DNA from: Denitratisoma oestradiolicum
Lineage (GTDB): Bacteria > Pseudomonadota > Gammaproteobacteria > Burkholderiales > Rhodocyclaceae
Length of the DNA stretch: 64,000 nt
Assembly: GCF_902813185.1 (NCBI RefSeq)
Contig: NZ_LR778301.1
Location: forward strand, 1,054,001-1,118,000
Reading direction: 5' to 3'
The notes under the pieces are model-generated. The model worked only from the letters and a program-made list of their open reading frames with translations. It ran no database searches and was not told the origin of the DNA. This document shows, in pieces, positions 1 to 64,000 of this stretch (the first letter of the stretch is position 1; the number at the start of each line of letters is the position of its first letter). The position numbers and the translations under genes are program-made.

Positions 1-1439
1 ATCTTCGGAGTGATTAGATGAAGCGATTCATAGAAGGCGAGAGCAGGACGCAAAGTACGTTGTTGCCGGAAGTTCTGGACGACTATATTGCCGAAGCGAA
101 TTCGGTTCGAGTCGTCGATGTCTTTGTTGATGAACTTAATCTGGGGCAAATGGGGTTTGAAGGTGTCGAGCCAGCGGCCACAGGGCGGCCGGCCTACGTT
201 CTTCTCAAGCTCTACATCTACGGCTATCTCAATCGGATTCAATCCAGCCGGCGCCTAGAACGGGAGGCACAACGCAACGTCGAACTGATGTGGCTGACCG
301 GGCGACTGACACCGGATCACAAGACCATTGCCAATTTCCGCAAGGAGAACGGCAAGGCCATCCGAAGCGTCTGCCGCCAATTTGTTGTCCTGTGCCAGCG
401 ACTGGGTCTTTTCTCCGAGGCGCTGGTGGCCATCGACGGTAGTAAGTTCAAGGCCGTCAATAACCGAGACAGAAACTTTACTGCCGCCAAGCTTCAACGA
501 CGAATGCAAGAGATTGAAGCCAGCATTGAGCGCTATCTGGTCGAGATGGATACGGCAGATCGCCAGGAACCCGCCATTGCCGAAGCCAAGACAGCACGGC
601 TCAAGGACAAGATCGTTGCTTTAAAGGAGCAGATGAAGAAGCTCAAGGCCATCGAGGCAGAACTGAAGGAGGCACCTGATCAGCAGCTATCCCTGACCGA
701 CCCGGATGCCCGATCCATGAAGACGCGAGGCACGGGGATCGTAGGCTACAACGTACAGACTGCCGTTGATGCCAGGCACCATCTGATCGTTGCCCACGAA
801 GTCACCAACGATGGCCTTGATCGCAGACAGCTGACCTCTATGGCAAAGCAAGCACGGATGGCCATCGGTAGTGAAACTCTCACCGTCATTGCAGATCGGG
901 GATATTTCAGGGGCGAGGAAATCCTCGCTTGCCAAGGAGCCGGGATCAAGGCCATTGTTCCCAAAACACATACATCGGCAGCCAAGGCTGAGGGACGATT
1001 CGACAAGGCCGACTTCATCTATGACGCATCAGCCAATGAGTACTGCTGCCCGGCAGAACAGCGCCTTGTCTGGCGCTTTGCCCGTGTCGAAGGCGGCCTG
1101 ATGATGAACCGTTACTGGAGTTCAGCTTGTCCGACTTGTGCCATCAAGGGGCAATGCACGCCGAGTGACTATCGTCGCGTGAGCCGCTGGGAACATCAGG
1201 CAGTGCTGGATGACATGGAGCGGCGTCTTGATCTTGCACCAGACAGCATGCGCATTCGTCGGCAAACTGTCGAACACCCCTTCGGGACAATCAAATCATG
1301 GATGGGTAGTGCACATTTCCTGACAAAGACACTTGATCACGTCAGTACAGAAATGAGCCTACATGTTCTCGCCTACAACCTGAAACGAATGATGAAAATC
1401 ATAGGTAATGGAACACTGATGGCGGCGATGAGAGCCTGA
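1..1439 (+). mobile_element. IS1182-family insertion sequence, left end cut by window
   Basis: An IS1182-type transposase gene fills this stretch. The gene starts 18 bases into the window, so the left inverted repeat must lie at or beyond the window edge. I could not find a matching right inverted repeat downstream of the stop codon, so the right boundary is unknown. The element marks the left edge of the AT-richer accessory block. Confidence 0.6.
18..1439 (+). CDS. IS1182-family DDE transposase
   Basis: This 473-residue protein is a full-length transposase of the IS1182 family and catalyses cut-and-paste movement of its element. The N-terminal third carries the family block with GRPAYVLLKLYIYGYLNRI and LTPDHKTIANFRK. 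The DDE catalytic core follows: IDGSKFKAVNNRDRNF holds the first Asp, VIADRGYF the second, and VEHPFGTIKSWMG the Glu. A cysteine cluster (CPAEQ, CPTCAIKGQC) sits before the last motif, as is usual in this family. The frame is intact, so the enzyme could be active. ATG is preceded by GGAG at short spacing. Downstream genes differ in base composition from the rest of the window, which suggests the element sits at the edge of acquired DNA. Confidence 0.9.
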   Translation: MKRFIEGESRTQSTLLPEVLDDYIAEANSVRVVDVFVDELNLGQMGFEGVEPAATGRPAYVLLKLYIYGYLNRIQSSRRLEREAQRNVELMWLTGRLTPDHKTIANFRKENGKAIRSVCRQFVVLCQRLGLFSEALVAIDGSKFKAVNNRDRNFTAAKLQRRMQEIEASIERYLVEMDTADRQEPAIAEAKTARLKDKIVALKEQMKKLKAIEAELKEAPDQQLSLTDPDARSMKTRGTGIVGYNVQTAVDARHHLIVAHEVTNDGLDRRQLTSMAKQARMAIGSETLTVIADRGYFRGEEILACQGAGIKAIVPKTHTSAAKAEGRFDKADFIYDASANEYCCPAEQRLVWRFARVEGGLMMNRYWSSACPTCAIKGQCTPSDYRRVSRWEHQAVLDDMERRLDLAPDSMRIRRQTVEHPFGTIKSWMGSAHFLTKTLDHVSTEMSLHVLAYNLKRMMKIIGNGTLMAAMRA

Positions 1440-1812
1440 TAATGGCCTTGCCCAAACTAGTCAGTCAATTTCCGGAAGCCGCCGCAACTATTCTGAAAAC
1501 TGTCGAGCAATACGCACCCAGTTCACAAATCTCTAGAGCGTTTTTACACAGTCTGGGCCATGAGCGGACCTAGCCCCCAATGCCCAGATTGAAGACATTC
1601 CGGCGCTGGATCAGTATGCCAATGGCTTGGATTGCTGATTTTTATCGTAATTTAATGGTGCTGATATATTGGGTCATGTTCTGCAATGCTTGTCGCCATC
1701 CGCGTCTGCATTAATATGACGATCCAGAGTTATGGAACAGTGCCTGGAGTCAGGGCGAAAAACTGCTCCCTATACCAAGTTAGGCTTAATTTCGTCGATC
1801 AGGAGTCACTCT
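1440..1812. other. Intergenic region after the transposase
   Basis: No credible gene is visible. The stretch is AT-richer than the main genome. It holds GTTAGGC at 1779-1785, which matches the GTTRRRY core of integron recombination sites, and an AGGAG ribosome binding site at 1801-1805 for the next gene. Confidence 0.4.
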
Positions 1813-2565
1813 GTGACCACATTTGTTGAGTTGCTTGATTCCTTAAAGGACGAGCTACACGCTCGATACAGGAGTGCCTTCTGGGGAACATCTCTCATTG
1901 CCATCCTGGCAGTCCATTGGAAGATCGTTGTCTTTCTTGTTATCGAGAAGCCTAGTGCTACGGCGGCAATTGCGTTCGTGGAAGCAAACGCAACGACCAT
2001 GAGCATTGCAGGAGCATTTTGCTTCGCCGCACTCTACGTTACGATTTTTCCGTGGATTGAGTATTGGCTATCGAAAGTTTCTTCTTACGGCATTCGCGCA
2101 CGCAACGACTTTCAATTTCGTGAGAGGGAGCGTAATAACAATCGTCGGAAAATTATCGCCCAGTCTGAAGAAAGCATCATTGGCTTAGAAGCAAAAAACA
2201 AGGAAGAGCAAGCGCGGCTTTCCGATGTCAAGCTCGCCAATAGTTACCAGGAATTGCTTTCTGGTGAATACTTCACCCGCTGGCTCAAGGATGTCAAAAA
2301 TGGGGCAATCAATTCATCTCTCATCAACTCCATTGTTAACTACCTAAACAAGTATGACTCCATTGAGGGGCGCTTCATTGACGCTGACATAGCTCGAATT
2401 CATCAGCAATTTGTTGAGGCACTTTCGACATTGCATTCTGCTATCAGCGACACTCGGCATCACAACGACATTGCGAAACAAGCTGACCTAATCAGATTCG
2501 CCGATGGGGCTTTAAAGGAGCATCAGAACTATCGCCAGCTCGTTCGCAGCAAATTGGGAGTATGA
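1813..2565 (+). CDS. Hypothetical membrane protein
   Basis: I do not recognise this roughly 250-residue protein. Two hydrophobic segments lie near the N-terminus (FWGTSLIAILAVHWKIVVFLVI and MSIAGAFCFAALYVTIFPWIEYWL). A long charged, probably coiled-coil region follows (FRERERNNNRRKI, then GLEAKNKEEQARL) and then a helical C-terminal half. The GTG start at 1813 is chosen because AGGAG lies 7 bases upstream. An in-frame ATG at 1732 would add 27 residues but lacks a ribosome binding site. The shape (membrane hairpin plus cytoplasmic coil) fits a membrane-anchored sensor or accessory protein, but nothing more can be said. It is the first of five same-strand genes in the AT-richer block. Confidence 0.65.
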   Translation: MTTFVELLDSLKDELHARYRSAFWGTSLIAILAVHWKIVVFLVIEKPSATAAIAFVEANATTMSIAGAFCFAALYVTIFPWIEYWLSKVSSYGIRARNDFQFRERERNNNRRKIIAQSEESIIGLEAKNKEEQARLSDVKLANSYQELLSGEYFTRWLKDVKNGAINSSLINSIVNYLNKYDSIEGRFIDADIARIHQQFVEALSTLHSAISDTRHHNDIAKQADLIRFADGALKEHQNYRQLVRSKLGV

Positions 2566-2571
2566 AATGCC

Positions 2572-2670
2572 GGCCTAAAATTCGTTCTAGAGGAATCGTC
2601 GAGAAGCCGCGCTTCTCGATTTCCTACGCGGCTGCGGCGGTCCCTCAACTCAAAAATTAAGCGCTAGGAG
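2572..2670 (+). repeat. attC-like integron recombination element (degenerate)
   Basis: The element opens with GCCTAAAATTCGTTC and closes with AACTCA...AAGCGCTAGG. This resembles the ends of classical attC sites (CTAACAATTCGTTC ... AACTCAAGCGTTAG) with small indels. The right core GCTAGGA departs from GTTRRRY at two positions. Between the ends lies a perfect 9-bp hairpin (TCGAGAAGC / GCTTCTCGA, 2599-2619). It sits between two same-strand small genes, where an attC site would be expected. It could instead be a simple hairpin terminator. Confidence 0.35.
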
Positions 2671-2677
2671 TCCGAAC

Positions 2678-3127
2678 TTGAGGAACTACAAAGGTCTCTT
2701 TTTTCTATTCGCCGCAGTCGTTCTTATTCAGGTCGTTCTTGGTTGCGTCATTTCAATGCAGTTCAGCAGTTGGCCAGAACGTGGGACGTTTGGAGATATG
2801 TTTGGCGCAGTCAATACCCTATTTTCTGGGCTGGCTTTTGCAGGTGTCATCTACGCGATATTTCTCCAGAGCAAAGAACTTGAGCTTCAACGGCAGGAGT
2901 TGGAACTGACGCGAAATGAACTATCAAAATCGGCGTCAGCTCAGGCGGAGCAGGCTAGACTTATGCTGCATACGGCAAAGATCAATGCCGTTAGCTCTAA
3001 GCTTGATACATACACAACACTAATGGTGAATAAGAGATCAGTCCCTGGAGGTGAAGAGGTAGTCGCACGAAACCATGTCGGCGAGACTCTTAAGCAACTG
3101 GAAGCTTTACTTGATGAATTCGCATAA
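2678..3127 (+). CDS. Membrane protein resembling putative phage abortive-infection proteins
   Basis: This 149-residue protein has a membrane segment at residues 6-26 and the block FGDMFGAVNTLFSGLAFAGVIYAIFLQ at about 38-64, a second membrane pass. A coiled coil rich in LELQRQELELTRNEL follows. The same two-helix-plus-coil N-terminus is found in many putative phage abortive-infection (putAbiC-like) proteins, which are usually longer. The C-terminus here is therefore short and may be truncated. The TTG start has AGGAG 7 bases upstream, directly after the attC-like element. The family link is by sequence resemblance only, and a defence role is inference. Confidence 0.6.
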   Translation: MRNYKGLFFLFAAVVLIQVVLGCVISMQFSSWPERGTFGDMFGAVNTLFSGLAFAGVIYAIFLQSKELELQRQELELTRNELSKSASAQAEQARLMLHTAKINAVSSKLDTYTTLMVNKRSVPGGEEVVARNHVGETLKQLEALLDEFA

Positions 3128-3484
3128 CCTTACAGTCGACACCGGCCTTGCGCATGAAGCGGCACAACGCCGGTTACCCTCCACGTTCCCCAATGTCTGC
3201 TTACTGAGATTCCGACCGGCAGCAGTGGGTTGGGAAGAGTACTACAGCCATGATGCATTTATCATTAGACTGCCACCGGCCAAGAACGGACGTCACGCAA
3301 TATGCACATCCGACCACTCACAGTGGGGGCTAGTGTTGATGGGTTTTTAGGAGTCATGTTCAATCTAGACAAGAAGAATCACAACGGAGTGTTGATATTC
3401 CGATTGATTCACGTCAGAGTGCGAGAATGAAGATATTTCTTCTACAGCTTCGTTAGCACTCTCAAAAGACATAAGTGACTCGCC
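3128..3484. other. Intergenic region in accessory block
   Basis: No convincing gene is seen in this stretch. An open frame at 3075-3350 overlaps the previous gene and shows no family resemblance. The sequence has the same lower GC as its neighbours. Confidence 0.35.
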
Positions 3485-3907
3485 ATGCGTAAAGCGCGAC
3501 TTATCTATCTTCTTCTCCTCACCATATTTGTCCCGATACTTTCGGTAGCAGCCGATCCGGCTACTATGTCGAATATTGTTGGGCGATGGAACGATTCCGA
3601 GACCCGCTCTGGAGAGGAATTTATGTTCTATAGCACTGGTAGTTTCGCCTTGACGTTCCCACGTACAGACGTACCGGTCACTAAACGCCTTGATGGCGCC
3701 TACCAACTCGGCAGCAACACTTGCAACGTCGGTGATGCCAATGGCAATCTGTGGATAGTAACTGGCTCCATACGCTGTTGCTACGATGCGTACTTTCTAG
3801 CCGATGTTCTAGTCCTTGACATTGTTGGAAAAACTTTGGGTACTGGAGGTATGTGCAAAGCGCGTACTTTAAAGAAGCAGCTCTCTCGGAAGGTAGGCGC
3901 AAGTTGA
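3485..3907 (+). CDS. Hypothetical secreted protein
   Basis: This 140-residue protein starts with a clear signal peptide (MRKARLIYLLLLTIFVPILSVAA-D, likely cut after residue 23), so it should be exported to the periplasm. The mature part contains IVGRWNDSETRSGEEFMFYSTGSFALTF, which reads like a small beta-barrel protein of the lipocalin-like kind, and three cysteines that could form a disulfide. No family is recognised. The stop codon overlaps the proposed TTG start of the next gene, which suggests translational coupling. Confidence 0.6.
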   Translation: MRKARLIYLLLLTIFVPILSVAADPATMSNIVGRWNDSETRSGEEFMFYSTGSFALTFPRTDVPVTKRLDGAYQLGSNTCNVGDANGNLWIVTGSIRCCYDAYFLADVLVLDIVGKTLGTGGMCKARTLKKQLSRKVGAS

Positions 3908-4368
3908 GCAGACGAAAACAATACGAGCAAAGAACCGAACTTGAGCGGATCGAATCTCAGTGGAAAAAAATGACTGGTCTTCACACTCGAGAAGAATGGT
4001 CTGCTGCTGTCGTTAGGGCCGCTACTGCTGCGGAGATTTCTGCCAATCTTGCCATTCGTCGAGAGTTTTCTACGCGAAGTCAGTTTGACGAGAAACTAGT
4101 GAACAGTTTCCTTAAGTGGGCGAACGGGCTTGACGGGAAAATGAGCAAACTGTTACTTCCGCTACTTGAAGGTCAAGAGCACCATGCTGCCGTTAGTCGA
4201 CTCTACAGGTTGGCAAAGGCAGTCAATGAAAAAAGAAACGCTATTGCCCATCGTGGTGAATTCTGCAACGAGGCGGAGGCTTCGGCTGTCGTTGCCAAGT
4301 CGAAAGAATTCGTACTTGGCCTAGTGCGACTCTATGAACCCAATTTCACTTTACGCGACGAGTGCTAA
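3904..4368 (+). CDS. HEPN-like hypothetical protein
   Basis: About 154 residues if the TTG at 3904 is used; it overlaps the stop of the upstream gene (TTGA) and has GGAAGG about 10 bases before it. An in-frame ATG at 3853 would lie deep inside the upstream gene. The protein is all-helical, with the C-terminal motif KAVNEKRNAIAHRGEF. R-N-A-I-A-H matches the Rx4-6H signature of HEPN domains, which in toxins and defence proteins forms an RNase active site. It also resembles the non-catalytic HEPN proteins of plasmid and phage regions. Function is unproven. Location beside an Abi-like gene and an insertion sequence makes a defence or toxin role possible. Confidence 0.55.
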   Translation: MSRRKQYEQRTELERIESQWKKMTGLHTREEWSAAVVRAATAAEISANLAIRREFSTRSQFDEKLVNSFLKWANGLDGKMSKLLLPLLEGQEHHAAVSRLYRLAKAVNEKRNAIAHRGEFCNEAEASAVVAKSKEFVLGLVRLYEPNFTLRDEC

Positions 4369-4506
4369 CACTGCCATTCCAGGCCTGCGCGAATAACTGT
4401 GCAGTCGTGTGAATTTAGACGTTCCTGAACGTCCGCTTATCCGGCCAGGCTATACCGCTTCGGGTCGATTGTTGAATCTCTCCGAATCAGGAATCTACCG
4501 AACAAA

Positions 4507-5409
4507 ATGATTTCCCCCTATACGGCAGGTGAAGCTTTCGCCCTAGGCTGCACCTCTGTTATTGCAATAGCAATCCGACTGAACATGGTCCAACTAGCCC
4601 TATTCTCTTACTCGGTTTTACTGGGATTATTTGTCGGGGAAATTATCAGTCTGTACATTCTTGCCGTTCCACTTTGGCTTGCAAGATCATGGATTGATGA
4701 TAGCCAGATGACATTCAAAGCATACACTCGGCAAGATAAGCTAAATTATCTTAGACGTTTCGAGGAAATAGTTAGTAGCTTATCCCCACGCTGTGTTCAC
4801 TGCTATGAGCTTTATAGCGGCAGTCGAAGATTAGCGTTGCTTCGGTATCTATTCCACAATAACTCTTGTTCCACATGCGATTTTAGATCTCAGGATCAAG
4901 CATTCCGGCCACAACTGGTCACAATCATTGGGACGACATATGTGGTTGTGTCTGGAGGGTTAGAGCCGAAAACGCTTATCGGGCTTTTCCAGCTATGGCT
5001 GCTAATTGCGATAGCGTTCATATCTGTGCGTCAGCACTTAGTGCCAAATGTATTAACCTACCCCTTATTATGGGGGAATCTATTGGCTTCTGCATTCGGC
5101 CTTGCCGTACCCATTGAAAGCGCAGTTATTGGTGCGGTAGTAGGCTACATGGGTCAATGGCTGATTCTTATCATTAGCCGTTTTACTATCAAGCAGGAAC
5201 TTGTTGGGTATGGCTCATTCATGGCAGGGGCAGCAATCGGGGCAATGCTTGGGTGGGAGCAAGGCTGCCTAGCCATTGCTTTTGCATACATCCTTAAACT
5301 GGGTGAAAACATGGTCAGGTACAGAAAACTATTGGGACCTACTCAGCTTGTTCCGCTAGGACATTGGCTGGTTATGTCTGCTTTGTCTATCGGCATGTTG
5401 CATGGCTAA
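4507..5409 (+). CDS. Prepilin peptidase (A24)-like protein lacking catalytic aspartates
   Basis: This 300-residue polytopic membrane protein follows the type IV prepilin peptidase (PilD) plan. An N-terminal LLGLFVGEIISLYILAVPLWLARSW replaces the usual GSFLNVVIYRLP block. A zinc-type four-cysteine loop follows (C96-x2-C99 and C121-x2-C124), then LVPNVLTYPLLWGNLL and VGYGSFMAGAAIGAMLGW. In active enzymes the last two blocks contain the two catalytic Asp residues (FID... and G-x-GDFK). Here both are Ser (S173 and S237), and the LPD Asp is Asn. The protein therefore looks catalytically dead but structurally preserved. No pilin or secretion genes lie nearby. It may be a regulatory or chaperone-like pseudoenzyme. 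Confidence 0.75.
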   Translation: MISPYTAGEAFALGCTSVIAIAIRLNMVQLALFSYSVLLGLFVGEIISLYILAVPLWLARSWIDDSQMTFKAYTRQDKLNYLRRFEEIVSSLSPRCVHCYELYSGSRRLALLRYLFHNNSCSTCDFRSQDQAFRPQLVTIIGTTYVVVSGGLEPKTLIGLFQLWLLIAIAFISVRQHLVPNVLTYPLLWGNLLASAFGLAVPIESAVIGAVVGYMGQWLILIISRFTIKQELVGYGSFMAGAAIGAMLGWEQGCLAIAFAYILKLGENMVRYRKLLGPTQLVPLGHWLVMSALSIGMLHG

Positions 5410-5582
5410 TGGAATGCAACAAAACCAGGTTGGTTCGGGCTCGCTGGTCGTCAGAAGCCACGGCTGAGTGCAGGCTTACGTGCAACGGTGAATTGGGCTT
5501 GAACATGGATCTTTCTTAGGAATCGGATACCCTAGATAGAGCACAGTGACCTCGACATCATCAGATCAAATGACATCCAACC

Positions 5583-6023
5583 ATGAATACTCTCTTCCGT
5601 ATTTTGTTTATTCCGGCTCTCCTGCTTCTCTACTACGTCGCCTTTGTAATTGTATTTGGCACAGACAAGCTTCGGGTTGATCGTAACTGCGAGGTACATG
5701 GTTTCTTTGGCAACATTGAAGAGGTCATCCTGGGAGATCGCTTTTGGCAGACACAGATTGAGCAAATTGATAGAACTACGGCAAGGCGTGAAGAGGAGTA
5801 TGTGGCATGGAGAAAAGCAAATGAAAAGCCCATACGTGCTAGAACTTCTATTATTCCGCCAGGTTATAAGACCCCCGCTGAGGAGGATGTGTTTGCCTTG
5901 CGTGCAGAAGCTGATCGTATTGAAAGAGAGGAAGACCGCCTAAAAACGGATAGCGCACAAGTCGAGGCTATCCAGCTACTCAAGAACTGTAGGAGCAAAA
6001 TCGTAGAGACAGTACAACAGTAA
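5583..6023 (+). CDS. Hypothetical membrane-anchored protein
   Basis: A 146-residue protein with one N-terminal hydrophobic segment (residues 5-28) that probably acts as an uncleaved anchor. A charged helical tail follows, rich in Glu and Arg (RTTARREEEYVAWRKANE; LRAEADRIEREEDRL), likely a coiled coil in the periplasm. Two cysteines (NCEVHG, KNCRSK) could pair. No family is recognised. There is no clear Shine-Dalgarno sequence before the ATG. It is the last gene of the AT-richer block. Confidence 0.55.
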   Translation: MNTLFRILFIPALLLLYYVAFVIVFGTDKLRVDRNCEVHGFFGNIEEVILGDRFWQTQIEQIDRTTARREEEYVAWRKANEKPIRARTSIIPPGYKTPAEEDVFALRAEADRIEREEDRLKTDSAQVEAIQLLKNCRSKIVETVQQ

Positions 6024-6240
6024 TTGCAAACGATCATTAACACTCCACTCCACGTTGGGAATAACGGCTTTGGGTCGTGACGTAGCCAAAATGTAGCTAC
6101 GCTCCAGGAGTACCGCGAAATTACAGCTATCCGAGGCGATAGCTGACGTGGGCGGGCGGTGTTGGATGCTGTTTGTAATGGGCTAATTTGCCTGGCTGAT
6201 TCTCTTACAATCCGCTCCTCTTCTTCAACGGATTGCCTCC

Positions 6241-6714
6241 TTGAAAACCCTCAGCCCAGCCGATCTCAATGCCCTGTCCGCCGCCGCCCGCCACTCGCCC
6301 CGGCGGCGCATGAACCTCAATCTCCATGGTGATCTGGCCGATCCGGTGCAACGCCTGGCCATTGCCATGGAGCCGGACACGCTGGTCGTGCCCCACCGCC
6401 ATCCCCAGACCTTTGAATTGCTCCATCCCTTGCGCGGGCGCTTTGTGGTGTTGCACTTCGACGACACCGGCGCGGTGGTGGCGCGCCGCGTGCTGGGGGA
6501 GGATGCGGCGATGGTGGAAACCCCGGCCGGGGTCTGGCATGCCGTGCTCTCCCTGGACCCGGGGGGCATCATCTTCGAGGTCAAGCAGGGGCCTTACGTG
6601 GCGGTCACCGCCAGGGATTGCCCCTCCTGGGCGCCCTCCGGCGAAGGGGATGAGGCCCGTGCCCTGCTGGGCTGGTTTGCCCAGGCTCGGGTGGGGGATA
6701 GGTGGGCGTCATAG
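6241..6714 (+). CDS. WbuC family cupin-fold metalloprotein
   Basis: About 157 residues from a TTG start, the only start fitting the conserved N-terminus (SPADLNALSAAARHSPRRRMNLNLHGD). The cupin core contains VVPHRHPQTFELLHPLRGRFVVLHFDD, where HxH plus a Glu supply metal ligands, and a later TPAGVWHAV His. WbuC-like cupins are often linked to O-antigen or polysaccharide biosynthesis, but their reaction is not established. GC content here returns to the level of the main genome, so this gene marks the right edge of the accessory block. No sugar genes are adjacent. Confidence 0.8.
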   Translation: MKTLSPADLNALSAAARHSPRRRMNLNLHGDLADPVQRLAIAMEPDTLVVPHRHPQTFELLHPLRGRFVVLHFDDTGAVVARRVLGEDAAMVETPAGVWHAVLSLDPGGIIFEVKQGPYVAVTARDCPSWAPSGEGDEARALLGWFAQARVGDRWAS

Positions 6715-6747
6715 CCCTACCTGATTAGCCACGAAACTCAGGCAAGT

Positions 6748-6865
6748 CATTCCGGGGCCGCGTAGCGGAACCCGGAATCCAGAAACCCCAGCCGTGCGCC
6801 TCTGGATTCCGGGTTCTGCCCCCGGATCAGGTCCGGGGCAGGCTCTGACGGGCAGCCCCGGAATG
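6748..6865. repeat. Nested palindromic (REP/RPR-like) intergenic repeat
   Basis: Outer arms CATTCCGGGGC (6748-6758) and GCCCCGGAATG (6855-6865) are perfect reverse complements. Inside them sits a 15-bp perfect inverted repeat (6769-6783 and 6801-6815, AACCCGGAATCCAGA and its complement). This kind of CCGGAATCCAGA palindrome is a common dispersed intergenic element in proteobacteria. It could fold as a cruciform in DNA or a long hairpin in RNA. Confidence 0.65.
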
Positions 6866-6913
6866 ACGACTTCGTGGACGCTGGCTGAACATGGTGGCTA
6901 ATCAGATGACCCC

Positions 6914-6942
6914 AAAAAAAGTCCCGCCGGGGAGGGCGGGAC
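6914..6942 (-). terminator. Rho-independent terminator, minus strand
   Basis: The 8-bp stem GTCCCGCC/GGCGGGAC (6921-6928 and 6935-6942) with loop GGGGAG is followed, on the minus strand, by a run of seven T (6914-6920). It would end transcription of the MFS gene upstream. The MITE now lies between that gene and this terminator. Confidence 0.75.
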
Positions 6943-6957
6943 AATAGGGAGGGTTCA

Positions 6958-7225
6958 GAGCCTATTTCAGTAGGGAACGTACCCCGCGTTGTGCTCAGGG
7001 CGGGATGAGCGCAAGGCGTCGTGGCGCAGCGAAGGGTTGTTCCCTTCGCAAGCCGCGCAACGCAGCGATCGCCCGCCCTGAACACAACCCGAAGGGCCGC
7101 CGGGCTTTGGGCGCGCTGCGGCGTTGTCGGTCGCTGGCATGGAATGACCATGCGGCGCTCCCTCCGCCTTGCATCGCATCCCAAAGTCCGACGGCGCGGG
7201 ATGCGTTCCCTACTGAAATAGGCTC
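6958..7225. mobile_element. MITE-like element with 22-bp terminal inverted repeats
   Basis: Perfect 22-bp inverted repeats bound the element at 6958-6979 (starting GAGCCTATTTCAG) and 7204-7225 (ending CTGAAATAGGCTC). Both outer flanks read TTCA (6954-6957 and 7226-7229), consistent with a 4-bp target-site duplication. The 224-bp interior contains no convincing gene and is GC-rich with several small palindromes. This is the structure of a non-autonomous miniature transposable element moved by a transposase encoded elsewhere. Confidence 0.8.
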
Positions 7226-7286
7226 TTCATGTGCAACAGGGCGAAGACTAGCGCGGCGGACTTTGCCGGGCTGTGACGGTTGGTAA

Positions 7287-8480
7287 CTATTTGTTGCTGC
7301 GCCGGTACATCCAGAAGCCTGTGGTCAGGCCCGTGACGGCGACGATGGGCAGGGCCAGCAGGTTCAGGGTGTGCCAGCCGGCGGTGCTGATCATCACGCC
7401 GGAGCTGAGGGAAGTCAGGCCCTGCACCGCGAAGACGATGAAGTCGTTGGCGCCCTGGGCCTTGGCCCTTTCCTCGGGGCGGTAGGTTTCGGTGAGCAGG
7501 GTGGTGCCGCCGATGAACAGGAAGTTCCAGCCCACGCCCAGCAGGGTCAGGGCCCACCAGAAATGCATCACCGACAGGCCGGAAAAGGCGATGGCGATGC
7601 AGGCCAGCATCAGGATGGCTCCCGTCAGCATCACCCGGCCCACACCGAAGCGGCGGATCAGGCCGCCGGTGAAGAAGGAGGGCGCGAACATGCCGATCAC
7701 ATGCCACTCGATGACGAAGGCCACCTCGCTGAAGGGATGGCGGCAGAGGTCCATGGCGATGGGGGTGGCCGTCATCAGCAGATTCATCACCCCATAGCCG
7801 GCGGTCGCCGCCAGCAGGGCCACCGCGTAGGCGGGCTGGCTCATGATTGAGCGCAGGGGGCGGCCCCGGGCCTGCTGCTCCTGGGCGGTGAGGGCGGGAA
7901 TCTCCAGCCGGCTGGCGACGAACAGGGCGATCCCGGCCATGACTGCCAGGGCCAGGTAGGTGGCGGCGAAGGGAGCCTCCATCAGGCCGCGGGTGAGCTT
8001 GCCCAGCTCCGGCCCCACCACGCCACCGGCAATGCCGCCGGCCAGGGTGAGGGAAATGGCGCGGCTTTTCCAGGGGATCGGCACCGCGTCGGCCGCCGCG
8101 AAGCGGTATTGCTGGCCGAAGGCACCGTAGATGCCGGCACCGAACAGGCCGCCGCAGAGCAGCCAGAACTGGCCCTGAAACGCCGCCTGGGCGCAGATCA
8201 GGGCGCTGACCAGGCCGATGGCCGCGCCCAGCATGAAGCCGGCCCGTCGCCCGTGGCGCTTCATGAAATAGGCCGCCGGCAGGGTGGCCAGGGCCGTGCC
8301 CACCACCAGGGCCGTGAGCGGCAGGGTGGCCAGGCGCCGGTCTCCCGCCAGGGCCAGGCCCACCAGGCTGCTGACCGCGACCAGGGTCACGCCATTGATC
8401 AGCAGCAGGGCCTGGGCCAGGGCGAGAAGGGCGATGTTGCGGGTAGGGGCGCTGGGCTTCATGGTTCTGGGGGCTGTCAT
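7287..8480 (-). CDS. MFS transporter
   Basis: A major facilitator superfamily permease of about 397 residues in the inner membrane, with about 12 hydrophobic segments. A motif A-like loop (YFMKRHGRRAGF) lies between helices 2 and 3, with a related loop (GGLIRRFGVGR) in the second half. The open frame extends to 8525, but the first 15 residues are not hydrophobic or conserved. The ATG at 8480 (MTAPRT) or the one at 8462 (MKPSAP) are more likely starts. The substrate cannot be told from sequence. It is divergent from the hemolysin III gene, and only about 90 bp separate them. A terminator lies beyond the inserted MITE downstream. Confidence 0.85.
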   Translation of the reverse strand: MTAPRTMKPSAPTRNIALLALAQALLLINGVTLVAVSSLVGLALAGDRRLATLPLTALVVGTALATLPAAYFMKRHGRRAGFMLGAAIGLVSALICAQAAFQGQFWLLCGGLFGAGIYGAFGQQYRFAAADAVPIPWKSRAISLTLAGGIAGGVVGPELGKLTRGLMEAPFAATYLALAVMAGIALFVASRLEIPALTAQEQQARGRPLRSIMSQPAYAVALLAATAGYGVMNLLMTATPIAMDLCRHPFSEVAFVIEWHVIGMFAPSFFTGGLIRRFGVGRVMLTGAILMLACIAIAFSGLSVMHFWWALTLLGVGWNFLFIGGTTLLTETYRPEERAKAQGANDFIVFAVQGLTSLSSGVMISTAGWHTLNLLALPIVAVTGLTTGFWMYRRSNK

Positions 8481-8572
8481 CGGTCGGGGGCTATCGCAGG
8501 GGCAAGTATCTCCCATTGGCCCCACCCATGAGGGGGAGGTCTCGCTATGATGGGGTGACGAGCAAGCGGGAT

Positions 8573-9202
8573 ATGACAGACGATATGAACCAGGGAGAGC
8601 GCTTCAATACCTTGAGCCATTTCATCGGCGCCCTGCTGGCGCTGACGGGGTCCGTCGTGCTGGTCATAGTGGCGGCCCAGGGCGGCGATCCCTGGAAAGT
8701 GGTGAGTGTTTCCATCTACGGCGTCACGCTGGTGTTGCTCTACAGTTTCTCCACCCTCTATCACGGTCTGACGGGGCGGGCCAAAATCATCCTGCGGGAA
8801 CTGGACCACCACAGCATCTACCTGCTCATCGCCGGCACCTATACCCCCTTCTGTTTGGTGACCCTGCGGGGTTCCTGGGGCTGGTCCCTGTTCGGGACGG
8901 TGTGGGGTCTGGCCGTGCTTGGCAGCCTGCTGGAACTGCGACCCAAGGGCGGCGCCCGGATACTGTCGGTGGTGATCTACGTCGTGATGGGCTGGGCGGC
9001 CCTGGCGGCGCTGGTGCCCCTATGGCGGACGCTGGGGCCCGCCGGCTTCACCTGGCTTGCGGCGGGCGGGCTGTTTTATACGGTGGGCATCGTCTTCTAT
9101 GCCCTCGACAGCCGACTCAAACATGCCCATGGTGTCTGGCATCTGTTCGTCATCGCCGGCAGCGCCGCCCATTACTTCACGATCCTGAGGTATGTGCTGT
9201 AA
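8573..9202 (+). CDS. Hemolysin III family (PAQR-like) membrane protein
   Basis: About 209 residues with seven predicted membrane helices. The family signatures are present: FSTLYHGL in helix 2-3, ELDHHSIYLLIAGTYTPFCL after it, and HGVWHLFVIAGSAAHYF near the C-terminus. The Ser, Asp and His residues of these motifs bind zinc in the PAQR/hemolysin III (YqfA) superfamily. Bacterial members influence membrane homeostasis; true haemolytic activity is rarely shown. The start at 8573 (MTDDMNQGERF) is preferred over the upstream ATG at 8516, whose extension is not conserved in character. Confidence 0.88.
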   Translation: MTDDMNQGERFNTLSHFIGALLALTGSVVLVIVAAQGGDPWKVVSVSIYGVTLVLLYSFSTLYHGLTGRAKIILRELDHHSIYLLIAGTYTPFCLVTLRGSWGWSLFGTVWGLAVLGSLLELRPKGGARILSVVIYVVMGWAALAALVPLWRTLGPAGFTWLAAGGLFYTVGIVFYALDSRLKHAHGVWHLFVIAGSAAHYFTILRYVL

Positions 9203-9258
9203 GCCGGATGTTCAGGGACCCTTGGCGAGGGATAGCGGCAAGCGGGCTGACGCCTTCC

Positions 9259-10473
9259 CTACGGTAGAGCCTCGTAGCCGAAGAAGTAGGGGACCGCACG
9301 CTGGTCCAGCAGCAGGCCTCCCTCGCTGGGCAGTTTCCCCAGGCGTTCGTAGTCCTGGGCCGAGAGCCGGCGGATTTTGCGGAAGTCCCGGGCGCGGCTG
9401 AACACGCCGTTGCGCCACTGGTAGACCTCGTCCAGCTTCTCCCGGTAGCTGTAGCCGTGGCGGTTGTCGTTGAAATAATCGACAAAGCGGTTGCGGCCCA
9501 GGTAGAGGGTGTTGGAGCCTTCATAGCCGGTGTTTTCTCGGCTTCTGGGATCGGTGTTGAGGAGGTAGGCCCAGTCCCCGGGGACGAAGTTCCCGGCGGC
9601 CACGCCGTCGATCTGCCTCACCAGTTTTCCCGGCTGGTCCGCGTCGGCCGGATCGAGGTCGGGTTCGAAACGCCACAGGCGCGGGGGTTCGATGTTCACC
9701 AGGGGATCGCCGTCGGCCAGTAGCCGCTCCCGCACCAGGGCGGCCCGGCCGGGCGGTGCGGTGCTACGCTCGAAGTACTGGACGATGCCCTGGGCGATGG
9801 CCAGCTTGGTGGTGGTATAGCAGCCCAGGCTGTACTTTCCCTGTTGGTCGAAGGCGTTCTGGAGGGCGGCTGCCACGGGGACATGGGGCAGGGGCGTGCC
9901 CTTGTCCCAATAGCGCTTGTTCCAGCGGGCCGGGCCGCCGTTGGGCCAGATCCAGTTGAGGTTCTCGGCCCAGGCGACGATGTTCTGCCGCAGACCGATG
10001 TGTTCCTTCAGGGCCTCCAGGTTGCAGGCGCTGCCGGCGAACTCGGTGAGGCGGCCATGTTGCATCAGGGCCAGCAGGATTTCCTTTTTCGATACCGTGA
10101 CTACCTGGCGGGACTTGCCCCCCCGTGTCGGCAGGCTGACAGTTTCCCGGCCGATGCGGAACTCGGGCCGTCGGTGGAGGCTCAGGGTATCGGTGTCCCC
10201 GGGCGGCGTGGCCAGAGTGTAGGTGAGCCGTCCCAGGTCCCGTTCCATCTGCCTGAGGATCAGGGCGGGCGCGATGTGAAGGGCCTGGAGGTAGGCTTCC
10301 ATGCCTGCTTCGACGGAATCAATTTGCGTCGGGTCGCAGGTGAAGCCAAGGCCATCCCGGGCTGCCGCAGGCAATGCCAGGAGCGACAGGAGCGCCAGGG
10401 CCAGGGCGAGTATCCGCTTGCGGCCGGGATTCCCGGGGGAGCTGAGGGCAGTGCCCGGGGCGCCGTGGTTCAA
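9259..10473 (-). CDS. Exported protein related to Bacillus-type transglutaminase (Tgl)
   Basis: About 404 residues from a TTG that overlaps the stop of the upstream radical SAM gene (TTGA), so the two are translationally coupled. A signal peptide is clear (RKRILALALALLSLLALPAAA-R). The C-terminal half follows the order of spore transglutaminase Tgl: RYW near 188, KYSLGCYTTTKLAIAQGI with Cys218, then FVPGDWAYLLNTDPRS at about 296 and GYEGSNTLYLGRNRFVDYF. In Tgl the matching blocks are FECATA, GDCLYFKNP and RGENVILLG. The Cys is kept, but the Glu before it is Gly218-adjacent G217 and the Glu of RGEN is Ser. Activity is therefore uncertain. The family link is by eye. Confidence 0.6.
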   Translation of the reverse strand: MNHGAPGTALSSPGNPGRKRILALALALLSLLALPAAARDGLGFTCDPTQIDSVEAGMEAYLQALHIAPALILRQMERDLGRLTYTLATPPGDTDTLSLHRRPEFRIGRETVSLPTRGGKSRQVVTVSKKEILLALMQHGRLTEFAGSACNLEALKEHIGLRQNIVAWAENLNWIWPNGGPARWNKRYWDKGTPLPHVPVAAALQNAFDQQGKYSLGCYTTTKLAIAQGIVQYFERSTAPPGRAALVRERLLADGDPLVNIEPPRLWRFEPDLDPADADQPGKLVRQIDGVAAGNFVPGDWAYLLNTDPRSRENTGYEGSNTLYLGRNRFVDYFNDNRHGYSYREKLDEVYQWRNGVFSRARDFRKIRRLSAQDYERLGKLPSEGGLLLDQRAVPYFFGYEALP

Positions 10474-11981
10474 CTGGCGGTTGGCGCGGCCAACTGGCGT
10501 TCGAGGATTTCCATGGTGGCACGGCCCACATAGTCGTCGGCGGCGCCCCGGCTGGCGAAGGCTTCGAGATAGGCGCGGCCGATCATGCGCCCCAGGGGGC
10601 GGGGGTTGTAGAGCAGCTTCTTGATGAGGAAGGGATTGAGGGTGAGGGGGTTGTAATCCGCCGGCAGGTAGCCCTCTGCGATCAGCCGTTGCTCGATGGG
10701 AGTTTCTGGCTGTACGCCGATGAAAAAGATGAAGGGCAGCACATTCTCCCGGCCGAAGAGTTGGTAGAGCTCGCGGATGTGGGCGATGGTGGCCTGGAGC
10801 GTTTCGGAGGTCTCGCCTGGGGCGTTGAGGGGCATGTAGAGCTTGACCTTCTGGTCCCGGTGGCCGGCCTCCTTGAACAGGCGGAAGGCCTCCATCTGCT
10901 GATCCAGCTTGTAGCCCAGGGTGAGGCTGTCGATCACTTCCTGGGTGCCGGTGAAGGACAGATCGATGCTTTCCAGCCCGCTTTGCAGCATTTTCCCGGC
11001 GAGGTCGGGGGTCAGGTGGTTGAGCCGCAGATAGCCGGTCCAGCGCACCTGGACCTGGCGCGCGATCATTTCGTCGAGGATGGCTTCCACGTGCCGGGTG
11101 CTGCGCTTGGTGGAGCAGAACTGGGCATCGGTGAACCAGATGTGCTGGACGCCATAGACCTTGTTCAGGGTCTCCACCTCTTTGGCTACCTCCAGGGGGT
11201 CCCGGTAGCGCTGACGGTCCCCCTCGATCTTGTTGTAGAGGCAGAAATGGCACTGGAAGGGACAGCCGCGCTTGGTATGGACGCCGATGGCGCCGCCCAG
11301 GTAGTCGCGAAAGCCCGGGAAGATGGATTCGATGTAGCCGAAATCCACGGCAGTCAGCCGGGCCAGGTCGAAGTTTTCCTCGGCCGGCTGATGGGTCAGT
11401 ACGCCGGCGCTATCCTTGTACCAGTGATGGCCGGCAGGGGCGGTATAGCCATCCACGATGGAAAGCATGGCCTCCTCGCCCTCGCCGACTACAACGACGG
11501 TGTCGGGCGGGCATTTCCGGGCCACGTATTTGCCGAAGATCGATACCGCGGTACCCCCCACCACGAGTCGGGCTTCGGGCAGCAGCCGGCGCGCCAGGCG
11601 CAGGAAGCCGAAGTTGCGCAGCCGCGCCGCGCCGTAGTCCCAGATGATGCCGATGGCGTCCCAGGCCGCCCGGGCCTTGCGCCACAGGCTGCCGGAGTGG
11701 TCGTAGTTCATCACCACTTCCAGGGCGTCGTTTTCCGGATGGGGACCGAAGGTCTGCATGTTGCGCCAGGAGAAGGCCACCACGTCCGGCCGCAGTTCCA
11801 GCAGGCGCTGCTTCAGCCGGGCCTGACGCTGGCCCGGCTCGACCAGTGCCAAGTCGAGGATCTCCTGGTGCAGTTCGGGTCGCTGCTTGTGGATAAAGTC
11901 GGCCAGATACACCACGCCACCGGGCCATATCTTCCACACGGGCAGGCGTACATACAGGATGGTGCGAACGCTTCTTGTCAT
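10470..11981 (-). CDS. B12-binding domain radical SAM protein
   Basis: This 503-residue enzyme has an N-terminal cobalamin-binding-type Rossmann domain (residues about 5-180, with LVVGGTAVS and VVVVGEGEEAM). The radical SAM core follows, with its iron-sulfur cluster ligands in KRGCPFQCHFC (C240, C244, C247). A C-terminal helical region holds ALYLFGREN-like and LIAEGYLPADYNP segments. Members of this class use cobalamin and S-adenosylmethionine for methylations or ring changes; the substrate is not identifiable. No DxHxxG motif is seen in the B12 domain, so base-off binding is unlikely. It forms a two-gene unit with the overlapping exported Tgl-like protein. Confidence 0.85.
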   Translation of the reverse strand: MTRSVRTILYVRLPVWKIWPGGVVYLADFIHKQRPELHQEILDLALVEPGQRQARLKQRLLELRPDVVAFSWRNMQTFGPHPENDALEVVMNYDHSGSLWRKARAAWDAIGIIWDYGAARLRNFGFLRLARRLLPEARLVVGGTAVSIFGKYVARKCPPDTVVVVGEGEEAMLSIVDGYTAPAGHHWYKDSAGVLTHQPAEENFDLARLTAVDFGYIESIFPGFRDYLGGAIGVHTKRGCPFQCHFCLYNKIEGDRQRYRDPLEVAKEVETLNKVYGVQHIWFTDAQFCSTKRSTRHVEAILDEMIARQVQVRWTGYLRLNHLTPDLAGKMLQSGLESIDLSFTGTQEVIDSLTLGYKLDQQMEAFRLFKEAGHRDQKVKLYMPLNAPGETSETLQATIAHIRELYQLFGRENVLPFIFFIGVQPETPIEQRLIAEGYLPADYNPLTLNPFLIKKLLYNPRPLGRMIGRAYLEAFASRGAADDYVGRATMEILERQLAAPTAS

Positions 11982-12082
11982 GGGGGGAGTCTATTCAGTT
12001 CGATGGCCGGCCGTCCAGTGCCCATTCACCCCATGGCCAGGGCAACTGCGTTTCTGGGGCGTCCCCATGGGACAATACGCCC

Positions 12083-12388
12083 ATGAGCGCATGCAAGGAC
12101 AACAATGAAGAGATCGGAACCACGGCCATATCGTGCTCGGACTGTGCAGCCTGCTGCTGTCGGCTGGAGGTCTTGCTGATCGGCGATGATGGGGTTCCGG
12201 ACCAATTCACCGTCGAGAACCGGTGGGGGGGCTGGGTGATGCGGCGCTTGGAAGATGGCTGGTGCGCGGCCCTGGATCGTACCACCATGGGCTGTACCAT
12301 CTACGAGCAGCGGCCGGACATCTGCCGCGATTTTCCGATGGGAGGCGAGGATTGTCTCGAGCAACGCTCGCGGCCGGTGCGGTGGTGA
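12083..12388 (+). CDS. YkgJ family cysteine cluster protein
   Basis: About 101 residues. The cysteine cluster CSDCAACCCRLEVLL near the N-terminus and GWCAALDRTTMGCTIYEQRPDICRDF further on form the zinc- or iron-chelating domain of the YkgJ (UPF0153) family. The role is not established; a metallochaperone or metal-centre protein is usual speculation. The start MSACKDNNEE at 12083 is chosen over the longer frame at 11975, which would overlap the divergent radical SAM gene. A second small gene follows 2 bp after the stop. Confidence 0.85.
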   Translation: MSACKDNNEEIGTTAISCSDCAACCCRLEVLLIGDDGVPDQFTVENRWGGWVMRRLEDGWCAALDRTTMGCTIYEQRPDICRDFPMGGEDCLEQRSRPVRW

Positions 12389-12390
12389 TA

Positions 12391-12603
12391 ATGAGTGAAA
12401 AGCCCATGACTTACGAAGAATATCTCGACGAGGTGACCACCTTGATCACCGAGAAATATGGCCTCGACGACGAGGCGGCGATCCAGATGGTGATGCGCGC
12501 CCAGGACGACGAATTCTTTGTCGGACACGACGATGATCCGGCTATCCGCATCCTGGAGCGGGCTCACCAGGATGCCCGGACTGTTTTCAAGAAATACAAG
12601 TAA
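12391..12603 (+). CDS. Small acidic hypothetical protein
   Basis: A 70-residue acidic, helical protein (MSEKPMTYEEYLDEVTTLI...). It begins 2 bases after the stop of the YkgJ gene, so the two are almost certainly co-transcribed. No signal peptide, cysteines or catalytic motif are visible. The duplicated acidic pattern DDEAAIQMV / HDDDPAIRI is its only notable feature. Function unknown. Confidence 0.7.
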   Translation: MSEKPMTYEEYLDEVTTLITEKYGLDDEAAIQMVMRAQDDEFFVGHDDDPAIRILERAHQDARTVFKKYK

Positions 12604-12688
12604 CAAGCCCGTGGGTGGCGGCATTGCGCCAGCTACCTCGGTTTTCGAAGCATTCCATCCGGCCCTCGGGGCCATACCAGGAGGCCTC

Positions 12689-12874
12689 TTGGCTAAACCC
12701 AACTATCAATTCGAAAAACGCCAGAGGGATTTGGCAAAGAAGAACAAGCAGGAAGAAAAGCGCCGTCAGAAACTCGCGGGCAAGGCCGCCGCTGATGGGG
12801 CGCCGAATCCTCCTTCCACTGACGATGGTGCGGCTCCCCTATCCCCGGACGGTGAGGCTCCTGCGGAAGTCTGA
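12689..12874 (+). CDS. Small charged hypothetical protein
   Basis: About 61 residues starting at a TTG that has a strong AGGAGG at 12679-12684. The N-terminus AKPNYQFEKRQRDLAKKNKQEEKRRQK is a highly basic coiled-coil-like stretch found in a widespread family of short proteobacterial proteins of unknown function. The tail is acidic and Pro/Ala-rich. The frame is open upstream to 12518, but that extension overlaps the preceding gene in a different frame and is not plausible. Confidence 0.65.
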   Translation: MAKPNYQFEKRQRDLAKKNKQEEKRRQKLAGKAAADGAPNPPSTDDGAAPLSPDGEAPAEV

Positions 12875-13024
12875 AGGTGGCTGCTACGTCCTCCTGCTCG
12901 CTTGCTGAATGGCCTGCCTGGAGGTCAGGAGGGGTTCCGCATATTTGTCTGTAATGCCTCGCGTAGCGGCCTATACTGAAATCGCATCAGGCATTCGCCG
13001 CTGCATATCGCGAGGAGCAGGATC

Positions 13025-13168
13025 ATGGGCAAGGCCAGGCAAAGCAACAAGGAAGCGAAGAAGCAGCCCCTTTTGACACCCAAGGAAAAGAAGCACGCGA
13101 AGCACGTCAAGAAGCATGCGCACGACGAGCATGCGCAGGATGTCGTTCATACCTTGATCGTCCGTTGA
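13025..13168 (+). CDS. 47-residue Lys/His-rich small protein
   Basis: ATG at 13025 follows a good GAGGAG and opens a 47-codon frame (MGKARQSNKEAKKQPLLTP...HTLIVR). It is extremely basic, with 11 Lys and 7 His, including KKHAKHVKKHAHDEHAQD. Similar Lys-rich miniproteins with the MGKARQSNKE start are, to my knowledge, recurrent in betaproteobacteria. A nucleic-acid- or metal-binding role is possible but unproven. It lies alone between convergent genes. Confidence 0.65.
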   Translation: MGKARQSNKEAKKQPLLTPKEKKHAKHVKKHAHDEHAQDVVHTLIVR

Positions 13169-13216
13169 GCTTTTTCGAGTGCCCATGAGCCGCTTGCTTT
13201 TATGGGCGGGCGGTTC

Positions 13217-14416
13217 TCATTCCGAGCGCAGGGCCTCCAGTGGGTCCAGCAGGGCGGCCCGGCGGGCGGGTAGGACGCCGGCTGCCAGGCCGACGCTGAC
13301 CGCCATCAGTTCGGCGGCCAGGGCATAGGACCAGGGAGTCTCCAGGGGCAGGGCGGGCAGGGCCAGCTTCAGTACCAGGGCCAGAGCCCATCCCAGGCCG
13401 AGTCCGACTGCGCCTCCCAGGCCGGCCAGCACCGCCGCTTCGCCCAGGAAGATCAGCAGGATGCGCTGTCGGGTGGCGCCGATGGCCCTTAGCAGGCCGA
13501 TTTCCGCGGTGCGCTCGGAAACGGCGATGGTGAGGATGGTGAGAATGCCGATGCCCCCCACCAGCAGGGAGATGCCGCCGATGGCGGCCACGGCGAAGGT
13601 GATGGCGTCGAGGATGGTGCCGAAGGTTTCCAGCATTTTCTGCTGGGGGGTGACCGTGTAGTCCTCCCGGCCATGGCGGGCCGAGAGCACAGCACGGATG
13701 CCGGCCTCCACCTCCGCCAGGGGGGCGGTGGGCTCGTAGGTGAGATGAATCTCCATCAGGCTTTCCCGGTTGAACATCTCCAGAGCCCGGCCCACCGGGA
13801 TGTACACCGTGTCGTCCAGGTCCAGGCCCAGCACCTGGCCCTTGGCTTCCATCACCCCCACCACCCGGTAGCGTTCGCCCCCCACCCGCAGGCGGGTCCC
13901 CAGGGGATTGTTTTCCCCGTAGAGTTCCCGCGCCACCTTGGCCCCTAACACCACCATGGCCCGGGCGCTGCGGGGGTCGTCGTCGGGCAGGAATTCGCCG
14001 CTGCTGACCTGCATCCGCATCACTTGTTCCATGGCGTGGCTGACGCCGTAGATCATCACGCGCCGGCTCTTGCCCTCGAACTCCACGTCGCCGTTGCCCT
14101 GCACCGTGGGGTCGGTGGCCAACACATGGGGGGCGCGGCGCAGGGCCAGGGCGTCGTCGATGGAGAGGGGGCGCACGGTGTTGATGGCGCCGATGGGGCC
14201 GCCCCGGGTGTCCGTATGGCCGGGGGTGATGCCGATGATGTTGGTGCCGAACTGGGTGAATTCGTCAATGACAAAACTGTGCAGGCCCCGGCCGATGCTG
14301 GTGAGCAGGATCACCGCGGTGATGCCGATGGCGATGCCCAGGGCCGAGAGGAAGGTGCGCAGGCGGTGGGCGGTGAGGGACTGCCAGGCGAAGCGGAGGA
14401 AGTCGGCGGTAAGCAT
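13217..14416 (-). CDS. ABC transporter permease (MacB/FtsX type)
   Basis: A 399-residue inner-membrane protein. An N-terminal helix (FLSALGIAIGITAVILLTSIG) precedes a large periplasmic MacB-PCD domain (about residues 45-240), and three C-terminal helices form the FtsX-like permease domain (FAVAAIGGISLLVGGIGILTILTIAVSERTAEIGLLRAIGATRQRIL). Its ATG shares one base with the stop of the upstream permease gene (TGATG), indicating coupling. With its twin it would form a heterodimeric mechanotransmission ABC pump working with the ATPase and adaptor encoded upstream. The longer reading frame to 15100 is an artefact of overlap. Confidence 0.9.
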   Translation of the reverse strand: MLTADFLRFAWQSLTAHRLRTFLSALGIAIGITAVILLTSIGRGLHSFVIDEFTQFGTNIIGITPGHTDTRGGPIGAINTVRPLSIDDALALRRAPHVLATDPTVQGNGDVEFEGKSRRVMIYGVSHAMEQVMRMQVSSGEFLPDDDPRSARAMVVLGAKVARELYGENNPLGTRLRVGGERYRVVGVMEAKGQVLGLDLDDTVYIPVGRALEMFNRESLMEIHLTYEPTAPLAEVEAGIRAVLSARHGREDYTVTPQQKMLETFGTILDAITFAVAAIGGISLLVGGIGILTILTIAVSERTAEIGLLRAIGATRQRILLIFLGEAAVLAGLGGAVGLGLGWALALVLKLALPALPLETPWSYALAAELMAVSVGLAAGVLPARRAALLDPLEALRSE

Positions 14417-15627
14417 CAGCGTCTCGACGACAGGGCCAGCACGGGATCGAGACGGGCCGCCTTGCGGGCCGGCGCCACCGAGAACAGGATGGCGGTGACC
14501 AGGGCCGTGAGGGGCGCGGCCACCAGGGCCCACCAGGGGGCGGCGACGGGAATGGCCGGATAGAGCTCGGCCATGACCCATTCCCCCAGTCGGCCCACGG
14601 CCAGCCCGGCCCCGGCCCCCCCCAGGGCCAGCAGCACGGCCTCGGTGACGAAGAGCAGGCGGATTTGCCGGCCGGTGGCGCCCAGGGCCTTCAACAGGCC
14701 GATCTCCCGCTTGCGCTGGGTGACGGAAATCAGCATCACATTCATGATCAGGATGCCCGCCACCGACAGGCTGATGGCGGCGATGCCGCCCACAGCCAGG
14801 GTGAGCGCCCCCAGGATGCGGTCGAAGGTGGACAGCACCGCGTCCTGGGTCAGCACCGTCACATCCCGCTCTCCTTCGTGGCGCTGGCGCAGGATTTCCA
14901 GTACGTCGGCCTTGGCATCTGCCACCTGGGCCCGGGACTTGGCCTCCACCAGCACCCGGAACAGGGCCTCGCTGTTGAACAGGGCCTGGGCCGCGGCCAC
15001 CGGCACGATCACGATCTCGTCGGTATTGAAGCCCAGGGACTGGCCCTGACCTGCCAGGACGCCGACCACCCGGAAACGCCGGTCGCCGATGCGCAGCCAT
15101 TCACCCACGGCGGCCTGGCCGCCGAACAGCTCGGACTTGATTTTGGCGCCGATGACGCAGACCGGCTGGGCGTGATGGGGGTCACCCTCGGGGAGGAACT
15201 TGCCCTGGGCCATGTCCATCTGTCGCACGCTGATGAATTCGGCGGTGGAGCCCAGCACGGCGGTCTCCCGGCTACGGGCATTCACATGGACGTCGCCGGT
15301 GCCCACGATCAGGGGGGCCACCTTGCGCACCCCATGGCTGCGGGTCAGGGCCTGGGCGTCATCCAGGGTCAGCATGCGCGGAGTCTTGCCTACCAGGAAG
15401 CCGGGAATGCCTCCGGCGGTCTCGGCCCGGCCGGGCAACACGATCAGCAGATTGGCCCCCAGGCCGCTGAACTGTTGCAGCACGTAGCGCCGGGCACCCT
15501 CGCCCAGGGCCGTCACCACCAGCACCGCTGCCACGCCTATGCCCATGGCCAGCAGGATCAGCAGGGTACGGCCCCGGTTGCCCCGCACCACCTGCCAGGC
15601 GAAGTCAAACAGGTCAGCCGGACGCAT
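14416..15627 (-). CDS. ABC transporter permease (MacB/FtsX type)
   Basis: A 403-residue paralogue of the next gene with the same plan: first helix LLILLAMGIGVAAVLVVTALGEG, a periplasmic domain, and a C-terminal three-helix FtsX domain (TLAVGGIAAISLSVAGILIMNVMLISVTQRKREIGLLKALGATGRQI). The ERTAEIGLLRA/QRKREIGLLKA segments are the coupling helices that contact the ATPase. About 100 bp separate it from the ATPase gene. The substrate of this four-gene pump is unknown; relatives export macrolides, peptides or lipoproteins. Confidence 0.9.
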   Translation of the reverse strand: MRPADLFDFAWQVVRGNRGRTLLILLAMGIGVAAVLVVTALGEGARRYVLQQFSGLGANLLIVLPGRAETAGGIPGFLVGKTPRMLTLDDAQALTRSHGVRKVAPLIVGTGDVHVNARSRETAVLGSTAEFISVRQMDMAQGKFLPEGDPHHAQPVCVIGAKIKSELFGGQAAVGEWLRIGDRRFRVVGVLAGQGQSLGFNTDEIVIVPVAAAQALFNSEALFRVLVEAKSRAQVADAKADVLEILRQRHEGERDVTVLTQDAVLSTFDRILGALTLAVGGIAAISLSVAGILIMNVMLISVTQRKREIGLLKALGATGRQIRLLFVTEAVLLALGGAGAGLAVGRLGEWVMAELYPAIPVAAPWWALVAAPLTALVTAILFSVAPARKAARLDPVLALSSRR

Positions 15628-15729
15628 TGAGTGTCAGCCTTTGTTACCGTGAAAGGCGCGCTGCGACTTCACGAAGTGCCCCTCGCCCGCGTGCGGGATA
15701 GGAGTTGTGGGGGGAGGGCAGGTGCACGG

Positions 15730-16404
15730 TCACGTCCGATCGTCGGACACCAGTGCGCCATCCACCATGCGCAGGCGGCGTTTGGCGCGGGCGCCCAGTT
15801 CGGTGTCGTGGGTCACCACCACCAGGGTGCCGCCGGCGGCGTGGAGAGCCTCCAGCAGGGCCATCACTTCCTGGCCGGTGTGGCGGTCCAGATTGCCCGT
15901 GGGTTCGTCGGCCAGGATCACACCGGGCCCCATGGACATGGCTCGGGCGATGGCGACCCGCTGGCACTGGCCACCGGAAAGCTGGTCGGGGCGGTGCCGG
16001 GCGCGGTTTTCCAGACCGTAGTCAGCCAGCAGGATCGCCAGGCGCCGCTGCCTTTCTTCCGGAGGAGTGCCGGCCAGGACCATGGGCAGCTCGATGTTCT
16101 GGGCCGCTGTGAGGCGGGGGATCAGGTGAAAGAACTGGAATACGAAGCCGATTTTTTCCCGCCGCACCTGGGCCAGTTCGTCATCGGAGAGGCCGGTCAC
16201 ATCCCGGCCATCCAGGGTGTAGCGACCCCCGTTGGGCCGGTCCAGCAGGCCCAGTACATTGAGCAGAGAGGATTTGCCGGAGCCCGAGGGGCCCATGATC
16301 GAGAGGTATTCCCCGGCGCTGATGCTGAGGTCCACTCCGCGCAAGGCATGGACCTCCTCGTCACCCACATGGAACACGCGCCGGATGCCGGAGAGCTGGA
16401 TCAT
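15730..16404 (-). CDS. ABC transporter ATP-binding protein (MacB/LolD type)
   Basis: A 224-residue ATPase starting at [28 protein letters not shown]. All nucleotide-binding motifs are intact: Walker [10 protein letters not shown], signature [14 protein letters not shown], Walker [13 protein letters not shown], and the switch His in VVVTHD. The [11 protein letters not shown] start and short length place it with the MacB/LolD/FtsE group that powers FtsX-type permeases. It starts 13 bp after the adaptor gene. The open frame extends to 16578 inside that adaptor gene, but the added residues are not conserved in type. Confidence 0.92.
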
Positions 16405-16417
16405 CGGGCAGGGCTGT

Positions 16418-17578
16418 TCATTGCTTCTTGGTTTCCACCACCACGCTGGCGCCGGCCTTGACGCCCTCCCGGTCCAGGGAGGTGACCACCTGTTCGTCCT
16501 GGGCCAGGCCCGTCTTGACCTCGGTGTATTCCCAATTGGACAGGCCGATTTCCAGCTTGCGTTCTTCCAGCCGGCCATTCTTCAGCACCAACACCCGGTT
16601 GCCGGGCATCAGGGCCGAGGTGGGGATGCGCAGCACGTTTTCCCGGGCCTCGACCACCACCTCGATGTCGGCGCTGTAGCCCACCAGCAACTTGCCTCCG
16701 TCCTCGCTCCTGGGGGGCTGGTCGAATTCCACTTCCACCTCCACGGTGCGGGCCTGCTTTTCCAGGGCCAGTACGTAGGGGGCGATGCGCCGCAGATGGC
16801 CGGGGAAATGTTTACCCCGATAGGCGTCCAGGGTGATGCGGCCGGGCATGGCGTTCTGCAGACTGGCCGCGTCCACTTCGTCGATGGGGGCAGTGACGTA
16901 GAGGCAGGAATCGTCGATCAGGTCCACCGCCGGCAGGGTGGGAATGCCCGGCGGGGAGGGGGTCAGGTATTCCCCCAACTCGCCGTTGATTTCCGCCACG
17001 ATGCCGGCGAAGGGCGCTCGCAGCACGGTGCGTTGGGTATCGGCATGGGCGGCGGCAATGCGGGCTTCGGCCTCCTTGATCTGGGCCCGGGTGGAATCGC
17101 AGCTGGCCTGCCCGGAGGCGGCCTGGGCCTCGATGCGCACCACCCGCTCCTCGGAAATGAAACCCTTGTCCCGCAACTGCCGGGCCTGGTGGGCTTCGCT
17201 GGCGCTGGCCCGGGCCAGTTGGCAGACCTCGTTCACCCGTGCACGGGCGGTGCCCAGTTGTTCCCGAGCCAGTTGCTCCCGGGCGGCCAGATCATCATTC
17301 CAGAGTTCCAGCAGCAGTTCCCCGGCCTGGACTCGCTGGCCCTTTTTCACCGGCAGGCGGGCGATGCGTCCCCCGGCCGGCGGCGCCAGCTTGGCCCGCT
17401 TGCAGGCCGCCACGGAGCCGGCCCGGGTGTTGGCCACGGTGGTCTCCACCCGGCCCGGAGCGGCGGCGGCCACCAGCACCGGCACCGGTTTGGGGCGGGT
17501 CATGAGCTTGAATCCGGCGAAAAGCAGGGCGGCGACGAGGACGGCGAGAATCAGGGGGCGGGAGGGGCGCAAGGGCAT
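16418..17578 (-). CDS. MacA/HlyD-type periplasmic adaptor subunit
   Basis: A 386-residue membrane-fusion protein. One N-terminal membrane anchor (LILAVLVAALLFAGFKL) is followed by a split lipoyl domain (KLAPPAGGRIARLPVKKGQRVQAGELLLEL and RAPFAGIVAEINGELGEYL), an alpha-helical hairpin between them (about 95-165), and beta-barrel and membrane-proximal domains. It would connect the ABC permease pair to an outer-membrane channel or to an envelope substrate. An unusual feature is a pair of Cys (NEVCQL, GQASCDS) in the hairpin. It lies 3 bp after the DUF465 gene, inside one operon with the ATPase and permeases. Confidence 0.88.
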   Translation of the reverse strand: MPLRPSRPLILAVLVAALLFAGFKLMTRPKPVPVLVAAAAPGRVETTVANTRAGSVAACKRAKLAPPAGGRIARLPVKKGQRVQAGELLLELWNDDLAAREQLAREQLGTARARVNEVCQLARASASEAHQARQLRDKGFISEERVVRIEAQAASGQASCDSTRAQIKEAEARIAAAHADTQRTVLRAPFAGIVAEINGELGEYLTPSPPGIPTLPAVDLIDDSCLYVTAPIDEVDAASLQNAMPGRITLDAYRGKHFPGHLRRIAPYVLALEKQARTVEVEVEFDQPPRSEDGGKLLVGYSADIEVVVEARENVLRIPTSALMPGNRVLVLKNGRLEERKLEIGLSNWEYTEVKTGLAQDEQVVTSLDREGVKAGASVVVETKKQ

Positions 17579-17581
17579 CGG

Positions 17582-17800
17582 TCAGGCCAAGTCGTCAGGA
17601 TCGATCTGGCGTTCGAGGAAGGCGATCTGGTCCTTGAGCAGGAGCTTGCGTTTTTTCAGTCGTCGCAGCATCAGTTCGTCCCGGGAAGGATCCCCGGTCA
17701 GGGTGGCAATGGCCTCGTCCAGGTCACGATGCTCCAGACGCAGTTCCGCAAGGCGGATATTCAGTGCGTCAATGTCTTCGATGGGGTCCATGGCGGGCAT
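17582..17800 (-). CDS. DUF465/YdcH family protein
   Basis: A small helical protein of about 72 residues (MPAMDPIEDIDALNIRLAELRLEHRDLDEAI...). It carries the DUF465 pattern: a first helix with RLxxLxxEHxxLDxxI and a second with LKKRKLLLKDQIAFLE. Such proteins form coiled-coil hairpins; their role is unknown. The reading frame is open to 17827, but the ATG at 17800 or 17791 gives the usual family length. It directly precedes the adaptor gene of the ABC pump and may be co-transcribed. Confidence 0.8.
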   Translation of the reverse strand: MPAMDPIEDIDALNIRLAELRLEHRDLDEAIATLTGDPSRDELMLRRLKKRKLLLKDQIAFLERQIDPDDLA

Positions 17801-17921
17801 CTTATGCGGGCGTTCCAGCCTTGGCAATGTCGTAGGGGAGTTTTTCGTGGCTCAATTTCCCCTCTTGAAATCGGTGGAACGGCCGTTATCTCATACACAG
17901 CGTCGATGAGCGGAGGATGTC

Positions 17922-18155
17922 ATGGAAGTCATTTTCAACAATCCCCAGATGGTGATCATCAATTACCCGGGGCTGGATGCGGTGGAACTGTTCGACAAGC
18001 GCTCGGGGCGCGGTGGCCTGATGCAGGGCTCGGTGGCCTTGCGTTTCTTCAACGAATTCAACACGGTGCTTGCCAGCGGGGGTGATGAGGAGGCGCTGGA
18101 GGATCTCTTCGACGACTATAGCACCGTGCTCAGCCAGCCCCTGACCCGGCACTGA
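17922..18155 (+). CDS. DUF3567-like small protein
   Basis: A 77-residue protein (MEVIFNNPQMVIINYPGLDAVELFDKRSGRGGLMQGSVALRF...). The N-terminal strand pattern, the central VALRFFNEF helix and the end DDYSTVLSQPLTRH resemble the betaproteobacterial DUF3567 family, which usually ends with a similar QPV-x-LH tail. The function is unknown. A good AGGATGTC-type ribosome binding site precedes ATG. It lies just upstream of the kinase gene, with 58 bp between. Confidence 0.65.
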   Translation: MEVIFNNPQMVIINYPGLDAVELFDKRSGRGGLMQGSVALRFFNEFNTVLASGGDEEALEDLFDDYSTVLSQPLTRH

Positions 18156-18213
18156 TCACCCCCGGCGTTCATCGCCGTCCATGACCACCCCGGTGCCGGG
18201 CTAAAATCAGCTC

Positions 18214-20607
18214 ATGGCACAGACGATCGGACGTTACGAAATCCGCCGTGAACTCGGGCGCGGCGCCCAGAGCGTGGTTTATCTTGGCTGGGACCCCCAG
18301 TTGCAGCGGGAGGTGGCCATCAAGACCATGCACTTCGACCTGCCCGATCCCCAGCTCAATGCGATGCTCCTGGCGGAGTCGCGTACCGTGGGCAAGCTCC
18401 AGCATCCCAATGTGGTCGGTATTTTCGATGCTGGCGAGCAGGGTGGCGACCCCTATCTGATCTTCGAATACGTGGCAGGGAAAACCCTGGCCGAGCGTCT
18501 GCGTCAGGACGGCCCCATCGAGCCTACGGAAGCCACGGACCTGATGCGTCAGATCCTGGGGGCGCTGAATCAGGCTCACGCCCTGGGCATCATCCACCGG
18601 GATCTGAAACCCTCCAACATCATCATTGATGCCGCCGGGCGGCCCCGGGTGATGGATTTCGGCATCGCCATTCGCACCACCGATTCGCCCGAAGGCGAGG
18701 AGGGCCTGCTGGGTACGCCGGCCTACATGGCACCGGAGTATCTGGAGGACCGCAGCGTCAGCGAGCAGATGGATGTCTTCGCAGCCGGTTTGATTCTGCT
18801 GGAGATGATCACTGCACGGCCGGTCATGGAGGGCAATTCGGCGGGGGAGATCGTCCATCGCATCCTGAACGAGGATGTGAAGCTGCCCCGCGGAGTGGAC
18901 GAAAGGCTGGGAGACATCATCCTCAAGGCCTGTGCCCGGCGGCGCGAAATCCGCTTTGCCGACGCGGGCCAGATGCGGGGTGCGATCGAGGCCTACCTGG
19001 GTGGCGGCAGCTCGGCCGACGATGGCGCGGCCCGTCAGCAGGGCACCCTGGAATTCCTGCTGCGGCGCATGCGCCACAAGTCGGACTTCCCGGCCCTGTC
19101 GGATTCCGTGTCAGCCATCAACAAGCTCACCAATTCCGACAAGGAAAGCATCAACAAGCTCTCCAACACCATCCTCAAGGATTTCGCCCTGACCAACAAG
19201 ATTCTGCGCCTGGTGAATTCCGCTTATTACCGCCAGGCCGGCGGAGGCGGCATCAGCACGGTGTCCCGGGCGGTGATCGTGCTGGGCTTCGACGCCATCC
19301 GCAACATCGCCATCACTGTGCTGCTGTTCGAGCATCTCCAGGACAAGGGCAACGCCAAGGATCTGAAGGAAGGCTTCCTGCGGGCCAATCTGGCCGGTCT
19401 GATGGCCCGGGACGCCAGTGTGCGCTTCCTGGCCCGGGACACCGAGGAAGCCTTCATCTGTTCCATGTTCCACGATCTTGGCAGGTTGCTGTCCCAGTAT
19501 TACTTCCCCGAGGAAGTGGAGACCATCCGCATCGTCATGCAGCAGAAGCAGATGAGCGAGGCTCAAGCCTCGGCCCAGGTGCTGGGCATTTCCTTCGAGG
19601 AACTGGGTATCGCCATTGCCCGGAGCTGGGGTTTTCCCGAAACCATCGTCGCCAGCATGCGCAAGCTGGGTGACGGGCCGGTGCGCAAGCCCGTCACCCA
19701 CGAGGAAACCCTGCGGGTGATCTCCGGCTTTGCCAACGAGCTGTGCGAAATGATCGCCGGCAGTGTGCCGGGAGACAGGCCCCGATTGATGAAGACCATC
19801 TCGGAACGGTTCTCGGCCAGCATGCAGTTGTCGGATAGGGGCGTCCAGAGCGTGGTGGAAAAATCCTTCGACGAGCTGACCGAGGTGGCCGGCATCCTCC
19901 ATGTCAATCTCAAGCAAAGCCCCTTCGCCCGCCAGGTGCAGGCGTTCAAGGGCACGATAGAAGTGGCTGCGCCGGAAGACGACAATAATGGCTTGGCTGG
20001 AACCCTGGCCAAGACCGTGCTCATGGATGCCATGGCGATGACATCGCCCTCCGTGACGGGGGAGGAAGGGGAGGATGAAAAGGCCTTCCAGACTGATGTG
20101 GAGTCGGTACTCACCGCGGGCATTCAGGACATCAGCAACTCCCTGGTGGAGGACATGCCCCTCAATGACATCCTGCGCATCATCCTGGAAACCATGTACC
20201 GGGCCATGGGCTTCAAGCGGGTGCTGCTCTGCCTCAAGGATGTCAGGGGCGGCCTGATGGTCGGCCGTTTCGGCTTCGGCCCGGACACGGCGGAGATCGC
20301 CAAGAAATTCAAATTTCCCCTGACCTACACGCCCGATGTCTTTCATTTGTCCATCAGCAAGTCGGTGGACATCCTGATCAGCGACATCGACGATCCCAAG
20401 ATCGCCGACAAGATTCCGCGTTGGTTCCGGGAGCGGGTGCCGGCCAAGACCTTCGTTCTGTTTCCCCTGGTGATCAAGGGCAATCCGGTGGCGCTGATCT
20501 ATTGCGACCGGGACCAGGCGGGCTCCATCACCATCCCGGAAAGGGAATTGCAGTTGCTGAAGACCCTGCGCAATCAAGCCATGCTGGCCATCAAGCAGTC
20601 TTCCTGA
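18214..20607 (+). CDS. Serine/threonine kinase - HDOD - GAF fusion protein
   Basis: A 797-residue signalling protein with three modules. Residues about 5-265 form an intact Hanks-type kinase: G-loop GRGAQS, Lys37 in VAIK, catalytic HRDLKPSN with Asp130, DFG at about 148, and GTPAYMAPE. Residues about 285-480 are an HDOD domain (FPALSDSVSAINKL...ALTNKILRLVNSAYY) that keeps an HDLGRLL pair. The last 180 residues read as a GAF-type sensor (LNDILRIILETMYRAMGFKRVLLCL...). No membrane helix is present, so it is cytoplasmic. Such fusions are thought to connect phosphorylation with cyclic-nucleotide or stress signals. Substrates are unknown. Confidence 0.9.
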   Translation: MAQTIGRYEIRRELGRGAQSVVYLGWDPQLQREVAIKTMHFDLPDPQLNAMLLAESRTVGKLQHPNVVGIFDAGEQGGDPYLIFEYVAGKTLAERLRQDGPIEPTEATDLMRQILGALNQAHALGIIHRDLKPSNIIIDAAGRPRVMDFGIAIRTTDSPEGEEGLLGTPAYMAPEYLEDRSVSEQMDVFAAGLILLEMITARPVMEGNSAGEIVHRILNEDVKLPRGVDERLGDIILKACARRREIRFADAGQMRGAIEAYLGGGSSADDGAARQQGTLEFLLRRMRHKSDFPALSDSVSAINKLTNSDKESINKLSNTILKDFALTNKILRLVNSAYYRQAGGGGISTVSRAVIVLGFDAIRNIAITVLLFEHLQDKGNAKDLKEGFLRANLAGLMARDASVRFLARDTEEAFICSMFHDLGRLLSQYYFPEEVETIRIVMQQKQMSEAQASAQVLGISFEELGIAIARSWGFPETIVASMRKLGDGPVRKPVTHEETLRVISGFANELCEMIAGSVPGDRPRLMKTISERFSASMQLSDRGVQSVVEKSFDELTEVAGILHVNLKQSPFARQVQAFKGTIEVAAPEDDNNGLAGTLAKTVLMDAMAMTSPSVTGEEGEDEKAFQTDVESVLTAGIQDISNSLVEDMPLNDILRIILETMYRAMGFKRVLLCLKDVRGGLMVGRFGFGPDTAEIAKKFKFPLTYTPDVFHLSISKSVDILISDIDDPKIADKIPRWFRERVPAKTFVLFPLVIKGNPVALIYCDRDQAGSITIPERELQLLKTLRNQAMLAIKQSS

Positions 20608-20623
20608 CTGAGAGGGGGTTTTC

Positions 20624-23600
20624 ATGGGCCATCGGGCATCGACCACCGCAAGCCGCTTCGTGAAAGCAGGGCGCTGGCTGGCCGGGATTCTGCTGCTGCT
20701 ATTGCTGCTGTCTGGTCTGCTGGGTTACTTCTGGTTGCCGGGCTTCGCCAAGCTCCGGCTGGAAACCCTGCTGAGCGAAACCCTGCATCGTCCGGTCAGT
20801 ATCGAGCGTGTCACGGTTTCCCCCTACGCCCTGTCCGTCGCCATCGAGGGCTTCAAGGCCGGCGATGTGCTCTCGGTGGCGAGGCTGTATCTGGATGTCT
20901 CCGCCGCCTCCCTGTTGCGAGGCATGCCGGTGGTGAGCGAGCTGCGGGTGGAGCAGCCGCGCCTGCATCTGGTGCGGGATTCGGCCGGCCGGCTGAATAT
21001 CGCCGATCTGCTGACGGCAGGCCGGCCGGATCAGCCCGATGGTCCCCCGCCGGCGTTTGCGGTCAGCAACATCCTGCTCCAGGGAGGGCAGGTGGAACTG
21101 GAGGATAGGGGGGTGGGCCGCACTCAGCGCCTGAGTGAAATCAGTCTGGCGGTGCCCTTCATCACCACGGCCGATTCCCGCCAGGACCTGTTCGTCGAAC
21201 CCCGCTTCAGCGCCCGGCTCAATGGCGCCGCCCTGTCCCTGAGCGGTCGCTTGCGGCCCTTTGCCGCGGAGAGGGACGGGACCCTGGAGCTGATCCTGAA
21301 CGATCTGGAACTGCTGAATCCGATGGCCTATGCACGGGTGCCGCTGGCCCTGCACGGAGCACGTTTGGAAACCCGCCTGAAAATCGGTTTCAGCGCTCCC
21401 AGGGGCAAGACGCCGGTCCTGACCGTGACCGGCGATGCAGCGTTGCAGGGGGTGAAGGCCGAGCTGCTCGATGGCCGACTACAGTTGCGGGCGGGTCGGG
21501 TCGTGGCCGATGGCATCGCGGTGGATCTGGCGCGGCAGCGCATCGGACTGAAGTCCTTGGCGCTGGTCGCCGACAAGGCGCCCGGACTGGCCTTGCGGCG
21601 TCGAGGCGCCTCTGGGGACTTCCTGCGTCTGGGCCGTCTGGGGTTGAGGGATCTGGTGGTGGATATGAAGCAACGCCGGATCAGCGTTGCCGAAGCTCGC
21701 CTGGATGGTCCATATCTGAGCGTGCGGCGCACTCGTGCCGGCGGTCTGGACCTGACGGAACTTACCGCCGCCGATCCGGGGGCGAAGCCGAGCGCCGCTG
21801 CGGGCGACGCCACGACTTCGGCCGCCCCCTGGTCCTGGTCCCTGGCTCATTTCATACTCGGCGAGGGCAGGCTGGCTTACGCCGATGACACCCTGCCCGA
21901 GGTGAAACCCCTGATCCTGACGGGCCTGAGCGTGGATACGGGGCGCCTGGCGAACGATGGTGCCGGGCCGGCGCCGGTCAAGGCCGGCGCTTCGGTCAAT
22001 GGCCGGGGCCGCCTGGACCTGAAGGGCAAGCTCAGTCTCCAGGGCGAGGGGGAACTGCTTGTGGAGGCAAGGCAAGTGGATCTGGTGGCCCTTCAGGGCT
22101 GGGTGGTGGATCGCTTCAATGCCCTGCTCACACGGGGTGAACTTGGCTTCAAGGGCCGGGCCAGCTTCCAGGCCGGCCGGGCTGCTGTCACCGGAGACCT
22201 GACCCTGGGCAATGTGAATGTGCTGGATCGGGGCAACGCGGAGGATCTGCTGCGCTGGAAGCGTCTGCGCCTTGCCCGGCTGTCCTTGTCCACCGCCCCC
22301 CTTTCCGTGCAGGTCGGAGAGGTGGCCCTGAACGACTTCTTCGCCGAGGTGCTGATCAACGAACAGGGGCAATTGAACCTCCGGAACATGGTCAAGGCCG
22401 AGCCCGCACCCGTGGGGCCGGCCCCTGTTGACCCGGTGGTGGAACCCACCGCCAAGTCGTCTCCGGCGGATATCCGCATCGGCCGGGTGAGATTGTCGGG
22501 GGGCGAGGTGAACTTCACCGATCGATTCATCCGGCCCAATTATTCGGCCCGGCTGACCAACCTGGAGGGCAGGGTGGATGCCCTGGTGGCAGGCACCCTC
22601 AGTTCGGTGGAGTTGCAGGGCAATGTGGATGGTTCGGCACCCCTCAAGATTCAGGGGCGCATTGACCCCCTGTCCTCTCCGCCGGGTCTGGATATCCAGG
22701 CCAGTGCGCGGGGTATCGACATGCCGGGTTTTTCGGCCTACTCCGGGCGTTATGTGGGTTATGCCATCGAGAAGGGCAAGCTCTCCCTGGAGGTGAAATA
22801 CAAGGTGGAGCAGGGGCAATTGACGGCGGAGAACAAACTGTTCCTGGATCAGCTCACCTTCGGCGAAAAGGTGGAGAGTCCGGATGCCCTGTCCGTTCCT
22901 GTCAATCTGGCCGTGGCTCTGCTGAAGAATTCCCGGGGCGAAATCGACATTCATCTGCCCATCAGCGGTTCCCTGGATGATCCCCAGTTCAGTGTGGGCG
23001 GCATCGTGGTGAAAATGCTGGTGAACCTGGTGGTGAAGGCGGTGACCTCTCCCTTCGCCCTGCTGGGCTCCCTCTTTGGCGGCGGGGAGGATCTGTCCCA
23101 TGTGATCTTCACTCCCGGCCAGGAGAGCCTGACGCCGGAAACGGAGGCCCGTCTCCAGGCCCTGGCCAAGGCCATGGCCGATCGCCCGGCCCTGACCCTG
23201 GAAGTGAGCGGTCGGGCTGACCCGGAGCAGGACAAGGCCGGGATCAAGCGCGCCACCCTGGACCGCAAAATACGCGCCAGGAAGCTGGAGGACCAGGCCC
23301 GTCGGGCCGAAGCCTCTGCTTCACTGGATGAAGTTGCCATTTCTGCCGCGGAGTATCCGGTGTATCTGGAGAAGGTCTATCAGGGCGAGAAGATTCCGGA
23401 CAAGCCCCGCAATCTGATCGGCCTGGCCAAGAGCCTGCCATCGGCGGAAATGGAAGCCCGGTTGCTGGCCGCTTTCCCCGCCGGTGAGACGGAATTGCAC
23501 GCCTTGGCCGAGCAGCGGGGCCGGCGTATCCAGTCCTGGCTGCTGGAAATGGGTAAGGTGCCAGCCCAGCGAGTGTTTCTGCTGGCGCCCCGGGTCGAAG

Positions 23601-23650
23601 CCGGAGCAGACAAGTCGCCCGGCAACCGAGTGGATTTTTCCCTCAGATAG
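20624..23650 (+). CDS. DUF748 domain (AsmA-like) envelope protein
   Basis: A 1008-residue protein with one N-terminal membrane helix (LAGILLLLLLLSGLLGYFWL) and a very long periplasmic part made of repeated beta-rich units. Examples are SVARLYLDVSAASLLRGMPVVSELRVEQPRL and IRIGRVRLSGGEVNFTDRFI. This is the DUF748 pattern of the AsmA-like bridge proteins, which are proposed to carry phospholipids between membranes. The last 180 residues (FTPGQESLTPETEARLQALAKAMADRP ... RGRRIQSWLLEMG) resemble a degenerate OmpA-like peptidoglycan-binding domain. It is followed 6 bp later by greB. Confidence 0.85.
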   Translation: MGHRASTTASRFVKAGRWLAGILLLLLLLSGLLGYFWLPGFAKLRLETLLSETLHRPVSIERVTVSPYALSVAIEGFKAGDVLSVARLYLDVSAASLLRGMPVVSELRVEQPRLHLVRDSAGRLNIADLLTAGRPDQPDGPPPAFAVSNILLQGGQVELEDRGVGRTQRLSEISLAVPFITTADSRQDLFVEPRFSARLNGAALSLSGRLRPFAAERDGTLELILNDLELLNPMAYARVPLALHGARLETRLKIGFSAPRGKTPVLTVTGDAALQGVKAELLDGRLQLRAGRVVADGIAVDLARQRIGLKSLALVADKAPGLALRRRGASGDFLRLGRLGLRDLVVDMKQRRISVAEARLDGPYLSVRRTRAGGLDLTELTAADPGAKPSAAAGDATTSAAPWSWSLAHFILGEGRLAYADDTLPEVKPLILTGLSVDTGRLANDGAGPAPVKAGASVNGRGRLDLKGKLSLQGEGELLVEARQVDLVALQGWVVDRFNALLTRGELGFKGRASFQAGRAAVTGDLTLGNVNVLDRGNAEDLLRWKRLRLARLSLSTAPLSVQVGEVALNDFFAEVLINEQGQLNLRNMVKAEPAPVGPAPVDPVVEPTAKSSPADIRIGRVRLSGGEVNFTDRFIRPNYSARLTNLEGRVDALVAGTLSSVELQGNVDGSAPLKIQGRIDPLSSPPGLDIQASARGIDMPGFSAYSGRYVGYAIEKGKLSLEVKYKVEQGQLTAENKLFLDQLTFGEKVESPDALSVPVNLAVALLKNSRGEIDIHLPISGSLDDPQFSVGGIVVKMLVNLVVKAVTSPFALLGSLFGGGEDLSHVIFTPGQESLTPETEARLQALAKAMADRPALTLEVSGRADPEQDKAGIKRATLDRKIRARKLEDQARRAEASASLDEVAISAAEYPVYLEKVYQGEKIPDKPRNLIGLAKSLPSAEMEARLLAAFPAGETELHALAEQRGRRIQSWLLEMGKVPAQRVFLLAPRVEAGADKSPGNRVDFSLR

Positions 23651-23656
23651 GGTTTC

Positions 23657-24211
23657 ATGAGCAAGGCATTCACCCGAGAGAACGACCAGGACGACGAGGA
23701 TGACGGCGAGGCATCGGCCCCCGCTCTGCCCCCCGGTACCCGCAACTACATGACCCGGCGCGGCCACCGCCTGCTGCGGGAGGAGTTCGAACATCTGGTG
23801 AAGGTGGAGCGGCCCAATCTGGTCCAGGTGGTCTCCTGGGCGGCGGGCAACGGAGACCGCTCGGAAAACGGCGACTACATCTACGGCAAGAAACGCCTGC
23901 GGGAAATCGACCGCCGCCTGCGTTTCCTCACCAAGCGCCTGGACAGCTCCGTGGTGGTGGACCCCGCGGAACAGGAAAACACCGACCAGGTCTTTTTCGG
24001 TGCCACGGTGACGATCTGTGACCAGGACGGCAACGAGTCCAGCTACCAGATCGTCGGCATCGACGAGGCCGACGTGGGCGCCGGCATGATCAGTTGGATA
24101 TCTCCCCTGGCTCGCGCCCTGATGAAGGCGCGGGAAGGCGACTCAATCCGTTTCCAGAGCCCCATGGGCTGGCGCGAGATCGAGGTGGTGGCAGTTCGCT
24201 ATATCGGCTGA
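23657..24211 (+). CDS. greB: Transcription elongation factor GreB
   Basis: A 184-residue GreB. It enters the RNA polymerase secondary channel and stimulates cleavage of backtracked transcripts. The family blocks are present: RNYMTRRGHRLLREEFEHL, GDRSENGDYIYGKKRLREIDRRLRFL (the acidic tip D/E pair in the coiled coil), and VFFGATVTICDQDGNE in the C-terminal globular domain. Compared with the usual 160 residues it has an acidic N-terminal tail of about 30 residues (ENDQDDEDDGEAS). It begins 6 bp after the DUF748 gene and may share its transcript. Confidence 0.93.
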   Translation: MSKAFTRENDQDDEDDGEASAPALPPGTRNYMTRRGHRLLREEFEHLVKVERPNLVQVVSWAAGNGDRSENGDYIYGKKRLREIDRRLRFLTKRLDSSVVVDPAEQENTDQVFFGATVTICDQDGNESSYQIVGIDEADVGAGMISWISPLARALMKAREGDSIRFQSPMGWREIEVVAVRYIG

Positions 24212-24222
24212 GGACAGCCTCC

Positions 24223-24248
24223 GATCCCCCTGCCCATGGGTGGGGGTC
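24223..24248 (+). terminator. Possible terminator hairpin after greB
   Basis: GATCCCCC and GGGGGTC flank a short inner palindrome (CCCATGGG) downstream of the greB stop. The stem is strong, but no T-run follows, so termination here is uncertain. Confidence 0.4.
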
Positions 24249-24289
24249 GATGGGGAATCTCCATTAATGTTCACTTTGTTGCAGTGCGG

Positions 24290-24398
24290 TTAACGCCAGT
24301 ATTGATGCGGTGTTACGTCTGCTCCCCCATTCTGGTTCGGTTTTGAGCTCATGTTTTAGGGAGGCGCAGTCAATTACCCTATTCTGTGTTGGCGTTAA
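24290..24398. promoter_or_regulatory. Paired inverted sites upstream of the acyl-CoA cluster
   Basis: TTAACGCCA (24290-24298) and its exact reverse complement TGGCGTTAA (24390-24398) lie 100 bp apart in the 266-bp leader before the thiolase gene. They could be half-sites or whole sites of a repressor of the cluster. No regulator gene is adjacent, so this is only a pattern. Confidence 0.3.
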
Positions 24399-24477
24399 TC
24401 GGCTGCCCCTGTCGGGATTCCGACCATTGCAGGGCTGCGCGATTCTTTCCATTCATTTGATTTTGAAAAGGGCAGTC

Positions 24478-25686
24478 ATGACCGACGTATACATCTACGA
24501 CCACGTACGCACGCCGCGGGGCAAGGGCAAGGCGGACGGTGCCTTGCACGAGATCACACCGGTAAATCTGGCGGCCCAGATGCTGGGGGCGCTGCGGGAC
24601 CGGAATTCCCTGGACACTGCCCTGGTGGAAGACGTGTTCCTGGGCTGCGTGGTGCCGGTGGGCGAGCAGGGGGGCAACATCGCCCGGGTCGCCGCCCTGG
24701 TGGCGGACTACGACAACAGCGTGCCGGGGGTACAGGTGAACCGCTACTGCGGCTCGGGCCTGGAGGCGGTGAATTTCGCCGCGGCCAAGGTGGGCGCTGG
24801 CCAGATCGACCTGGCCATCGGCGGCGGGGTCGAGAGCATGTCCCGGGTGCCCATGGGCAGCGATGGCGGCGCCATGGCCCTGGACCCGCAAGTCACCTTC
24901 AAGATGTATTTCGTCATGCAGGGGGTCAGCGCCGACCTGCTGGCGACGAAGTGCGGTTTCACCCGGGAACAGTGCGACGCCTATGCCGTGGAAAGCCAGA
25001 AGCGGGCGGCGGCGGCCTGGGCCAAGGGCTACTTCAACAAGTCCGTGGTGCCGGTGAAGGACATCCTGGGCCTGCCGGTGCTGGACAAGGACGAGACCAT
25101 CCGCCCCGACGTGACCCTGGAATCCCTGGCAGGCATGAAGCCCGCATTCCTGGAAATGGGCACCCAGTACGGCTTCGACGGCGTGGCCCTGCAGAAGTAT
25201 CCGGAACTGGAGAGCATCATCCACATGCACCACGCCGGCAACAGCTCCGGCATCGTCGATGGGGCCTCCGCCGTGCTGGTGGGCAACCAGGAAATCGGCC
25301 AGCGTCTGGGCCTGAAGCCCAGGGCGCGGATACGCTCCATCGCCACCGTGGGTTCGGAGCCCACCCTGATGCTGGACGCCCCCAGCATCGCCTCCCTGAA
25401 GGCCCTGAAGAAGGCGGGCATGAGCGTGGCGGACATCGGCCTGTGGGAGCTGAATGAAGCCTTCGCCTCGGTGGTGCTGTGCCTGATGGAGCGGCTGAAC
25501 GTGCCCCACGACAGGATCAACGTGAATGGCGGCGCCATCGCCATGGGCCATCCCCTGGGGGCCACCGGCGGCATGATCCTGGGCACCCTGCTGGACGAGA
25601 TGGAACGGCGCAACGTGGGCACCGGCCTGGTGACCCTGTGCGAAGCGGCGGGCATGGGCACCGCCACCATCATCGAGCTGGTCTGA
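24478..25686 (+). CDS. Acetyl-CoA C-acyltransferase (thiolase)
   Basis: A 402-residue thiolase that cleaves 3-ketoacyl-CoA to acetyl-CoA and a shortened acyl-CoA. Catalytic residues are visible: Cys91 in NRYCGSGLEAVNFAAAK, His in NVNGGAIAMGHPLGATGG, and Cys in LVTLCEAAGMGTA. The start MTDVYIYDHVRTPRGKGK at 24478 has AAGGG upstream; the frame open to 24310 adds a non-homologous leader. It is the first gene of a same-strand cluster (to 34055) covering acyl-CoA activation and beta-oxidation. It lies 31 bp before the multifunctional FadB-like gene, the usual beta-oxidation pairing. Confidence 0.92.
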   Translation: MTDVYIYDHVRTPRGKGKADGALHEITPVNLAAQMLGALRDRNSLDTALVEDVFLGCVVPVGEQGGNIARVAALVADYDNSVPGVQVNRYCGSGLEAVNFAAAKVGAGQIDLAIGGGVESMSRVPMGSDGGAMALDPQVTFKMYFVMQGVSADLLATKCGFTREQCDAYAVESQKRAAAAWAKGYFNKSVVPVKDILGLPVLDKDETIRPDVTLESLAGMKPAFLEMGTQYGFDGVALQKYPELESIIHMHHAGNSSGIVDGASAVLVGNQEIGQRLGLKPRARIRSIATVGSEPTLMLDAPSIASLKALKKAGMSVADIGLWELNEAFASVVLCLMERLNVPHDRINVNGGAIAMGHPLGATGGMILGTLLDEMERRNVGTGLVTLCEAAGMGTATIIELV

Positions 25687-25717
25687 GCCGTCCCGGAAAC
25701 AATTCAAGGAAATCGCC

Positions 25718-27904
25718 ATGAGTGAAGTCATCCACGTCTCCGTCGACGCTGACGGTATTGCCACGCTGTTGTTCGATCGCAAGGACAACAACATGAACGT
25801 CATGGACATGAAGTTCATGAACGAATTGGAAGCCGCCGTGCAGCAGGTGGCCACCGATGCTGCCATCAAGGGCGCCATCATTACCTCCGGCAAGCCGGTG
25901 TTCGCCGCCGGCGCCGACCTGAACGAAATGGAAGCCTCCCTGGATCGCAACCAGGACCTGCCCCTGGCCGAGCGCGTCAAGCAGAACGCCTCGCTGTCGA
26001 CGCTGTTGCGGCGGCTGGAGACCTGCGGCAAGCCCGTGGTCTGTGCGGTCAATGGCACAGCCATGGGCGGTGGCACCGAGCTGGCGCTGGCCTGCCACTA
26101 CCGCGTGGTGGCCGACAGCAAGGGCATCCTGCTGGGCCTGCCGGAAGTACAGGTGGGGCTGTTGCCGGGCGGCGGCGGCACCCAGCGGGTGCCCCGGCTG
26201 ATCGGGGTCCAGGCTTCGGCGCCGGTGCTGCTGGAAGGCCAGGCCCTTTCCGCCGAGAAGGCGCTGAAGATGGGCCTGATCCACAAGGTGGTGCCCACCG
26301 CCGAGCTGCTGGCCGAGGCCAAGCGCTGGATTCTGGAGGAGGGTGATCCGGTGCAGCCCTGGGACAAGAAGGGCTTCAAGGTGCCCGGTGGCGCCGGCGC
26401 CATGTCCCCGGCCGTGGGCCAGATGATGATGGTCAGCAACGCCATGATCCAGGCCAAGACCTTCCACAACTTGCCGGCGCCCCTGGCCATTCTTTCCTGC
26501 ATGTTCGAGGGCCCCTTCCTGCCCATGGACAAGGCCCTGGCGGTGGAAGCCAAGTACTTCACCCAGCTCAACCTGGACCCCGTTTCGCGCAACATGATCC
26601 GCACCCTGTTCATCAACAAGGGCAAGGCAGACAAGCTGATGCACCGTCCCGAGGGCATTGCCAAGACCGTCTACAAGAAGATCGGCGTGGTCGGTGCCGG
26701 CCTGATGGGCGCGGGCATCGCCTACCATTGCGCCAAGCTGGGCGTCGAGGTGGTACTGATCGATCGGGACCAGGCCGCTGCCGACAAGGGCAAGGACTAC
26801 AGCGCCAAGCGCCTGGAGAAGGACATCGCCAAGGGGCGGATGAAGCAGGACAAGGCCGATGCCATCCTGACGCGGATCAACGCCACCACCGAGTACGCGC
26901 CCCTGTCGGACGTGGAGATCGTGGTGGAGGCCGTGTTCGAGGACCGGGCCGTGAAGGCCGACATCACCAAGAAGCTGGAAGCGGTACTGCCCAAGCACGC
27001 GGTGATCGCGTCCAACACCTCGGCCCTGCCCATCACCGAACTGGCCGAAGCGGGCCAGCGGCCGGAGAATTTCATCGGCATGCACTTTTTCTCGCCGGTG
27101 GAGCGCATGCCCCTGGTGGAAATCATCCGCGGCAAGAAGACCTCCGCCGAGACCCTGGCCCGGGCCCTGGATCTGGTGCAGGTCATGAAGAAGACCCCCA
27201 TCGTGGTCAACGACGGCCCGGGCTTCTTCACCAGCCGCTTCATCGGCGCCTACGTGAATGAAAGCCTGACCATGGTCACCGAGGGCGTGAACCCGGCCCT
27301 GATCGAGAACGCTGCGAAGATGGCCGGCATTCCCGTGGGGCCGCTGACCGTCTCCGACGAGATCGGCCTGGACGTGGCCTACCACGGCGGCCAGCAGCGC
27401 AAGAAGGACGCCGGCGCTGACTTCAAGGCCACGCCGACCTTCCTGCTGGTGGAGAAACTGGTGGGCGAATTGGGCCGCCACGGCCGCAAGAACGGCAAGG
27501 GTTTCTTCGACTACGCCGCGGATGGCAGCAAGAAGCTGTGGGCCGGCCTGGGCGAACTCTATCCGCTCCTGCCCCAGCAACCGACGGTGGATGAGGTCAA
27601 GGCCCGGATGCTGTACTCCCAGCTGGCCGACGCCGCCAAGGCCATGGCCGAGGGCGTGCTGCTGGACCCGGCCGATGGCGACGTAGGTTCCATCCTTGGC
27701 GTGGGCTTCCCGGCCTACCTGGGTGGTCCTTTCGCGATGATGGACACCCTCGGTATCGCGAAAGTGGTGGCCGAATGCGACCGGCTGGCAGCGGCCTATG
27801 GCGAGCAGTTCGCACCGCCCCAGTGGTTGCGGGATATGGCCAGGAATGGCCAGACCTTCTACGGCAGTACCCGCATCACGCCCCCGGCGGCAGTGAAGGC
27901 TTGA
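25718..27904 (+). CDS. FadB/FadJ-like 3-hydroxyacyl-CoA dehydrogenase / enoyl-CoA hydratase
   Basis: A 728-residue bifunctional beta-oxidation enzyme. Residues about 1-190 are the crotonase domain, with the oxyanion-hole blocks GKPVFAAGADLNEM and GTAMGGGTELALACHYRV and the Glu-bearing GLPEVQVGLLPGGGGTQRVPRL. From about 320 the NAD-binding domain begins (IGVVGAGLMGAGIAYHCAKLGVEVVLID). The HAD catalytic block is FIGMHFFSPVERMPLVEIIRG, and NDGPGFFTSRFIGAYVNE follows. It hydrates enoyl-CoA and oxidises the resulting 3-hydroxyacyl-CoA, passing product to the thiolase encoded next to it. Confidence 0.93.
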   Translation: MSEVIHVSVDADGIATLLFDRKDNNMNVMDMKFMNELEAAVQQVATDAAIKGAIITSGKPVFAAGADLNEMEASLDRNQDLPLAERVKQNASLSTLLRRLETCGKPVVCAVNGTAMGGGTELALACHYRVVADSKGILLGLPEVQVGLLPGGGGTQRVPRLIGVQASAPVLLEGQALSAEKALKMGLIHKVVPTAELLAEAKRWILEEGDPVQPWDKKGFKVPGGAGAMSPAVGQMMMVSNAMIQAKTFHNLPAPLAILSCMFEGPFLPMDKALAVEAKYFTQLNLDPVSRNMIRTLFINKGKADKLMHRPEGIAKTVYKKIGVVGAGLMGAGIAYHCAKLGVEVVLIDRDQAAADKGKDYSAKRLEKDIAKGRMKQDKADAILTRINATTEYAPLSDVEIVVEAVFEDRAVKADITKKLEAVLPKHAVIASNTSALPITELAEAGQRPENFIGMHFFSPVERMPLVEIIRGKKTSAETLARALDLVQVMKKTPIVVNDGPGFFTSRFIGAYVNESLTMVTEGVNPALIENAAKMAGIPVGPLTVSDEIGLDVAYHGGQQRKKDAGADFKATPTFLLVEKLVGELGRHGRKNGKGFFDYAADGSKKLWAGLGELYPLLPQQPTVDEVKARMLYSQLADAAKAMAEGVLLDPADGDVGSILGVGFPAYLGGPFAMMDTLGIAKVVAECDRLAAAYGEQFAPPQWLRDMARNGQTFYGSTRITPPAAVKA

Positions 27905-28017
27905 CGGTTGTGTGTCATGGGGCTGGGTGATGCTGCACGGCATCGCCCTTCCGTACCGATTCACCAGGATGCCCGCCGTGGCGTCTTGGTGATGATTCGA
28001 TAGACAAGGATGCGATT

Positions 28018-29102
28018 GTGAACTTCGATTTTTCCGACGACCAGCGGCTGTTGCAGGCGGAAGTGGGCAAGATGCTGGCGGAGACCAGCACCTCCGCTGC
28101 CGTGCGCCAGGTACTGGGTGGTGAGGCGGCCTATTCCGCGACCGTCTGGCGCAACCTGATCGACATGGGCGCGGCGGCGGCGGCGATTCCCGAAGCCTAC
28201 GGCGGCGCGGGCCTGGGTCACCTGGAACTGTGCCTGGTGGCGGAAGAAGCCGGGCGCCACCTGGCGCCGGTGCCCCTGTCGTCCTCCTTCTATCTGGCTG
28301 CCGAAGCCCTGGTCCATGGCGGCAGCGAGGGCCAGAAACAGCAATGGCTGCCCCGCATCGCGTCGGGTGAAGTAATCGCCACTGCCGTCCTGGGAAGCAC
28401 GGAGACCTACCTGGCGACGCCGCTGGCCTTCGACGGCAAGACCCTCAATGGCAAGGCGGCCGTGGTGCCCGACGGTATGGTGGCGGGCCTGGCGGTACTG
28501 AAAGCGGGCGTTGACCTGGTGCTGGTGGACCTGTCGGCCGCAGGCGTCAGCCGCAAGCCACTGTCCTCCCAGGACCCGACCCGGCCCTATGCGGAACTGA
28601 GCTTCGCCAACACCCGGCCGAGAAGCTGGCCGGGGCAGAGTGGCGCCGCCGTGGCGGCCGGGTGCTGAACGGCGCCGCTGTACTGCTGGCCTTCGAACAA
28701 GTGGGGGGCGCGACCCGGATCCTGGAAATCAGCCGGGACTACGCCCTGGAGCGCAAGGCCTTCGGCCGCCAGATCGGCGGCTTCCAGGCCCTGAAACACA
28801 AGATGGCGGACATCTATACCCGCAATGAACTGGCCCGGGTCCATGCCTACTACGGCGCCTGGGCGCTGTCCTCGGACGCCCCGGAACTGGCCCTGGCCGC
28901 CGGCGCCGCCCGGGTGGCGGCCACCACCGCCTACAACTTTGCCGCCGAGGAGGGCATCGAGATCCACGGCGGCATCGGCTTCACCTGGGAAATGGATTGC
29001 CACCTGTACTACCGCCGGGCCCGTTACCTGGCCCAAGTGATCGGCAGCGAACATGCCTGGCGCGGGCAGCTGGCCGACGAACTCGTGAAGGAGGCGGCAT
29101 AG
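28018..29102 (+). pseudogene. Acyl-CoA dehydrogenase, single-base frameshift
   Basis: Two frames together encode one acyl-CoA dehydrogenase of about 361 residues. The first (from GTG 28018, MNFDFSDDQRLLQAEVGKML...) reads to ELSFANT and then goes out of frame. The second carries the C-terminal half (FEQVGGATRILEISRDYALERKAFGRQIGGFQALKHKMAD ... EIHGGIGFTWEMDCHLYYRRA). Adding one C to the CCC at 28613-28615 joins them as FANTPAEKLAGAEWRRRGGRVLNG with no other change. The short length and GIGFTWE block fit the small subunit type of heteromeric acyl-CoA dehydrogenases. Either the gene is broken or the base is a sequencing error in a homopolymer. Confidence 0.85.
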
Positions 29103-29240
29103 GACGCCGCCTCCAGAGGAAAGAAAGGACCATCCCCCTGACCCCCTTCCCGGGGAAGGGGGCAACGAAGGATGCTCGCGGGCGCTGCCCGCTCGATTGA
29201 TTGAGGGTTGTCCCCGTGGGATGACCGTGCGGAGGAAATG
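29103..29240. repeat. Intergenic palindrome between acyl-CoA dehydrogenase genes
   Basis: The spacer holds a near-perfect palindrome with C5TTCCC and GGGAAG5 arms (about 29142-29162). GCGGGCGC-TGCCCGC-type symmetry follows. Similar C/G-rich palindromes occur in other spacers of this window (about 55190-55225). It is probably a dispersed intergenic repeat. GGAGG at 29231-29235 serves the next gene. Confidence 0.5.
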
Positions 29241-30467
29241 ATGGATTTCAGAGACACCCCCGAAGAAGCCGCCTTCCGCACCCAGGTGCGGGCCTGGCTG
29301 GAAGCCAACGCCCAGCCCAAGCAGAGCGACGAGGAACGCTTCGATGCGGGCATGAACGACGAAGAACGCGTTGCCGCCGCCCGGGTCTGGCAGAAGAAGA
29401 AGGCGGCGGCGGGCTATGCCGCCATCACCTGGCCCAAGGAAGCCGGCGGCATGGGGGGCACGCCCATGCAGCAAGTGATCTACAGCCAGGAAGAAGCCCA
29501 TTTCCTGGTGCCCCGGATGATCTTCGAGAACAGCCTGGGCCAGTGCCTGCCCACGGTGGCCACCTGGGCCATCCCGGAACTGAAGGCCCGTCATGTGCCG
29601 AGGGGCCTGGCCGGGGATGAAATCTGGTGCCAGCTCTTCTCCGAGCCGGCGGCCGGTTCCGACACCGGGGGCATCCGCACCCGGGCCGAGAAGCAGGGGG
29701 ACGAATGGGTAATCAATGGTCAGAAGGTGTGGACCTCCGGCGCCCAGTTCTGCGACTACGGCATCCTCCTGGCCCGGAGCGACTGGGACAAGCCCAAGCA
29801 GGAAGGCCTGACCATGTTCATCCTGGACATGCGTGCCCCCGGCGTGGAAATCCGCCCCATCCACCAGATGTCCGGCGACTACGAGTTCAACGAAGTCTTC
29901 CTGACCGATGTGCGCATTCCCGACAGCCATCGCCTGGGCCCCGAGTGCGGGGGCTGGAAGGTGATGCTGAGCACCCTGATGCACGAACGCCTCTCCGTGG
30001 GCGGCAGCCTGCCCACCCACCTGCACCGCAACCTGATCGGCCTGGCCCAAAAGGCCCACTGGAACGGCCGGCCGGCCATCGAGGACAGCCGGGTCAGGGC
30101 CCGCATCGCCAATGCCTACCTGAGCCAGAAGGGGGTGGAACTGATCATCTCCAAGGGACTGACCGCGATCTCCAAAGGCCGGACACCGGGACCGGAGATG
30201 TCTATCCTCAAGCTGGTGGCGGGCAAGGGCATTCTGGACATCACCAGCTTTGCCATGGAAATGGCCGGCCCCGAGGGCACCCTGGGCCACCAGGACCTGG
30301 GCAGCGAATGGGGCTTCATCCAGCGCCTGTGGTTGTCGGCGCCGGGCATCCGCCTGGCGGGAGGCACCGATGAAATCCAGAAGAACGTGATCGCCGAGCG
30401 GGTCCTGGGGCTGCCCGGCGAGGTTCGCACCGACCGCAAGTTGCCGTTCCGGGATCTGGAACGCTGA
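29241..30467 (+). CDS. Acyl-CoA dehydrogenase (large-subunit type)
   Basis: A 408-residue flavoprotein that introduces the alpha-beta double bond into acyl-CoA. FAD-binding blocks are clear: WCQLFSEPAAGSDTGGIRTRAE, WVINGQKVWTSGAQ, and the C-terminal GGTDEIQKNVIAERVLGLP. ATG 29241 is chosen because GGAGG lies 5 bases upstream; an ATG directly before it (29238) is also possible. Together with the shorter, frameshifted dehydrogenase just upstream it has the arrangement of the alpha2beta2 acyl-CoA dehydrogenases known from actinobacterial steroid side-chain catabolism. That parallel is inference. Confidence 0.9.
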   Translation: MDFRDTPEEAAFRTQVRAWLEANAQPKQSDEERFDAGMNDEERVAAARVWQKKKAAAGYAAITWPKEAGGMGGTPMQQVIYSQEEAHFLVPRMIFENSLGQCLPTVATWAIPELKARHVPRGLAGDEIWCQLFSEPAAGSDTGGIRTRAEKQGDEWVINGQKVWTSGAQFCDYGILLARSDWDKPKQEGLTMFILDMRAPGVEIRPIHQMSGDYEFNEVFLTDVRIPDSHRLGPECGGWKVMLSTLMHERLSVGGSLPTHLHRNLIGLAQKAHWNGRPAIEDSRVRARIANAYLSQKGVELIISKGLTAISKGRTPGPEMSILKLVAGKGILDITSFAMEMAGPEGTLGHQDLGSEWGFIQRLWLSAPGIRLAGGTDEIQKNVIAERVLGLPGEVRTDRKLPFRDLER

Positions 30468-30495
30468 TACCCCCCCCCTCACTTGAGAAAGCCCA

Positions 30496-31170
30496 ATGAT
30501 GAACGTTACCGAAGCCGTATTGAGCCGGGCCTCCGCCCGGGCCTATCTGGACAAGCCGGTGGATTCGACGCTGTTGCGGTCGATCCTGGCCACGGCCCTG
30601 CGTGCGCCTTCCGGCGGCAACGTCCAGCCCTGGCACATCCATGTGCTGCTCGGCGAAGCCAAGCAGAACTTCACCCAGCGCATCATGACCAGCTTCGCCG
30701 AGACGCCGATGGGGGAGTCGCCCAATCCCGGGATGTATCCCGAGCCGCTGCCTGATCCCTTCAAGGAGCGCCGCGCCGTCTGCGGTTTGATGCTCTATGA
30801 CGCGCTGGCGATTCCGAAGGAGGACAAGAAGGGGCGCATCGCCCAGGCCCTGAAGAACTACGAGTTCTTCGGCGCGCCCGTGGGGCTGATCTTCACCATG
30901 CCGTCCTACATGGTCGAGGCCCAGGCCATTGACATGGGCATCCTGATGCAGACCATCATGCTGTTGGCCCGGGACCACGGCCTGGACACCTGTCCCCAGG
31001 TGATCTGGCGCATGTGGCCCCAGACCATCCGCAGCGCCTTGAATATCGACGACTCGCACCACGTGATGGGCGGTATGTGCCTGGGCTATGCGGATACCGC
31101 GTCCCCTGTCGCCAATCTGGGTATTCCCCGGGCCGCCTTCGAAGATGCCGTGAGCTTCCACGACGCCTGA
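30496..31170 (+). CDS. Nitroreductase family protein
   Basis: A 224-residue FMN-binding oxidoreductase. The family pattern is present: SRASARAYLDKPVDSTLLRSILATALRAPSGGNVQPWHIHVL at the N-terminus, with the R-S-x-R type FMN-phosphate contacts, and DMGILMQTIMLLARDHGLDTCPQ in the core. Such enzymes use NAD(P)H to reduce nitro groups, quinones or enones. Its place inside an acyl-CoA catabolic cluster suggests a redox step on the degraded compound rather than nitroaromatic detoxification. ATG 30496 or the next codon is the start. Confidence 0.88.
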   Translation: MMNVTEAVLSRASARAYLDKPVDSTLLRSILATALRAPSGGNVQPWHIHVLLGEAKQNFTQRIMTSFAETPMGESPNPGMYPEPLPDPFKERRAVCGLMLYDALAIPKEDKKGRIAQALKNYEFFGAPVGLIFTMPSYMVEAQAIDMGILMQTIMLLARDHGLDTCPQVIWRMWPQTIRSALNIDDSHHVMGGMCLGYADTASPVANLGIPRAAFEDAVSFHDA

Positions 31171-31180
31171 TCTGGAGAAA

Positions 31181-32362
31181 ATGCAAATGGCAACAAAGCC
31201 TCTGGACGGCGTCAAAGTCCTCGATTTCACTCAGCTGCTGCCTGGCCCCATGTGCACATTGCACTTGGCCGACATGGGAGCCGACGTGCTCAAGATCGAG
31301 CCCACCGGCAGCGGCGAACCGGCCAGGGGACCGGCCGGCACGCCGATTTCCCATTTCTTTCTGGCGGTGAATCGCAACAAGCGTTCCCTGTCGATCAACC
31401 TGCGGGCCGAAGGTGCCCGTGAGGTGATCCTGCAGCTGGTCAAGGAGTCCGATGTGCTGGTGGAGGGCTTCCGCCCCGGCGTCATGGCCCGCCTGGGCCT
31501 GGGCTACGAGGACGTGAAGGCGGCGAACCCCAAGATCGTCTATTGCGCCATCACCGGTTACGGCCAGGACGGCCCCCTGGTGGAGCTGGGCGGTCATGAC
31601 ATCAACTACCAGTGCTATGCGGGTATCCTGGAGCAGAGCAGCGGTGCCGGCGTGGCGCCCCATCCGGGCAACTTTCCCATCGCCGACCTGGCCGGCGGCG
31701 CCCTGTCGTCGGCCATGACCATCCTCGCTGCACTGTTCGATGCCCAGCGTTCCGGCAAGGGGCGTTTCCTCGACGTGTCCATGACCGACTGCGCCATGGC
31801 CAACAACATGCAGCCCGTGGCTGCCATGCATACCTACGGTCGACCCATTCCGCCGGGAATGGATACCCTGACTGGCGGCCTGCCCTGCTACGGCACCTAC
31901 GAGACGGCGGATGGCCGTTACCTGGCGGTAGGCGCCCTGGAACCCAAGTTCTGGAAGGCCTTCTGCGACGCCATCGGCCAGCCCGATCTGGTCCGTGCCG
32001 GCTGGGCCTCGGGCAAGGACGGCGTGGCGGTGCGGGGCCAGATCGCCGCCATCATCAAGTCGAAATCCCTGGATGAATGGAATCAGGTCTTCACTGGCGT
32101 GGATGCCTGCGTCAGTCCGGTGTTGCGCGTGGATGAAGTGTTGCAGCACCCCCTGACCCAGGCCCGGCAGATGGTGGTCCAGGTGCCCGCCACGGATGGC
32201 CGCACTTATCCCTATTTTGCCTTCCCGGTCAAAATGACCGACTACCGCTTCAGCGTCGACCGCTCGCCACCAGGGCTGGGAGAGCACAACGAAGAGGTGC
32301 TGCGGAAACTTGGCTACGGTGACGACGACCTGGCCAGATTCCGGGACAACGGTTTGATCTGA
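31181..32362 (+). CDS. CaiB/BaiF family protein, probable alpha-methylacyl-CoA racemase
   Basis: A 393-residue class III CoA-transferase-fold protein. Three residues that form the catalytic set of alpha-methylacyl-CoA racemase (His126, Asp156, Glu241 in the mycobacterial enzyme) appear in matching contexts: GGHDINY (His139), FPIADLAGG (Asp169) and VGALEPKF (Glu254). The GHDINY motif is typical of racemases rather than transferases. The enzyme would convert 2R- to 2S-methylacyl-CoA so that acyl-CoA dehydrogenases can act on branched isoprenoid or sterol side chains. GGAGA lies just upstream. It sits 10 bp after the nitroreductase gene. Confidence 0.82.
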   Translation: MQMATKPLDGVKVLDFTQLLPGPMCTLHLADMGADVLKIEPTGSGEPARGPAGTPISHFFLAVNRNKRSLSINLRAEGAREVILQLVKESDVLVEGFRPGVMARLGLGYEDVKAANPKIVYCAITGYGQDGPLVELGGHDINYQCYAGILEQSSGAGVAPHPGNFPIADLAGGALSSAMTILAALFDAQRSGKGRFLDVSMTDCAMANNMQPVAAMHTYGRPIPPGMDTLTGGLPCYGTYETADGRYLAVGALEPKFWKAFCDAIGQPDLVRAGWASGKDGVAVRGQIAAIIKSKSLDEWNQVFTGVDACVSPVLRVDEVLQHPLTQARQMVVQVPATDGRTYPYFAFPVKMTDYRFSVDRSPPGLGEHNEEVLRKLGYGDDDLARFRDNGLI

Positions 32363-32438
32363 CCTTCCCGTGGCGGGCAGTGACCACTGCCTGTCATCGA
32401 TTAATGCTTGCAGCACCCACTTAGCAGACGGAGACATC

Positions 32439-34055
32439 ATGACCACTCGCCGCACCTACAACCTGGCGGACCTTTTTGACATCGTGGCGGAGGCCGTTCC
32501 CGATAGGGAAGCGATCGTGATTGGCGACAAGCGCATGAATTTTCGCCAACTGGCCGCGCGTGTCGACCGCCTGGCCGCCTGGCTCCATGGCCAGGGCATC
32601 GGCGAGGGTGATACGGTCGGTCTCCAGATGTACAACTCCGAGGAGTATCTCGAAGCCTTCCTGGCCGCTTGCAAGGTCCGTGCGATACCCCTCAACATCA
32701 ACTATCGTTATGTGGCCGAGGAGTTGCGCTACATCTACGACAATGCCAAGCTCAAGGCTCTGTTCTATGGTCCGGAGCTCGAGGACAGCGTGCGGGAGGC
32801 CCTGGATGCGGCACCCGGACTCAAAGTGATTGTGCGCAAGGGCGCCGACCAGCCTGCCATCCCCAGGGCCGTGGCCTACGAGGCCGCCCTGGCGGCGGCG
32901 CAGGGCAGCGTGGCCGACATTCCCCGCAGCGATGACGACATTTCCCTGCTGTATACCGGCGGCACCACCGGCATGCCCAAGGGCGTGATGTGGCCCCACA
33001 AGGCCTTGTTCTTCAGCGCCCTGGGCGGGGGCGGTGCCTTCAATCCGGCTGCCGGCCCGGTGAAGGCGCCGGAAGAGTTGGCGGAGCGGGCGCAGACCGG
33101 ATTCGCGATGCGCGTGATGCCCGTCGCGCCCTTGATGCACGGTGCTGCGCTGTGGGCCACCCTGATCTCCCTGTTCTCCGGCCACACCATTGTTCTGAAC
33201 GAGCAGCACCACTTCGATGCCGAGCATATCCTCGACCTGATGTCCCGGGAGAAGATCGGCTCCATCTCCATCGTCGGCGATGCCATGGCGATGCCGATCC
33301 TGGAGGCGCTGCGGGCGAATCCGGGGCGCTGGGACCTTTCCAGCATGTTCGCCTTCGGCAGTGGCGGCGCCCTGTTCTCCGCCCATCTCAAGGCAGCCCT
33401 GAAGGAATTCCTGCCGCCCCATGCCATCTTCACCGACGGCGTCGGCTCTTCCGAGGGCGGGCAGTTCGGCCTGGGCAGCAAACCCTCCGGCGACGGCATG
33501 ATCAAGCTGGCACCTCGGCCCGATCTGGCGGTGGTGGTCGATAATTCGCGCCTTGCCAAGCCGGGTGAGATGGGCATCCTGTCCCGCGCTGGCCTGGTGC
33601 CGGTGGGCTATTTTGGCGACCCCAAGAAGTCGGCGGAAACCTTTGTAGCCATCGACGGCGTGCGCTATGCGATCACCGGCGATCTGGCGCGGGTGGAGGA
33701 GGATGGTTCCATCGTGGTCTTCGGGCGCGGTTCCAACTGCATCAATACGGGGGGCGAGAAAGTCTTCGTCGAGGAAGTGGAAGAAGCCCTGCGCCGCCAC
33801 ACCGCTGTGGCCGACGCCCTGGTGGTGGGCCTGCCCGATCCCCGTTGGGGCAGCAAGGTCGTGGCCGTGGTGGAACTTAAGCCCGGCACCCAGGCCAGCG
33901 CCAACGAATTGCGTGTCCACAGCCGCGACCATCTAGCCGGCTACAAGGTACCCAAGGAAGTGGTCTTCGTGGATGCAATGCGCCGCTCTCCTGCCGGCAA
34001 GGCCGACTATCGCTGGGCAAAAAGTACGGCGGAGGCATTCCTGGGTTCCAAATAG
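32439..34055 (+). CDS. Acyl-CoA synthetase (AMP-forming)
   Basis: A 538-residue adenylate-forming ligase that activates a carboxylic acid to its CoA thioester. The signature blocks are present: the P-loop LLYTGGTTGMPKGVMW, GVGSSEGGQ in the core, YAITGDLARVEEDGSIVVFGRGSNCINTGGEKVFVEEVEEAL at the domain hinge, and the catalytic Lys in SPAGKADYRWAK. It would supply the substrate for the beta-oxidation enzymes encoded upstream. The specific acid is not known; a steroid- or terpenoid-derived acid is suggested by the racemase neighbour. ATG 32439 has GGAG before it. Confidence 0.9.
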   Translation: MTTRRTYNLADLFDIVAEAVPDREAIVIGDKRMNFRQLAARVDRLAAWLHGQGIGEGDTVGLQMYNSEEYLEAFLAACKVRAIPLNINYRYVAEELRYIYDNAKLKALFYGPELEDSVREALDAAPGLKVIVRKGADQPAIPRAVAYEAALAAAQGSVADIPRSDDDISLLYTGGTTGMPKGVMWPHKALFFSALGGGGAFNPAAGPVKAPEELAERAQTGFAMRVMPVAPLMHGAALWATLISLFSGHTIVLNEQHHFDAEHILDLMSREKIGSISIVGDAMAMPILEALRANPGRWDLSSMFAFGSGGALFSAHLKAALKEFLPPHAIFTDGVGSSEGGQFGLGSKPSGDGMIKLAPRPDLAVVVDNSRLAKPGEMGILSRAGLVPVGYFGDPKKSAETFVAIDGVRYAITGDLARVEEDGSIVVFGRGSNCINTGGEKVFVEEVEEALRRHTAVADALVVGLPDPRWGSKVVAVVELKPGTQASANELRVHSRDHLAGYKVPKEVVFVDAMRRSPAGKADYRWAKSTAEAFLGSK

Positions 34056-34141
34056 CAGCGTATTCTGTTCACCGCGCTCGGAAGAATATATGTGGGCGAT
34101 CGACGTGGCATAGAAGTTTTCTAAGAAATTTGATCTTGGTG

Positions 34142-34169
34142 TTGACGTCGAAAAAACTATTGCTATAAT
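34142..34169 (+). promoter_or_regulatory. Sigma-70 promoter of the tRNA operon
   Basis: TTGACG (34142-34147) and a perfect TATAAT (34164-34169) are separated by 16 bp. The start point would fall just before the tRNA-Gly gene at 34184. This is the strongest consensus promoter seen in the window. Confidence 0.85.
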
Positions 34170-34183
34170 TCTTTTCCTGTTCT

Positions 34184-34259
34184 GCGGGAGTAGCTCAGTT
34201 GGTAGAGCGCAACCTTGCCAAGGTTGAGGTCGAGAGTTCGAGACTCTTCTCCCGCTCCA
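34184..34259 (+). tRNA. tRNA-Gly (GCC)
   Basis: A 76-nt cloverleaf with acceptor stem GCGGGAG/CTCCCGC, D-arm AGCTCAGTTGGTAGAGC, anticodon loop CTTGCCAAG (GCC), T-arm GAGAGTTCGAGACTC and an encoded CCA end. It is the first of two tRNA genes behind a consensus promoter. Confidence 0.95.
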
Positions 34260-34266
34260 GATTCCA

Positions 34267-34293
34267 GGGGGAAAGCACTGCTTTCCCCCTTTT
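34267..34293 (+). terminator. Terminator-like hairpin between tRNA genes
   Basis: A perfect 10-bp stem (GGGGGAAAGC/GCTTTCCCCC, loop ACT, 34267-34289) is followed by TTTT. In form it is an intrinsic terminator, yet it lies between tRNA-Gly and tRNA-Cys. It may act as a partial terminator or a processing hairpin. Confidence 0.7.
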
Positions 34294-34322
34294 AACTTAA
34301 GTGCCGCGGCAATCGCGGCAGC

Positions 34323-34396
34323 GGCGCGATGGCAGAGTGGTTATGCAGCGGCCTGCAAAGCCGTGTACCTCGGTTCGATTCCGGGTCGCGCCTCCA
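34323..34396 (+). tRNA. tRNA-Cys (GCA)
   Basis: A 74-nt cloverleaf with acceptor stem GGCGCGA/TCGCGCC, anticodon GCA in CCTGCAAAG, T-arm loop GGTTCGATTCC and encoded CCA. No separate promoter is visible in the 30 bp after the hairpin, so it probably depends on read-through from tRNA-Gly. The tRNA-Leu that often completes this operon is absent. Confidence 0.95.
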
Positions 34397-34465
34397 GAAT
34401 AACCCCGGACAATCCTCAAAAATTAAGTTTTGGTGCGCCTCCTTGGGGTCGGTCTGCTACGGGCA

Positions 34466-34654
34466 CTATCCCAGTTCCGGCACCAGAACGCCACGCCCCA
34501 TCCCCCGGTCCTCGCGCAAGTCCTGGAGTACGCGAGGGCCTTCGTCAAGACTGAAATACTGTGCATCGACATGAATGCGGTCGTGCCGAGCCAGTGCGAT
34601 GACCTCCTGCAATTCGGCCCGGGAGCCCCACAGGGGTGTGCACACCGAGCAGCC
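34466..34654 (-). pseudogene. C-terminal remnant of a zinc-type alcohol dehydrogenase
   Basis: Reading the minus strand, about 62 codons encode SVCTPLWGSRAELQEVIALARHDRIHVDAQYF, then SLDEGPRVLQDLREDRGMGRGVLVP. This is the characteristic end of a medium-chain dehydrogenase. No upstream catalytic or Rossmann domain exists; the sequence before it belongs to other material. It is therefore a deletion scar next to the tRNA pair, downstream of a Gly-rich secreted protein gene. Confidence 0.7.
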
Positions 34655-34700
34655 GAAGATCAGGCCCGGAATCCGGGCCTGATCAACAGAACGATTGGAC

Positions 34701-35579
34701 TCAGCGATGACGACCGAGTCCCAGACCCAGGCCGCCGCCGCCCCTGGCACCGCCGCCGATACCGAGGCCGAGGCCATCGCCGCCAGGGATCACGCGACCG
34801 GAGATTACGCCGCCGGAAATTGCGCCGCTGCCATGGATAGCCGCCGCGCCGCCCATGGAGGCGCCGAGGCTTCTGCCGCCTCCGGCATCACTGTTGGCAT
34901 CCGGGCGGGTGCTGGTCTTGGCCGTTTGGCCGCTGACGATCCTGCCACCGGCCGCGTTGACGATGGTCCCCGGTGATCCCAGCGGCGATACCGGGACGGC
35001 GCGCCCGCTGGGGCTGATGTCGAGGGTATGGGCGATCTGGCCCCAGCCCATGCCCTGGCTACGCAACTGAAGCACACCCGTACTCGTGGTGGCAGTGCCG
35101 TCGGCGTTGGTCAAGGTGCCGCCGATCAGGGCTGCCTTAAGTTGTTCCGGCGTGGGGTTGGTAATGCCCTGGGTGGACAGGGATTCGCGGGCATAGGTCA
35201 GTGCGTGCCGGACCTCACCCCAGCCCATGGGACCGGTGGGTGAAACGAAACTGACTTCGCTGCCCGTGCTGGTGCTGGTGGTTGTGCCCGTAGCGCTCCC
35301 CGCGGTGCCACTGCTTGCGCCCGTGTTACTGCTGTCGACCAGGGTCACGGCGCCGCCGCTGCGTAGGCCGCTCACCAGGCTTGCGGCGTTCTCCTGGGAA
35401 CCGGAGAAATTCGCGAACTCGCTGGTCAGTCGCTGGGACTCCTGTCCCTTGAGAGGGACCTGGGCCGATGTGGTCTGGCTGGCGTTGGTGGAAGCATTCC
35501 CGGCGACCTGTGCCGAGGCGGTTCCGAGCTGGAGGTAGGCGGCGCTGATCGCCAGGAATGTAAGTGTCGTGCGTTTCAT
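34701..35579 (-). CDS. Gly-rich secreted protein with MGWG motifs
   Basis: A 292-residue exported protein. The start MKRTTLTFLAISAAYLQLGTASAQ at 35579 gives a normal signal peptide and has AAGGAG upstream; the longer open frame adds unrelated residues. The mature protein is Ser/Thr-rich and contains two related blocks, GPMGWGEVRHALTYARESLSTQ and SQGMGWGQIAHTLDISPSG. It ends in a flexible Gly-rich tail (GLGLGIGGGARGGGGLGLGLG). No enzymatic motif is seen. It is the last gene of the five-gene envelope operon that begins at 37321, 16 bp after the DUF3568-like lipoprotein gene. A structural envelope or surface role is likely but unproven. Confidence 0.75.
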   Translation of the reverse strand: MKRTTLTFLAISAAYLQLGTASAQVAGNASTNASQTTSAQVPLKGQESQRLTSEFANFSGSQENAASLVSGLRSGGAVTLVDSSNTGASSGTAGSATGTTTSTSTGSEVSFVSPTGPMGWGEVRHALTYARESLSTQGITNPTPEQLKAALIGGTLTNADGTATTSTGVLQLRSQGMGWGQIAHTLDISPSGRAVPVSPLGSPGTIVNAAGGRIVSGQTAKTSTRPDANSDAGGGRSLGASMGGAAAIHGSGAISGGVISGRVIPGGDGLGLGIGGGARGGGGLGLGLGRHR

Positions 35580-35595
35580 GTTGATCTCCTTGGGG

Positions 35596-36015
35596 TCAGG
35601 AATTACCGAGAACTTTCTCGGTTTGCAGGATGATTTCCATGGCAGTAGCGCTGTCATAGAACATCCCCTCTTTCACCACCGAGCGCATTCTTGTGCTCAT
35701 CGCGCTCAGGGATTCGAGTTCGATCGTGATGTCGCGGTCCTTGGCGGTGGCGACGATGGTTTCCGTCGTTCCGCTTCTCCTGGCCGACAGGATCTTGAAG
35801 TTCATCCGGGTCATGGCGCCCATGACGCCGCTCTTCACATTGGCCGCGGGCAGGGTGAAAGTGCGGTAGGCGATGCCGTTCAAGGTGTGGGCGACGCTGG
35901 TGGCGGCGCCCACACCGAACATGGTGATGGCCATGGGTTCGCAGGCGGTGAGCAGCGTCAGGGCGGCTGCCGCAGCGAAGAGGCAGTGGCGCGATGGCGA
36001 AGGACGACGATTCAT
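35596..36015 (-). CDS. DUF3568-like lipoprotein
   Basis: A 139-residue lipoprotein: signal peptide followed by the lipobox LLTAC at about residue 25. The mature part (GIAYRTFTLPAANVKSGVMGAMTRMNFKILS ... IVATAKDRDITIELESLS) matches the DUF3568 pattern of small envelope lipoproteins of unknown role. Its ATG overlaps the stop of the upstream glycine-zipper gene by 4 bases (ATGA), so they are translationally coupled. It belongs to the operon preceded by the sigma-54 promoter at 37373. Confidence 0.82.
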   Translation of the reverse strand: MNRRPSPSRHCLFAAAAALTLLTACEPMAITMFGVGAATSVAHTLNGIAYRTFTLPAANVKSGVMGAMTRMNFKILSARRSGTTETIVATAKDRDITIELESLSAMSTRMRSVVKEGMFYDSATAMEIILQTEKVLGNS

Positions 36016-36551
36016 GACGCGCTCCGGTAGGGCACCACTTGCCCGCCCATTACCCTGACCTTGGCGCCGACGCCGAACTCGGGCTGGCTGTGGGTGCTGA
36101 AGGTGCGGACACTGCCGTCCTCCATGCGCACACGGGTCTGCCAGACCATATGGCGGTTCGAGTTTTTCTCGATCTCGTTACCGGCATAGGCGCCGGCGCC
36201 GCCGCCGATCAGGGTCATCGCCGTGCGGCCGTTGCCCCGACCCATGGTGTTGCCCAGCACGGCGCCGGCGATGCCGCCGATTACCGCGCCAGTGCCGGAA
36301 CCACTGCCTTTCACCGTGATGGCGCGGATCGACTCGGCCACGCCGCAATCGGCGCAAGGGGCTGCGGCCAGCTTCGCCGCGCTCTGGGCGGCCGGGGACG
36401 TTTCATTGATCCCGGCCAGGGCGCCGGGCAGATGGCCGGTCATGGTGGCGATACCGAGCAGGCTGAACAGGGTGACGCAGATCGCCGCGACGATCAGGGC
36501 CGGATAGAGCAGTTTTGGGGGGCTGCGTTTGAACAGGGAGGGGGTTTCCAT
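36012..36551 (-). CDS. Glycine-zipper 2TM domain protein
   Basis: A 179-residue protein with an N-terminal anchor (LLYPALIVAAICVTLFSLLGIATM). A glycine-zipper double helix follows at about residues 85-125 (GTGAVIGGIAGAVLGNTMGRGNGRTAMTLIGGGAGAYAGNEIE), then a beta-rich end (VWQTRVRMEDGSVRTF ... VRVMGGQVVPYR). This is the arrangement of SlyB/Rcp-type envelope proteins, which oligomerise in or near the outer membrane under stress. The CADCG pair could form a disulfide. It is the third gene of the operon. Confidence 0.85.
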   Translation of the reverse strand: METPSLFKRSPPKLLYPALIVAAICVTLFSLLGIATMTGHLPGALAGINETSPAAQSAAKLAAAPCADCGVAESIRAITVKGSGSGTGAVIGGIAGAVLGNTMGRGNGRTAMTLIGGGAGAYAGNEIEKNSNRHMVWQTRVRMEDGSVRTFSTHSQPEFGVGAKVRVMGGQVVPYRSAS

Positions 36552-36569
36552 GATGACTCTCCTTAAGGG

Positions 36570-37073
36570 TTAAGCGACTCGCCAGATGCCGTCCGCGGCG
36601 CGGCAGGCCTTGCCGCGCAAGGCCAGGCGCTGGCCATCGCGCAGGGACGATCCTTCAAAAAAGCGGCATTGCAGGCCGTTATGGTTTTCCCGGCGCAACG
36701 GAACGATGTCGTACTCGGCGCCGGAGCGGTAGTTGCGCCAGCGCACCGAGCGCCGCTCCGGCGCCGACTCCAGGGCGCGACCCAGACAGGCCCGATCCAC
36801 CGCATCCATCCCGGTGTCCGTGCTCCTGCCGAGATGGACGCCGATCGTGGCATCCCGCGTCGAGCCGACCTGGGAACCCAGGGCGGCGGTATCGCAACGG
36901 GTGGTGGCGACGCCATGGCGACGGAACCAGGGGCGGCGGTCGTCGTCCTGCCGATAGGGCATCTGGAAACCGCGCCAGTCCGTGCTGGCCGAATCCAGGA
37001 TCAACTCGGCCTGGGCCGGGGCCTGGAAAAGGCTGGTCAGTGCGAGGACAAGGAGCAGATGGCCTGTGTTCAT
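36570..37073 (-). CDS. Secreted protein with 17-kDa surface-antigen C-terminal domain
   Basis: A 167-residue exported protein (signal peptide MNTGHLLLVLALTSLFQAPAQA). The C-terminal domain has SVRWRNYRSGAEYDIVPLRRE followed by NGLQCRFFEGSSLRDGQRLALRGKACRAADGIWRVA. This is the beta-sandwich seen at the end of rickettsial-type 17-kDa surface antigens, usually fused to a glycine-zipper lipoprotein half. Here that half is encoded by the gene just upstream (37088-37321), 14 bp away. The frame is open to 37403, but this start gives the signal peptide. Confidence 0.75.
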   Translation of the reverse strand: MNTGHLLLVLALTSLFQAPAQAELILDSASTDWRGFQMPYRQDDDRRPWFRRHGVATTRCDTAALGSQVGSTRDATIGVHLGRSTDTGMDAVDRACLGRALESAPERRSVRWRNYRSGAEYDIVPLRRENHNGLQCRFFEGSSLRDGQRLALRGKACRAADGIWRVA

Positions 37074-37087
37074 GGCGGAGCCTTCTC

Positions 37088-37321
37088 TTACTTGCGCTCC
37101 AGCTCGCGGCCGATGCGATGACCGATGTAGCTGCCAGCGGCGGCCCCGGCGACGGTGCCGGTTCCGCTGCCGCCGGTGAGGCTCGAACCCACAATGCCGC
37201 CCACCACGGCGCCGGTGACCATGCCGATTTCCTGCTTGCTGGGGTTGGTGGAGCAGCCGGCCATGCCCAGGGTGGCAAGAAGGGCGCAGGTGGCGAGGAA
37301 GTTGGGGCGAGGGGTGTTCAT
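37088..37321 (-). CDS. Glycine-zipper 2TM lipoprotein
   Basis: A 77-residue lipoprotein: signal peptide and lipobox LGMAGC at about residue 23, then one glycine-zipper hairpin (IGMVTGAVVGGIVGSSLTGGSGTGTVAGAAAGSYIGHRIG). It corresponds to the N-terminal half of the 17-kDa surface antigen family. It is the first gene of a five-gene envelope operon. AGGAG precedes ATG, and a sigma-54 promoter lies about 50 bp upstream. It is expected at the outer membrane inner leaflet. Confidence 0.88.
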   Translation of the reverse strand: MNTPRPNFLATCALLATLGMAGCSTNPSKQEIGMVTGAVVGGIVGSSLTGGSGTGTVAGAAAGSYIGHRIGRELERK

Positions 37322-37372
37322 GTTTTTCTCCTGTAGGCGACGGCGCAGATACGGCCGTCCTGCCCATTCCGG

Positions 37373-37388
37373 GGCAATGCTTGTGCCA
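37373..37388 (-). promoter_or_regulatory. Sigma-54 (-24/-12) promoter of the envelope operon
   Basis: On the minus strand the sequence reads TGGCACAAGCATTGCC: TGGCAC and TTGC with the exact -24/-12 spacing of RpoN promoters. The start point would fall near 37362, giving a leader of about 40 nt before the first lipoprotein gene. The gene just upstream encodes GlrR, a sigma-54 activator. Confidence 0.85.
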
Positions 37389-37406
37389 GGAAGAAAAAAC
37401 CATTTG

Positions 37407-37419
37407 AATCAGCGTATTA
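37407..37419. promoter_or_regulatory. IHF-type binding site
   Basis: AATCAGCGTATTA fits the IHF consensus WATCARNNNNTTR at every fixed position. It lies between the sigma-54 promoter and the GlrR boxes, centred about 50 bp upstream of the predicted start point, where IHF normally bends DNA to bring the activator to RpoN polymerase. Confidence 0.6.
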
Positions 37420-37452
37420 ACAACTTATGGAAGGCGTGGCTCCGATTCATTC

Positions 37453-37470
37453 TGTCGCCGGTGGACGACA
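37453..37470. promoter_or_regulatory. GlrR (QseF) binding box 1
   Basis: TGTCGCCGGTGGACGACA fits TGTC-N10-GACA, the binding motif known for enterobacterial GlrR. It is centred about 100 bp upstream of the predicted sigma-54 start point, a normal enhancer distance. Confidence 0.7.
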
Positions 37471-37519
37471 GGGTGCCCTGCCCTCTGGGGCAAGTGGATG
37501 ATTGTTATGGGGAAACTGC

Positions 37520-37537
37520 TGTCGCCAGGAGGCGACG
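37520..37537. promoter_or_regulatory. GlrR (QseF) binding box 2, one mismatch
   Basis: TGTC-N10-GACG, one base off the GlrR consensus, lies 67 bp from box 1 and ends just beyond the glrR stop codon. The inner GTCGCC/GGCGAC also forms a 6-bp hairpin that may end glrR transcription. Confidence 0.5.
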
Positions 37538-37539
37538 AA

Positions 37540-38856
37540 TCATTTGAACAGGGCGGGGTCGAGCTGATGGCGTTGCAGCAGCTTGTAGAACTCGGTGCGG
37601 TTGCGCTTGGCCAGGCGGGCCGCCTGGCTTACGTTGCCACCGGTCATGCGCAGCAGCTTGCCCAGGTAATCCCGCTCGAAGCGAGCCCGGGCCTCTTCCA
37701 AGGAAGCCATGCCGTCGGCGCTGGCCAGGGCGTTCTGGATCAGAGTGGCGGGAATCAGTTTGCCGGTGCACAGGGCCACGGCCTGTTCCACCACGTTGTA
37801 GAGCTGGCGGATGTTGCCCGGCCAGGCGGCGCTGGTCAGCAACTCCAGGGCCTCGGGAGCGAATCCGCCCAGGGTCCTGCCGTATCTTTCGCCTATCCCC
37901 TTGAGGAAGTGGGTCGCCAGGAGCGGGATGTCGTCGCGTCTTTCATCAAGGCTGGGCAGGGCGAGGGTGACCACGTTGAGCCGATAGAACAGATCCTCGC
38001 GGAAGCGTCCGGCGCCGATTTCATCCTCCAGGCGGCGATGGGTGGCCGAGAGGATGCGCACGTCCACCGCCACGCTACGGGTCGAACCCACGGGGCGCAC
38101 CTGGCGTTCCTCCAGGACCCGCAGCAGCTTCACCTGCAAGGGCAGGGGCATGTCGCCGATCTCGTCCAGCAGCAGGGTGCCCCCTTCCGCTTCCTGGAAC
38201 AGGCCCCGGTGGTCGCGCACGGCGCCGGTGAAGGAACCTTTCAGATGGCCGAACAGTTCCGATTCCAGCAAGGGCTCGGGAATGGCGGCGCAGTTCACGG
38301 CCAGAAAGGGGCCGTCGCGGCGGGGGCTGGCGCGGTGGATGGCCTGGGCCAGCAGTTCCTTGCCCGTGCCGGACTCGCCCCGGATCAGCACACGGGCCTC
38401 CCCGGCAGCCACCAGACGGGCCTGGGCCAGCAGGGCTTCCATGGCCGGATTGCGGCTGATGATCTCGCCCTGCCAGTCGTCGTCGGCGCCGCTGACCTTC
38501 ACCGCTCGCGCCACCTCGGCCAGCAGGGCCTGGGGCTCGTAGGGTTTGGTCAGATAGCCGAAGAGACCGCGCCGGGTGGCCTCCACGGCATCCGGAATGG
38601 TGCCGTGGGCGGTGAGCATGATCACCGGCAGGGTCGGGTACTCGCGGTGAATGGCCTCGAACAGGGCCGTGCCGTCCATTCCCGGCATGCGCATGTCGGT
38701 GATCACCACCTGGGGGCGCTCCACCGCCAGCAGGGCCATCGCCCGTTCGCCGCTGTCGGCGGCGCTTACCGCGTAACCAGCGGCTTCGAGGCGGATGGTG
38801 AGCAGACGCAGCAAGTCCTTGTCGTCGTCCACCAGCAGAAGTCGGGCCGGGTTCAT
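37540..38856 (-). CDS. glrR: Sigma-54-dependent response regulator GlrR/QseF
   Basis: A 438-residue NtrC-type activator. It has a receiver domain with phospho-acceptor Asp54 (VVITDMRMPGMDG), then an AAA+ domain with GESGTGKE (Walker A), the sigma-54 contact loop GSFTGA, and GTLLLDEIGDM. The C-terminal Fis-type helix-turn-helix is GGNVSQAARLAKRNRTEFYKLL. It follows a kinase and a QseG-like lipoprotein gene, the exact order of the enterobacterial glrK-qseG-glrR system that senses envelope state. GlrR boxes and a sigma-54 promoter directly downstream suggest it activates the next operon. Its ATG overlaps the qseG stop (ATGA). Confidence 0.93.
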   Translation of the reverse strand: MNPARLLLVDDDKDLLRLLTIRLEAAGYAVSAADSGERAMALLAVERPQVVITDMRMPGMDGTALFEAIHREYPTLPVIMLTAHGTIPDAVEATRRGLFGYLTKPYEPQALLAEVARAVKVSGADDDWQGEIISRNPAMEALLAQARLVAAGEARVLIRGESGTGKELLAQAIHRASPRRDGPFLAVNCAAIPEPLLESELFGHLKGSFTGAVRDHRGLFQEAEGGTLLLDEIGDMPLPLQVKLLRVLEERQVRPVGSTRSVAVDVRILSATHRRLEDEIGAGRFREDLFYRLNVVTLALPSLDERRDDIPLLATHFLKGIGERYGRTLGGFAPEALELLTSAAWPGNIRQLYNVVEQAVALCTGKLIPATLIQNALASADGMASLEEARARFERDYLGKLLRMTGGNVSQAARLAKRNRTEFYKLLQRHQLDPALFK

Positions 38857-39407
38857 CGGCGTTTCTTGCTGACAGGTGGCGGGGGCGGCTGACTGCGTTC
38901 CAGCAGGTTGCGCTCGATGGCCTTCAGCGCATCGAGTTTCTGCTCCAGGTCGTCGGCCCGGCGCGATTCGTCGCGCAATGCATCCTCCAGGCGGCGACGC
39001 TCGGCCAGCTCGGCCTTGAGGGCTGCAATCAGTCCGTGCAGGGAGGAGTTCTGCTTCTGGGTCTCACGCTCCAGTTGTTCGAGCTGCTGCATGGCCCGGG
39101 CATGCTCCCGGGGGCCGGTAAGGGGAACGGCCATCACCATGGCCAGACGCAGACGCTGGAATTCGCTGCCATCCTTTTGCACGGCCTCGCGGACCTGTTC
39201 ACTCTCCCGGTTCCATTCGGCGCCGGAGAGGGAACGCACATAGGCGTGGTAGGCGATCAGGGAGTCCGTGGTGGTGAGAATGACGGCGCTGGAGGACTTG
39301 AGCCAATACTGGTTGCCGCTGCCGCGCAGGGTCACCGGCGAACAGGCGGCGAGGAACGCCGCCAGCAGCGGCAGGGCGAGATGGGCGGGACGGGACATGG
39401 ATCTCAT
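38853..39407 (-). CDS. qseG: QseG-like outer-membrane lipoprotein
   Basis: A 184-residue lipoprotein with lipobox FLAAC at about residue 22. The mature part is helical, with a coiled coil (RAMQQLEQLERETQKQNSSLHGLIAALKAELAERRRLEDAL) and a Pro-rich basic tail. Position between kinase and regulator genes, overlapping both by 4 bases, matches qseG, whose product interacts with the sensor kinase. Sequence similarity to enterobacterial QseG is weak by eye, so the symbol rests mainly on context. Confidence 0.7.
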   Translation of the reverse strand: MRSMSRPAHLALPLLAAFLAACSPVTLRGSGNQYWLKSSSAVILTTTDSLIAYHAYVRSLSGAEWNRESEQVREAVQKDGSEFQRLRLAMVMAVPLTGPREHARAMQQLEQLERETQKQNSSLHGLIAALKAELAERRRLEDALRDESRRADDLEQKLDALKAIERNLLERSQPPPPPVSKKRR

Positions 39408-40834
39408 TGTAACGGCAGCCGCACCTGGAAATGGGCGCCGGGGCCGGGCAGCAGGACGAGCTGCCCGCCGTGGGCCAGCACATGCTCGCGGCTGATGGAC
39501 AGCCCCAGGCCCGTGCCCTTGAGCGGCCCGGCGGCCGGCAGACGGCCCTGATAGAAGGGATCGAAGATATGGTCCCGGTCCTCCTCGGTGATGCCCGGTC
39601 CTTCGTCGGCCACGTCGATCAGGGCGGCATCGCCCTCGCGGCGGACGGTGAGGGTGATGCGGCCACCCGGCGGCGAATGCTTGACGGCATTGGAGAGCAG
39701 ATTGTCGATCACGGTGCGGATGCGCTCCCGGTCGGCATTGAGGGCGATCTCCGACAGTTCCGTGGCCACCTGCAACTGACGGGCGCTCCAGGCCAAGCGC
39801 TGCTTTTCCACCACCGTCCGCACCAGTTCGGCCAGGGGAAAGACCTGGCGGCGCAAGGCCGATTGCTTGAAATCGGCGGCGCTGTAATTGAGCAGGTCCT
39901 CGATCAGCCGGCGCAGGTGCAGGCTGTTGTCGGTGAGAATGCGCACCAGCTCCTGCTGTTGGGGATTCAGGGGACCGACGGCTTCCTCCGCCAGCAGGTC
40001 CGAACCCTCCCGCAGGGCGGTAAGCGGCGTCTTGAGCTCGTGGGAAATCTGGCGCAGGAAGCGGCTTTTCTGTTCTTCCAGTTCCACCAGGCGCAGGCGC
40101 AGCCGGTCCAGTTGCTCCCCCAGGGATTGCAGATCGCGGGGGCCTTCCACTTCGATCCGGCGTTCGAAGCGGCCAGCCCAGAGCCCCCCGATGGCGGCTT
40201 CCATTTGGGCGATGGGATGGGAGAGCAGGCGGGTGAATCCGATCATCAGGAAAGCGGCCACGGGGAGCAGGGCGGCCAGTTGCAGCATCATCATCCGTTC
40301 CGCGTCGGCGGCCAGTTCGCGCAGGTCGGCGATCTCCCGGTCGATGGCGTCGTTGTTGTGATGGAGCATTGACTGAGCGGTCGCCGACAGGGCGGCGAAG
40401 CGCTCGGCGACCTGGCTGTCATCAACCTTGTGACGTCGGTCGAGAGTCATCAGGAAGCTGAAAAGATCGGCTTCGTGGCGTCGTAATTCGCTTAGCTCCT
40501 GCTGCTGCGGTTTGCTCAGCGGCAGGGTCGACAGGCGGCTTGCGGTCTCGCCCAGATGTCGATGCAGCGCACCGTAACGTTCCTTCAGGGCCGGATCATT
40601 TAGCACCAGGTATTGCCGGACGGCACGCTCCTGGGAAGACAGGGCCTCGATCAGGGCGCGGCTGGCCTGGCTTACCTGGGAGGCTTGATACACCGCTTGC
40701 TGGCTTTGGCTGGACAGGCGCCGGATGGAAACCCCGTTGTTGATCAGTCCGAGCACCAGGGGCAGCGCCACCAGACCGAAGCCGATGGCGAGAAGTTGCA
40801 GGAAGGAACGAGGATAGAGAGCGCTTAGCTTCAT
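39404..40834 (-). CDS. glrK: Sensor histidine kinase GlrK/QseE
   Basis: A 476-residue inner-membrane kinase. Two membrane helices (about 13-31 and 182-202) enclose a helical periplasmic sensor. A HAMP-like linker follows, then the phospho-acceptor His265 in RQISHELKTPLTAL and the ATPase motifs NLLSNAVKHSPPGG (N box), DVADEGPGI (G1) and GTGLGLSI (G2). It would phosphorylate the GlrR encoded two genes downstream. In enterobacteria the homologous pair controls the glmY small RNA and rpoE; the local target here appears to be the adjacent envelope operon. Confidence 0.9.
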   Translation of the reverse strand: MKLSALYPRSFLQLLAIGFGLVALPLVLGLINNGVSIRRLSSQSQQAVYQASQVSQASRALIEALSSQERAVRQYLVLNDPALKERYGALHRHLGETASRLSTLPLSKPQQQELSELRRHEADLFSFLMTLDRRHKVDDSQVAERFAALSATAQSMLHHNNDAIDREIADLRELAADAERMMMLQLAALLPVAAFLMIGFTRLLSHPIAQMEAAIGGLWAGRFERRIEVEGPRDLQSLGEQLDRLRLRLVELEEQKSRFLRQISHELKTPLTALREGSDLLAEEAVGPLNPQQQELVRILTDNSLHLRRLIEDLLNYSAADFKQSALRRQVFPLAELVRTVVEKQRLAWSARQLQVATELSEIALNADRERIRTVIDNLLSNAVKHSPPGGRITLTVRREGDAALIDVADEGPGITEEDRDHIFDPFYQGRLPAAGPLKGTGLGLSISREHVLAHGGQLVLLPGPGAHFQVRLPLQ

Positions 40835-40941
40835 TGGAGGCAGAGTCTACCTCCTGCTGACAGGCTTACGCTGCCAACTACAGCACTACCCGGAGATGGT
40901 GCCGGGATCGGACCCCGATGATCCGGGGCCCGGCGTAACGC

Positions 40942-41187
40942 TCAGAGCTGTTTGTGGGTGCCGTCGCAAAGCGGCGCGTGGCCGCTGTGCTTGCAGGCGC
41001 AGAAATACACCGTGTCCGACTTTTCGGCCACGTATTCCACGGGCGTGAATGCGCTGCCCTTGTGGCTGCCGTCGCAGAAAGGCTGGTTCTTGCTCTGGCC
41101 GCAGGCGCACCACCAGTAGCTCTTGCCCGCTTCGACATCCACGGCCATGGGGGCCTTCTGGACGATGTGGGGATTCTTGTCCGACAT
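40942..41187 (-). CDS. CDGSH iron-sulfur domain protein
   Basis: An 81-residue protein with two CDGSH-type cluster motifs, WCACGQSKNQPFCDGSHKG (about 27-45) and FCACKHSGHAPLCDGTHK (about 62-79). Each supplies three Cys and one His for a 2Fe-2S cluster, so this is a monomeric two-cluster (miner2-like) protein. It probably transfers electrons or clusters. It is the last gene of the marR-cytochrome b561-yceI-yceI operon. Confidence 0.93.
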   Translation of the reverse strand: MSDKNPHIVQKAPMAVDVEAGKSYWWCACGQSKNQPFCDGSHKGSAFTPVEYVAEKSDTVYFCACKHSGHAPLCDGTHKQL

Positions 41188-41214
41188 TGCTTGTTCCTTT
41201 CGAGGGAGAACCGC

Positions 41215-41781
41215 TTATTCCTTGATGGCTTCGACGGCGATGTCGATGGTCACTTCGTCACCGACATAGGGGGCGTTCTTGCCCATGTTGAAGTCGCTAC
41301 GCTTGACGGTGGTCCTGGCGTTGGCGCCGATGGCGTCCTTCTTGACCATGGGGTGGGGCATGGCCTGGAAGGAGGTGACGGTGAGAGTCACCGGCTTGGT
41401 GATGCCCTTCAGGGTCAAGTTTCCTTCAACCTTGGCGGGTTTGTCGCCTTCGAAAACAACCTTGGTGGACTTGAAGGTGGCGGTGGGGTGCTTGGCCGTG
41501 TCGAGGTAGTCCTCGCCCTGGATGTGCTCGTTGAACAGCGCGGAGCCCGTGCTGACGGATTTGGTATCGATCACGATGTCCACCGAGCCGGCTCTGGCGG
41601 CCTTGTCCATGACGACTTTGCCGGAGGTTTTATCGAAGCGGCTGAGCTGAACGGAGTATCCGAGATGGTTGTAGGAAAAGCGCGGGAAGCTGTGGTTGGG
41701 GTCGAGGTTGTAGGTTTCCGGAGCAGCGAAGGCAGCGCCGGAAAGAGCGGCGGCGAGGGCCAGGACGGTCAGATTTTTCAT
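41215..41781 (-). CDS. YceI family periplasmic protein
   Basis: A 188-residue exported protein: signal peptide ending ALSGAAFA-A, then the YceI lipocalin-like fold with YNLDPNHSFPRFSYNHLGYSVQLSRFDKTSGKVVMD and the central HPTATFKSTKV block. YceI proteins bind polyprenyl-type lipids such as isoprenoid quinones in a beta-barrel pocket. A second YceI gene precedes it, 28 bp upstream, and a cytochrome b561 gene before that, a combination seen in periplasmic quinone or electron-transfer operons. Confidence 0.9.
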   Translation of the reverse strand: MKNLTVLALAAALSGAAFAAPETYNLDPNHSFPRFSYNHLGYSVQLSRFDKTSGKVVMDKAARAGSVDIVIDTKSVSTGSALFNEHIQGEDYLDTAKHPTATFKSTKVVFEGDKPAKVEGNLTLKGITKPVTLTVTSFQAMPHPMVKKDAIGANARTTVKRSDFNMGKNAPYVGDEVTIDIAVEAIKE

Positions 41782-41809
41782 GGAAGTATCTCCTTGGAGG
41801 TTGTGGGTC

Positions 41810-42376
41810 TTACTTGCGTGGTGTGTTGCTTGCAGCGGTGATGCGGAACTTGATCAGGACTTCATTGCCGACGGTATCGAAGTCGGCCCAGGGTCCTTCG
41901 CCGATGGCGTAGTCGGCGCGCTTGAGGCTGAAGCCGCCATCGAAGGCGGCAGTGTTGCCCTCGGGCTTGTAGGTCACGGCAGTGGTGACTTCCCGCGCCT
42001 TGCCCTTGATGGTCAGGGTGCCGCCGACCTCATAGCGGTTGTTGCCCAGGCTGCGCACCCGGCCGGAGACGAAGCTGGCGCTGGGGAATCCCTTGACGTT
42101 GAACCACTGCTTGCCCACGGCCTCCTCATCGGCCTCCTTCGATCCGGTGTCGATGCTGGCCATCTCGATGTTGAGGCTGACCTTGGCGGTTTCCGGCTTG
42201 GCGGGGTTGAAGGCCAGGGTGCTGTTGAATTTCCTGAAGCGGCCATCCACCGGCACGTTCATCTGCTTGAAGACGAAGGTGATCTGGCTTTTTTCGGGCT
42301 GTACCGAGGTGTACTCGACTGCCCCGGCTCCGGGCAGCAGGGCGGTGAGCATGAAACCGGCTAAAAACTTTTTCAC
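41810..42376 (-). CDS. YceI family periplasmic protein
   Basis: A 188-residue paralogue of the next gene with a GTG start, signal peptide (KKFLAGFMLTALLPGAGA) and the YceI fold: VQPEKSQITFVFKQMNVPVDGRFRKFNSTLAFNP, ASFVSGRVRSLGNNRYEVGGTLTIKGKAREV. Compared with its neighbour it is divergent in the lipid-pocket region, which suggests a different ligand. It lies 22 bp after the cytochrome b561 gene. Confidence 0.9.
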   Translation of the reverse strand: MKKFLAGFMLTALLPGAGAVEYTSVQPEKSQITFVFKQMNVPVDGRFRKFNSTLAFNPAKPETAKVSLNIEMASIDTGSKEADEEAVGKQWFNVKGFPSASFVSGRVRSLGNNRYEVGGTLTIKGKAREVTTAVTYKPEGNTAAFDGGFSLKRADYAIGEGPWADFDTVGNEVLIKFRITAASNTPRK

Positions 42377-42398
42377 TTTCGCGGACTCCTGGGGACGG

Positions 42399-42959
42399 TC
42401 AACGGGAACTCAGCATGCGCCGCAGCACATCGTCCCGGTCGATGAAGTGATGCTTCAGGGCGGCGCCGACATGGCCGATCACCAGCCCCAGAAGCAGAAA
42501 GTTGAGGGTCTGGTGCAGCAGCACCAGTTGATCCCCGAGGGGTGGATTCTTGGCCAGCAGGTCGGGAATGGGCAGCACCCCGAACAGCACCACCGGGAAA
42601 CCCTTGGCGGAACTCATCAGCCAGCCGCTGATGGGCACGGCGAACATCAACAGGTAGAGCAGCCAGTGGGTGGCTTCCGCCAGTTGGCGCAGCCGAAGGG
42701 GCATGGTTTCCGGCAAGGCCGGCGGCCTGTGGCCCAGGCGCCAGGCCAGCCGCGCCAGCACCAGCAGGAAGATGCAGACGCCGGTCCACTTGTGCCAGGA
42801 ATAGACCTTCAGCTTCCAGGGGGAGAGGGGCAGGCCCTGCATGTACAGCCCCACCGCGAAGGTGCAGGCGATGGCCAGGGCGATCAGCCAGTGCAGGCGA
42901 ATCGCGGTGGCGGTGTAGCGGGCCGGGGCGAGACCGGATGGGGCAGGATCGGCATTCAT
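42399..42959 (-). CDS. Cytochrome b561
   Basis: A 186-residue di-heme membrane protein with four helices. Candidate heme-ligand His residues are in IRLHWLIALAIACTFAVGL (helix 1), KVYSWHKWTGVCIFLLVLARLAWR (helix 2), ATHWLLYLLMFAVPISGWLM (helix 3) and LHQTLNFLLLGLVIGHVGAALKHHFIDRDDVLRRM (helix 4). It would move electrons between quinol and periplasmic acceptors. Its ATG overlaps the marR stop (ATGA). The frame open to 43145 lies inside marR and is not used. Confidence 0.9.
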   Translation of the reverse strand: MNADPAPSGLAPARYTATAIRLHWLIALAIACTFAVGLYMQGLPLSPWKLKVYSWHKWTGVCIFLLVLARLAWRLGHRPPALPETMPLRLRQLAEATHWLLYLLMFAVPISGWLMSSAKGFPVVLFGVLPIPDLLAKNPPLGDQLVLLHQTLNFLLLGLVIGHVGAALKHHFIDRDDVLRRMLSSR

Positions 42960-43423
42960 GACGTTTCCCCTTCTCCTACCTCCAAGGAGGCGCGGAAGGA
43001 CTTTTTCAGTTGGGCAAGCTGGCGGCGCAGGGTCGCCATCTGGGCATCGGAAAAGCCGGTGAATATCGTGCCCATGTGTTCCAGATGGGCCGGGAAAATG
43101 CGCTCGAACAGCTTCTGCCCCGAGCGGGTGAGCTGGATGACCCAACTGCGGCCATCAGTGCTGGAAGTCTGCCGAACCACCAGCCCCCGGGCCTCCAGCC
43201 GATCCAGCACACCGGTGAGGGTGCCCTTGGTCATCAGGGTCTTCTGCCCCAGTTCCTTGCAGCTCATGCCCTCGGTGTTGCCCAGGGTGGCGATGATGTC
43301 GAACTGGGAAGGCGTCAGCCCCAAGCTGCGGATATGGCCGGCCGAAAAGGCCTCGAAGGCCTGAAAGCATTCGGCCAGCTCGCGGACCAGGGGCAGGAAG
43401 GATTTCTGGGGCATGGTTTTCAC
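42956..43423 (-). CDS. MarR family transcriptional regulator
   Basis: A 155-residue winged-helix regulator (GTG start at 43423, or ATG at 43414). The helix-turn-helix block reads MSCKELGQKTLMTKGTLTGVLDRLEARGLVVRQTSSTDGRSWVIQLT, with the usual D-x-R wing. It is the first gene of the cytochrome b561-YceI-CDGSH operon. Two palindromic boxes overlap its own promoter, which points to autorepression relieved by a small ligand, as is common in MarR proteins. Confidence 0.92.
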   Translation of the reverse strand: MKTMPQKSFLPLVRELAECFQAFEAFSAGHIRSLGLTPSQFDIIATLGNTEGMSCKELGQKTLMTKGTLTGVLDRLEARGLVVRQTSSTDGRSWVIQLTRSGQKLFERIFPAHLEHMGTIFTGFSDAQMATLRRQLAQLKKSFRASLEVGEGETS

Positions 43424-43436
43424 AGCTCTTTGAAGT

Positions 43437-43482
43437 TAGTTCTGATGCGAACTATACATGAATAAAGTTCTAATGCAAACTA
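43437..43482 (-). promoter_or_regulatory. MarR operon promoter with two operator palindromes
   Basis: On the minus strand a -35 TTGCAT (43473-43478) and -10 TATAGT (43451-43456) are spaced 16 bp. TAGTTC-N6-GAACTA (43437-43454) covers the -10 box, and AGTTC-N6-AAACT (43466-43481) covers the -35 box. Both share the core ATGC. Two operators at the promoter elements fit direct repression. Confidence 0.7.
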
Positions 43483-43641
43483 TTTTTGTGGCGTCAGGGA
43501 AAGAGCACGGTTGGATTCAAGACTGGCATGAGTGTGGTTATTTGCCGAGGCGGACTGAGTTCAGCCTAGACGGTTTCCTGCCTGTTTGAAGCCGCCGCCT
43601 GTTGGGTTGCTCGGGCTACAATCCCGGCATACAAGAATGTC

Positions 43642-43853
43642 ATGGAGTTGGCGGTGGAATTTTTTGCGCATGTCAAACAGGGGTGGATGGGCGATTGGGA
43701 ATTCCATGCGCTGGGCTCTGGCACGACCTGGGCAAATATCAGACTGAATTCCAGCAATACATCCGCTCGGCAAGCGGCTTCGACGCCCATATCGAAACCG
43801 CGCCCGGCAAGGTCAAACATGCGATTGCCGGCTTTGCTCCCTCGAAAAAATAG
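43642..43853 (+). pseudogene. Remnant of CRISPR-associated Cas3 HD nuclease domain
   Basis: The first 24 codons read MELAVEFFAHVKQGWMGDWEFHAL, the normal beginning of a Cas3 N-terminal HD domain. At about 43710 the sequence jumps to another frame reading GLWHDLGKYQTEFQQYIRS and FDAHIETAPGKVKHAIAG, the HD-motif region with metal-binding His-Asp. About 25 codons and the frame are lost at the junction. The rest of Cas3 is missing and the frame stops at 43853. It is a decayed piece of a type I CRISPR-Cas locus. Confidence 0.75.
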
Positions 43854-43963
43854 TGAGCAGGCATATCTGATGAGCTTTGCGGGGTCTATCTTGCCGGTAA
43901 CGCAACAACCGAAAGCATCCTGTGACTTCAACGGACAACCCGGAACGATTCATTGCGCATCCC

Positions 43964-44000
43964 ATCACGCCCCTCGGCAACGAGGGGCGAGGATTGAAAC
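43964..44000 (+). CRISPR. Orphan CRISPR-like repeat
   Basis: A 37-nt unit with an 8-bp stem (CGCCCCTC/GAGGGGCG, loop GGCAAC) and the typical 3-prime end GGATTGAAAC. Only one copy is present: no second repeat follows within the next 100 bp. It lies 110 bp after the Cas3 remnant, so it is most likely the last trace of a deleted array. Confidence 0.6.
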
Positions 44001-44112
44001 CTGTCTTCCCGTAGGAAATTGAAGCGATGTCGCTGCGCCGAACTACAATGATCTGGTCGAGTTAAACCGGCACATACAGGCAAGGCGTGGTCTGTCACAA
44101 GGAGCGTGGATC

Positions 44113-44910
44113 ATGGTCAATTCCGTTTCTCCGTCCTTCAATAATCTGAATCAGGCCGAGCAGGCCCTGGCCAAATCCCTCACCCGGCTGGGTACGGCTT
44201 CCCGGATCAATTCCGCCAAGGATGACGCCGCAGGTCTGGCGATTGCCTCGGCCATGACGGCCCAGTTGGGGTCGGGCAATCAGTCGCTGCGCAATGTCAA
44301 TGACGCCCAGTCCTTGATGGAGACGGCCGGTGGCGCCTTGAGCCAGGTGGGCGATACCCTGCAACGCATGCGCGAGCTGGCGGTGCAGGCCGCCAATGGC
44401 ACCAATGCCGCCAGTGACCGGCAGGCCCTACAGGCCGAGTTTTCCCAGTTGGGCGAGAGCCTGAATCAGATTTCGGGAAGCACCCAGTTCAACGGGCAGA
44501 CACTCCTTGACGGCAGTTTCAGCGGCCAGGTGCAGAATGGTCCCGAGGCCGGTAATAGTCGTGCCTTGAGTCTGGGTAATGTGTCCACCCAGGGCCTGGG
44601 TCTCGCCGGTGCCGAGTTGGGTTCGACGGAAGGCGCCAGCAATGCCATCGAGGCCATCGATCGGGCCATTGCCAGCGTTGGCGCCCAACAGGGCGATGTG
44701 GGGGCGACCCAGGCCAGTCTCAGTTCGACAGCCGCCAGTCTGGCCGGCACCTACGAGAATCTGGCTGCTGCCCGGAGCCGTATCGCCGACACCGACTACG
44801 GTGCCGAAACCGCCAGCCTGGCCCAGAACAGCGTCCGGCAACAGGCGGCCCTGCGGGCGGTGGCGGCCTACGATGCCATGCAGGCCAGCAAGCTGGACCT
44901 GCTGAAGTAG
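44113..44910 (+). CDS. Short flagellin
   Basis: A 265-residue flagellin, consisting of the conserved ends only. The N-terminal D0/D1 part has the family blocks SLTRLGTASRINSAKDDAAGLAIASAMTAQ and RMRELAVQAANGTNAASDRQALQAEFSQLGESLNQISGSTQFNG. The C-terminal part has ENLAAARSRIADTDYGAETASLAQNSVRQQAALRAVAAYDAMQASKLDLL. The variable D2/D3 region is almost absent. AAGGAG lies upstream. No other flagellar gene is nearby, so it is an orphan, possibly a secondary or non-motility flagellin. Confidence 0.9.
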   Translation: MVNSVSPSFNNLNQAEQALAKSLTRLGTASRINSAKDDAAGLAIASAMTAQLGSGNQSLRNVNDAQSLMETAGGALSQVGDTLQRMRELAVQAANGTNAASDRQALQAEFSQLGESLNQISGSTQFNGQTLLDGSFSGQVQNGPEAGNSRALSLGNVSTQGLGLAGAELGSTEGASNAIEAIDRAIASVGAQQGDVGATQASLSSTAASLAGTYENLAAARSRIADTDYGAETASLAQNSVRQQAALRAVAAYDAMQASKLDLLK

Positions 44911-45064
44911 GTTCTGGTCGCGGCGGCTTCAGGGAAGCTGAAATTACCCTTAAAACCTCAGTTGAACACGGCCAAGCCCTTCGCCACGACCGCTACTCGG
45001 GCTGCTAGGGCGAACGGATCCCTCACTTTCCAGGTGCGCGGTGTTTGTGAACTCAGGCGAACGG

Positions 45065-45649
45065 TCAAGGAGATGGCCCCGGCCGCAGGTCTTCCGGCCG
45101 GTTCAGGTTGGCGAAGGCGGCCTCGTCGGGGAACAGTACCTGCCGGGCGTTTTCCTGGGTCAGCCATCCCTGTACTTTGCGGCCGCCTTCATTCAGATAG
45201 CGTTCCAGGGAGGGGAGTACTTCCCGTCGCAGCAGCAGCGTGGTGGCGTGGACCCGTTGGGTGGTGGCGGCCACGGCCACAGTGGGGGCTCCGGGTTCTT
45301 CCAGGGCGGCAAGCAGTCGTGCCACCAGGTCCGGGGGAAAGTCCGGTACATCGCAGGGCACGGCCATCAGGAAGGACGTGGTGCAGGCATGAAGGCCGGC
45401 CTGAATGCCCGCCAGGGGGCCGGCGTAGTCGGGCATCCGGTCGGCCAGCACGGGTGCGCCCAGCGCCGCGTATTGCTCGGGATGGCGGTTGGCGCTGATC
45501 AGCAGGGGCCCTACCTGGGGCGCCAGGCCTTGCAGCACGATGGCCGCCAGGGGACGGCCATTCCTCAGCAGCAGGCCCTTGTCGGCGCCACCCATGCGTC
45601 GGCCCATTCCACCGGCCAGGACCAGGCCGGTCACGTCTGCGGCGGCCAT
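45065..45649 (-). CDS. mobA: Molybdenum cofactor guanylyltransferase MobA
   Basis: A 194-residue enzyme that joins GMP to molybdopterin to make the guanine dinucleotide cofactor. The nucleotide-binding motif VLAGGMGRRMGGADKGLLLRNGRPL is at the N-terminus. The PDYAGPLAGIQAGL and VPCDVPDFPPDLV blocks follow, as in all MobA proteins. The start MAAADVTGLV at 45649 lies 2 bp after moaA, so the genes form a molybdenum-cofactor operon. The longer frame to 45874 lies inside moaA. Confidence 0.92.
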   Translation of the reverse strand: MAAADVTGLVLAGGMGRRMGGADKGLLLRNGRPLAAIVLQGLAPQVGPLLISANRHPEQYAALGAPVLADRMPDYAGPLAGIQAGLHACTTSFLMAVPCDVPDFPPDLVARLLAALEEPGAPTVAVAATTQRVHATTLLLRREVLPSLERYLNEGGRKVQGWLTQENARQVLFPDEAAFANLNRPEDLRPGPSP

Positions 45650-45651
45650 CG

Positions 45652-46671
45652 TCAGCCGCCGATGTAGGACATTTCGATCTTGCGCTGGGCCGCGGTTTCC
45701 GCCGTGCGGATTTCCGAATAGTGGTCGCCCCGGGCCTGCCAGAGGGCGGTCATCCAGGCGCTGATCTGGGTGTCGGTCTGGCCGCTGCGGATCAGTTCCC
45801 GCAGGTCGTGGCCGCTTTCGGCAAAGAGACAGGTGTAGAGCTTGCCTTCGGTTGACAGGCGGAGCCGGGTGCAACTGGAGCAGAAGGCACGTGTCACCGA
45901 GGAAACGACGCCGATTTCGCCGGTGCCATCCTGGTAGCGCCAGCGCTGGGCCACCTCGCCTGGGTAGTTGGAGTCGATGGGCTCCAGGGGGAACTCGGCA
46001 TGGATGCGGCGAATCACTTCCTCGGAGGGCAGCACCTCGTCCATCTTCCAGCCGTTGGAACTGCCCACGTCCATGAATTCTATGAACCGCATGATGTGGC
46101 CGCTGCCCCGGAAATGCCGGGCCAGGGGCACGATGGCCTGGTCGTTGGTGCCCCGCTTGACCACCATGTTGACCTTGACCGGGGCCAGGCCTACCCGGCC
46201 TGCAGCTTCGATGCCTTCCAGCACCTGGGCGACGGGAAAGTCCACGTCGTTCATCAGGCGGAAGGTGGTGTCGTCCAGGGCATCCAGACTGACGGTGACC
46301 CGGTGCAGGCCCGCGTCCTTGAGGCTTTGCGCCTTCCGGGCCAGGATGGAGCCGTTGGTGGTGAGGGTCAGTTCCAGGCCGGGGATGACTGCCAGCATTT
46401 CGATCAGTTCCTCGATGCGATGGCGCAGCAGGGGCTCGCCGCCGGTGAGGCGGATCTTGCTCACCCCCAGGTCGACGAAGAGCCGGGCGATGCGGACGAT
46501 CTCCTCGAAACTCAGCAGTTCCTTGCGGGGCAGGAAAGGGTAGTCACGGCCGAAGACAGTCTTCGGCATGCAGTAGAGGCAGCGGAAATTGCAGCGGTCG
46601 GTGACCGAGATCCGCAGATCCCGCACGGGGCGGCCACGGGTGTCGAGTAGCGGGGAATGGGGCGCGTTCAT
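45652..46671 (-). CDS. moaA: GTP 3',8-cyclase MoaA
   Basis: A 339-residue radical SAM enzyme for the first step of molybdenum cofactor synthesis. The N-terminal cluster motif is CNFRCLYC ([14 protein letters not shown]), the C-terminal second cluster is [21 protein letters not shown], and the protein ends in the functionally required YIGG. All key residues are in place. It is followed directly by mobA and is divergent from the CNNM-type transporter gene. Confidence 0.95.
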
Positions 46672-46754
46672 GGGATGGGATCATAACGGAGTCTCCCGGC
46701 CGTGGGAGCGCCCGGTGACTTACAATGAACCATCCTGATCACCCTGTCTGCTCC

Positions 46755-48074
46755 ATGGAAATTATCTTCCTGATCACCTTGGTCCTGCTCAATGGACTGT
46801 TCGCCATGTCCGAGGTTGCCCTGCTCACCGCCCGCCGTGCCCGGTTGGTGAAGCGGGCCGAGGAGGGTGACAAGGGAGCGGAGGTGGCCATCAGGCTCGG
46901 CGAGCAGCCCACCCGTTTCCTGTCTACCATCCAGATCGGCATTACTTCCATCGGCATCCTCAACGGTATTGTCGGCGAGGCGGTGCTGGCCAAGCCTCTT
47001 TCGGTCTGGCTGCTGTCCCTGGGTCTGGACGATGAAGCCAGCCGGATCACAGCCACTGGTCTGGTGGTGGTGGTGATCACCTATGTTTCCATCGTCGTCG
47101 GCGAACTGGTACCCAAGCGCCTGGGGCAGTTCAATCCGGAGGGCACGGCACGCCTGGTGGCGCGGCCGATGCTGGCCCTGGCGGTGGCCACCCAACCTTT
47201 CGTGCGATTACTGTCCGCATCCACCGATACCCTCCTGCGCCTGATGGGCAGGCGCCAACTGGACAATGCCGGTGTGACCGAGGAGGAGATACACGCCATG
47301 CTGGAAGAGGGTTCCGAGTCCGGCGTGATCGAACGTCAGGAACACCAGATGGTGCGCAACGTGTTCCGGCTGGATGACCGTCAACTTGCGTCCCTGATGA
47401 TTCCCCGGGCCGATATCGTCTACCTGGACGTGAATCTCCCCCTGGAAGAGAATCTGAAGCGAGTGGTGGAAACCGAGCATTCCCGCTTCCCGGTCTGCCG
47501 GGGCGGTCTGGACGAGGTGCTGGGGGTGATCAACGCCAAGCAGTTGCTCAACCAGACCCTGGGGGGGGGCAAGGTCAGTCTGGCGGCCCGTCTACACCCT
47601 GGCGTCTTCGTGCCGGAGTCCCTCACCGGCATGGACCTCCTGGGGCACTTCCGTGCCTCCGGTACGCAACTGGTGCTGGTGATCGACGAATACGGCGAGG
47701 TCCAGGGGCTGGTGACCCTTCAGGACGTGCTGGAAGCCGTGACTGGCGAATTCAAGCCCCGCAACCAGGAGGACGCCTGGGCCGTGCAGCGGGAGGACGG
47801 CTCCTGGTTGCTGGACGGCCTGATCCCGATCCCCGAATTCAAGGACCGGCTGGGCCTCAAAACCGTGCCGGACGAGGACAAGGGCCGCTACCATACCCTG
47901 AGCGGCCTGATCATGTGGCTGTTGGGACGTCTGCCCCAGACCGCCGATGTGGCCACCTGGGACGGCTGGCGCCTGGAGGTGGTGGATCTGGACGGCAAGC
48001 GCATCGACAAGGTGCTGGCGAGTCGCATTTCGGAAGAAGAGGCCGAGGCCGATGCGGAGACAAGGCCGGGTTAA
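46755..48074 (+). CDS. CNNM/HlyC-CorC family membrane transporter
   Basis: A 439-residue protein with an N-terminal DUF21 membrane domain (MEIIFLITLVLLNGLFAMSEVALLTARRARL, then IQIGITSIGILNGIVGEAVLA). A tandem CBS domain pair follows at about 200-330 (LMIPRADIVYLDVNLPLEENLKRVVETEHSRFPVCR and VLVIDEYGEVQGLVTLQDVLEAVTGEF), then a CorC/HlyC C-terminal domain. Family members export magnesium or cobalt, or protect against metal stress. The start at 46755 is chosen over an ATG 30 bases upstream because MEIIFLI is the family N-terminus. Confidence 0.92.
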   Translation: MEIIFLITLVLLNGLFAMSEVALLTARRARLVKRAEEGDKGAEVAIRLGEQPTRFLSTIQIGITSIGILNGIVGEAVLAKPLSVWLLSLGLDDEASRITATGLVVVVITYVSIVVGELVPKRLGQFNPEGTARLVARPMLALAVATQPFVRLLSASTDTLLRLMGRRQLDNAGVTEEEIHAMLEEGSESGVIERQEHQMVRNVFRLDDRQLASLMIPRADIVYLDVNLPLEENLKRVVETEHSRFPVCRGGLDEVLGVINAKQLLNQTLGGGKVSLAARLHPGVFVPESLTGMDLLGHFRASGTQLVLVIDEYGEVQGLVTLQDVLEAVTGEFKPRNQEDAWAVQREDGSWLLDGLIPIPEFKDRLGLKTVPDEDKGRYHTLSGLIMWLLGRLPQTADVATWDGWRLEVVDLDGKRIDKVLASRISEEEAEADAETRPG

Positions 48075-48125
48075 GCGACAAGGGGGCTGCTAAACGCTTC
48101 AGCTCCCCACATCAGGAGTCGGGCC

Positions 48126-48680
48126 TTGAATTCAATACACGCTATGCCGGACACAGTCCTCGATTTCTGGTTCAAGGAGACTGCGCCCAGGCAGTGGTGG
48201 ATCAAATCGGAGGATTTCGACCGGTTGATCGAGTCACGTTTCGGCGGCTTGCTTGACGCGGCTGAAAACTGCGAGCTTTATGGCTGGCGCGAGACGGCGG
48301 GGGGGCGTCTCGCCGAGATCATTGTTCTGGACCAGTTTTCACGCAATATTCATCGGGACAACCCGCGGGCATTTGCCAACGACCGGCTTGCTCTTGCCCT
48401 CGCGCAGACAGCCGTTGCCCTGAAGGCCGACCTGGAACTGGATGCTACCCAACGAGCCTTCCTCTATATGCCCTATATGCATAGCGAGTCCCCTTTGATT
48501 CATCAACTTGCGGTTGCGCTGTTCAGCCAGGCGGGGATGGAAGGGAACCTTGAGTTCGAGCTTCGGCACAAGGCAATCATCGATCGTTTTGGTCGTTATC
48601 CGCACCGGAACGCCACCCTGGGGCGTTCGTCAACGCCGGAAGAGATCGAGTTTCTCAAAACGCCCGGTTCGTCATTCTGA
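48126..48680 (+). CDS. DUF924 family protein
   Basis: A 184-residue helical protein. The DUF924 blocks are present: VLDFWFKETAPRQWWIKSEDFDRLIESRF, LAEIIVLDQFSRNIHRDNPRAFANDRLAL and YMPYMHSESPLIHQLAVALF. Its function is unknown; the fold is TPR-like. The TTG start at 48126 has AGGAG 7 bases upstream; an ATG six codons later is a possible alternative. It converges with the AhpD-like gene. Confidence 0.88.
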   Translation: MNSIHAMPDTVLDFWFKETAPRQWWIKSEDFDRLIESRFGGLLDAAENCELYGWRETAGGRLAEIIVLDQFSRNIHRDNPRAFANDRLALALAQTAVALKADLELDATQRAFLYMPYMHSESPLIHQLAVALFSQAGMEGNLEFELRHKAIIDRFGRYPHRNATLGRSSTPEEIEFLKTPGSSF

Positions 48681-48683
48681 ACG

Positions 48684-48712
48684 GTGACAAGTCCCTTATT
48701 CAGTAGGGTGTC
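48684..48712. terminator. Hairpin between convergent genes
   Basis: GTGACA...TGTCAC (48684-48689 and 48707-48712) with an inner CCCT/AGGG pair forms a two-step stem between the DUF924 stop and the opposing AhpD-like gene end. No T-run is present, so it is a weak bidirectional terminator candidate. Confidence 0.4.
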
Positions 48713-49194
48713 ACTGCATTCAGGGTGAGCTGGCAGGCTTGTCCCACATCCAGGACCCGGGCTGTACGTCCGGCCCCCAGCCAGAGGGAACAGCAGACCG
48801 CCAGACTGCTGATTTCCGTATCGCTGAAGTGCCTGTGGAATTTGCTCCAGAAATCATCATCTGCTGCCAGCCCGAGATGATCCTGGGCGAAGCGTTCAGC
48901 GTACTCAATGGCCAGGCGTTCCCGATCATTGAAGCCGGACCAGGTTCGCCATTGGGGGATATGGTGGTAAAAGTCGTCATCAATCCCGAACTCACCGGCC
49001 TTGGCCTGACGAGCATTGCGGCAGGTGTGGCAGTCGTTGGCGATGGCAATGCGCATGCGGGCTGCCTCGAGGATGCGCATGGGCAGGCCGCTTGCCGTGT
49101 ACACCGCATTGCCCAGCGCGGACAAGCCTTGCCCCAGGGCCGGGTTCAGCTTGAGCCAATCGCTGACGGTATCTTCCATTTCGATGCGGGGCAT
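48700..49194 (-). CDS. Carboxymuconolactone decarboxylase / AhpD-like protein
   Basis: A 164-residue helical protein of the AhpD superfamily. The redox pair is ANDCHTCRNAR (Cys-x2-Cys with the preceding His partner region), and AIEYAERFAQDHLGLAADDDFW carries the Glu-rich helix. Such proteins act as peroxidase-associated disulfide reductases or decarboxylases; the CxxC supports a redox role. GAGGAG lies upstream of the start MPRIEMEDT. The frame open to 49347 overlaps the neighbouring DUF454 gene and is not used. Confidence 0.85.
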   Translation of the reverse strand: MPRIEMEDTVSDWLKLNPALGQGLSALGNAVYTASGLPMRILEAARMRIAIANDCHTCRNARQAKAGEFGIDDDFYHHIPQWRTWSGFNDRERLAIEYAERFAQDHLGLAADDDFWSKFHRHFSDTEISSLAVCCSLWLGAGRTARVLDVGQACQLTLNAVTPY

Positions 49195-49258
49195 GTCGTT
49201 TTCTCCTCTGCGATTGATATTTTCGCCAGTGTAACGAATGGACAGCGAGCTTCCGCCG

Positions 49259-49681
49259 CTAACGCGGATCGGTTTTTTCTTGTGGTGGGTCCAGGGGCCG
49301 TACCGGCACCCGCCATAGAGTGATTCCCGCCACGGCGACGAGGGCAAGCAGCATCAGGCGATGCCAGGGAGAGGCCATCATCAGGAGGGAACCGGTGACG
49401 GAAATTCCCATCAGCGCGAAGGCCCAGGCCTTGACGCGACGATCCATGGCACGGTACTCCTCCCACTCCCGGATGATGGGACCGGCCAGGGGACTCCGCA
49501 GCAGCCAGTCGTGGATATGGGTGGAGCCCCGGGCGAAGCAGGCGGCGGCCAGCAGCACGAAGGGTGTGGTGGGCAGCACAGGCAACACTGCGCCGATCAG
49601 TCCCAACAGCAGGGCCACCGTGCCGGCGCCCAGGTAAATCCAGCGCACCCAGCGGGAATCGTGGAGTCGCGGCCTATCCAC
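49259..49681 (-). CDS. DUF454 (YbaN-like) inner-membrane protein
   Basis: A 140-residue protein with three to four hydrophobic segments. DUF454 hallmarks are the first helix with LLGLIGAVLPVLPTTPFVLLAAACFARGS and the following HDWLLRSPLAGPIIREWEEYRAMDRRVK. The role is unknown. Its start overlaps the end of the P-type ATPase gene by 8 bases, so the two are coupled, which hints at a shared function in ion or envelope homeostasis. Confidence 0.9.
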   Translation of the reverse strand: MDRPRLHDSRWVRWIYLGAGTVALLLGLIGAVLPVLPTTPFVLLAAACFARGSTHIHDWLLRSPLAGPIIREWEEYRAMDRRVKAWAFALMGISVTGSLLMMASPWHRLMLLALVAVAGITLWRVPVRPLDPPQEKTDPR

Positions 49682-52331
49682 GATGGCCCAGAATCTTTCC
49701 TGTCAGCTTGCGAGCTTCCTCCAGCAGCAGAACGCTGGAGGCGACGGCCAGGGACCAGAGCCAGTCTGCCGGACTCAGGGCCACGGTGCTGAAAATCCCC
49801 TGGGCCGGCGGCCAATGGACGACAACGACTTGGGCCAGCAGTACGCCGCCCAGGGCCAGCCAGAGCTTGCCGTTATTGAAAAACTGGCGATTGAAGGCGC
49901 TGTTGCTTTCGGCCCGGGCGTTGAAGATGTTGAAGGCTTGGAACAGCACGAAGGTAGTGAAGGCCAGGGTCAGGGCCTGGGCTGCGCCGCCCTGGCTCAG
50001 GCCCCGGGCGTAGGCCGCCAGAGTGCCTGCCGCCATGATCAGGCCGAAGACACCCAGGCCCAGTAACCGCCTGCCGGTCAGTATCCGGGTCCCCGCGCCT
50101 CGGGGTGGCCGGGTCATGATCTTGGGGTCGGGGGGCTCCACGCCCAGGGTCATGGCGGGAGGGCCGTCCATGATGATATTGACCCAGAGAATCTGGATCG
50201 CGGTGAAGGGGGTAGGCAGGCCGAAGAGGGGGGCGGCCAGCACGGTGAGCATGGCACCGATGTTGGTGGAGAGCTGGAAACGCACAAATTTGACGATGTT
50301 GTCGTAGATGGCGCGGCCTTCCCGCACCGCACCGACGATGCTGGCGAAGTTGTCGTCGGTGAGCACCAGGGTCGCAGCCTCCTGGGTTACCTCGGTGCCG
50401 GTGATGCCCATGGCCACGCCGATGTCGGCAGCCCTCAGGGCCGGCGCATCATTCACGCCGTCGCCGGTCATGGCCACCACATGGCCTCGAGACTGAAGAG
50501 CGGCGACAATGCGCATCTTGTGTTCCGGCGCCACCCGGGCCAGTACGGCGCTTTGCAGCACCAGTTCGGCCAGTTCGGCTTCTGTCAGGCCATCCAGTTC
50601 CCGCCCTTCATGAACCTCGCCTGCCAGGCCCAGATCCCGGGCGATGGCGGTAGCGGTAGCTGCATGGTCGCCGGTGATCATCTTCACTGCGATGCCGGCG
50701 CTCTGGCAGCTACGGACTGCATCCCGGACTTCCGGACGGGGCGGATCAATGATGCCCACCAGGCCGATCAGGGTGAGGTCTTCCACCCAAATCTTCAGGT
50801 CGCCGGCGGGATCGAAATCCCGGGCCGGAATCTCCCGTCCTGCCAGGGCCAGCACCCGCATGGCCTGACCCGCCAGGGCGGCATTTTCGGCGGCGAAGCG
50901 CTGGCGGCTGGTTGGCTCCAGGGGTAATGCACCCGTGCTGCTCCAGTAGCGGCTGGCCCGTGGCAGCAGTACGTCGGGTGCACCCTTCAGCCAGATGCGC
51001 ACCCAGTCCCCCTCCCGGTGAAAGGTGGCCATGTACTTGTGGGCCGCATCGAAAGGAATCTCCGCAAGGCGGGGGGGGGATTCCCCGGTTGTCTGGGCCG
51101 ACATTCCGCCCCGGGTGGACAGGGCCAGTAGGGCGCCCTCGGTGGGGTCACCGATCAACTGTCCATCGTGAATGCGGGCATCGGCGCAGAGGACAGCGGG
51201 GGTCAGCAGGGGCAGGAAATCCACCGGCCCGGCATCGCCATCGTCTGGGTGAATGGAACCTTCACCCCGGTAGCCTTCGCCGCTGACTGTGAAACGTCGA
51301 TCCTGGTAGAACAAGCGGCGGGCCGTCATCTGGTTGAGGGTGAGGGTGCCGGTCTTGTCGGTGCAGATCACAGTGGTGCAGCCCAGGGTTTCCACTGCCG
51401 CGAGTTTCTTTACCACGGCGTGGCGCCGGGCCATGCGGTGCATGCCCAGGGCCAGGGTCACGGTGACCACGGCAGGCAGGCCCTCGGGGATAGCCGCCAC
51501 GGCCAGGGCAATGGCGGTCATGGTGGTGACCAGAAGATCGTCGCCCCGCGCCAGGCCGATGAGGAATATCAGCCCCACCACGATGCCGGCGATGGTGGCC
51601 AACCGCTTGCCCAGATGATCGAGCTGGACCTGCAAGGGTGTGGGAGAGTCGGCGGTGCTGGCCAGCAGATCTGCCAGACGCCCCATCTCCGTGGCCATGC
51701 CGGTGGCAGTAACCAGAGCTTCCAGGCGTCCCCGGGTGACCACCGTATTCATGTAGAGCATGTTGTTGCGTTCGGCCAGGATGGTCTCGGCAGCCACCGG
51801 TCCATTGCGCTTGGCGATGGCCTGGGATTCGCCGGTGAGGGCGGCTTCCGCCACCTCCGCGCCATGGGCGGCGACGATCCGGGCATCGGCGGGGACCCGG
51901 TCGCCGGCTTCCAGCAGCAGCAGGTCCCCGGGCACCAGGGTAGTGGCCTCCACCTCGAGGGTCCGTCCGTCGCGGCGTACCCGGGCCACCGGGGCCAGCA
52001 TGTTTTTCAGGGCCGCCAGGGCTGCCTCGGCCCGATGCTCCTGGAAAAGCCCCAGCAGGGCATTGATCAGCACCACGCTGGCAATGATTAGAGCGTCCTT
52101 GATATCTCCTACCATCCCGGCCAGCAGGGCCGCCCCCAACAGCAGCAGGATCAGCAGGCTGCGGAATTGGTCGAGGAACTTCCGCCAGATGGGCCGGGGC
52201 GGCGTCTCGATCAGACGGTTGAGACCGTGCCGTTCCAGGCGGTGATTGGCTTCGTTGCCGGTCAGTCCGGCGGACAGGTCTGTTATTAGGTGTTGCGCTA
52301 CCGTTTCCGGTGTTTCGGCATGCCAAAGCAT
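49674..52331 (-). CDS. SPCA/PMR1-like P2A-type calcium/manganese ATPase
   Basis: An 885-residue P-type ATPase. The catalytic Asp is in CTDKTGTLTLNQM, with GDGVNDAPALRAADIG, and PEGLPAVVTV in helix 4 carries the ion-binding Glu. Helix 6 reads WVNIIMDGPPAMTLGVEPPD, with Asn and Asp of transport site II but Met in place of the SERCA Thr. Helix 5 FQLSTNIGAMLTV lacks the SERCA Glu of site I. This is the SPCA/PMR1 pattern: one Ca or Mn ion per cycle. ATG 52331 (MLWHAETPETVAQHL) is the likely start; the frame is open to 52418. Confidence 0.88.
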   Translation of the reverse strand: MLWHAETPETVAQHLITDLSAGLTGNEANHRLERHGLNRLIETPPRPIWRKFLDQFRSLLILLLLGAALLAGMVGDIKDALIIASVVLINALLGLFQEHRAEAALAALKNMLAPVARVRRDGRTLEVEATTLVPGDLLLLEAGDRVPADARIVAAHGAEVAEAALTGESQAIAKRNGPVAAETILAERNNMLYMNTVVTRGRLEALVTATGMATEMGRLADLLASTADSPTPLQVQLDHLGKRLATIAGIVVGLIFLIGLARGDDLLVTTMTAIALAVAAIPEGLPAVVTVTLALGMHRMARRHAVVKKLAAVETLGCTTVICTDKTGTLTLNQMTARRLFYQDRRFTVSGEGYRGEGSIHPDDGDAGPVDFLPLLTPAVLCADARIHDGQLIGDPTEGALLALSTRGGMSAQTTGESPPRLAEIPFDAAHKYMATFHREGDWVRIWLKGAPDVLLPRASRYWSSTGALPLEPTSRQRFAAENAALAGQAMRVLALAGREIPARDFDPAGDLKIWVEDLTLIGLVGIIDPPRPEVRDAVRSCQSAGIAVKMITGDHAATATAIARDLGLAGEVHEGRELDGLTEAELAELVLQSAVLARVAPEHKMRIVAALQSRGHVVAMTGDGVNDAPALRAADIGVAMGITGTEVTQEAATLVLTDDNFASIVGAVREGRAIYDNIVKFVRFQLSTNIGAMLTVLAAPLFGLPTPFTAIQILWVNIIMDGPPAMTLGVEPPDPKIMTRPPRGAGTRILTGRRLLGLGVFGLIMAAGTLAAYARGLSQGGAAQALTLAFTTFVLFQAFNIFNARAESNSAFNRQFFNNGKLWLALGGVLLAQVVVVHWPPAQGIFSTVALSPADWLWSLAVASSVLLLEEARKLTGKILGHRG

Positions 52332-52828
52332 CGTGATTAACGATCGTAAGTTATTGAGAAATTCAAGGCTAACTTTCATGATGCGGGAAACGACACCCCG
52401 CATCATGAAAAGGCTCACCCCCTCCGGAGGGTTCGATACGGCTCGCTCTGCTCGATATTATGGGGCACTCCGTGGCGGCACCGAGGAGTTGCGGCTGGCG
52501 CCGCGCGCCGTTTTTCCTTGTCCCTCGGGGATTCCCTTCGGTCAGGACGGCCCTGGGGGAAAGCTCGTTTTTCACGCCAACTGGCCCCGGTGACCCAGGC
52601 TTGGGGCCAGTGATCAGGAAACGAATCAGTTGGTTATCCGCACCACAATAAATATGCCTGTTGTCATGAGGTGCCCACGAGATCAGCGCAGACCAGATGC
52701 GCCACGTCCAAATCACCCGATTTCGATACCACGGGTCGGCACTCTGCCGTGAATTCCATGGAATATCAAGGTTTCAGAAGGTAGATGCCTCCGGAGTCAG
52801 GCTTACCGTGAGGGCGTCAATCACGATC
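52332..52828. other. Long spacer with hairpin and dispersed-repeat-like sequence
   Basis: A perfect 14-bp inverted repeat (TTTCATGATGCGGG at 52374-52387 and its complement at 52397-52410, 9-nt loop) lies in the ATPase leader. The next 200 bp contain GGCTCGCTCTGCTCGAT, nearly repeated at about 59632-59650, and C/G-rich palindromes like those of other spacers here. No gene is seen. Confidence 0.5.
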
Positions 52829-53254
52829 TCAGTGAGGAGTGATCCGGGCGTGCAGCTCGCCGCCTTCATGATCCTTGCTATGCACGTCCGCATACAGCTT
52901 GCCAGCCTGGTAGCTGGCGTACTGGGCCTTGCTCAGTCTGGTCCCTTTGCGGATGGCGAAGGCTGTGGACGATATCTTGATCAGGTCAACGACGACTGGA
53001 CCACTTTCTCCTGGGGCGCCTTCGTGGATATGCGCCACCGCGGCATCCAGGTTCGTCACTCGGAGCAGCCCGGAAACGGTGCGGTTTTTCTTGATCGACA
53101 GTTCCACCGTGCCTGTGACCGTTGATGGTATTTTCTGGTTGCCGCTCAGGGGGAATGTTAGCTTTTCGGCGACGGCAGCGGACATGAACATGGTACCGAC
53201 CAGTGGAATGACCCAACGCAGGATGAGGATGAATGGGGAGGTAGAAGCTTTCAT
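52829..53254 (-). CDS. CHRD domain-containing secreted protein
   Basis: A 141-residue exported protein with a signal peptide (LRWVIPLVGTMFMSAAVAEK). The CHRD domain follows: LTFPLSGNQKIPSTVTGTVELSIKKNRTVSG, the central AAVAHIHEGAPGESGPVVVDL with its HIHxG hallmark, and ADVHSKDHEGGELHARI at the end. The domain is named from chordin; bacterial versions are of unknown function. The start at 53254 has GGAG upstream; the frame is open to 53359 without a signal peptide at that point. Confidence 0.9.
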   Translation of the reverse strand: MKASTSPFILILRWVIPLVGTMFMSAAVAEKLTFPLSGNQKIPSTVTGTVELSIKKNRTVSGLLRVTNLDAAVAHIHEGAPGESGPVVVDLIKISSTAFAIRKGTRLSKAQYASYQAGKLYADVHSKDHEGGELHARITPH

Positions 53255-53432
53255 GGGCGATCTCCTTCCAAAGCTTGTTGCACGGGATGGCGTACCAATG
53301 GTAGCCGGCCCGTTCTCTTTATAGGTCAACGCGGTGGAGAGGAGGGCGTCAGTCGTCATTTTTCTCCAATGAGTTAGTATCCAGGGGAACCGAAATCATG
53401 GGCAATTGCCGAAAGCTGTAAAGGATGGATTC

Positions 53433-53996
53433 ATGAAGGAACTGAGCCTGATCTTGCTTTTGTTGCTGCTGACAGCCTGTCGCAGCTTGTTGCCCGAGGG
53501 CGGTCGAGAGGCGGACAATATTTGGACCAGCTTCGAGGATGCCAAGGTAGCCTTCGATCGCATCGAGCCCTACCGGACCCGGCTGGAGGATTTGCGGGAT
53601 TTGGGTTTTGATCCCACCAGAAAAGCCAATGTACAGATTCTTAATTATTCCCAGGTAGCCCACGCAGTGCTGCCCAATGCGGCCATGCCTCTGGAGGCAC
53701 AGCCCAAGGGCATGCGGGACTGCATCCAGGCTCAACATCAGTGTATCGGCTATCTGATTGAGCAGAGCCGGCTCAATCGCAAGCGCATTGGTGGTTTCTG
53801 GGCGGATTTTCTGAACTTCAGCCGGGAGACGAAAATGGAAGGCTGGCGCTTCGTCGCCCTGGTGGCCCTGGTGGATGGGGTGGTTGTGTTCAAGCAGTGG
53901 AGCGGTCAGCCCGCCATTCATGAACTGGAACGCAACCACAATCCACTGGGTTTCCTGCAAGGGGCGGGGGAGGGGGCTGGCGGGCTGTTCAAATAG
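53433..53996 (+). CDS. Hypothetical lipoprotein
   Basis: A 187-residue lipoprotein: MKELSLILLLLLLTACRS carries the lipobox LLTAC. The mature part includes FEDAKVAFDRIEPYRTRLEDLRDLGFDP, CIQAQHQCIGYLIEQSRLNRKRIGGFWADFLNFSRET and the hydrophobic GWRFVALVALVDGVVVFKQWSGQP. I know this layout from uncharacterised proteobacterial envelope proteins but can assign no function. An internal Cys pair (RDCIQAQHQC) could form a disulfide. The start at 53433 fits the signal peptide; the frame is open to 53406. Confidence 0.75.
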   Translation: MKELSLILLLLLLTACRSLLPEGGREADNIWTSFEDAKVAFDRIEPYRTRLEDLRDLGFDPTRKANVQILNYSQVAHAVLPNAAMPLEAQPKGMRDCIQAQHQCIGYLIEQSRLNRKRIGGFWADFLNFSRETKMEGWRFVALVALVDGVVVFKQWSGQPAIHELERNHNPLGFLQGAGEGAGGLFK

Positions 53997-54286
53997 GAAA
54001 AAAGGGGCTGTTCGCCCAAGTCGTAGCACAAAGTAAGCGTTGATTCGGAGAGGAACGCCGGGCCATGGTGGATTGCATACCTGGCTTCTGGCTTTAGTGG
54101 AGGATGTCGATTTCGCTCCCCTCCCTTCAAAGAGCTGGAGTAATGATCCGGCGGAAGCATGGACATAACCCCGCACAGTAGGGTTGTCGTCGTTCAGGAA
54201 CGTAGTGGGGTTAACCTGTGGCTCTGGATGCTCTGCTGAAATAGGCGTCACCCCTGCGTGCGGTGAACAGGAGTGCCGGTACAGGC
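53997..54286. other. Spacer between convergent genes
   Basis: No gene is visible. It contains CTGAAATAGGC (about 54237-54247), an 11-base match to the tip of the MITE terminal repeats at 6958 and 7225. That match is too short to call a second copy. Confidence 0.3.
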
Positions 54287-55099
54287 TTACTTTTCCTGGC
54301 CTGAAAAACGAGGCATGGCAGGAATGGCCGCGATGCTGAATAGCAGGACCAGGGTGACCGCTATTCCCATGGACAATTCCCGGCCGTCAGTCCATTGACC
54401 GACCTGGGGTGAGACAAACTTTGCAACGCCCAGGGCCGCAATGGCAAGGCTGATAATGCCAATGGAAGTGCCTATTACTCGAGACGACAGTGCGGAACTC
54501 CGGCTGGACCTGTTGATCAGTCGATAGATAAACAGGCCATTCAGGCCATCGGTGACCAGCATGCCGGTGGTAAACAGAAGGCCAAGCGTGATCGCATGGT
54601 GGGAACCGCCATAGTGCGAGCCGGCAACGGCAAACAGCGCTGCCTGGCTGATTGTGTCGAAAGATAAGGCAAACAGTGCTCCCACCAGGGCGATCAATCC
54701 CGGGCGATCGGAATTCTGCAATTGTCCCAGCAGCCGGCCCTTGAGACCGACCGGCACGACGACTTCATTCTTTGGCGTCAACAGCACGGCGTGAAGATTC
54801 ATCCATCCCAGAGCGGCCAGAAAGCTGATTGAAATCCATACGCCGGTGGTTTCCAGCCATTCCGGTGCAACCCAGGTCTCGGCCAACAGGCTTACGGAAA
54901 GTGCGATGGATATCACCACGCTGCCATGCCCCAGTGAAAACAGTATGCCGCAACGCCTCGCCAAGGCAGGGCGGCCGGCTGCGTTAAATCGGGTCATTCC
55001 ATCAATGGTTGCCAGATGGTCAGGGTCCAGTCCATGCTTCATGCCGAGAACGAACGCCAGCAGGCAGAGGGAAAAGAAACCTTGGGACAAATCAATCAT
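54287..55099 (-). CDS. NiCoT family nickel/cobalt transporter
   Basis: A 270-residue permease with about eight helices. The family signature HGLDPDHLATIDG (HX4DH) lies in the second helix and provides the metal-selectivity residues. Helix 3 carries LFSLGHGSVVISIA, matching the LGHSSVV block. A later FALSFDTISQAALF matches the LGFDT(A/S)TEI block. It would import Ni or Co for enzymes such as urease, hydrogenase or cobalamin synthesis. No riboswitch or NikR box could be recognised in its upstream region. Confidence 0.88.
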   Translation of the reverse strand: MIDLSQGFFSLCLLAFVLGMKHGLDPDHLATIDGMTRFNAAGRPALARRCGILFSLGHGSVVISIALSVSLLAETWVAPEWLETTGVWISISFLAALGWMNLHAVLLTPKNEVVVPVGLKGRLLGQLQNSDRPGLIALVGALFALSFDTISQAALFAVAGSHYGGSHHAITLGLLFTTGMLVTDGLNGLFIYRLINRSSRSSALSSRVIGTSIGIISLAIAALGVAKFVSPQVGQWTDGRELSMGIAVTLVLLFSIAAIPAMPRFSGQEK

Positions 55100-55286
55100 G
55101 GGTAAAAACTCCCCACATCTTTATTAGTGTGAAACAGAAAATTGAAATGGCAGGTCAAGCACGCGAGCGTAGCGAGCCAATATCGTCACCTCTCTCCGGA
55201 GAGGGGGAGGCCGGGATGGGGTGGGACCTCTTGTCCTTCGCGTATTTCATGCGCCGAGGTAAAAAATCCGTTTCATGAGCGTCAGG
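55100..55286. repeat. Spacer with C/G-rich palindromic repeat
   Basis: Contains CTCTCTCCGGAGAGGGGGAGG, a self-complementary stretch, and GCGAGCGTAGCGAGCC. Related short palindromes occur at about 29140 and 52425. It separates two minus-strand genes and probably belongs to a dispersed intergenic repeat family. Confidence 0.35.
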
Positions 55287-56741
55287 TTACATTCCGCCCA
55301 TGCATATGTACTTTATTTGCAGGTACTCATCAATTCCATGGTGTGATCCTTCGCGGCCGATGCCTGACTCCTTGATCCCGCCAAAGGGGGCAACCTCATT
55401 GGAAATCATGCCTTCGTTGACGCCGACCATTCCGTACTCCAGTTGTTCGGCAACCCGCCAGATGCGGTTGATATCGCGAGAGTAGAAATAGGAGGCAAGC
55501 CCATAGGCTGTGTCATTCGCCAACTGAATGGCTTCTGCATCTGATTTGAACCGGAACAAGGGCGCGATTGGACCAAAAATCTCTTCCCGGGCAATGTCCA
55601 TGCCTGTGGTGACATCCGTCAATACCGTCGGGGTATAAAAGTTCCCGCCTTTTTCGTGGCGCCTTCCTCCTGTGAGGACTTTTGCTCCCTTGGCAAGGGC
55701 ATCCGCCACAAGATGATGAACCTTGTCGATCGCAGCCTTGTTGATCAGTGGGCCTATTTGAGCACCAGGAGTGAAACCATCATCAACCTTCATATCAGCG
55801 ACCGCAGCGGATAGCTTGGCGGCGAAAGCATCATAGATGCCATCTTGCACCAGGAAGCGGTTCGCACAGACGCAGGTTTGTCCGGCATTGCGGTATTTTG
55901 AGGCCAGCGCGCCACGAATTGCAGCATCAAGATCGGCATCGTCAAAAACGATGAATGGTGCATTGCCCCCAAGTTCCAGCGATACACGCTTGACGGTCGA
56001 TGCGCACTGCGCCATCAAAATCTTGCCTACCCTCGTGGATCCCGTAAAGGAAAGTTTCTTGACACTAGGGTGGGTGGTCAGAACGTCCCCGACAACAGAT
56101 GGGCGGGATGTGGTGACGATATTCAGAACGCCAGGCGGTATGCCGGCCCGGCTGGCAAGCTCGGCCAAGGCAAGCGCCGAAAGGGGGGTGGCCTCAGCCG
56201 GCTTTACCACCGAGGTGCAACCCGCCGCGAGGGCAGGGGCCACTTTCCGGGTGATCATGGCGATCGGGAAATTCCACGGCGTGATTGCTGCTGTAACGCC
56301 TATGGCCTGCTTGGTGACAAACAGGCGCTTATCTGAGGTGGGAGATGGAATTATCTCGCCATAGACGCGCTTTCCTTCTTCTGCAAACCATTCGATGAAA
56401 GAGGCACCATAGGCCACCTCACTGCGGGCTTCTGCTAGGGGTTTTCCCTGTTCAAATGTCATGATCCGCGCCAGGTCATCCTGGTTGGCCATGATCAGAT
56501 CATGCCAGCAGCGAAGCAGGCGGGACCGCTCCTTGGCTGTCTTTTCACGCCAGCCTGGCAAGCTCGTCTGAGCAGCGGCAATCGCGCGCTCGGTTTCTTT
56601 AGCGCCAAGGTCCGGAACCCTCGCGATTTCTTTGCCAGTCGATGGGTTAAACACCGCATGGGTGATTCCTTCCTCTGCGCTGACCCAGTTACCGCCGATG
56701 TAGGCCATCGACTTCATTAGGGATCGGTCATGGAGCTGCAT
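55287..56741 (-). CDS. NAD(P)-dependent succinate-semialdehyde dehydrogenase
   Basis: A 484-residue aldehyde dehydrogenase of the GabD type, oxidising succinate semialdehyde to succinate. Catalytic residues are visible: general-base Glu in VSLELGGNAPFIVFDDADLD, the nucleophile in NAGQTCVCANRF, and the cofactor block FTGSTRVGKIL. ITPWNFPIAMITRK and EEIFGPIAPLFRFKSDAEAI follow the GabD pattern, and the C-terminal GIKESGIGREGSHHGIDEYLQIKYICMGG is diagnostic. It is divergent from a CoA-transferase gene; together they may process a C4 acid. The start at 56741 or the Met eight codons later is possible. Confidence 0.9.
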   Translation of the reverse strand: MQLHDRSLMKSMAYIGGNWVSAEEGITHAVFNPSTGKEIARVPDLGAKETERAIAAAQTSLPGWREKTAKERSRLLRCWHDLIMANQDDLARIMTFEQGKPLAEARSEVAYGASFIEWFAEEGKRVYGEIIPSPTSDKRLFVTKQAIGVTAAITPWNFPIAMITRKVAPALAAGCTSVVKPAEATPLSALALAELASRAGIPPGVLNIVTTSRPSVVGDVLTTHPSVKKLSFTGSTRVGKILMAQCASTVKRVSLELGGNAPFIVFDDADLDAAIRGALASKYRNAGQTCVCANRFLVQDGIYDAFAAKLSAAVADMKVDDGFTPGAQIGPLINKAAIDKVHHLVADALAKGAKVLTGGRRHEKGGNFYTPTVLTDVTTGMDIAREEIFGPIAPLFRFKSDAEAIQLANDTAYGLASYFYSRDINRIWRVAEQLEYGMVGVNEGMISNEVAPFGGIKESGIGREGSHHGIDEYLQIKYICMGGM

Positions 56742-57031
56742 AAATGGGTCTCCGATGCATGATGCAAATTAGGCCTGGAGTTCGATAACGTTAATCTTAT
56801 CTGGATTGGGTTGTTGCTGTGTGCCGCATGAACTCAGACCACCGATGAATTCCTCAGTGCACAGTTCATTGTACGTAGTGTGGTGTAGCGCGGTCGATGT
56901 GAAGCTGCCTTCAGGCGCTAAACTGCGGAACGCAAGGACCGCTACTGCCGGAGGAGAAAGAAACGTGAATATGCATGGCTTTCCAGTTGCGGGTTGTGAT
57001 AGTGAAATAAATTCTGGGTAGGGTTATCGAT

Positions 57032-58252
57032 ATGGCTGGAGCGCTGTCAAACGTACGGGTTCTTGATCTTTCGCGCGTTCTCGCGGGCCCCTGGGCGACC
57101 CAGACCCTCGCGGATCTGGGGGCGGACGTTATCAAGGTGGAGCGCCCCGGGTGCGGCGACGACACGCGTGCTTGGGGTCCTCCGTATCTCAAGGGCGAGA
57201 ACGGACTACCTACGACCGAGTCTGCCTATTTTCTTTCTACTAACCGGAACAAGCGCTCTGTCGCCATCGACATCTCGCTCCCAGACGGACAGGACATCAT
57301 TCGCCAATTGGCAGCAAACGCCGACATTTTGGTGGAGAATTTCAAGGTGGGAGGGCTAGCCCAATACGGGCTTTCCTATGAAGATGTCAAAAAAATAAAC
57401 CCGAGAATAATTTACTGCTCAATTACCGGCTTCGGTCAGGATGGGCCCTATGCCAGCCGGGCGGGCTACGACTTTCTGATCCAGGGCATGGGTGGGCTGA
57501 TGAGCGTCACGGGGGATCCTAATGGCGATCCCCAGAAGGTGGGTGTTGCACTGACCGATGTGCTGACCGGGCTATATACCACGGTGGCCGCTCTTGCCGC
57601 CCTTGCGCATCGGGAGCGGAGTGGGGAGGGGCAGCATATTGATGTCGCCCTGCTCGATGTGGAGGTCGCGTGTTTGGCTAATCAGGCGATGAATTACCTT
57701 GTGGGAGGTACTCCGCCTCAACGGCTGGGCAACATGCACCCGAACATCGTTCCCTATCAATCCTTTCCTACCAGCAATGGCGACATGATCCTGGCCATTG
57801 GCAATGATGGTCAGTTCAGGCGATTTTGCGAAGTCGCCGGTCGTCCGGAGTGGGCTGAGGACGAGAGATTCAGAAACAACACAAAGCGCGTCCAACACCG
57901 TGACGAATTGGTGGCCCTGATTCGGGAGGTTACCTCCCGGCTCACAACCAAGGAATGGGTGGCCGCCTTGGAAAAGGTTGGAGTGCCCTGTGGTCCCATT
58001 AACGATATCGCGGATGTATTCGACGATCCGCAAGTCAGGCATCGGGGCTTGCATGTCCAGATGAAGCACCCTACGGCCGGTGTAACCCCTAGCGTGGCGA
58101 GCCCTCTGCGCATGACTGCCACTCCGGTCGAGTATCGCAGGGCACCTCCTCTTCTGGGGGAGCACAGCAGTGAGGTGCTGCAAGACTGGCTGAAGATGGA
58201 TGACGATACTGTGAATCGTCTGTTGCGTGAGGGTGTCGTGTCGGCAGGTTAG
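57032..58252 (+). CDS. CaiB/BaiF family CoA transferase
   Basis: A 406-residue class III CoA transferase. The conserved blocks are VLDLSRVLAGPWATQTLADLGADVIKVERP, FLSTNRNKRSVAIDI, ADILVENFKVGGLAQYGLSYED and ITGFGQDGPYASRAGYDFLIQ. VALTDVLTG has the catalytic Asp (about 176). Unlike the protein at 31181 it lacks the GHDINY His of racemases, so a true CoA transfer is expected, probably between succinyl-CoA or another acyl-CoA and a free acid. It is divergent from succinate-semialdehyde dehydrogenase. Lower third-position GC than in the 24-34 kb cluster suggests a different origin. Confidence 0.9.
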   Translation: MAGALSNVRVLDLSRVLAGPWATQTLADLGADVIKVERPGCGDDTRAWGPPYLKGENGLPTTESAYFLSTNRNKRSVAIDISLPDGQDIIRQLAANADILVENFKVGGLAQYGLSYEDVKKINPRIIYCSITGFGQDGPYASRAGYDFLIQGMGGLMSVTGDPNGDPQKVGVALTDVLTGLYTTVAALAALAHRERSGEGQHIDVALLDVEVACLANQAMNYLVGGTPPQRLGNMHPNIVPYQSFPTSNGDMILAIGNDGQFRRFCEVAGRPEWAEDERFRNNTKRVQHRDELVALIREVTSRLTTKEWVAALEKVGVPCGPINDIADVFDDPQVRHRGLHVQMKHPTAGVTPSVASPLRMTATPVEYRRAPPLLGEHSSEVLQDWLKMDDDTVNRLLREGVVSAG

Positions 58253-58484
58253 TGGCAGGCCTAGGGTGATCTTGTCGGACTGCCGGGATGCACGGGAGTA
58301 TTGACTGGAAATGAACAGGCTCATGGTGATGATGATTGCGGGGATTACTGGATAATCATACTAATGCCAGTAATGGCAGTGGAGGATTGCGCTGCTGCAC
58401 CATTGATGGAAGATTGGAATCCAAACGCGCTTAGGGCAAAACCGGAATGACCAGGTCGATAGCGAAAGCGAGTTTTTCCAGTGC

Positions 58485-58754
58485 CTAGAAAATGCCTGAT
58501 AGCAAACCCTCATCGGCATGATCGCTTTCATGCCGATGTGCGGCGTTGATGCTGTCTGTCAGCATGGATGTGATCAGCAAGACGAAGCCGGTTTTCGTTA
58601 CACCGGTGATGAAGCCGCGAACCAGAACCCAAAGCGCCTGAGTCGCCAAAGAACCCAGTAAGGGTAAGCTGAACAGATCAGCGCCACCGGGTTTTACCCA
58701 GAACCAAGTGATCGTGATGGCCGACCAGCATGCGGACGCGACAAGGAATGCCAT
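58485..58754 (-). CDS. Small hypothetical membrane protein
   Basis: An 89-residue frame with two or three hydrophobic segments (MAFLVASACWSAITITWFWV; LPLLGSLATQALWVLV; TKTGFVLLITSMLTDSI) and a charged tail (AAHRHESDHADEG). GGGGAAAA precedes the ATG. No family is recognised. Its isolated position and small size leave some doubt that it is a real gene. Confidence 0.45.
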   Translation of the reverse strand: MAFLVASACWSAITITWFWVKPGGADLFSLPLLGSLATQALWVLVRGFITGVTKTGFVLLITSMLTDSINAAHRHESDHADEGLLSGIF

Positions 58755-58931
58755 TTTTCCCCGGTGCGCTGGGCCGCGTTAACGTCCCCGCATAGCCGCT
58801 TTGAGCAGCTCACACAATGGAGGCTCACGGCTTGGACAGGGGATTGTTATTCTTCCTGGCTTTTCCACTGCGGCGCCCTGTCTTGCCTGGGGTATAGTCG
58901 CGCCCTTTCCCAGACTTGGCGTTCCTGATTC

Positions 58932-59477
58932 ATGGCACTCAAATCCACCGTATTCAAGGCGTCCTTGAGCGTTGCGGACATGGATCGCAACTACTACGCC
59001 GAACATGGCCTGACCTTGGCCCGCCACCCATCCGAGACCGATGCGCGGATGATGGTGCGGCTGCTGGCCTTTGCCCTCCATGCCGATGAACGACTGGAGT
59101 TCGGTCGGGGCATTTCCGCCGATGACGAGCCAGCCCTCTGGCTCAAGGAGTATTCCGGCGAGGTGCGGCTTTGGATCGAGGTGGGGCTGCCCGATGAGCG
59201 ACTGCTGCGCCGAGCTTCTTCCCGGGCGTCTCAGGTGGTGCTGCTGGCCTACGGCGGACGCGCCATGGATGCCTGGTGGGTCAAGGAGGGCGGTGCCATC
59301 GGCCGGCTCTCCAATGTGCGCGTGCTGGCCCTGGATGACGAGACCTGTGCCGCCCTGGCCGCCCTGGCCCAGCGCACCATGCAGTTGCAATGCTCGATTC
59401 AGGACGGACAAGCCTGGCTGACCGATGGTTCCCGCAGTGTGTCCATCGAGCCCCGCTGGCTGACCCCCCGGCCCTGA
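58932..59477 (+). CDS. yaeQ: YaeQ family protein
   Basis: A 181-residue protein of the YaeQ family, which has a PD-(D/E)XK nuclease-like fold. Conserved blocks are MALKSTVFKASLSVADMDRNYYAEHGLTLARHPSETDARMMVRLLAFALHA, the core LWLKEYSGEVRLWIEVGLPDERLLRRASSRASQVVLLAY, and the C-terminal LQCSIQDGQAWLTDG. In Escherichia it was linked to haemolysin-gene regulation (RfaH suppression), but its biochemical activity is not known. Confidence 0.92.
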   Translation: MALKSTVFKASLSVADMDRNYYAEHGLTLARHPSETDARMMVRLLAFALHADERLEFGRGISADDEPALWLKEYSGEVRLWIEVGLPDERLLRRASSRASQVVLLAYGGRAMDAWWVKEGGAIGRLSNVRVLALDDETCAALAALAQRTMQLQCSIQDGQAWLTDGSRSVSIEPRWLTPRP

Positions 59478-59688
59478 TGCGCAGGGTCGCCAGGACCGCT
59501 CCCAAGGATGAAAATGCGCAAAGGTAAATTGAACATCCCCCACCCCTGTTCCACGGCCAGCTTGGGCGGCGCGATGCAGTGCTTCGCGCAACCCTGCCTA
59601 CGCCCCCCTTCCGGGGCGGGGCTACCCATTGGCTCGCTGTGCTCGATGATTACACTCGGCTCCGGCACAGCTTATTCACGCTAATTCT
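59478..59688. other. Spacer with dispersed-repeat-like sequence
   Basis: Contains GGCTCGCTGTGCTCGAT (about 59632-59648), almost identical to a stretch at about 52440 upstream of the P-type ATPase. CCCCCTTCCGGGGCGGGG lies next to it. Nothing coding is seen. Confidence 0.35.
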
Positions 59689-60441
59689 ATGAACGATACG
59701 CCGATCCCCGTCGATCCTCTGGCCCGTCTGGCCTCGCCCGAGGTGCAGCGCCAGGCCGCCCATATCGTGCAGGAAGCCTTTGCCCGGGTGTTTCGCCTTG
59801 CCGTGGGGGAGGCGGGGGCCGATGCCGGGGATGAGCTGGCCCGGATCGAGGCGGCGTTGCGCCAGTGGGTGGCGGCTGCCGACGACGAACCGGCCCGTGC
59901 TCTGCGCCTGGCCCTGTTGCTGTCGGGACTGGATCAGTGGGGGCTGGCCTACACCCAGGCTTTCGGCCTGGTGGGTATCCCGGCCCTGAGCCGCTTGCTG
60001 GGCACCCTGCGTACGGGTCTCGATGCGAAAGCGGAGGCCCGTTTCCTGATCCAGTTCGAGGCTCTGGAGGTCGATGAATGCGCAGCCCAGGATTTCAAGG
60101 TGGAACTGCGTCGCCACCTCCATCTGGCCCTCTGGCACGCCATGATCGCCAGCGACAACCGGGAGGATGCCCTGGCAGTGCTGGCCCAGTTGGGCGGCAT
60201 GATGCTGGCCCTGATCCGGGCACTGCCCACCCTGGGCTGGCGTCTGGTGGCCGATGCCCTGGCCCACATCCAGATTCAGTGCCTGAGTGAGGGCCTGGCG
60301 GCGGAGGGGCTGGCCCAGGAAACCACCCTGGCCCTGTTCGCCTCCCTACGCCAGGCCCTGCCCCGGGAGGACCACGACCGCATCATGGCCCATGCCGCCC
60401 GGGCCTTGCTGGCCTGGCAGCAGGCCCGGCGGGCGAACTGA
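59689..60441 (+). CDS. Hypothetical helical protein
   Basis: A 250-residue, wholly helical cytoplasmic protein without signal peptide or recognised motif. Leu/Ala-rich helices (ALRLALLLSGLDQWGLAYTQAFGL, ALAVLAQLGGMMLALIRALPTLGWRLVADALAHIQIQC) suggest a repeat-like bundle. It starts upstream of and probably in one transcript with the flavoprotein and slyX genes. Function unknown. Confidence 0.65.
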   Translation: MNDTPIPVDPLARLASPEVQRQAAHIVQEAFARVFRLAVGEAGADAGDELARIEAALRQWVAAADDEPARALRLALLLSGLDQWGLAYTQAFGLVGIPALSRLLGTLRTGLDAKAEARFLIQFEALEVDECAAQDFKVELRRHLHLALWHAMIASDNREDALAVLAQLGGMMLALIRALPTLGWRLVADALAHIQIQCLSEGLAAEGLAQETTLALFASLRQALPREDHDRIMAHAARALLAWQQARRAN

Positions 60442-60458
60442 TCCTCCTCCCCGGCGAC

Positions 60459-61733
60459 ATGCCTTCCTCAGCCTCCTCCCATCCTCGCGTCGCCGTCATC
60501 GGCGGTGGCCCCGCCGGGCTGATGGCCGCCGAAGTCCTGGTGGCCGCCGGCCTGGGGGTGGATCTCTATGACGGGATGCTCTCGGCGGGGCGCAAATTTC
60601 TGATGGCGGGCCGGGGTGGGCTCAACCTGACCCATGCCGAGGCAGCGCCGGATTTCCTCTCCCGCTATGGCGCTCGTCAGGCCCGGATCGCTCCCTGGCT
60701 GGACTCCTTCGGCCCTGCGGCCCTGCGGGACTGGGCCATGGGACTAGGCACCGAGACCTTCATTGGTTCCTCGGGACGGGTCTTCCCTGTCGGCATGAAA
60801 GCCGCGCCCCTGCTGCGGGCCTGGCTGCATCGGCTACGCCAGGCCGGGGTGCGCTTTCACATGCGCCATCGCTGGCTGGGCTGGGAGGATGGTCGGCCCT
60901 GTTTCGATACTCCCCAGGGACGTCGCTGCGTCCAAGCCGATGCCCTGGTGCTGGCTCTGGGCGGCGCTAGCTGGCGCAAGCTGGGGTCCGACGGCGCCTG
61001 GACCTCCCTGCTGGCAGCGCGGGGCGTTGATATCGCGCCTCTGATGCCCGCCAACTGTGGTTTCGACGTGGCCTGGAGCGAGCATTTCCGTCAGCGCTTC
61101 GCCGGGGAGCCGGTGAAGTCGGTGGCGGCCGGATTTACCGATCATGCGGGTATCCAGCATCGCCGGGTTGGGGAGTTTGTCGTCAGTGCCACGGGGGTGG
61201 AAGGCAGCCTGATCTACGCGCTCTCCGCGCCCCTGCGGGACAGCCTGACGGCCTCCGGCCCCGTGACCCTGTCACTTGATCTGGCGCCGGATAAGTCCCC
61301 GGAACGGGTCGAAGCCGAAATCACCCATCCCCGGGGTTCCCGTTCCCTGTCCAGTCATTTGCAGAGCCGCGTCGGCATCACCGGCGTCAAGGCCGGCCTG
61401 CTGCGGGAATGTTTGGGGCGGGAGGACTACGGGGACCCGCTGCGGCTGGCCCAGGCCATCAAGGCCTTGCCCCTGGTGTTGCGGGGAACACGGCCGATGG
61501 ACGAAGCCATCAGCACGGCCGGCGGGGTCCGCTTCGAGGACATGGATGCCGACCTGATGTTGAAGGCCCTGCCAGGTGTCTTTTGCGCCGGGGAAATGCT
61601 GGACTGGGAGGCTCCCACCGGCGGCTATCTGCTGACCGCCTGCTTCGCCAGTGGTCGCGTGGCGGCGGCGGGAGTGATCGATTATTTGCGGCGCCCCGCG
61701 CCGGAAAGGGAGGCGCCATGGACGACCGACTGA
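60459..61733 (+). CDS. TIGR03862-type FAD-dependent flavoprotein
   Basis: A 424-residue HI0933-like flavoprotein. The FAD motif VAVIGGGPAGLMAAEVLVAAGLGVDLYD is N-terminal, followed by GRKFLMAGRGGLNLTHAE, typical of this family. FIGSSGRVFPVGMKAAPLLRAWL and the C-terminal GGVRFEDMDADLMLKALPGVFCAGEMLDWEAPTGGYLLTACFASGRVA complete it. It is a probable oxidoreductase of unknown substrate, which may act on a nucleic acid or flavin partner. Its end overlaps the start of slyX by 16 bases. Confidence 0.9.
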   Translation: MPSSASSHPRVAVIGGGPAGLMAAEVLVAAGLGVDLYDGMLSAGRKFLMAGRGGLNLTHAEAAPDFLSRYGARQARIAPWLDSFGPAALRDWAMGLGTETFIGSSGRVFPVGMKAAPLLRAWLHRLRQAGVRFHMRHRWLGWEDGRPCFDTPQGRRCVQADALVLALGGASWRKLGSDGAWTSLLAARGVDIAPLMPANCGFDVAWSEHFRQRFAGEPVKSVAAGFTDHAGIQHRRVGEFVVSATGVEGSLIYALSAPLRDSLTASGPVTLSLDLAPDKSPERVEAEITHPRGSRSLSSHLQSRVGITGVKAGLLRECLGREDYGDPLRLAQAIKALPLVLRGTRPMDEAISTAGGVRFEDMDADLMLKALPGVFCAGEMLDWEAPTGGYLLTACFASGRVAAAGVIDYLRRPAPEREAPWTTD

Positions 61734-61918
61734 CCGAGCTTGAGATCAAGGCCGGCTTTGCCGAGGATCTGCTGGAAGCCCTGAACCAGACCGTCTTCCG
61801 CCAGCAGCAGCAGATCGAACAATTGCAGCGGGAAGTACGGGCACTGCGCCAGCAGTTGCAGGAGTCCATGCCGGCGGAGTCCCGCAGCCTGCGGGACGAG
61901 ATCCCGCCCCATTACTGA
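61718..61918 (+). CDS. slyX: SlyX family protein
   Basis: A 66-residue coiled coil: MDDRLTELEIKAGFAEDLLEALNQTVFRQQQQIEQLQREVRALRQQL, followed by the characteristic end SLRDEIPPHY. SlyX proteins form small helical hairpins of unknown role. It overlaps the flavoprotein stop by 16 bases and converges with the next gene, which ends 7 bases inside it. Confidence 0.88.
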   Translation: MDDRLTELEIKAGFAEDLLEALNQTVFRQQQQIEQLQREVRALRQQLQESMPAESRSLRDEIPPHY

Positions 61919-62577
61919 TTGCGGATCAGCAGCTCGCGCAGGGGCGCGAAGGCCTTCGGCGCCACGTATTGCAGCAGTTCCCGCCCCTTGGCGTTGATGG
62001 CGATGTCCAGCCCCTGGTCGGGATAGAGCAGGTGCTCGCTGTCCTCGCCGCTCTTAAGCCTTTCGGTGGGGCGGCCGAAGCGCTGTTCCACTGTCGCGGC
62101 ATCCAGATGGGTCGAGGGGATGAAACCGATGGCCCGGATCGGCAGCCCCTGGGCAGCCTCCATATCCGCGGCGGCGAGGCGGTACTTGCGGGTGCTGCTT
62201 TCCATGTAGTCGGATTTGGGTGAGCGCTGCTTCATGGCGGCGATGCTGGCCTCGTCGGCCTCCATGGTCAGGATCAGCTTGCCGGTGACGAAGCCGGTGC
62301 TGAAACTGTCGTGAAAGGCTTCCAGGGTGCCGGTTTCATCGGGTGTCGCGATTACCGCGATGTTGAGGTCCGGCCCAAGATGTTCCCGGGCCTCGGCCAG
62401 GGTGCTGACGCCGGGCACCAGGCCGAAGACCCGGGTATGGCCGTCCGGCAGTTTTTCGATCTGCCAGGGCGGCGACACAGCGTGGCCGGCAGAGCCGGTC
62501 GGGGTGGCCGGATAGAGGGCCTGAAACATCAGCACCAGCAGGGCCAGCAGGACGGTGAGAAGGAGGGCGTTCTTCAT
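61912..62577 (-). CDS. Hypothetical membrane-anchored protein
   Basis: A 221-residue protein with an N-terminal hydrophobic anchor or signal (LLLTVLLALLVLMFQALYPA). The periplasmic part includes DGHTRVFGLVPGVSTLAEAREHLGPDLNIAVIATPDETGTLEAFHDSF and IGFIPSTHLDAATVEQRFGRPTERL, the latter like SmpA/OmlA-type repeat units in character. The C-terminal LLYPDQGLDIAINAKGRELLQYVAP is conserved-looking. I know no function for it. It probably shares an operon with the rlhA gene upstream. Confidence 0.7.
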   Translation of the reverse strand: MKNALLLTVLLALLVLMFQALYPATPTGSAGHAVSPPWQIEKLPDGHTRVFGLVPGVSTLAEAREHLGPDLNIAVIATPDETGTLEAFHDSFSTGFVTGKLILTMEADEASIAAMKQRSPKSDYMESSTRKYRLAAADMEAAQGLPIRAIGFIPSTHLDAATVEQRFGRPTERLKSGEDSEHLLYPDQGLDIAINAKGRELLQYVAPKAFAPLRELLIRNQ

Positions 62578-62588
62578 GGGGATCCTGT

Positions 62589-64000
62589 CTAGGCGCTTTT
62601 AAGCTGGATTACCCGGTGCTGCTTGCGCTTGCCGATCACATGCATTTCGCAGGGCTTGCAGTCGAAGCGCAGGGTCAGGCGTTCCTTGCCGTTGACCAGG
62701 GTCATGGGCTCGGGGCGGATGCCCTTCACCTGCTTGGGACAGAGGTTGAAGCTGTAGCGCAGACAGTGCTTGGTGATCATCAGCGATACCGCGCCGGCTT
62801 CCTGGTTGGCTTCATAGGCATCGGCGATCAGCTGCACCCCATGACGGGTGTAGAAATCCCGGGCCTTCCGGTTCAGCACATTGCCCAGGTAGCTCAGTTC
62901 GTTTTCCGGATAGGACACCGGCGGTTCCACCGGCAGGGTACGGGATGGGCGTCGATAGGCCGCAAGCCGTGTGGCTTCCAGGCCTGCCACGGCCTCCCGG
63001 CGCAGGGAATTGATGGTCGAGGCGGGAAGAAAGCAGGGGACATCCAGATCCAGCCGGATCTCCCGGGCAGCGAACATCGTGCTGCCCAGTTTCCCCAAAT
63101 GCCCGTGCAGGGTCTCCAGGGCCTTCGCCGGGTCCTTGGCCGGTTCCAGGGCCTGGCGCAGTTCGGCGCTGGCCTCACGGCCGTCCTCGTCGCGGAGGGT
63201 GAGCCGCAGACCGGCATTGATCCGGACGAGTTCCATCCCGACGTTGATCCGGCGTTCCGCCGATTTCTTCTCCAGCAGGCGCTCGAATTCCTGGTCCCGG
63301 TTGCGGTAGAGGGCCGTGCCCACGGTCAGGCCCGGCACCGGTTCGGCGGGGAACAGCCGGTTTCCCTCGGCCCGATTGACCCGCAGGCCGGACAGTTCCC
63401 CGTCGGCGGTGTAGAAGCTGAGGCCGTCGCCGTTGTGGATGGGGGTGCTGCTATCCACTTCGAAATGCCGATCCCCCAGGGCGCGTACTTGGCCGATGGG
63501 TTCGCCGGCGAACTTGGGGGAATCGAAGGCGCCGATGTCGGTTTTGCGCTCCTGGACGAAATAGTCCGTGGTGCCGCGATTGAAGGTTTTCTCCGGCCTG
63601 GGCGTGAACAGTAAATGGCTGTGGCCCGAGGAGGCGCGCCGGTAGCCGGGATTTTCCTCCATCAGCTCGTCCAGCAGCAGGCGGTAGTGGGCGGTGATGT
63701 TCTTGACGTAGGCCAGGTCCTTCAAGCGGCCCTCGATCTTGAAGGAACTGATGCCGGCCTCCGCCAGGGCACGCAGATTCTCGCTCTGGTTGTTGTCCTT
63801 CATGGACAGGAGGTGCTTGTCCTGGGTGATCACCTGGCCGTCGGGTCCCTCCAGGGAATAGGGCAGCCGGCAGGCCTGGGAGCATTCGCCCCGATTGGCG
63901 CTGCGGCCCGTGTGGGCATGGCTGATATAGCACTGGCCGCTGTAGGCCACGCAGAGGGCGCCATGGATGAAGAATTCCAGGGCCACCGAAGTCTGGCTGG
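62589..64000 (-). CDS. rlhA: 23S rRNA C2501 hydroxylation protein RlhA (U32 peptidase family), 5' end beyond window
   Basis: The C-terminal part (about 470 residues) of a U32-family protein; the frame is open to the window edge. The opening visible block is VALEFFIHGALCVAYSGQCYISHAHTGRSANRGECSQACRLPY, diagnostic of RlhA (YdcP), with the cysteine set for its iron-sulfur cluster. SSFKIEGRLKDLAYVKNITAHYR follows. The C-terminal cysteine block (KHCLRYSFNLCPKQ, RFDCKPCEMHVIGK) is also present. RlhA hydroxylates cytidine 2501 of 23S rRNA using prephenate. About 180 N-terminal residues would be needed to complete it. Confidence 0.88.
   Translation of the reverse strand, partial: SQTSVALEFFIHGALCVAYSGQCYISHAHTGRSANRGECSQACRLPYSLEGPDGQVITQDKHLLSMKDNNQSENLRALAEAGISSFKIEGRLKDLAYVKNITAHYRLLLDELMEENPGYRRASSGHSHLLFTPRPEKTFNRGTTDYFVQERKTDIGAFDSPKFAGEPIGQVRALGDRHFEVDSSTPIHNGDGLSFYTADGELSGLRVNRAEGNRLFPAEPVPGLTVGTALYRNRDQEFERLLEKKSAERRINVGMELVRINAGLRLTLRDEDGREASAELRQALEPAKDPAKALETLHGHLGKLGSTMFAAREIRLDLDVPCFLPASTINSLRREAVAGLEATRLAAYRRPSRTLPVEPPVSYPENELSYLGNVLNRKARDFYTRHGVQLIADAYEANQEAGAVSLMITKHCLRYSFNLCPKQVKGIRPEPMTLVNGKERLTLRFDCKPCEMHVIGKRKQHRVIQLKSA

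Follow-up and report, generated by a model that had tools for sequence, protein, structure and literature searches.

A predicted GlrR/IHF-dependent sigma-54 promoter between glrR and a five-gene envelope operon in Denitratisoma oestradiolicum, and the recurrence of the promoter module at orthologous loci

Introduction

Directly behind glrR, and in the same direction, the stretch of Denitratisoma oestradiolicum DNA analysed here (64,000 nucleotides, hereafter the window) carries five closely spaced genes for putative envelope proteins, which raises the question of whether the regulator acts on the genes next to it and whether such an arrangement is confined to this locus. The sections of the published account that deal with QseF (PMC6075780) name glmY and rpoE as its targets, give TGTN12ACA as its site, report that IHF assists and describe the system for Enterobacteriaceae. 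GlrR/QseF is known from enterobacteria via GlmY and rpoE, and its original role is poorly defined. GlrR/GlrK are also listed for Acidithiobacillia in the relevant passage of PMC12194929. According to the original prediction for the window, a complete set of GlrR boxes, IHF site and sigma-54 promoter stands after glrR and drives the genes behind it.

Results

Regulator genes

The three regulator genes were assigned as follows.

39404..40834, minus strand: glrK (qseE), sensor histidine kinase, by orthology and domains
38853..39407, minus strand: qseG-like lipoprotein gene between glrK and glrR, with a lipobox-like N-terminus by eye
37540..38856, minus strand: glrR (qseF), sigma-54 response regulator, by orthology

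The glrK product was 34% identical over its full length to E. coli GlrK (E 3e-63), with the Pfam domains HisKA and HATPase_c above the cut-off and HAMP below it. The qseG-like product matched E. coli QseG weakly (24% identity, E 0.017) and had no Pfam family above the cut-off. The glrR product and E. coli GlrR agreed at 244 of 439 aligned positions (56% identity over the full length, E 2e-171), and the former contained REC, AAA+ sigma-54 and HTH domains (Pfam; HTH_8 21.4 bits, just under the cut-off of 22). Its best NCBIfam model was GlrR, with 588 bits against a curated cut-off of 763, a value presumably set on enterobacteria. The C-terminal helix RNRTEFYKLL, which we take to be the recognition helix, was identical in the window and in E. 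coli, and the pattern RNRTxFY(K/R) was kept in 71 of 72 GlrR orthologues with more than 53% identity, the exception being L048. The genome of the window also carries rpoN, and a search of it with GlrR as query gave no fewer than 28 matches at E up to 0.001, 28 of the 68 candidates having been scored. Upstream of glrK, genes for a CDGSH protein, two adjoining YceI proteins, a cytochrome b561 and a MarR regulator were observed at 40942-43423.

Promoter elements behind glrR

Between the end of glrR (37540) and the first of the five genes, four elements were found.

37520..37537, minus strand: GlrR box 1, CGTCGCCTCCTGGCGACA, CGTC-N10-GACA, one mismatch to TGTC-N10-GACA (C at the first base)
37453..37470, minus strand: GlrR box 2, TGTCGTCCACCGGCGACA, TGTC-N10-GACA, perfect
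37407..37419, plus strand: IHF site, WATCARNNNNTTR, perfect, 31 bp upstream of the -24 element
37373..37388, minus strand: sigma-54 -24/-12 promoter, TGGCACAAGCATTGCC, core TGGCAC-N5-TTGC perfect (37374-37388)

Box 1 starts 2 bp past the glrR stop codon; box 2 lies 67 bp from box 1 and 64 bp from the -24 element. The set of elements that had been claimed was present, with one mismatch in box 1 and none in box 2, the IHF site or the core, and the claimed order before the five-gene set (37321 to 34701) also held: box 1, box 2, IHF site, core and closely spaced genes. The sequence features expected of a GlrR/IHF sigma-54 promoter, namely boxes of the TGTN12ACA type upstream of the core, an IHF site in between, a -24/-12 core and an rpoN gene, were all found. 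A transcript would start near 37362, as judged from the position of the core; the start codon of gene 1 lies about 41 nt past this predicted start and has a good ribosome-binding site, CAGGAGA.

Taken singly, the elements occurred at chance level in the 64-kb window (boxes with at most one mismatch, 21 found vs 18.7 expected; cores with at most two mismatches, 32 vs 37.5; IHF sites, 2 vs 1.5), and the case therefore rests on their ordered combination and on conservation. Of the 17 perfect cores in the genome, none but that of the window has a perfect box within 300 bp upstream, and none but that of the window has a pair of boxes with one mismatch or fewer each in this interval; one other, L157, had a single box with one mismatch. 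Three genome-wide scans for an exact box with TGGCAC gave three matches besides the window site (backward control, one match per scan), and an exact two-box scan of the genome gave none, box 1 of the window itself having one mismatch. These three were taken as chance: L148 had no core even with two mismatches allowed, and L220 and L221 each had two mismatches in the -12 half and lacked an IHF site, the former lying inside an open frame and the latter 97 bp before an ORF.

Five-gene set

The genes encode products of 77, 167, 179, 139 and 292 aa, with intergenic gaps of 14, 18, -4 and 16 bp.

37088..37321, minus strand: gene 1, glycine-zipper lipoprotein of 77 aa, OsmB-like (Gly-zipper_Omp, E 2.7e-8)
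36570..37073, minus strand: gene 2, secreted 17kDa_Anti_2 protein of 167 aa (PF16998, E 5.2e-9)
36012..36551, minus strand: gene 3, SlyB-like protein of 179 aa (PF05433, E 3.3e-9; SlyB 7ojf_A, E 1.9e-7, residues 57-166)
35596..36015, minus strand: gene 4, DUF3568 lipoprotein of 139 aa (PF12092, E 5.2e-6)
34701..35579, minus strand: gene 5, Gly/Ser-rich secreted protein of 292 aa, assigned to the operon by its 16-bp spacing only
34658..34684, minus strand: 12-bp hairpin after gene 5 (fold z-score -2.9 for 34600-34705)

Gene 1 matched the OsmB model below the cut-off of that model (E 1.6e-7). The gene 3 product comprises an N-terminal hydrophobic segment, a CxxCG motif and a SlyB-like glycine zipper with the C-terminal part; in alignment A1 (12 sequences) C66, C69 and G70 were invariant. 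The glycine-zipper 2TM domain and the C-terminal part are those of SlyB, but no lipobox cysteine was seen by eye in the N-terminal hydrophobic segment of the 12 sequences, and the protein is therefore referred to as SlyB-like and not as SlyB. For gene 5, no Pfam family was found at E 0.1 and no NCBIfam family. The hairpin behind it possibly marks the end of the transcript; it has no T run and was not picked up by the terminator scan. Past the operon end, tRNA-Gly and tRNA-Cys genes lie on the opposite strand (34184-34396).

The target had been described as a local set of glycine-zipper, 17-kDa-antigen, DUF3568-like and Gly-rich proteins. Recurrence in relatives bears this out for the glycine-zipper lipoprotein (gene 1 counterparts in L111 and L113, and in L168 below the cut-off), for SlyB-like gene 3 and for the DUF3568-like gene 4 (look-alikes by eye in L113 and L114), but gene 2 had one weak counterpart, in L111 of G001 and below the cut-off, and no counterpart of gene 5 was seen by eye among the listed genes of the relatives.

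Conservation at orthologous loci

Conservation was assessed at 72 orthologous loci, including the window, with GlrR identity above 53% and no pair above 90% (blastp), and at 12 more distant NtrC-like control loci (at most 53% identity). Within 400 bp behind glrR, a box followed by a core (no more than one mismatch in either) was found at 35 of the 72 orthologous loci vs 0.08 expected from dinucleotide shuffles. Control windows contained none, whether inside glrR (0/72) or 1, 1.5 and 2.5 kb downstream (0/67, 0/67 and 0/62, respectively), and the more distant loci also contained none (0/12); two of these 12, L140 and L143, carry the GlrR helix, so they may represent diverged GlrR without the module.

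A module scan of both strands of 878 kb from the 72 loci, under a rule somewhat unlike that of the 400-bp test, gave 56 modules, with at least one in 53 loci. Thirty-six of them, in 36 loci, lay within 570 bp behind glrR. Upstream, eight loci had one or two modules in the same direction, which is the glmY position, and ten had one pointing away; for 18 of these 19 modules a glrK-like gene starts 130-1,028 bp further on. The module of L117 lies 2.9 kb upstream of glrR, with no glrK detected there, and one further module, in L032, lies elsewhere. The strict-rule module was absent from 19 of the 72 loci, including L112 of the window's own genus. Among these 19, L066, L068 and L077 had box pairs whose core carries two mismatches, L050 had a box pair at a contig end, and the flanks of L039, L048 and L059 were truncated. 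Genome G033 has two GlrR copies, on contigs 145 and 123 (L113 and L117); the L113 module precedes glycine-zipper/SlyB-like genes and the L117 module a BON gene.

Sites away from glrR

Two boxes with TGGCAC, the -12 half not being required, were searched for in 300 genomes of the order with the reversed pattern as control. The scan gave 23 sites in 21 genomes, of which G046 and G047 were already represented in the 72-locus set, and none for the reversed pattern; the window site, whose distal box starts with C, escapes the pattern and is not among the 23. The -12 half was nevertheless present in 22 of the 23, their cores deviating from the consensus at one position at most. GlrR is encoded in each of the 21 genomes, in G253 as two pieces. 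The fetched flank contained glrR at 11 sites and glrK at 2; nine of the other ten are not on the contig that carries the best GlrR match of the genome, and the remaining one, in G253, lacks the -12 half and lies about 3 Mb away from GlrR.

A strict single-box pattern was applied to 61 relatives: of the 30 that have a close GlrR, 9 gave a match, as did 1 of the 31 that lack one. The exception, G026, has at L229 a pair of boxes spaced by 20 bp and a sigma-54 core free of mismatches, with no IHF site, ahead of a gene resembling a multi-haem cytochrome gene by eye; consequently, the boxes are not exclusive to GlrR, and another activator may use similar ones. The match in G004 lies away from glrR of that genome: at L230, on contig 89 and not on the contig of glrR, a box is combined with a core and an IHF site (offset 32), both perfect, ahead of a 65-aa ORF, which makes it a possible trans target.

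In G002, a member of the window's genus, no module was found behind glrR (contig C17). On contig C21 of the same genome, two perfect boxes at a spacing of 65 bp and a degenerate core (two mismatches) at 64 bp precede a gene 3 homologue (65% identity) and a gene for a lipoprotein resembling that of gene 1. Lack of conservation in relatives had been set beforehand as a refuting outcome, and the prediction withstood this test: order, spacing and IHF position recur, and in G002 the gene 1 and gene 3 homologues have the boxes in front of them off the contig of glrR.

IHF position, spacing and phasing

Geometry was compared in 74 promoters, namely the 56 modules of the 72 loci and 18 further ones, the latter being the 23 double-box matches minus L196 (no core), L198, L203, L206 and L210 (repeats or near-repeats) and L214 (near a contig end), plus L168. 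An IHF site with at most one mismatch, which had played no part in choosing the modules, lay 29-35 bp upstream of the -24 element in one orientation in 51 of the 74 vs about 1 expected from the remainder of the same sequences. Box pairs were 63-68 bp apart in 57 of 70 cases. The box nearest to the -24 element lay at 51-54, 62-69, 73-76, 83-89 or 92-96 bp in 70 of the 74 modules; these clusters are about one helical turn apart, a phasing that is descriptive only and is given no p-value because part of the set, the double-box matches, was selected by spacing and the genomes are related and not independent. The inner bases of 140 boxes, unused in selection, lean to TGTCGCC-N4-GGCGACA.

Genes behind the modules in other lineages

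The genes behind the modules (payloads) were called by Pfam, NCBIfam or alignment, the automatic choice of the gene being rough.

Glycine-zipper lipoprotein and/or SlyB-like: window, L111, L113, L114, L116, L119, L125, L127, L131, L168, L215, L216
BON: L031, L034, L035, L037, L038, L054, L055, L117, L132, L135, L199, L204, L205
EF-hand: L040, L057, L061, L065, L120; together with BON in L031, L204
OpgG: L036, L053, L069
OpgH: L033, L041, L042
Bactofilin: after glrR in L129; divergent from glrK in L037, L045, L058, L134, L135, L136, L138; away from glrR in L197, L213
fn3-repeat: L032, L044
GlmY RNA: E. coli, L064, L067
No Pfam family in the payload protein: L043, L115, L118, L121, L133, L200, L211, L214
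No convincing payload gene: L124, L126, L128, L130, L137, L139, L202, L208, L209, L212, L217, L218

Among the proteins without a Pfam family, those of L115, L118, L121 and L133 resemble the N-terminal segment of gene 3 by eye, and CxxCG is visible in the printed part of the last three. The ORFs behind the L052 module were not accepted as payload, and no ORF was shown behind that of L070. A protein gene starts 45-115 bp past the -24 element in 23 or more of the 37 modules listed. Rfam placed GlmY a short way behind the module in L064 and in L067 and found nothing but tRNAs at gathering score in the window. In the Kushneria locus L056 (about 4.3-4.9 kb), two overlapping GlrR/sigma-54 modules lie 511-591 bp before glrK, and the stretch ahead of glrK shows no obvious protein gene and gave no match to Rfam; these modules may possibly serve an unrecognised small RNA in the glmY position. 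With regard to the target being local, the module does stand before an envelope operon in the window, but this locus is not the only one with such an arrangement, since modules precede other envelope genes in other lineages.

Discussion

The sites and their order, their recurrence and spacing, the second site before homologous genes in G002 and the orthology of GlrR point to a GlrR-activated, IHF-assisted sigma-54 promoter that very probably drives the envelope operon beside its own regulator. GlrK, probably together with the QseG-like lipoprotein, would sense envelope trouble and phosphorylate GlrR, which would then bind boxes 1 and 2. IHF would bend the DNA about 31 bp upstream of the -24 element, and the GlrR ATPase would open the RNA polymerase-sigma-54 complex at 37373-37388. 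The predicted transcript from about 37362 would carry all five genes, whose products probably stabilise the outer membrane.

It is improbable that another activator of the NtrC family binds the boxes and that glrR is a mere neighbour. The many GlrR-query matches in the genome would provide such activators, and G026 has similar boxes and a core with no close GlrR; however, GlrR was found in every genome with a match in the double-box scan, the strict single-box pattern favoured relatives with a close GlrR, the modules sit at the operon of glrK and glrR, and boxes of this kind occur at E. coli glmY, where binding of QseF is reported in the pertinent part of PMC6075780. An explanation of the inverted repeats as terminator or repeat hairpins after glrR, the operon being transcribed by read-through or from a sigma-70 promoter, is very improbable. 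Box 1 and box 2 are indeed able to fold as RNA hairpins and the intergenic gap is short, but there is neither a T run nor a terminator-like site at the boxes, the sole sigma-70-like site found in 34300-37700 falls inside the operon, the boxes keep a spacing and phasing relative to the sigma-54 core, and in G002 they and glrR are on different contigs.

Finally, the promoter might mainly make a GlmY-like small RNA, the genes behind it being secondary, as a similar promoter in E. coli makes GlmY and the L056 modules stand before glrK with no evident protein gene between. This appears extremely improbable for the window: Rfam, which recognises GlmY in E. coli, L064 and L067, finds only tRNAs there, gene 1 with its good ribosome-binding site begins shortly past the predicted transcript start, and protein genes follow at a similar short distance in most of the modules listed. 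The reading of GlrR as the activator of the envelope operon is thus preferred.

The promoter is of a type already known; what is of interest is the conserved cassette, behind which payloads are exchanged. We consider it reasonably likely that the root function of GlrK-GlrR is to switch on envelope maintenance, with a single cassette (two boxes about 66 bp apart, then an IHF site and a sigma-54 core) kept at a flank of its own operon and with the payload exchanged between lineages (SlyB-like/glycine-zipper, BON, bactofilin, OpgG/OpgH, EF-hand), and that the enterobacterial GlmY would then be one late, RNA-type payload. The cassettes at the flanks point to direct protein targets in other proteobacteria, namely SlyB-like, BON, bactofilin and glucan-synthesis proteins, all with envelope functions; they make the ancestral role of GlrK-GlrR testable and hint at a role outside gut bacteria. 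They also place genes without an assigned function (gene 3 with CxxCG, DUF3568, 17kDa_Anti_2) in a likely stress regulon. The envelope operon fits the view, argued in the section of PMC3162934 concerned, that sigma-54 controls the bacterial exterior in general. The prediction had known of no description of such a target in betaproteobacteria; none was found for these GlrR targets, nor anything on GlrR with betaproteobacteria or with bactofilin, in the accessible parts of open-licence papers, a body of literature whose silence is not proof of absence.

Comparison with known systems

Gene 3 shares with SlyB (7ojf) the glycine zipper and the C-terminal part (residues 57-166, E 1.9e-7), but has by eye an N-terminal hydrophobic segment and CxxCG where SlyB has a lipobox. 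With the sigma-54 promoter of E. coli rpoE, the window promoter would share the activator (QseF) and a cell-envelope output but not the target, a likeness that comes from the published description (PMC6075780, in the part on QseF) and not from the sequence.

The closest counterpart is E. coli glmY, which has three perfect boxes, the second and third of them separated by 63 bp; its IHF site lies 31 bp before the -24 element, and its core has one mismatch. The claim that the enterobacterial regulator acts through the same box and sigma-54 agrees with the sequence of glmY, and glmY and rpoE are named as targets in the same part of PMC6075780. Both promoters combine TGTC-N10-GACA boxes, an IHF site 31 bp before the -24 element and a sigma-54 core, the activator predicted for the window is orthologous to that of E. 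coli, and both promoters stand beside glrK and glrR, with qseG between these genes in E. coli and a qseG-like gene in the window. They differ in that the IHF site of the window has the opposite orientation, and in that the window has two boxes, the nearest 64 bp from the -24 element, whereas glmY has three, the nearest at 89 bp. Moreover, the predicted target in the window is a protein operon downstream of glrR, whereas glmY is a small RNA gene upstream of glrK.
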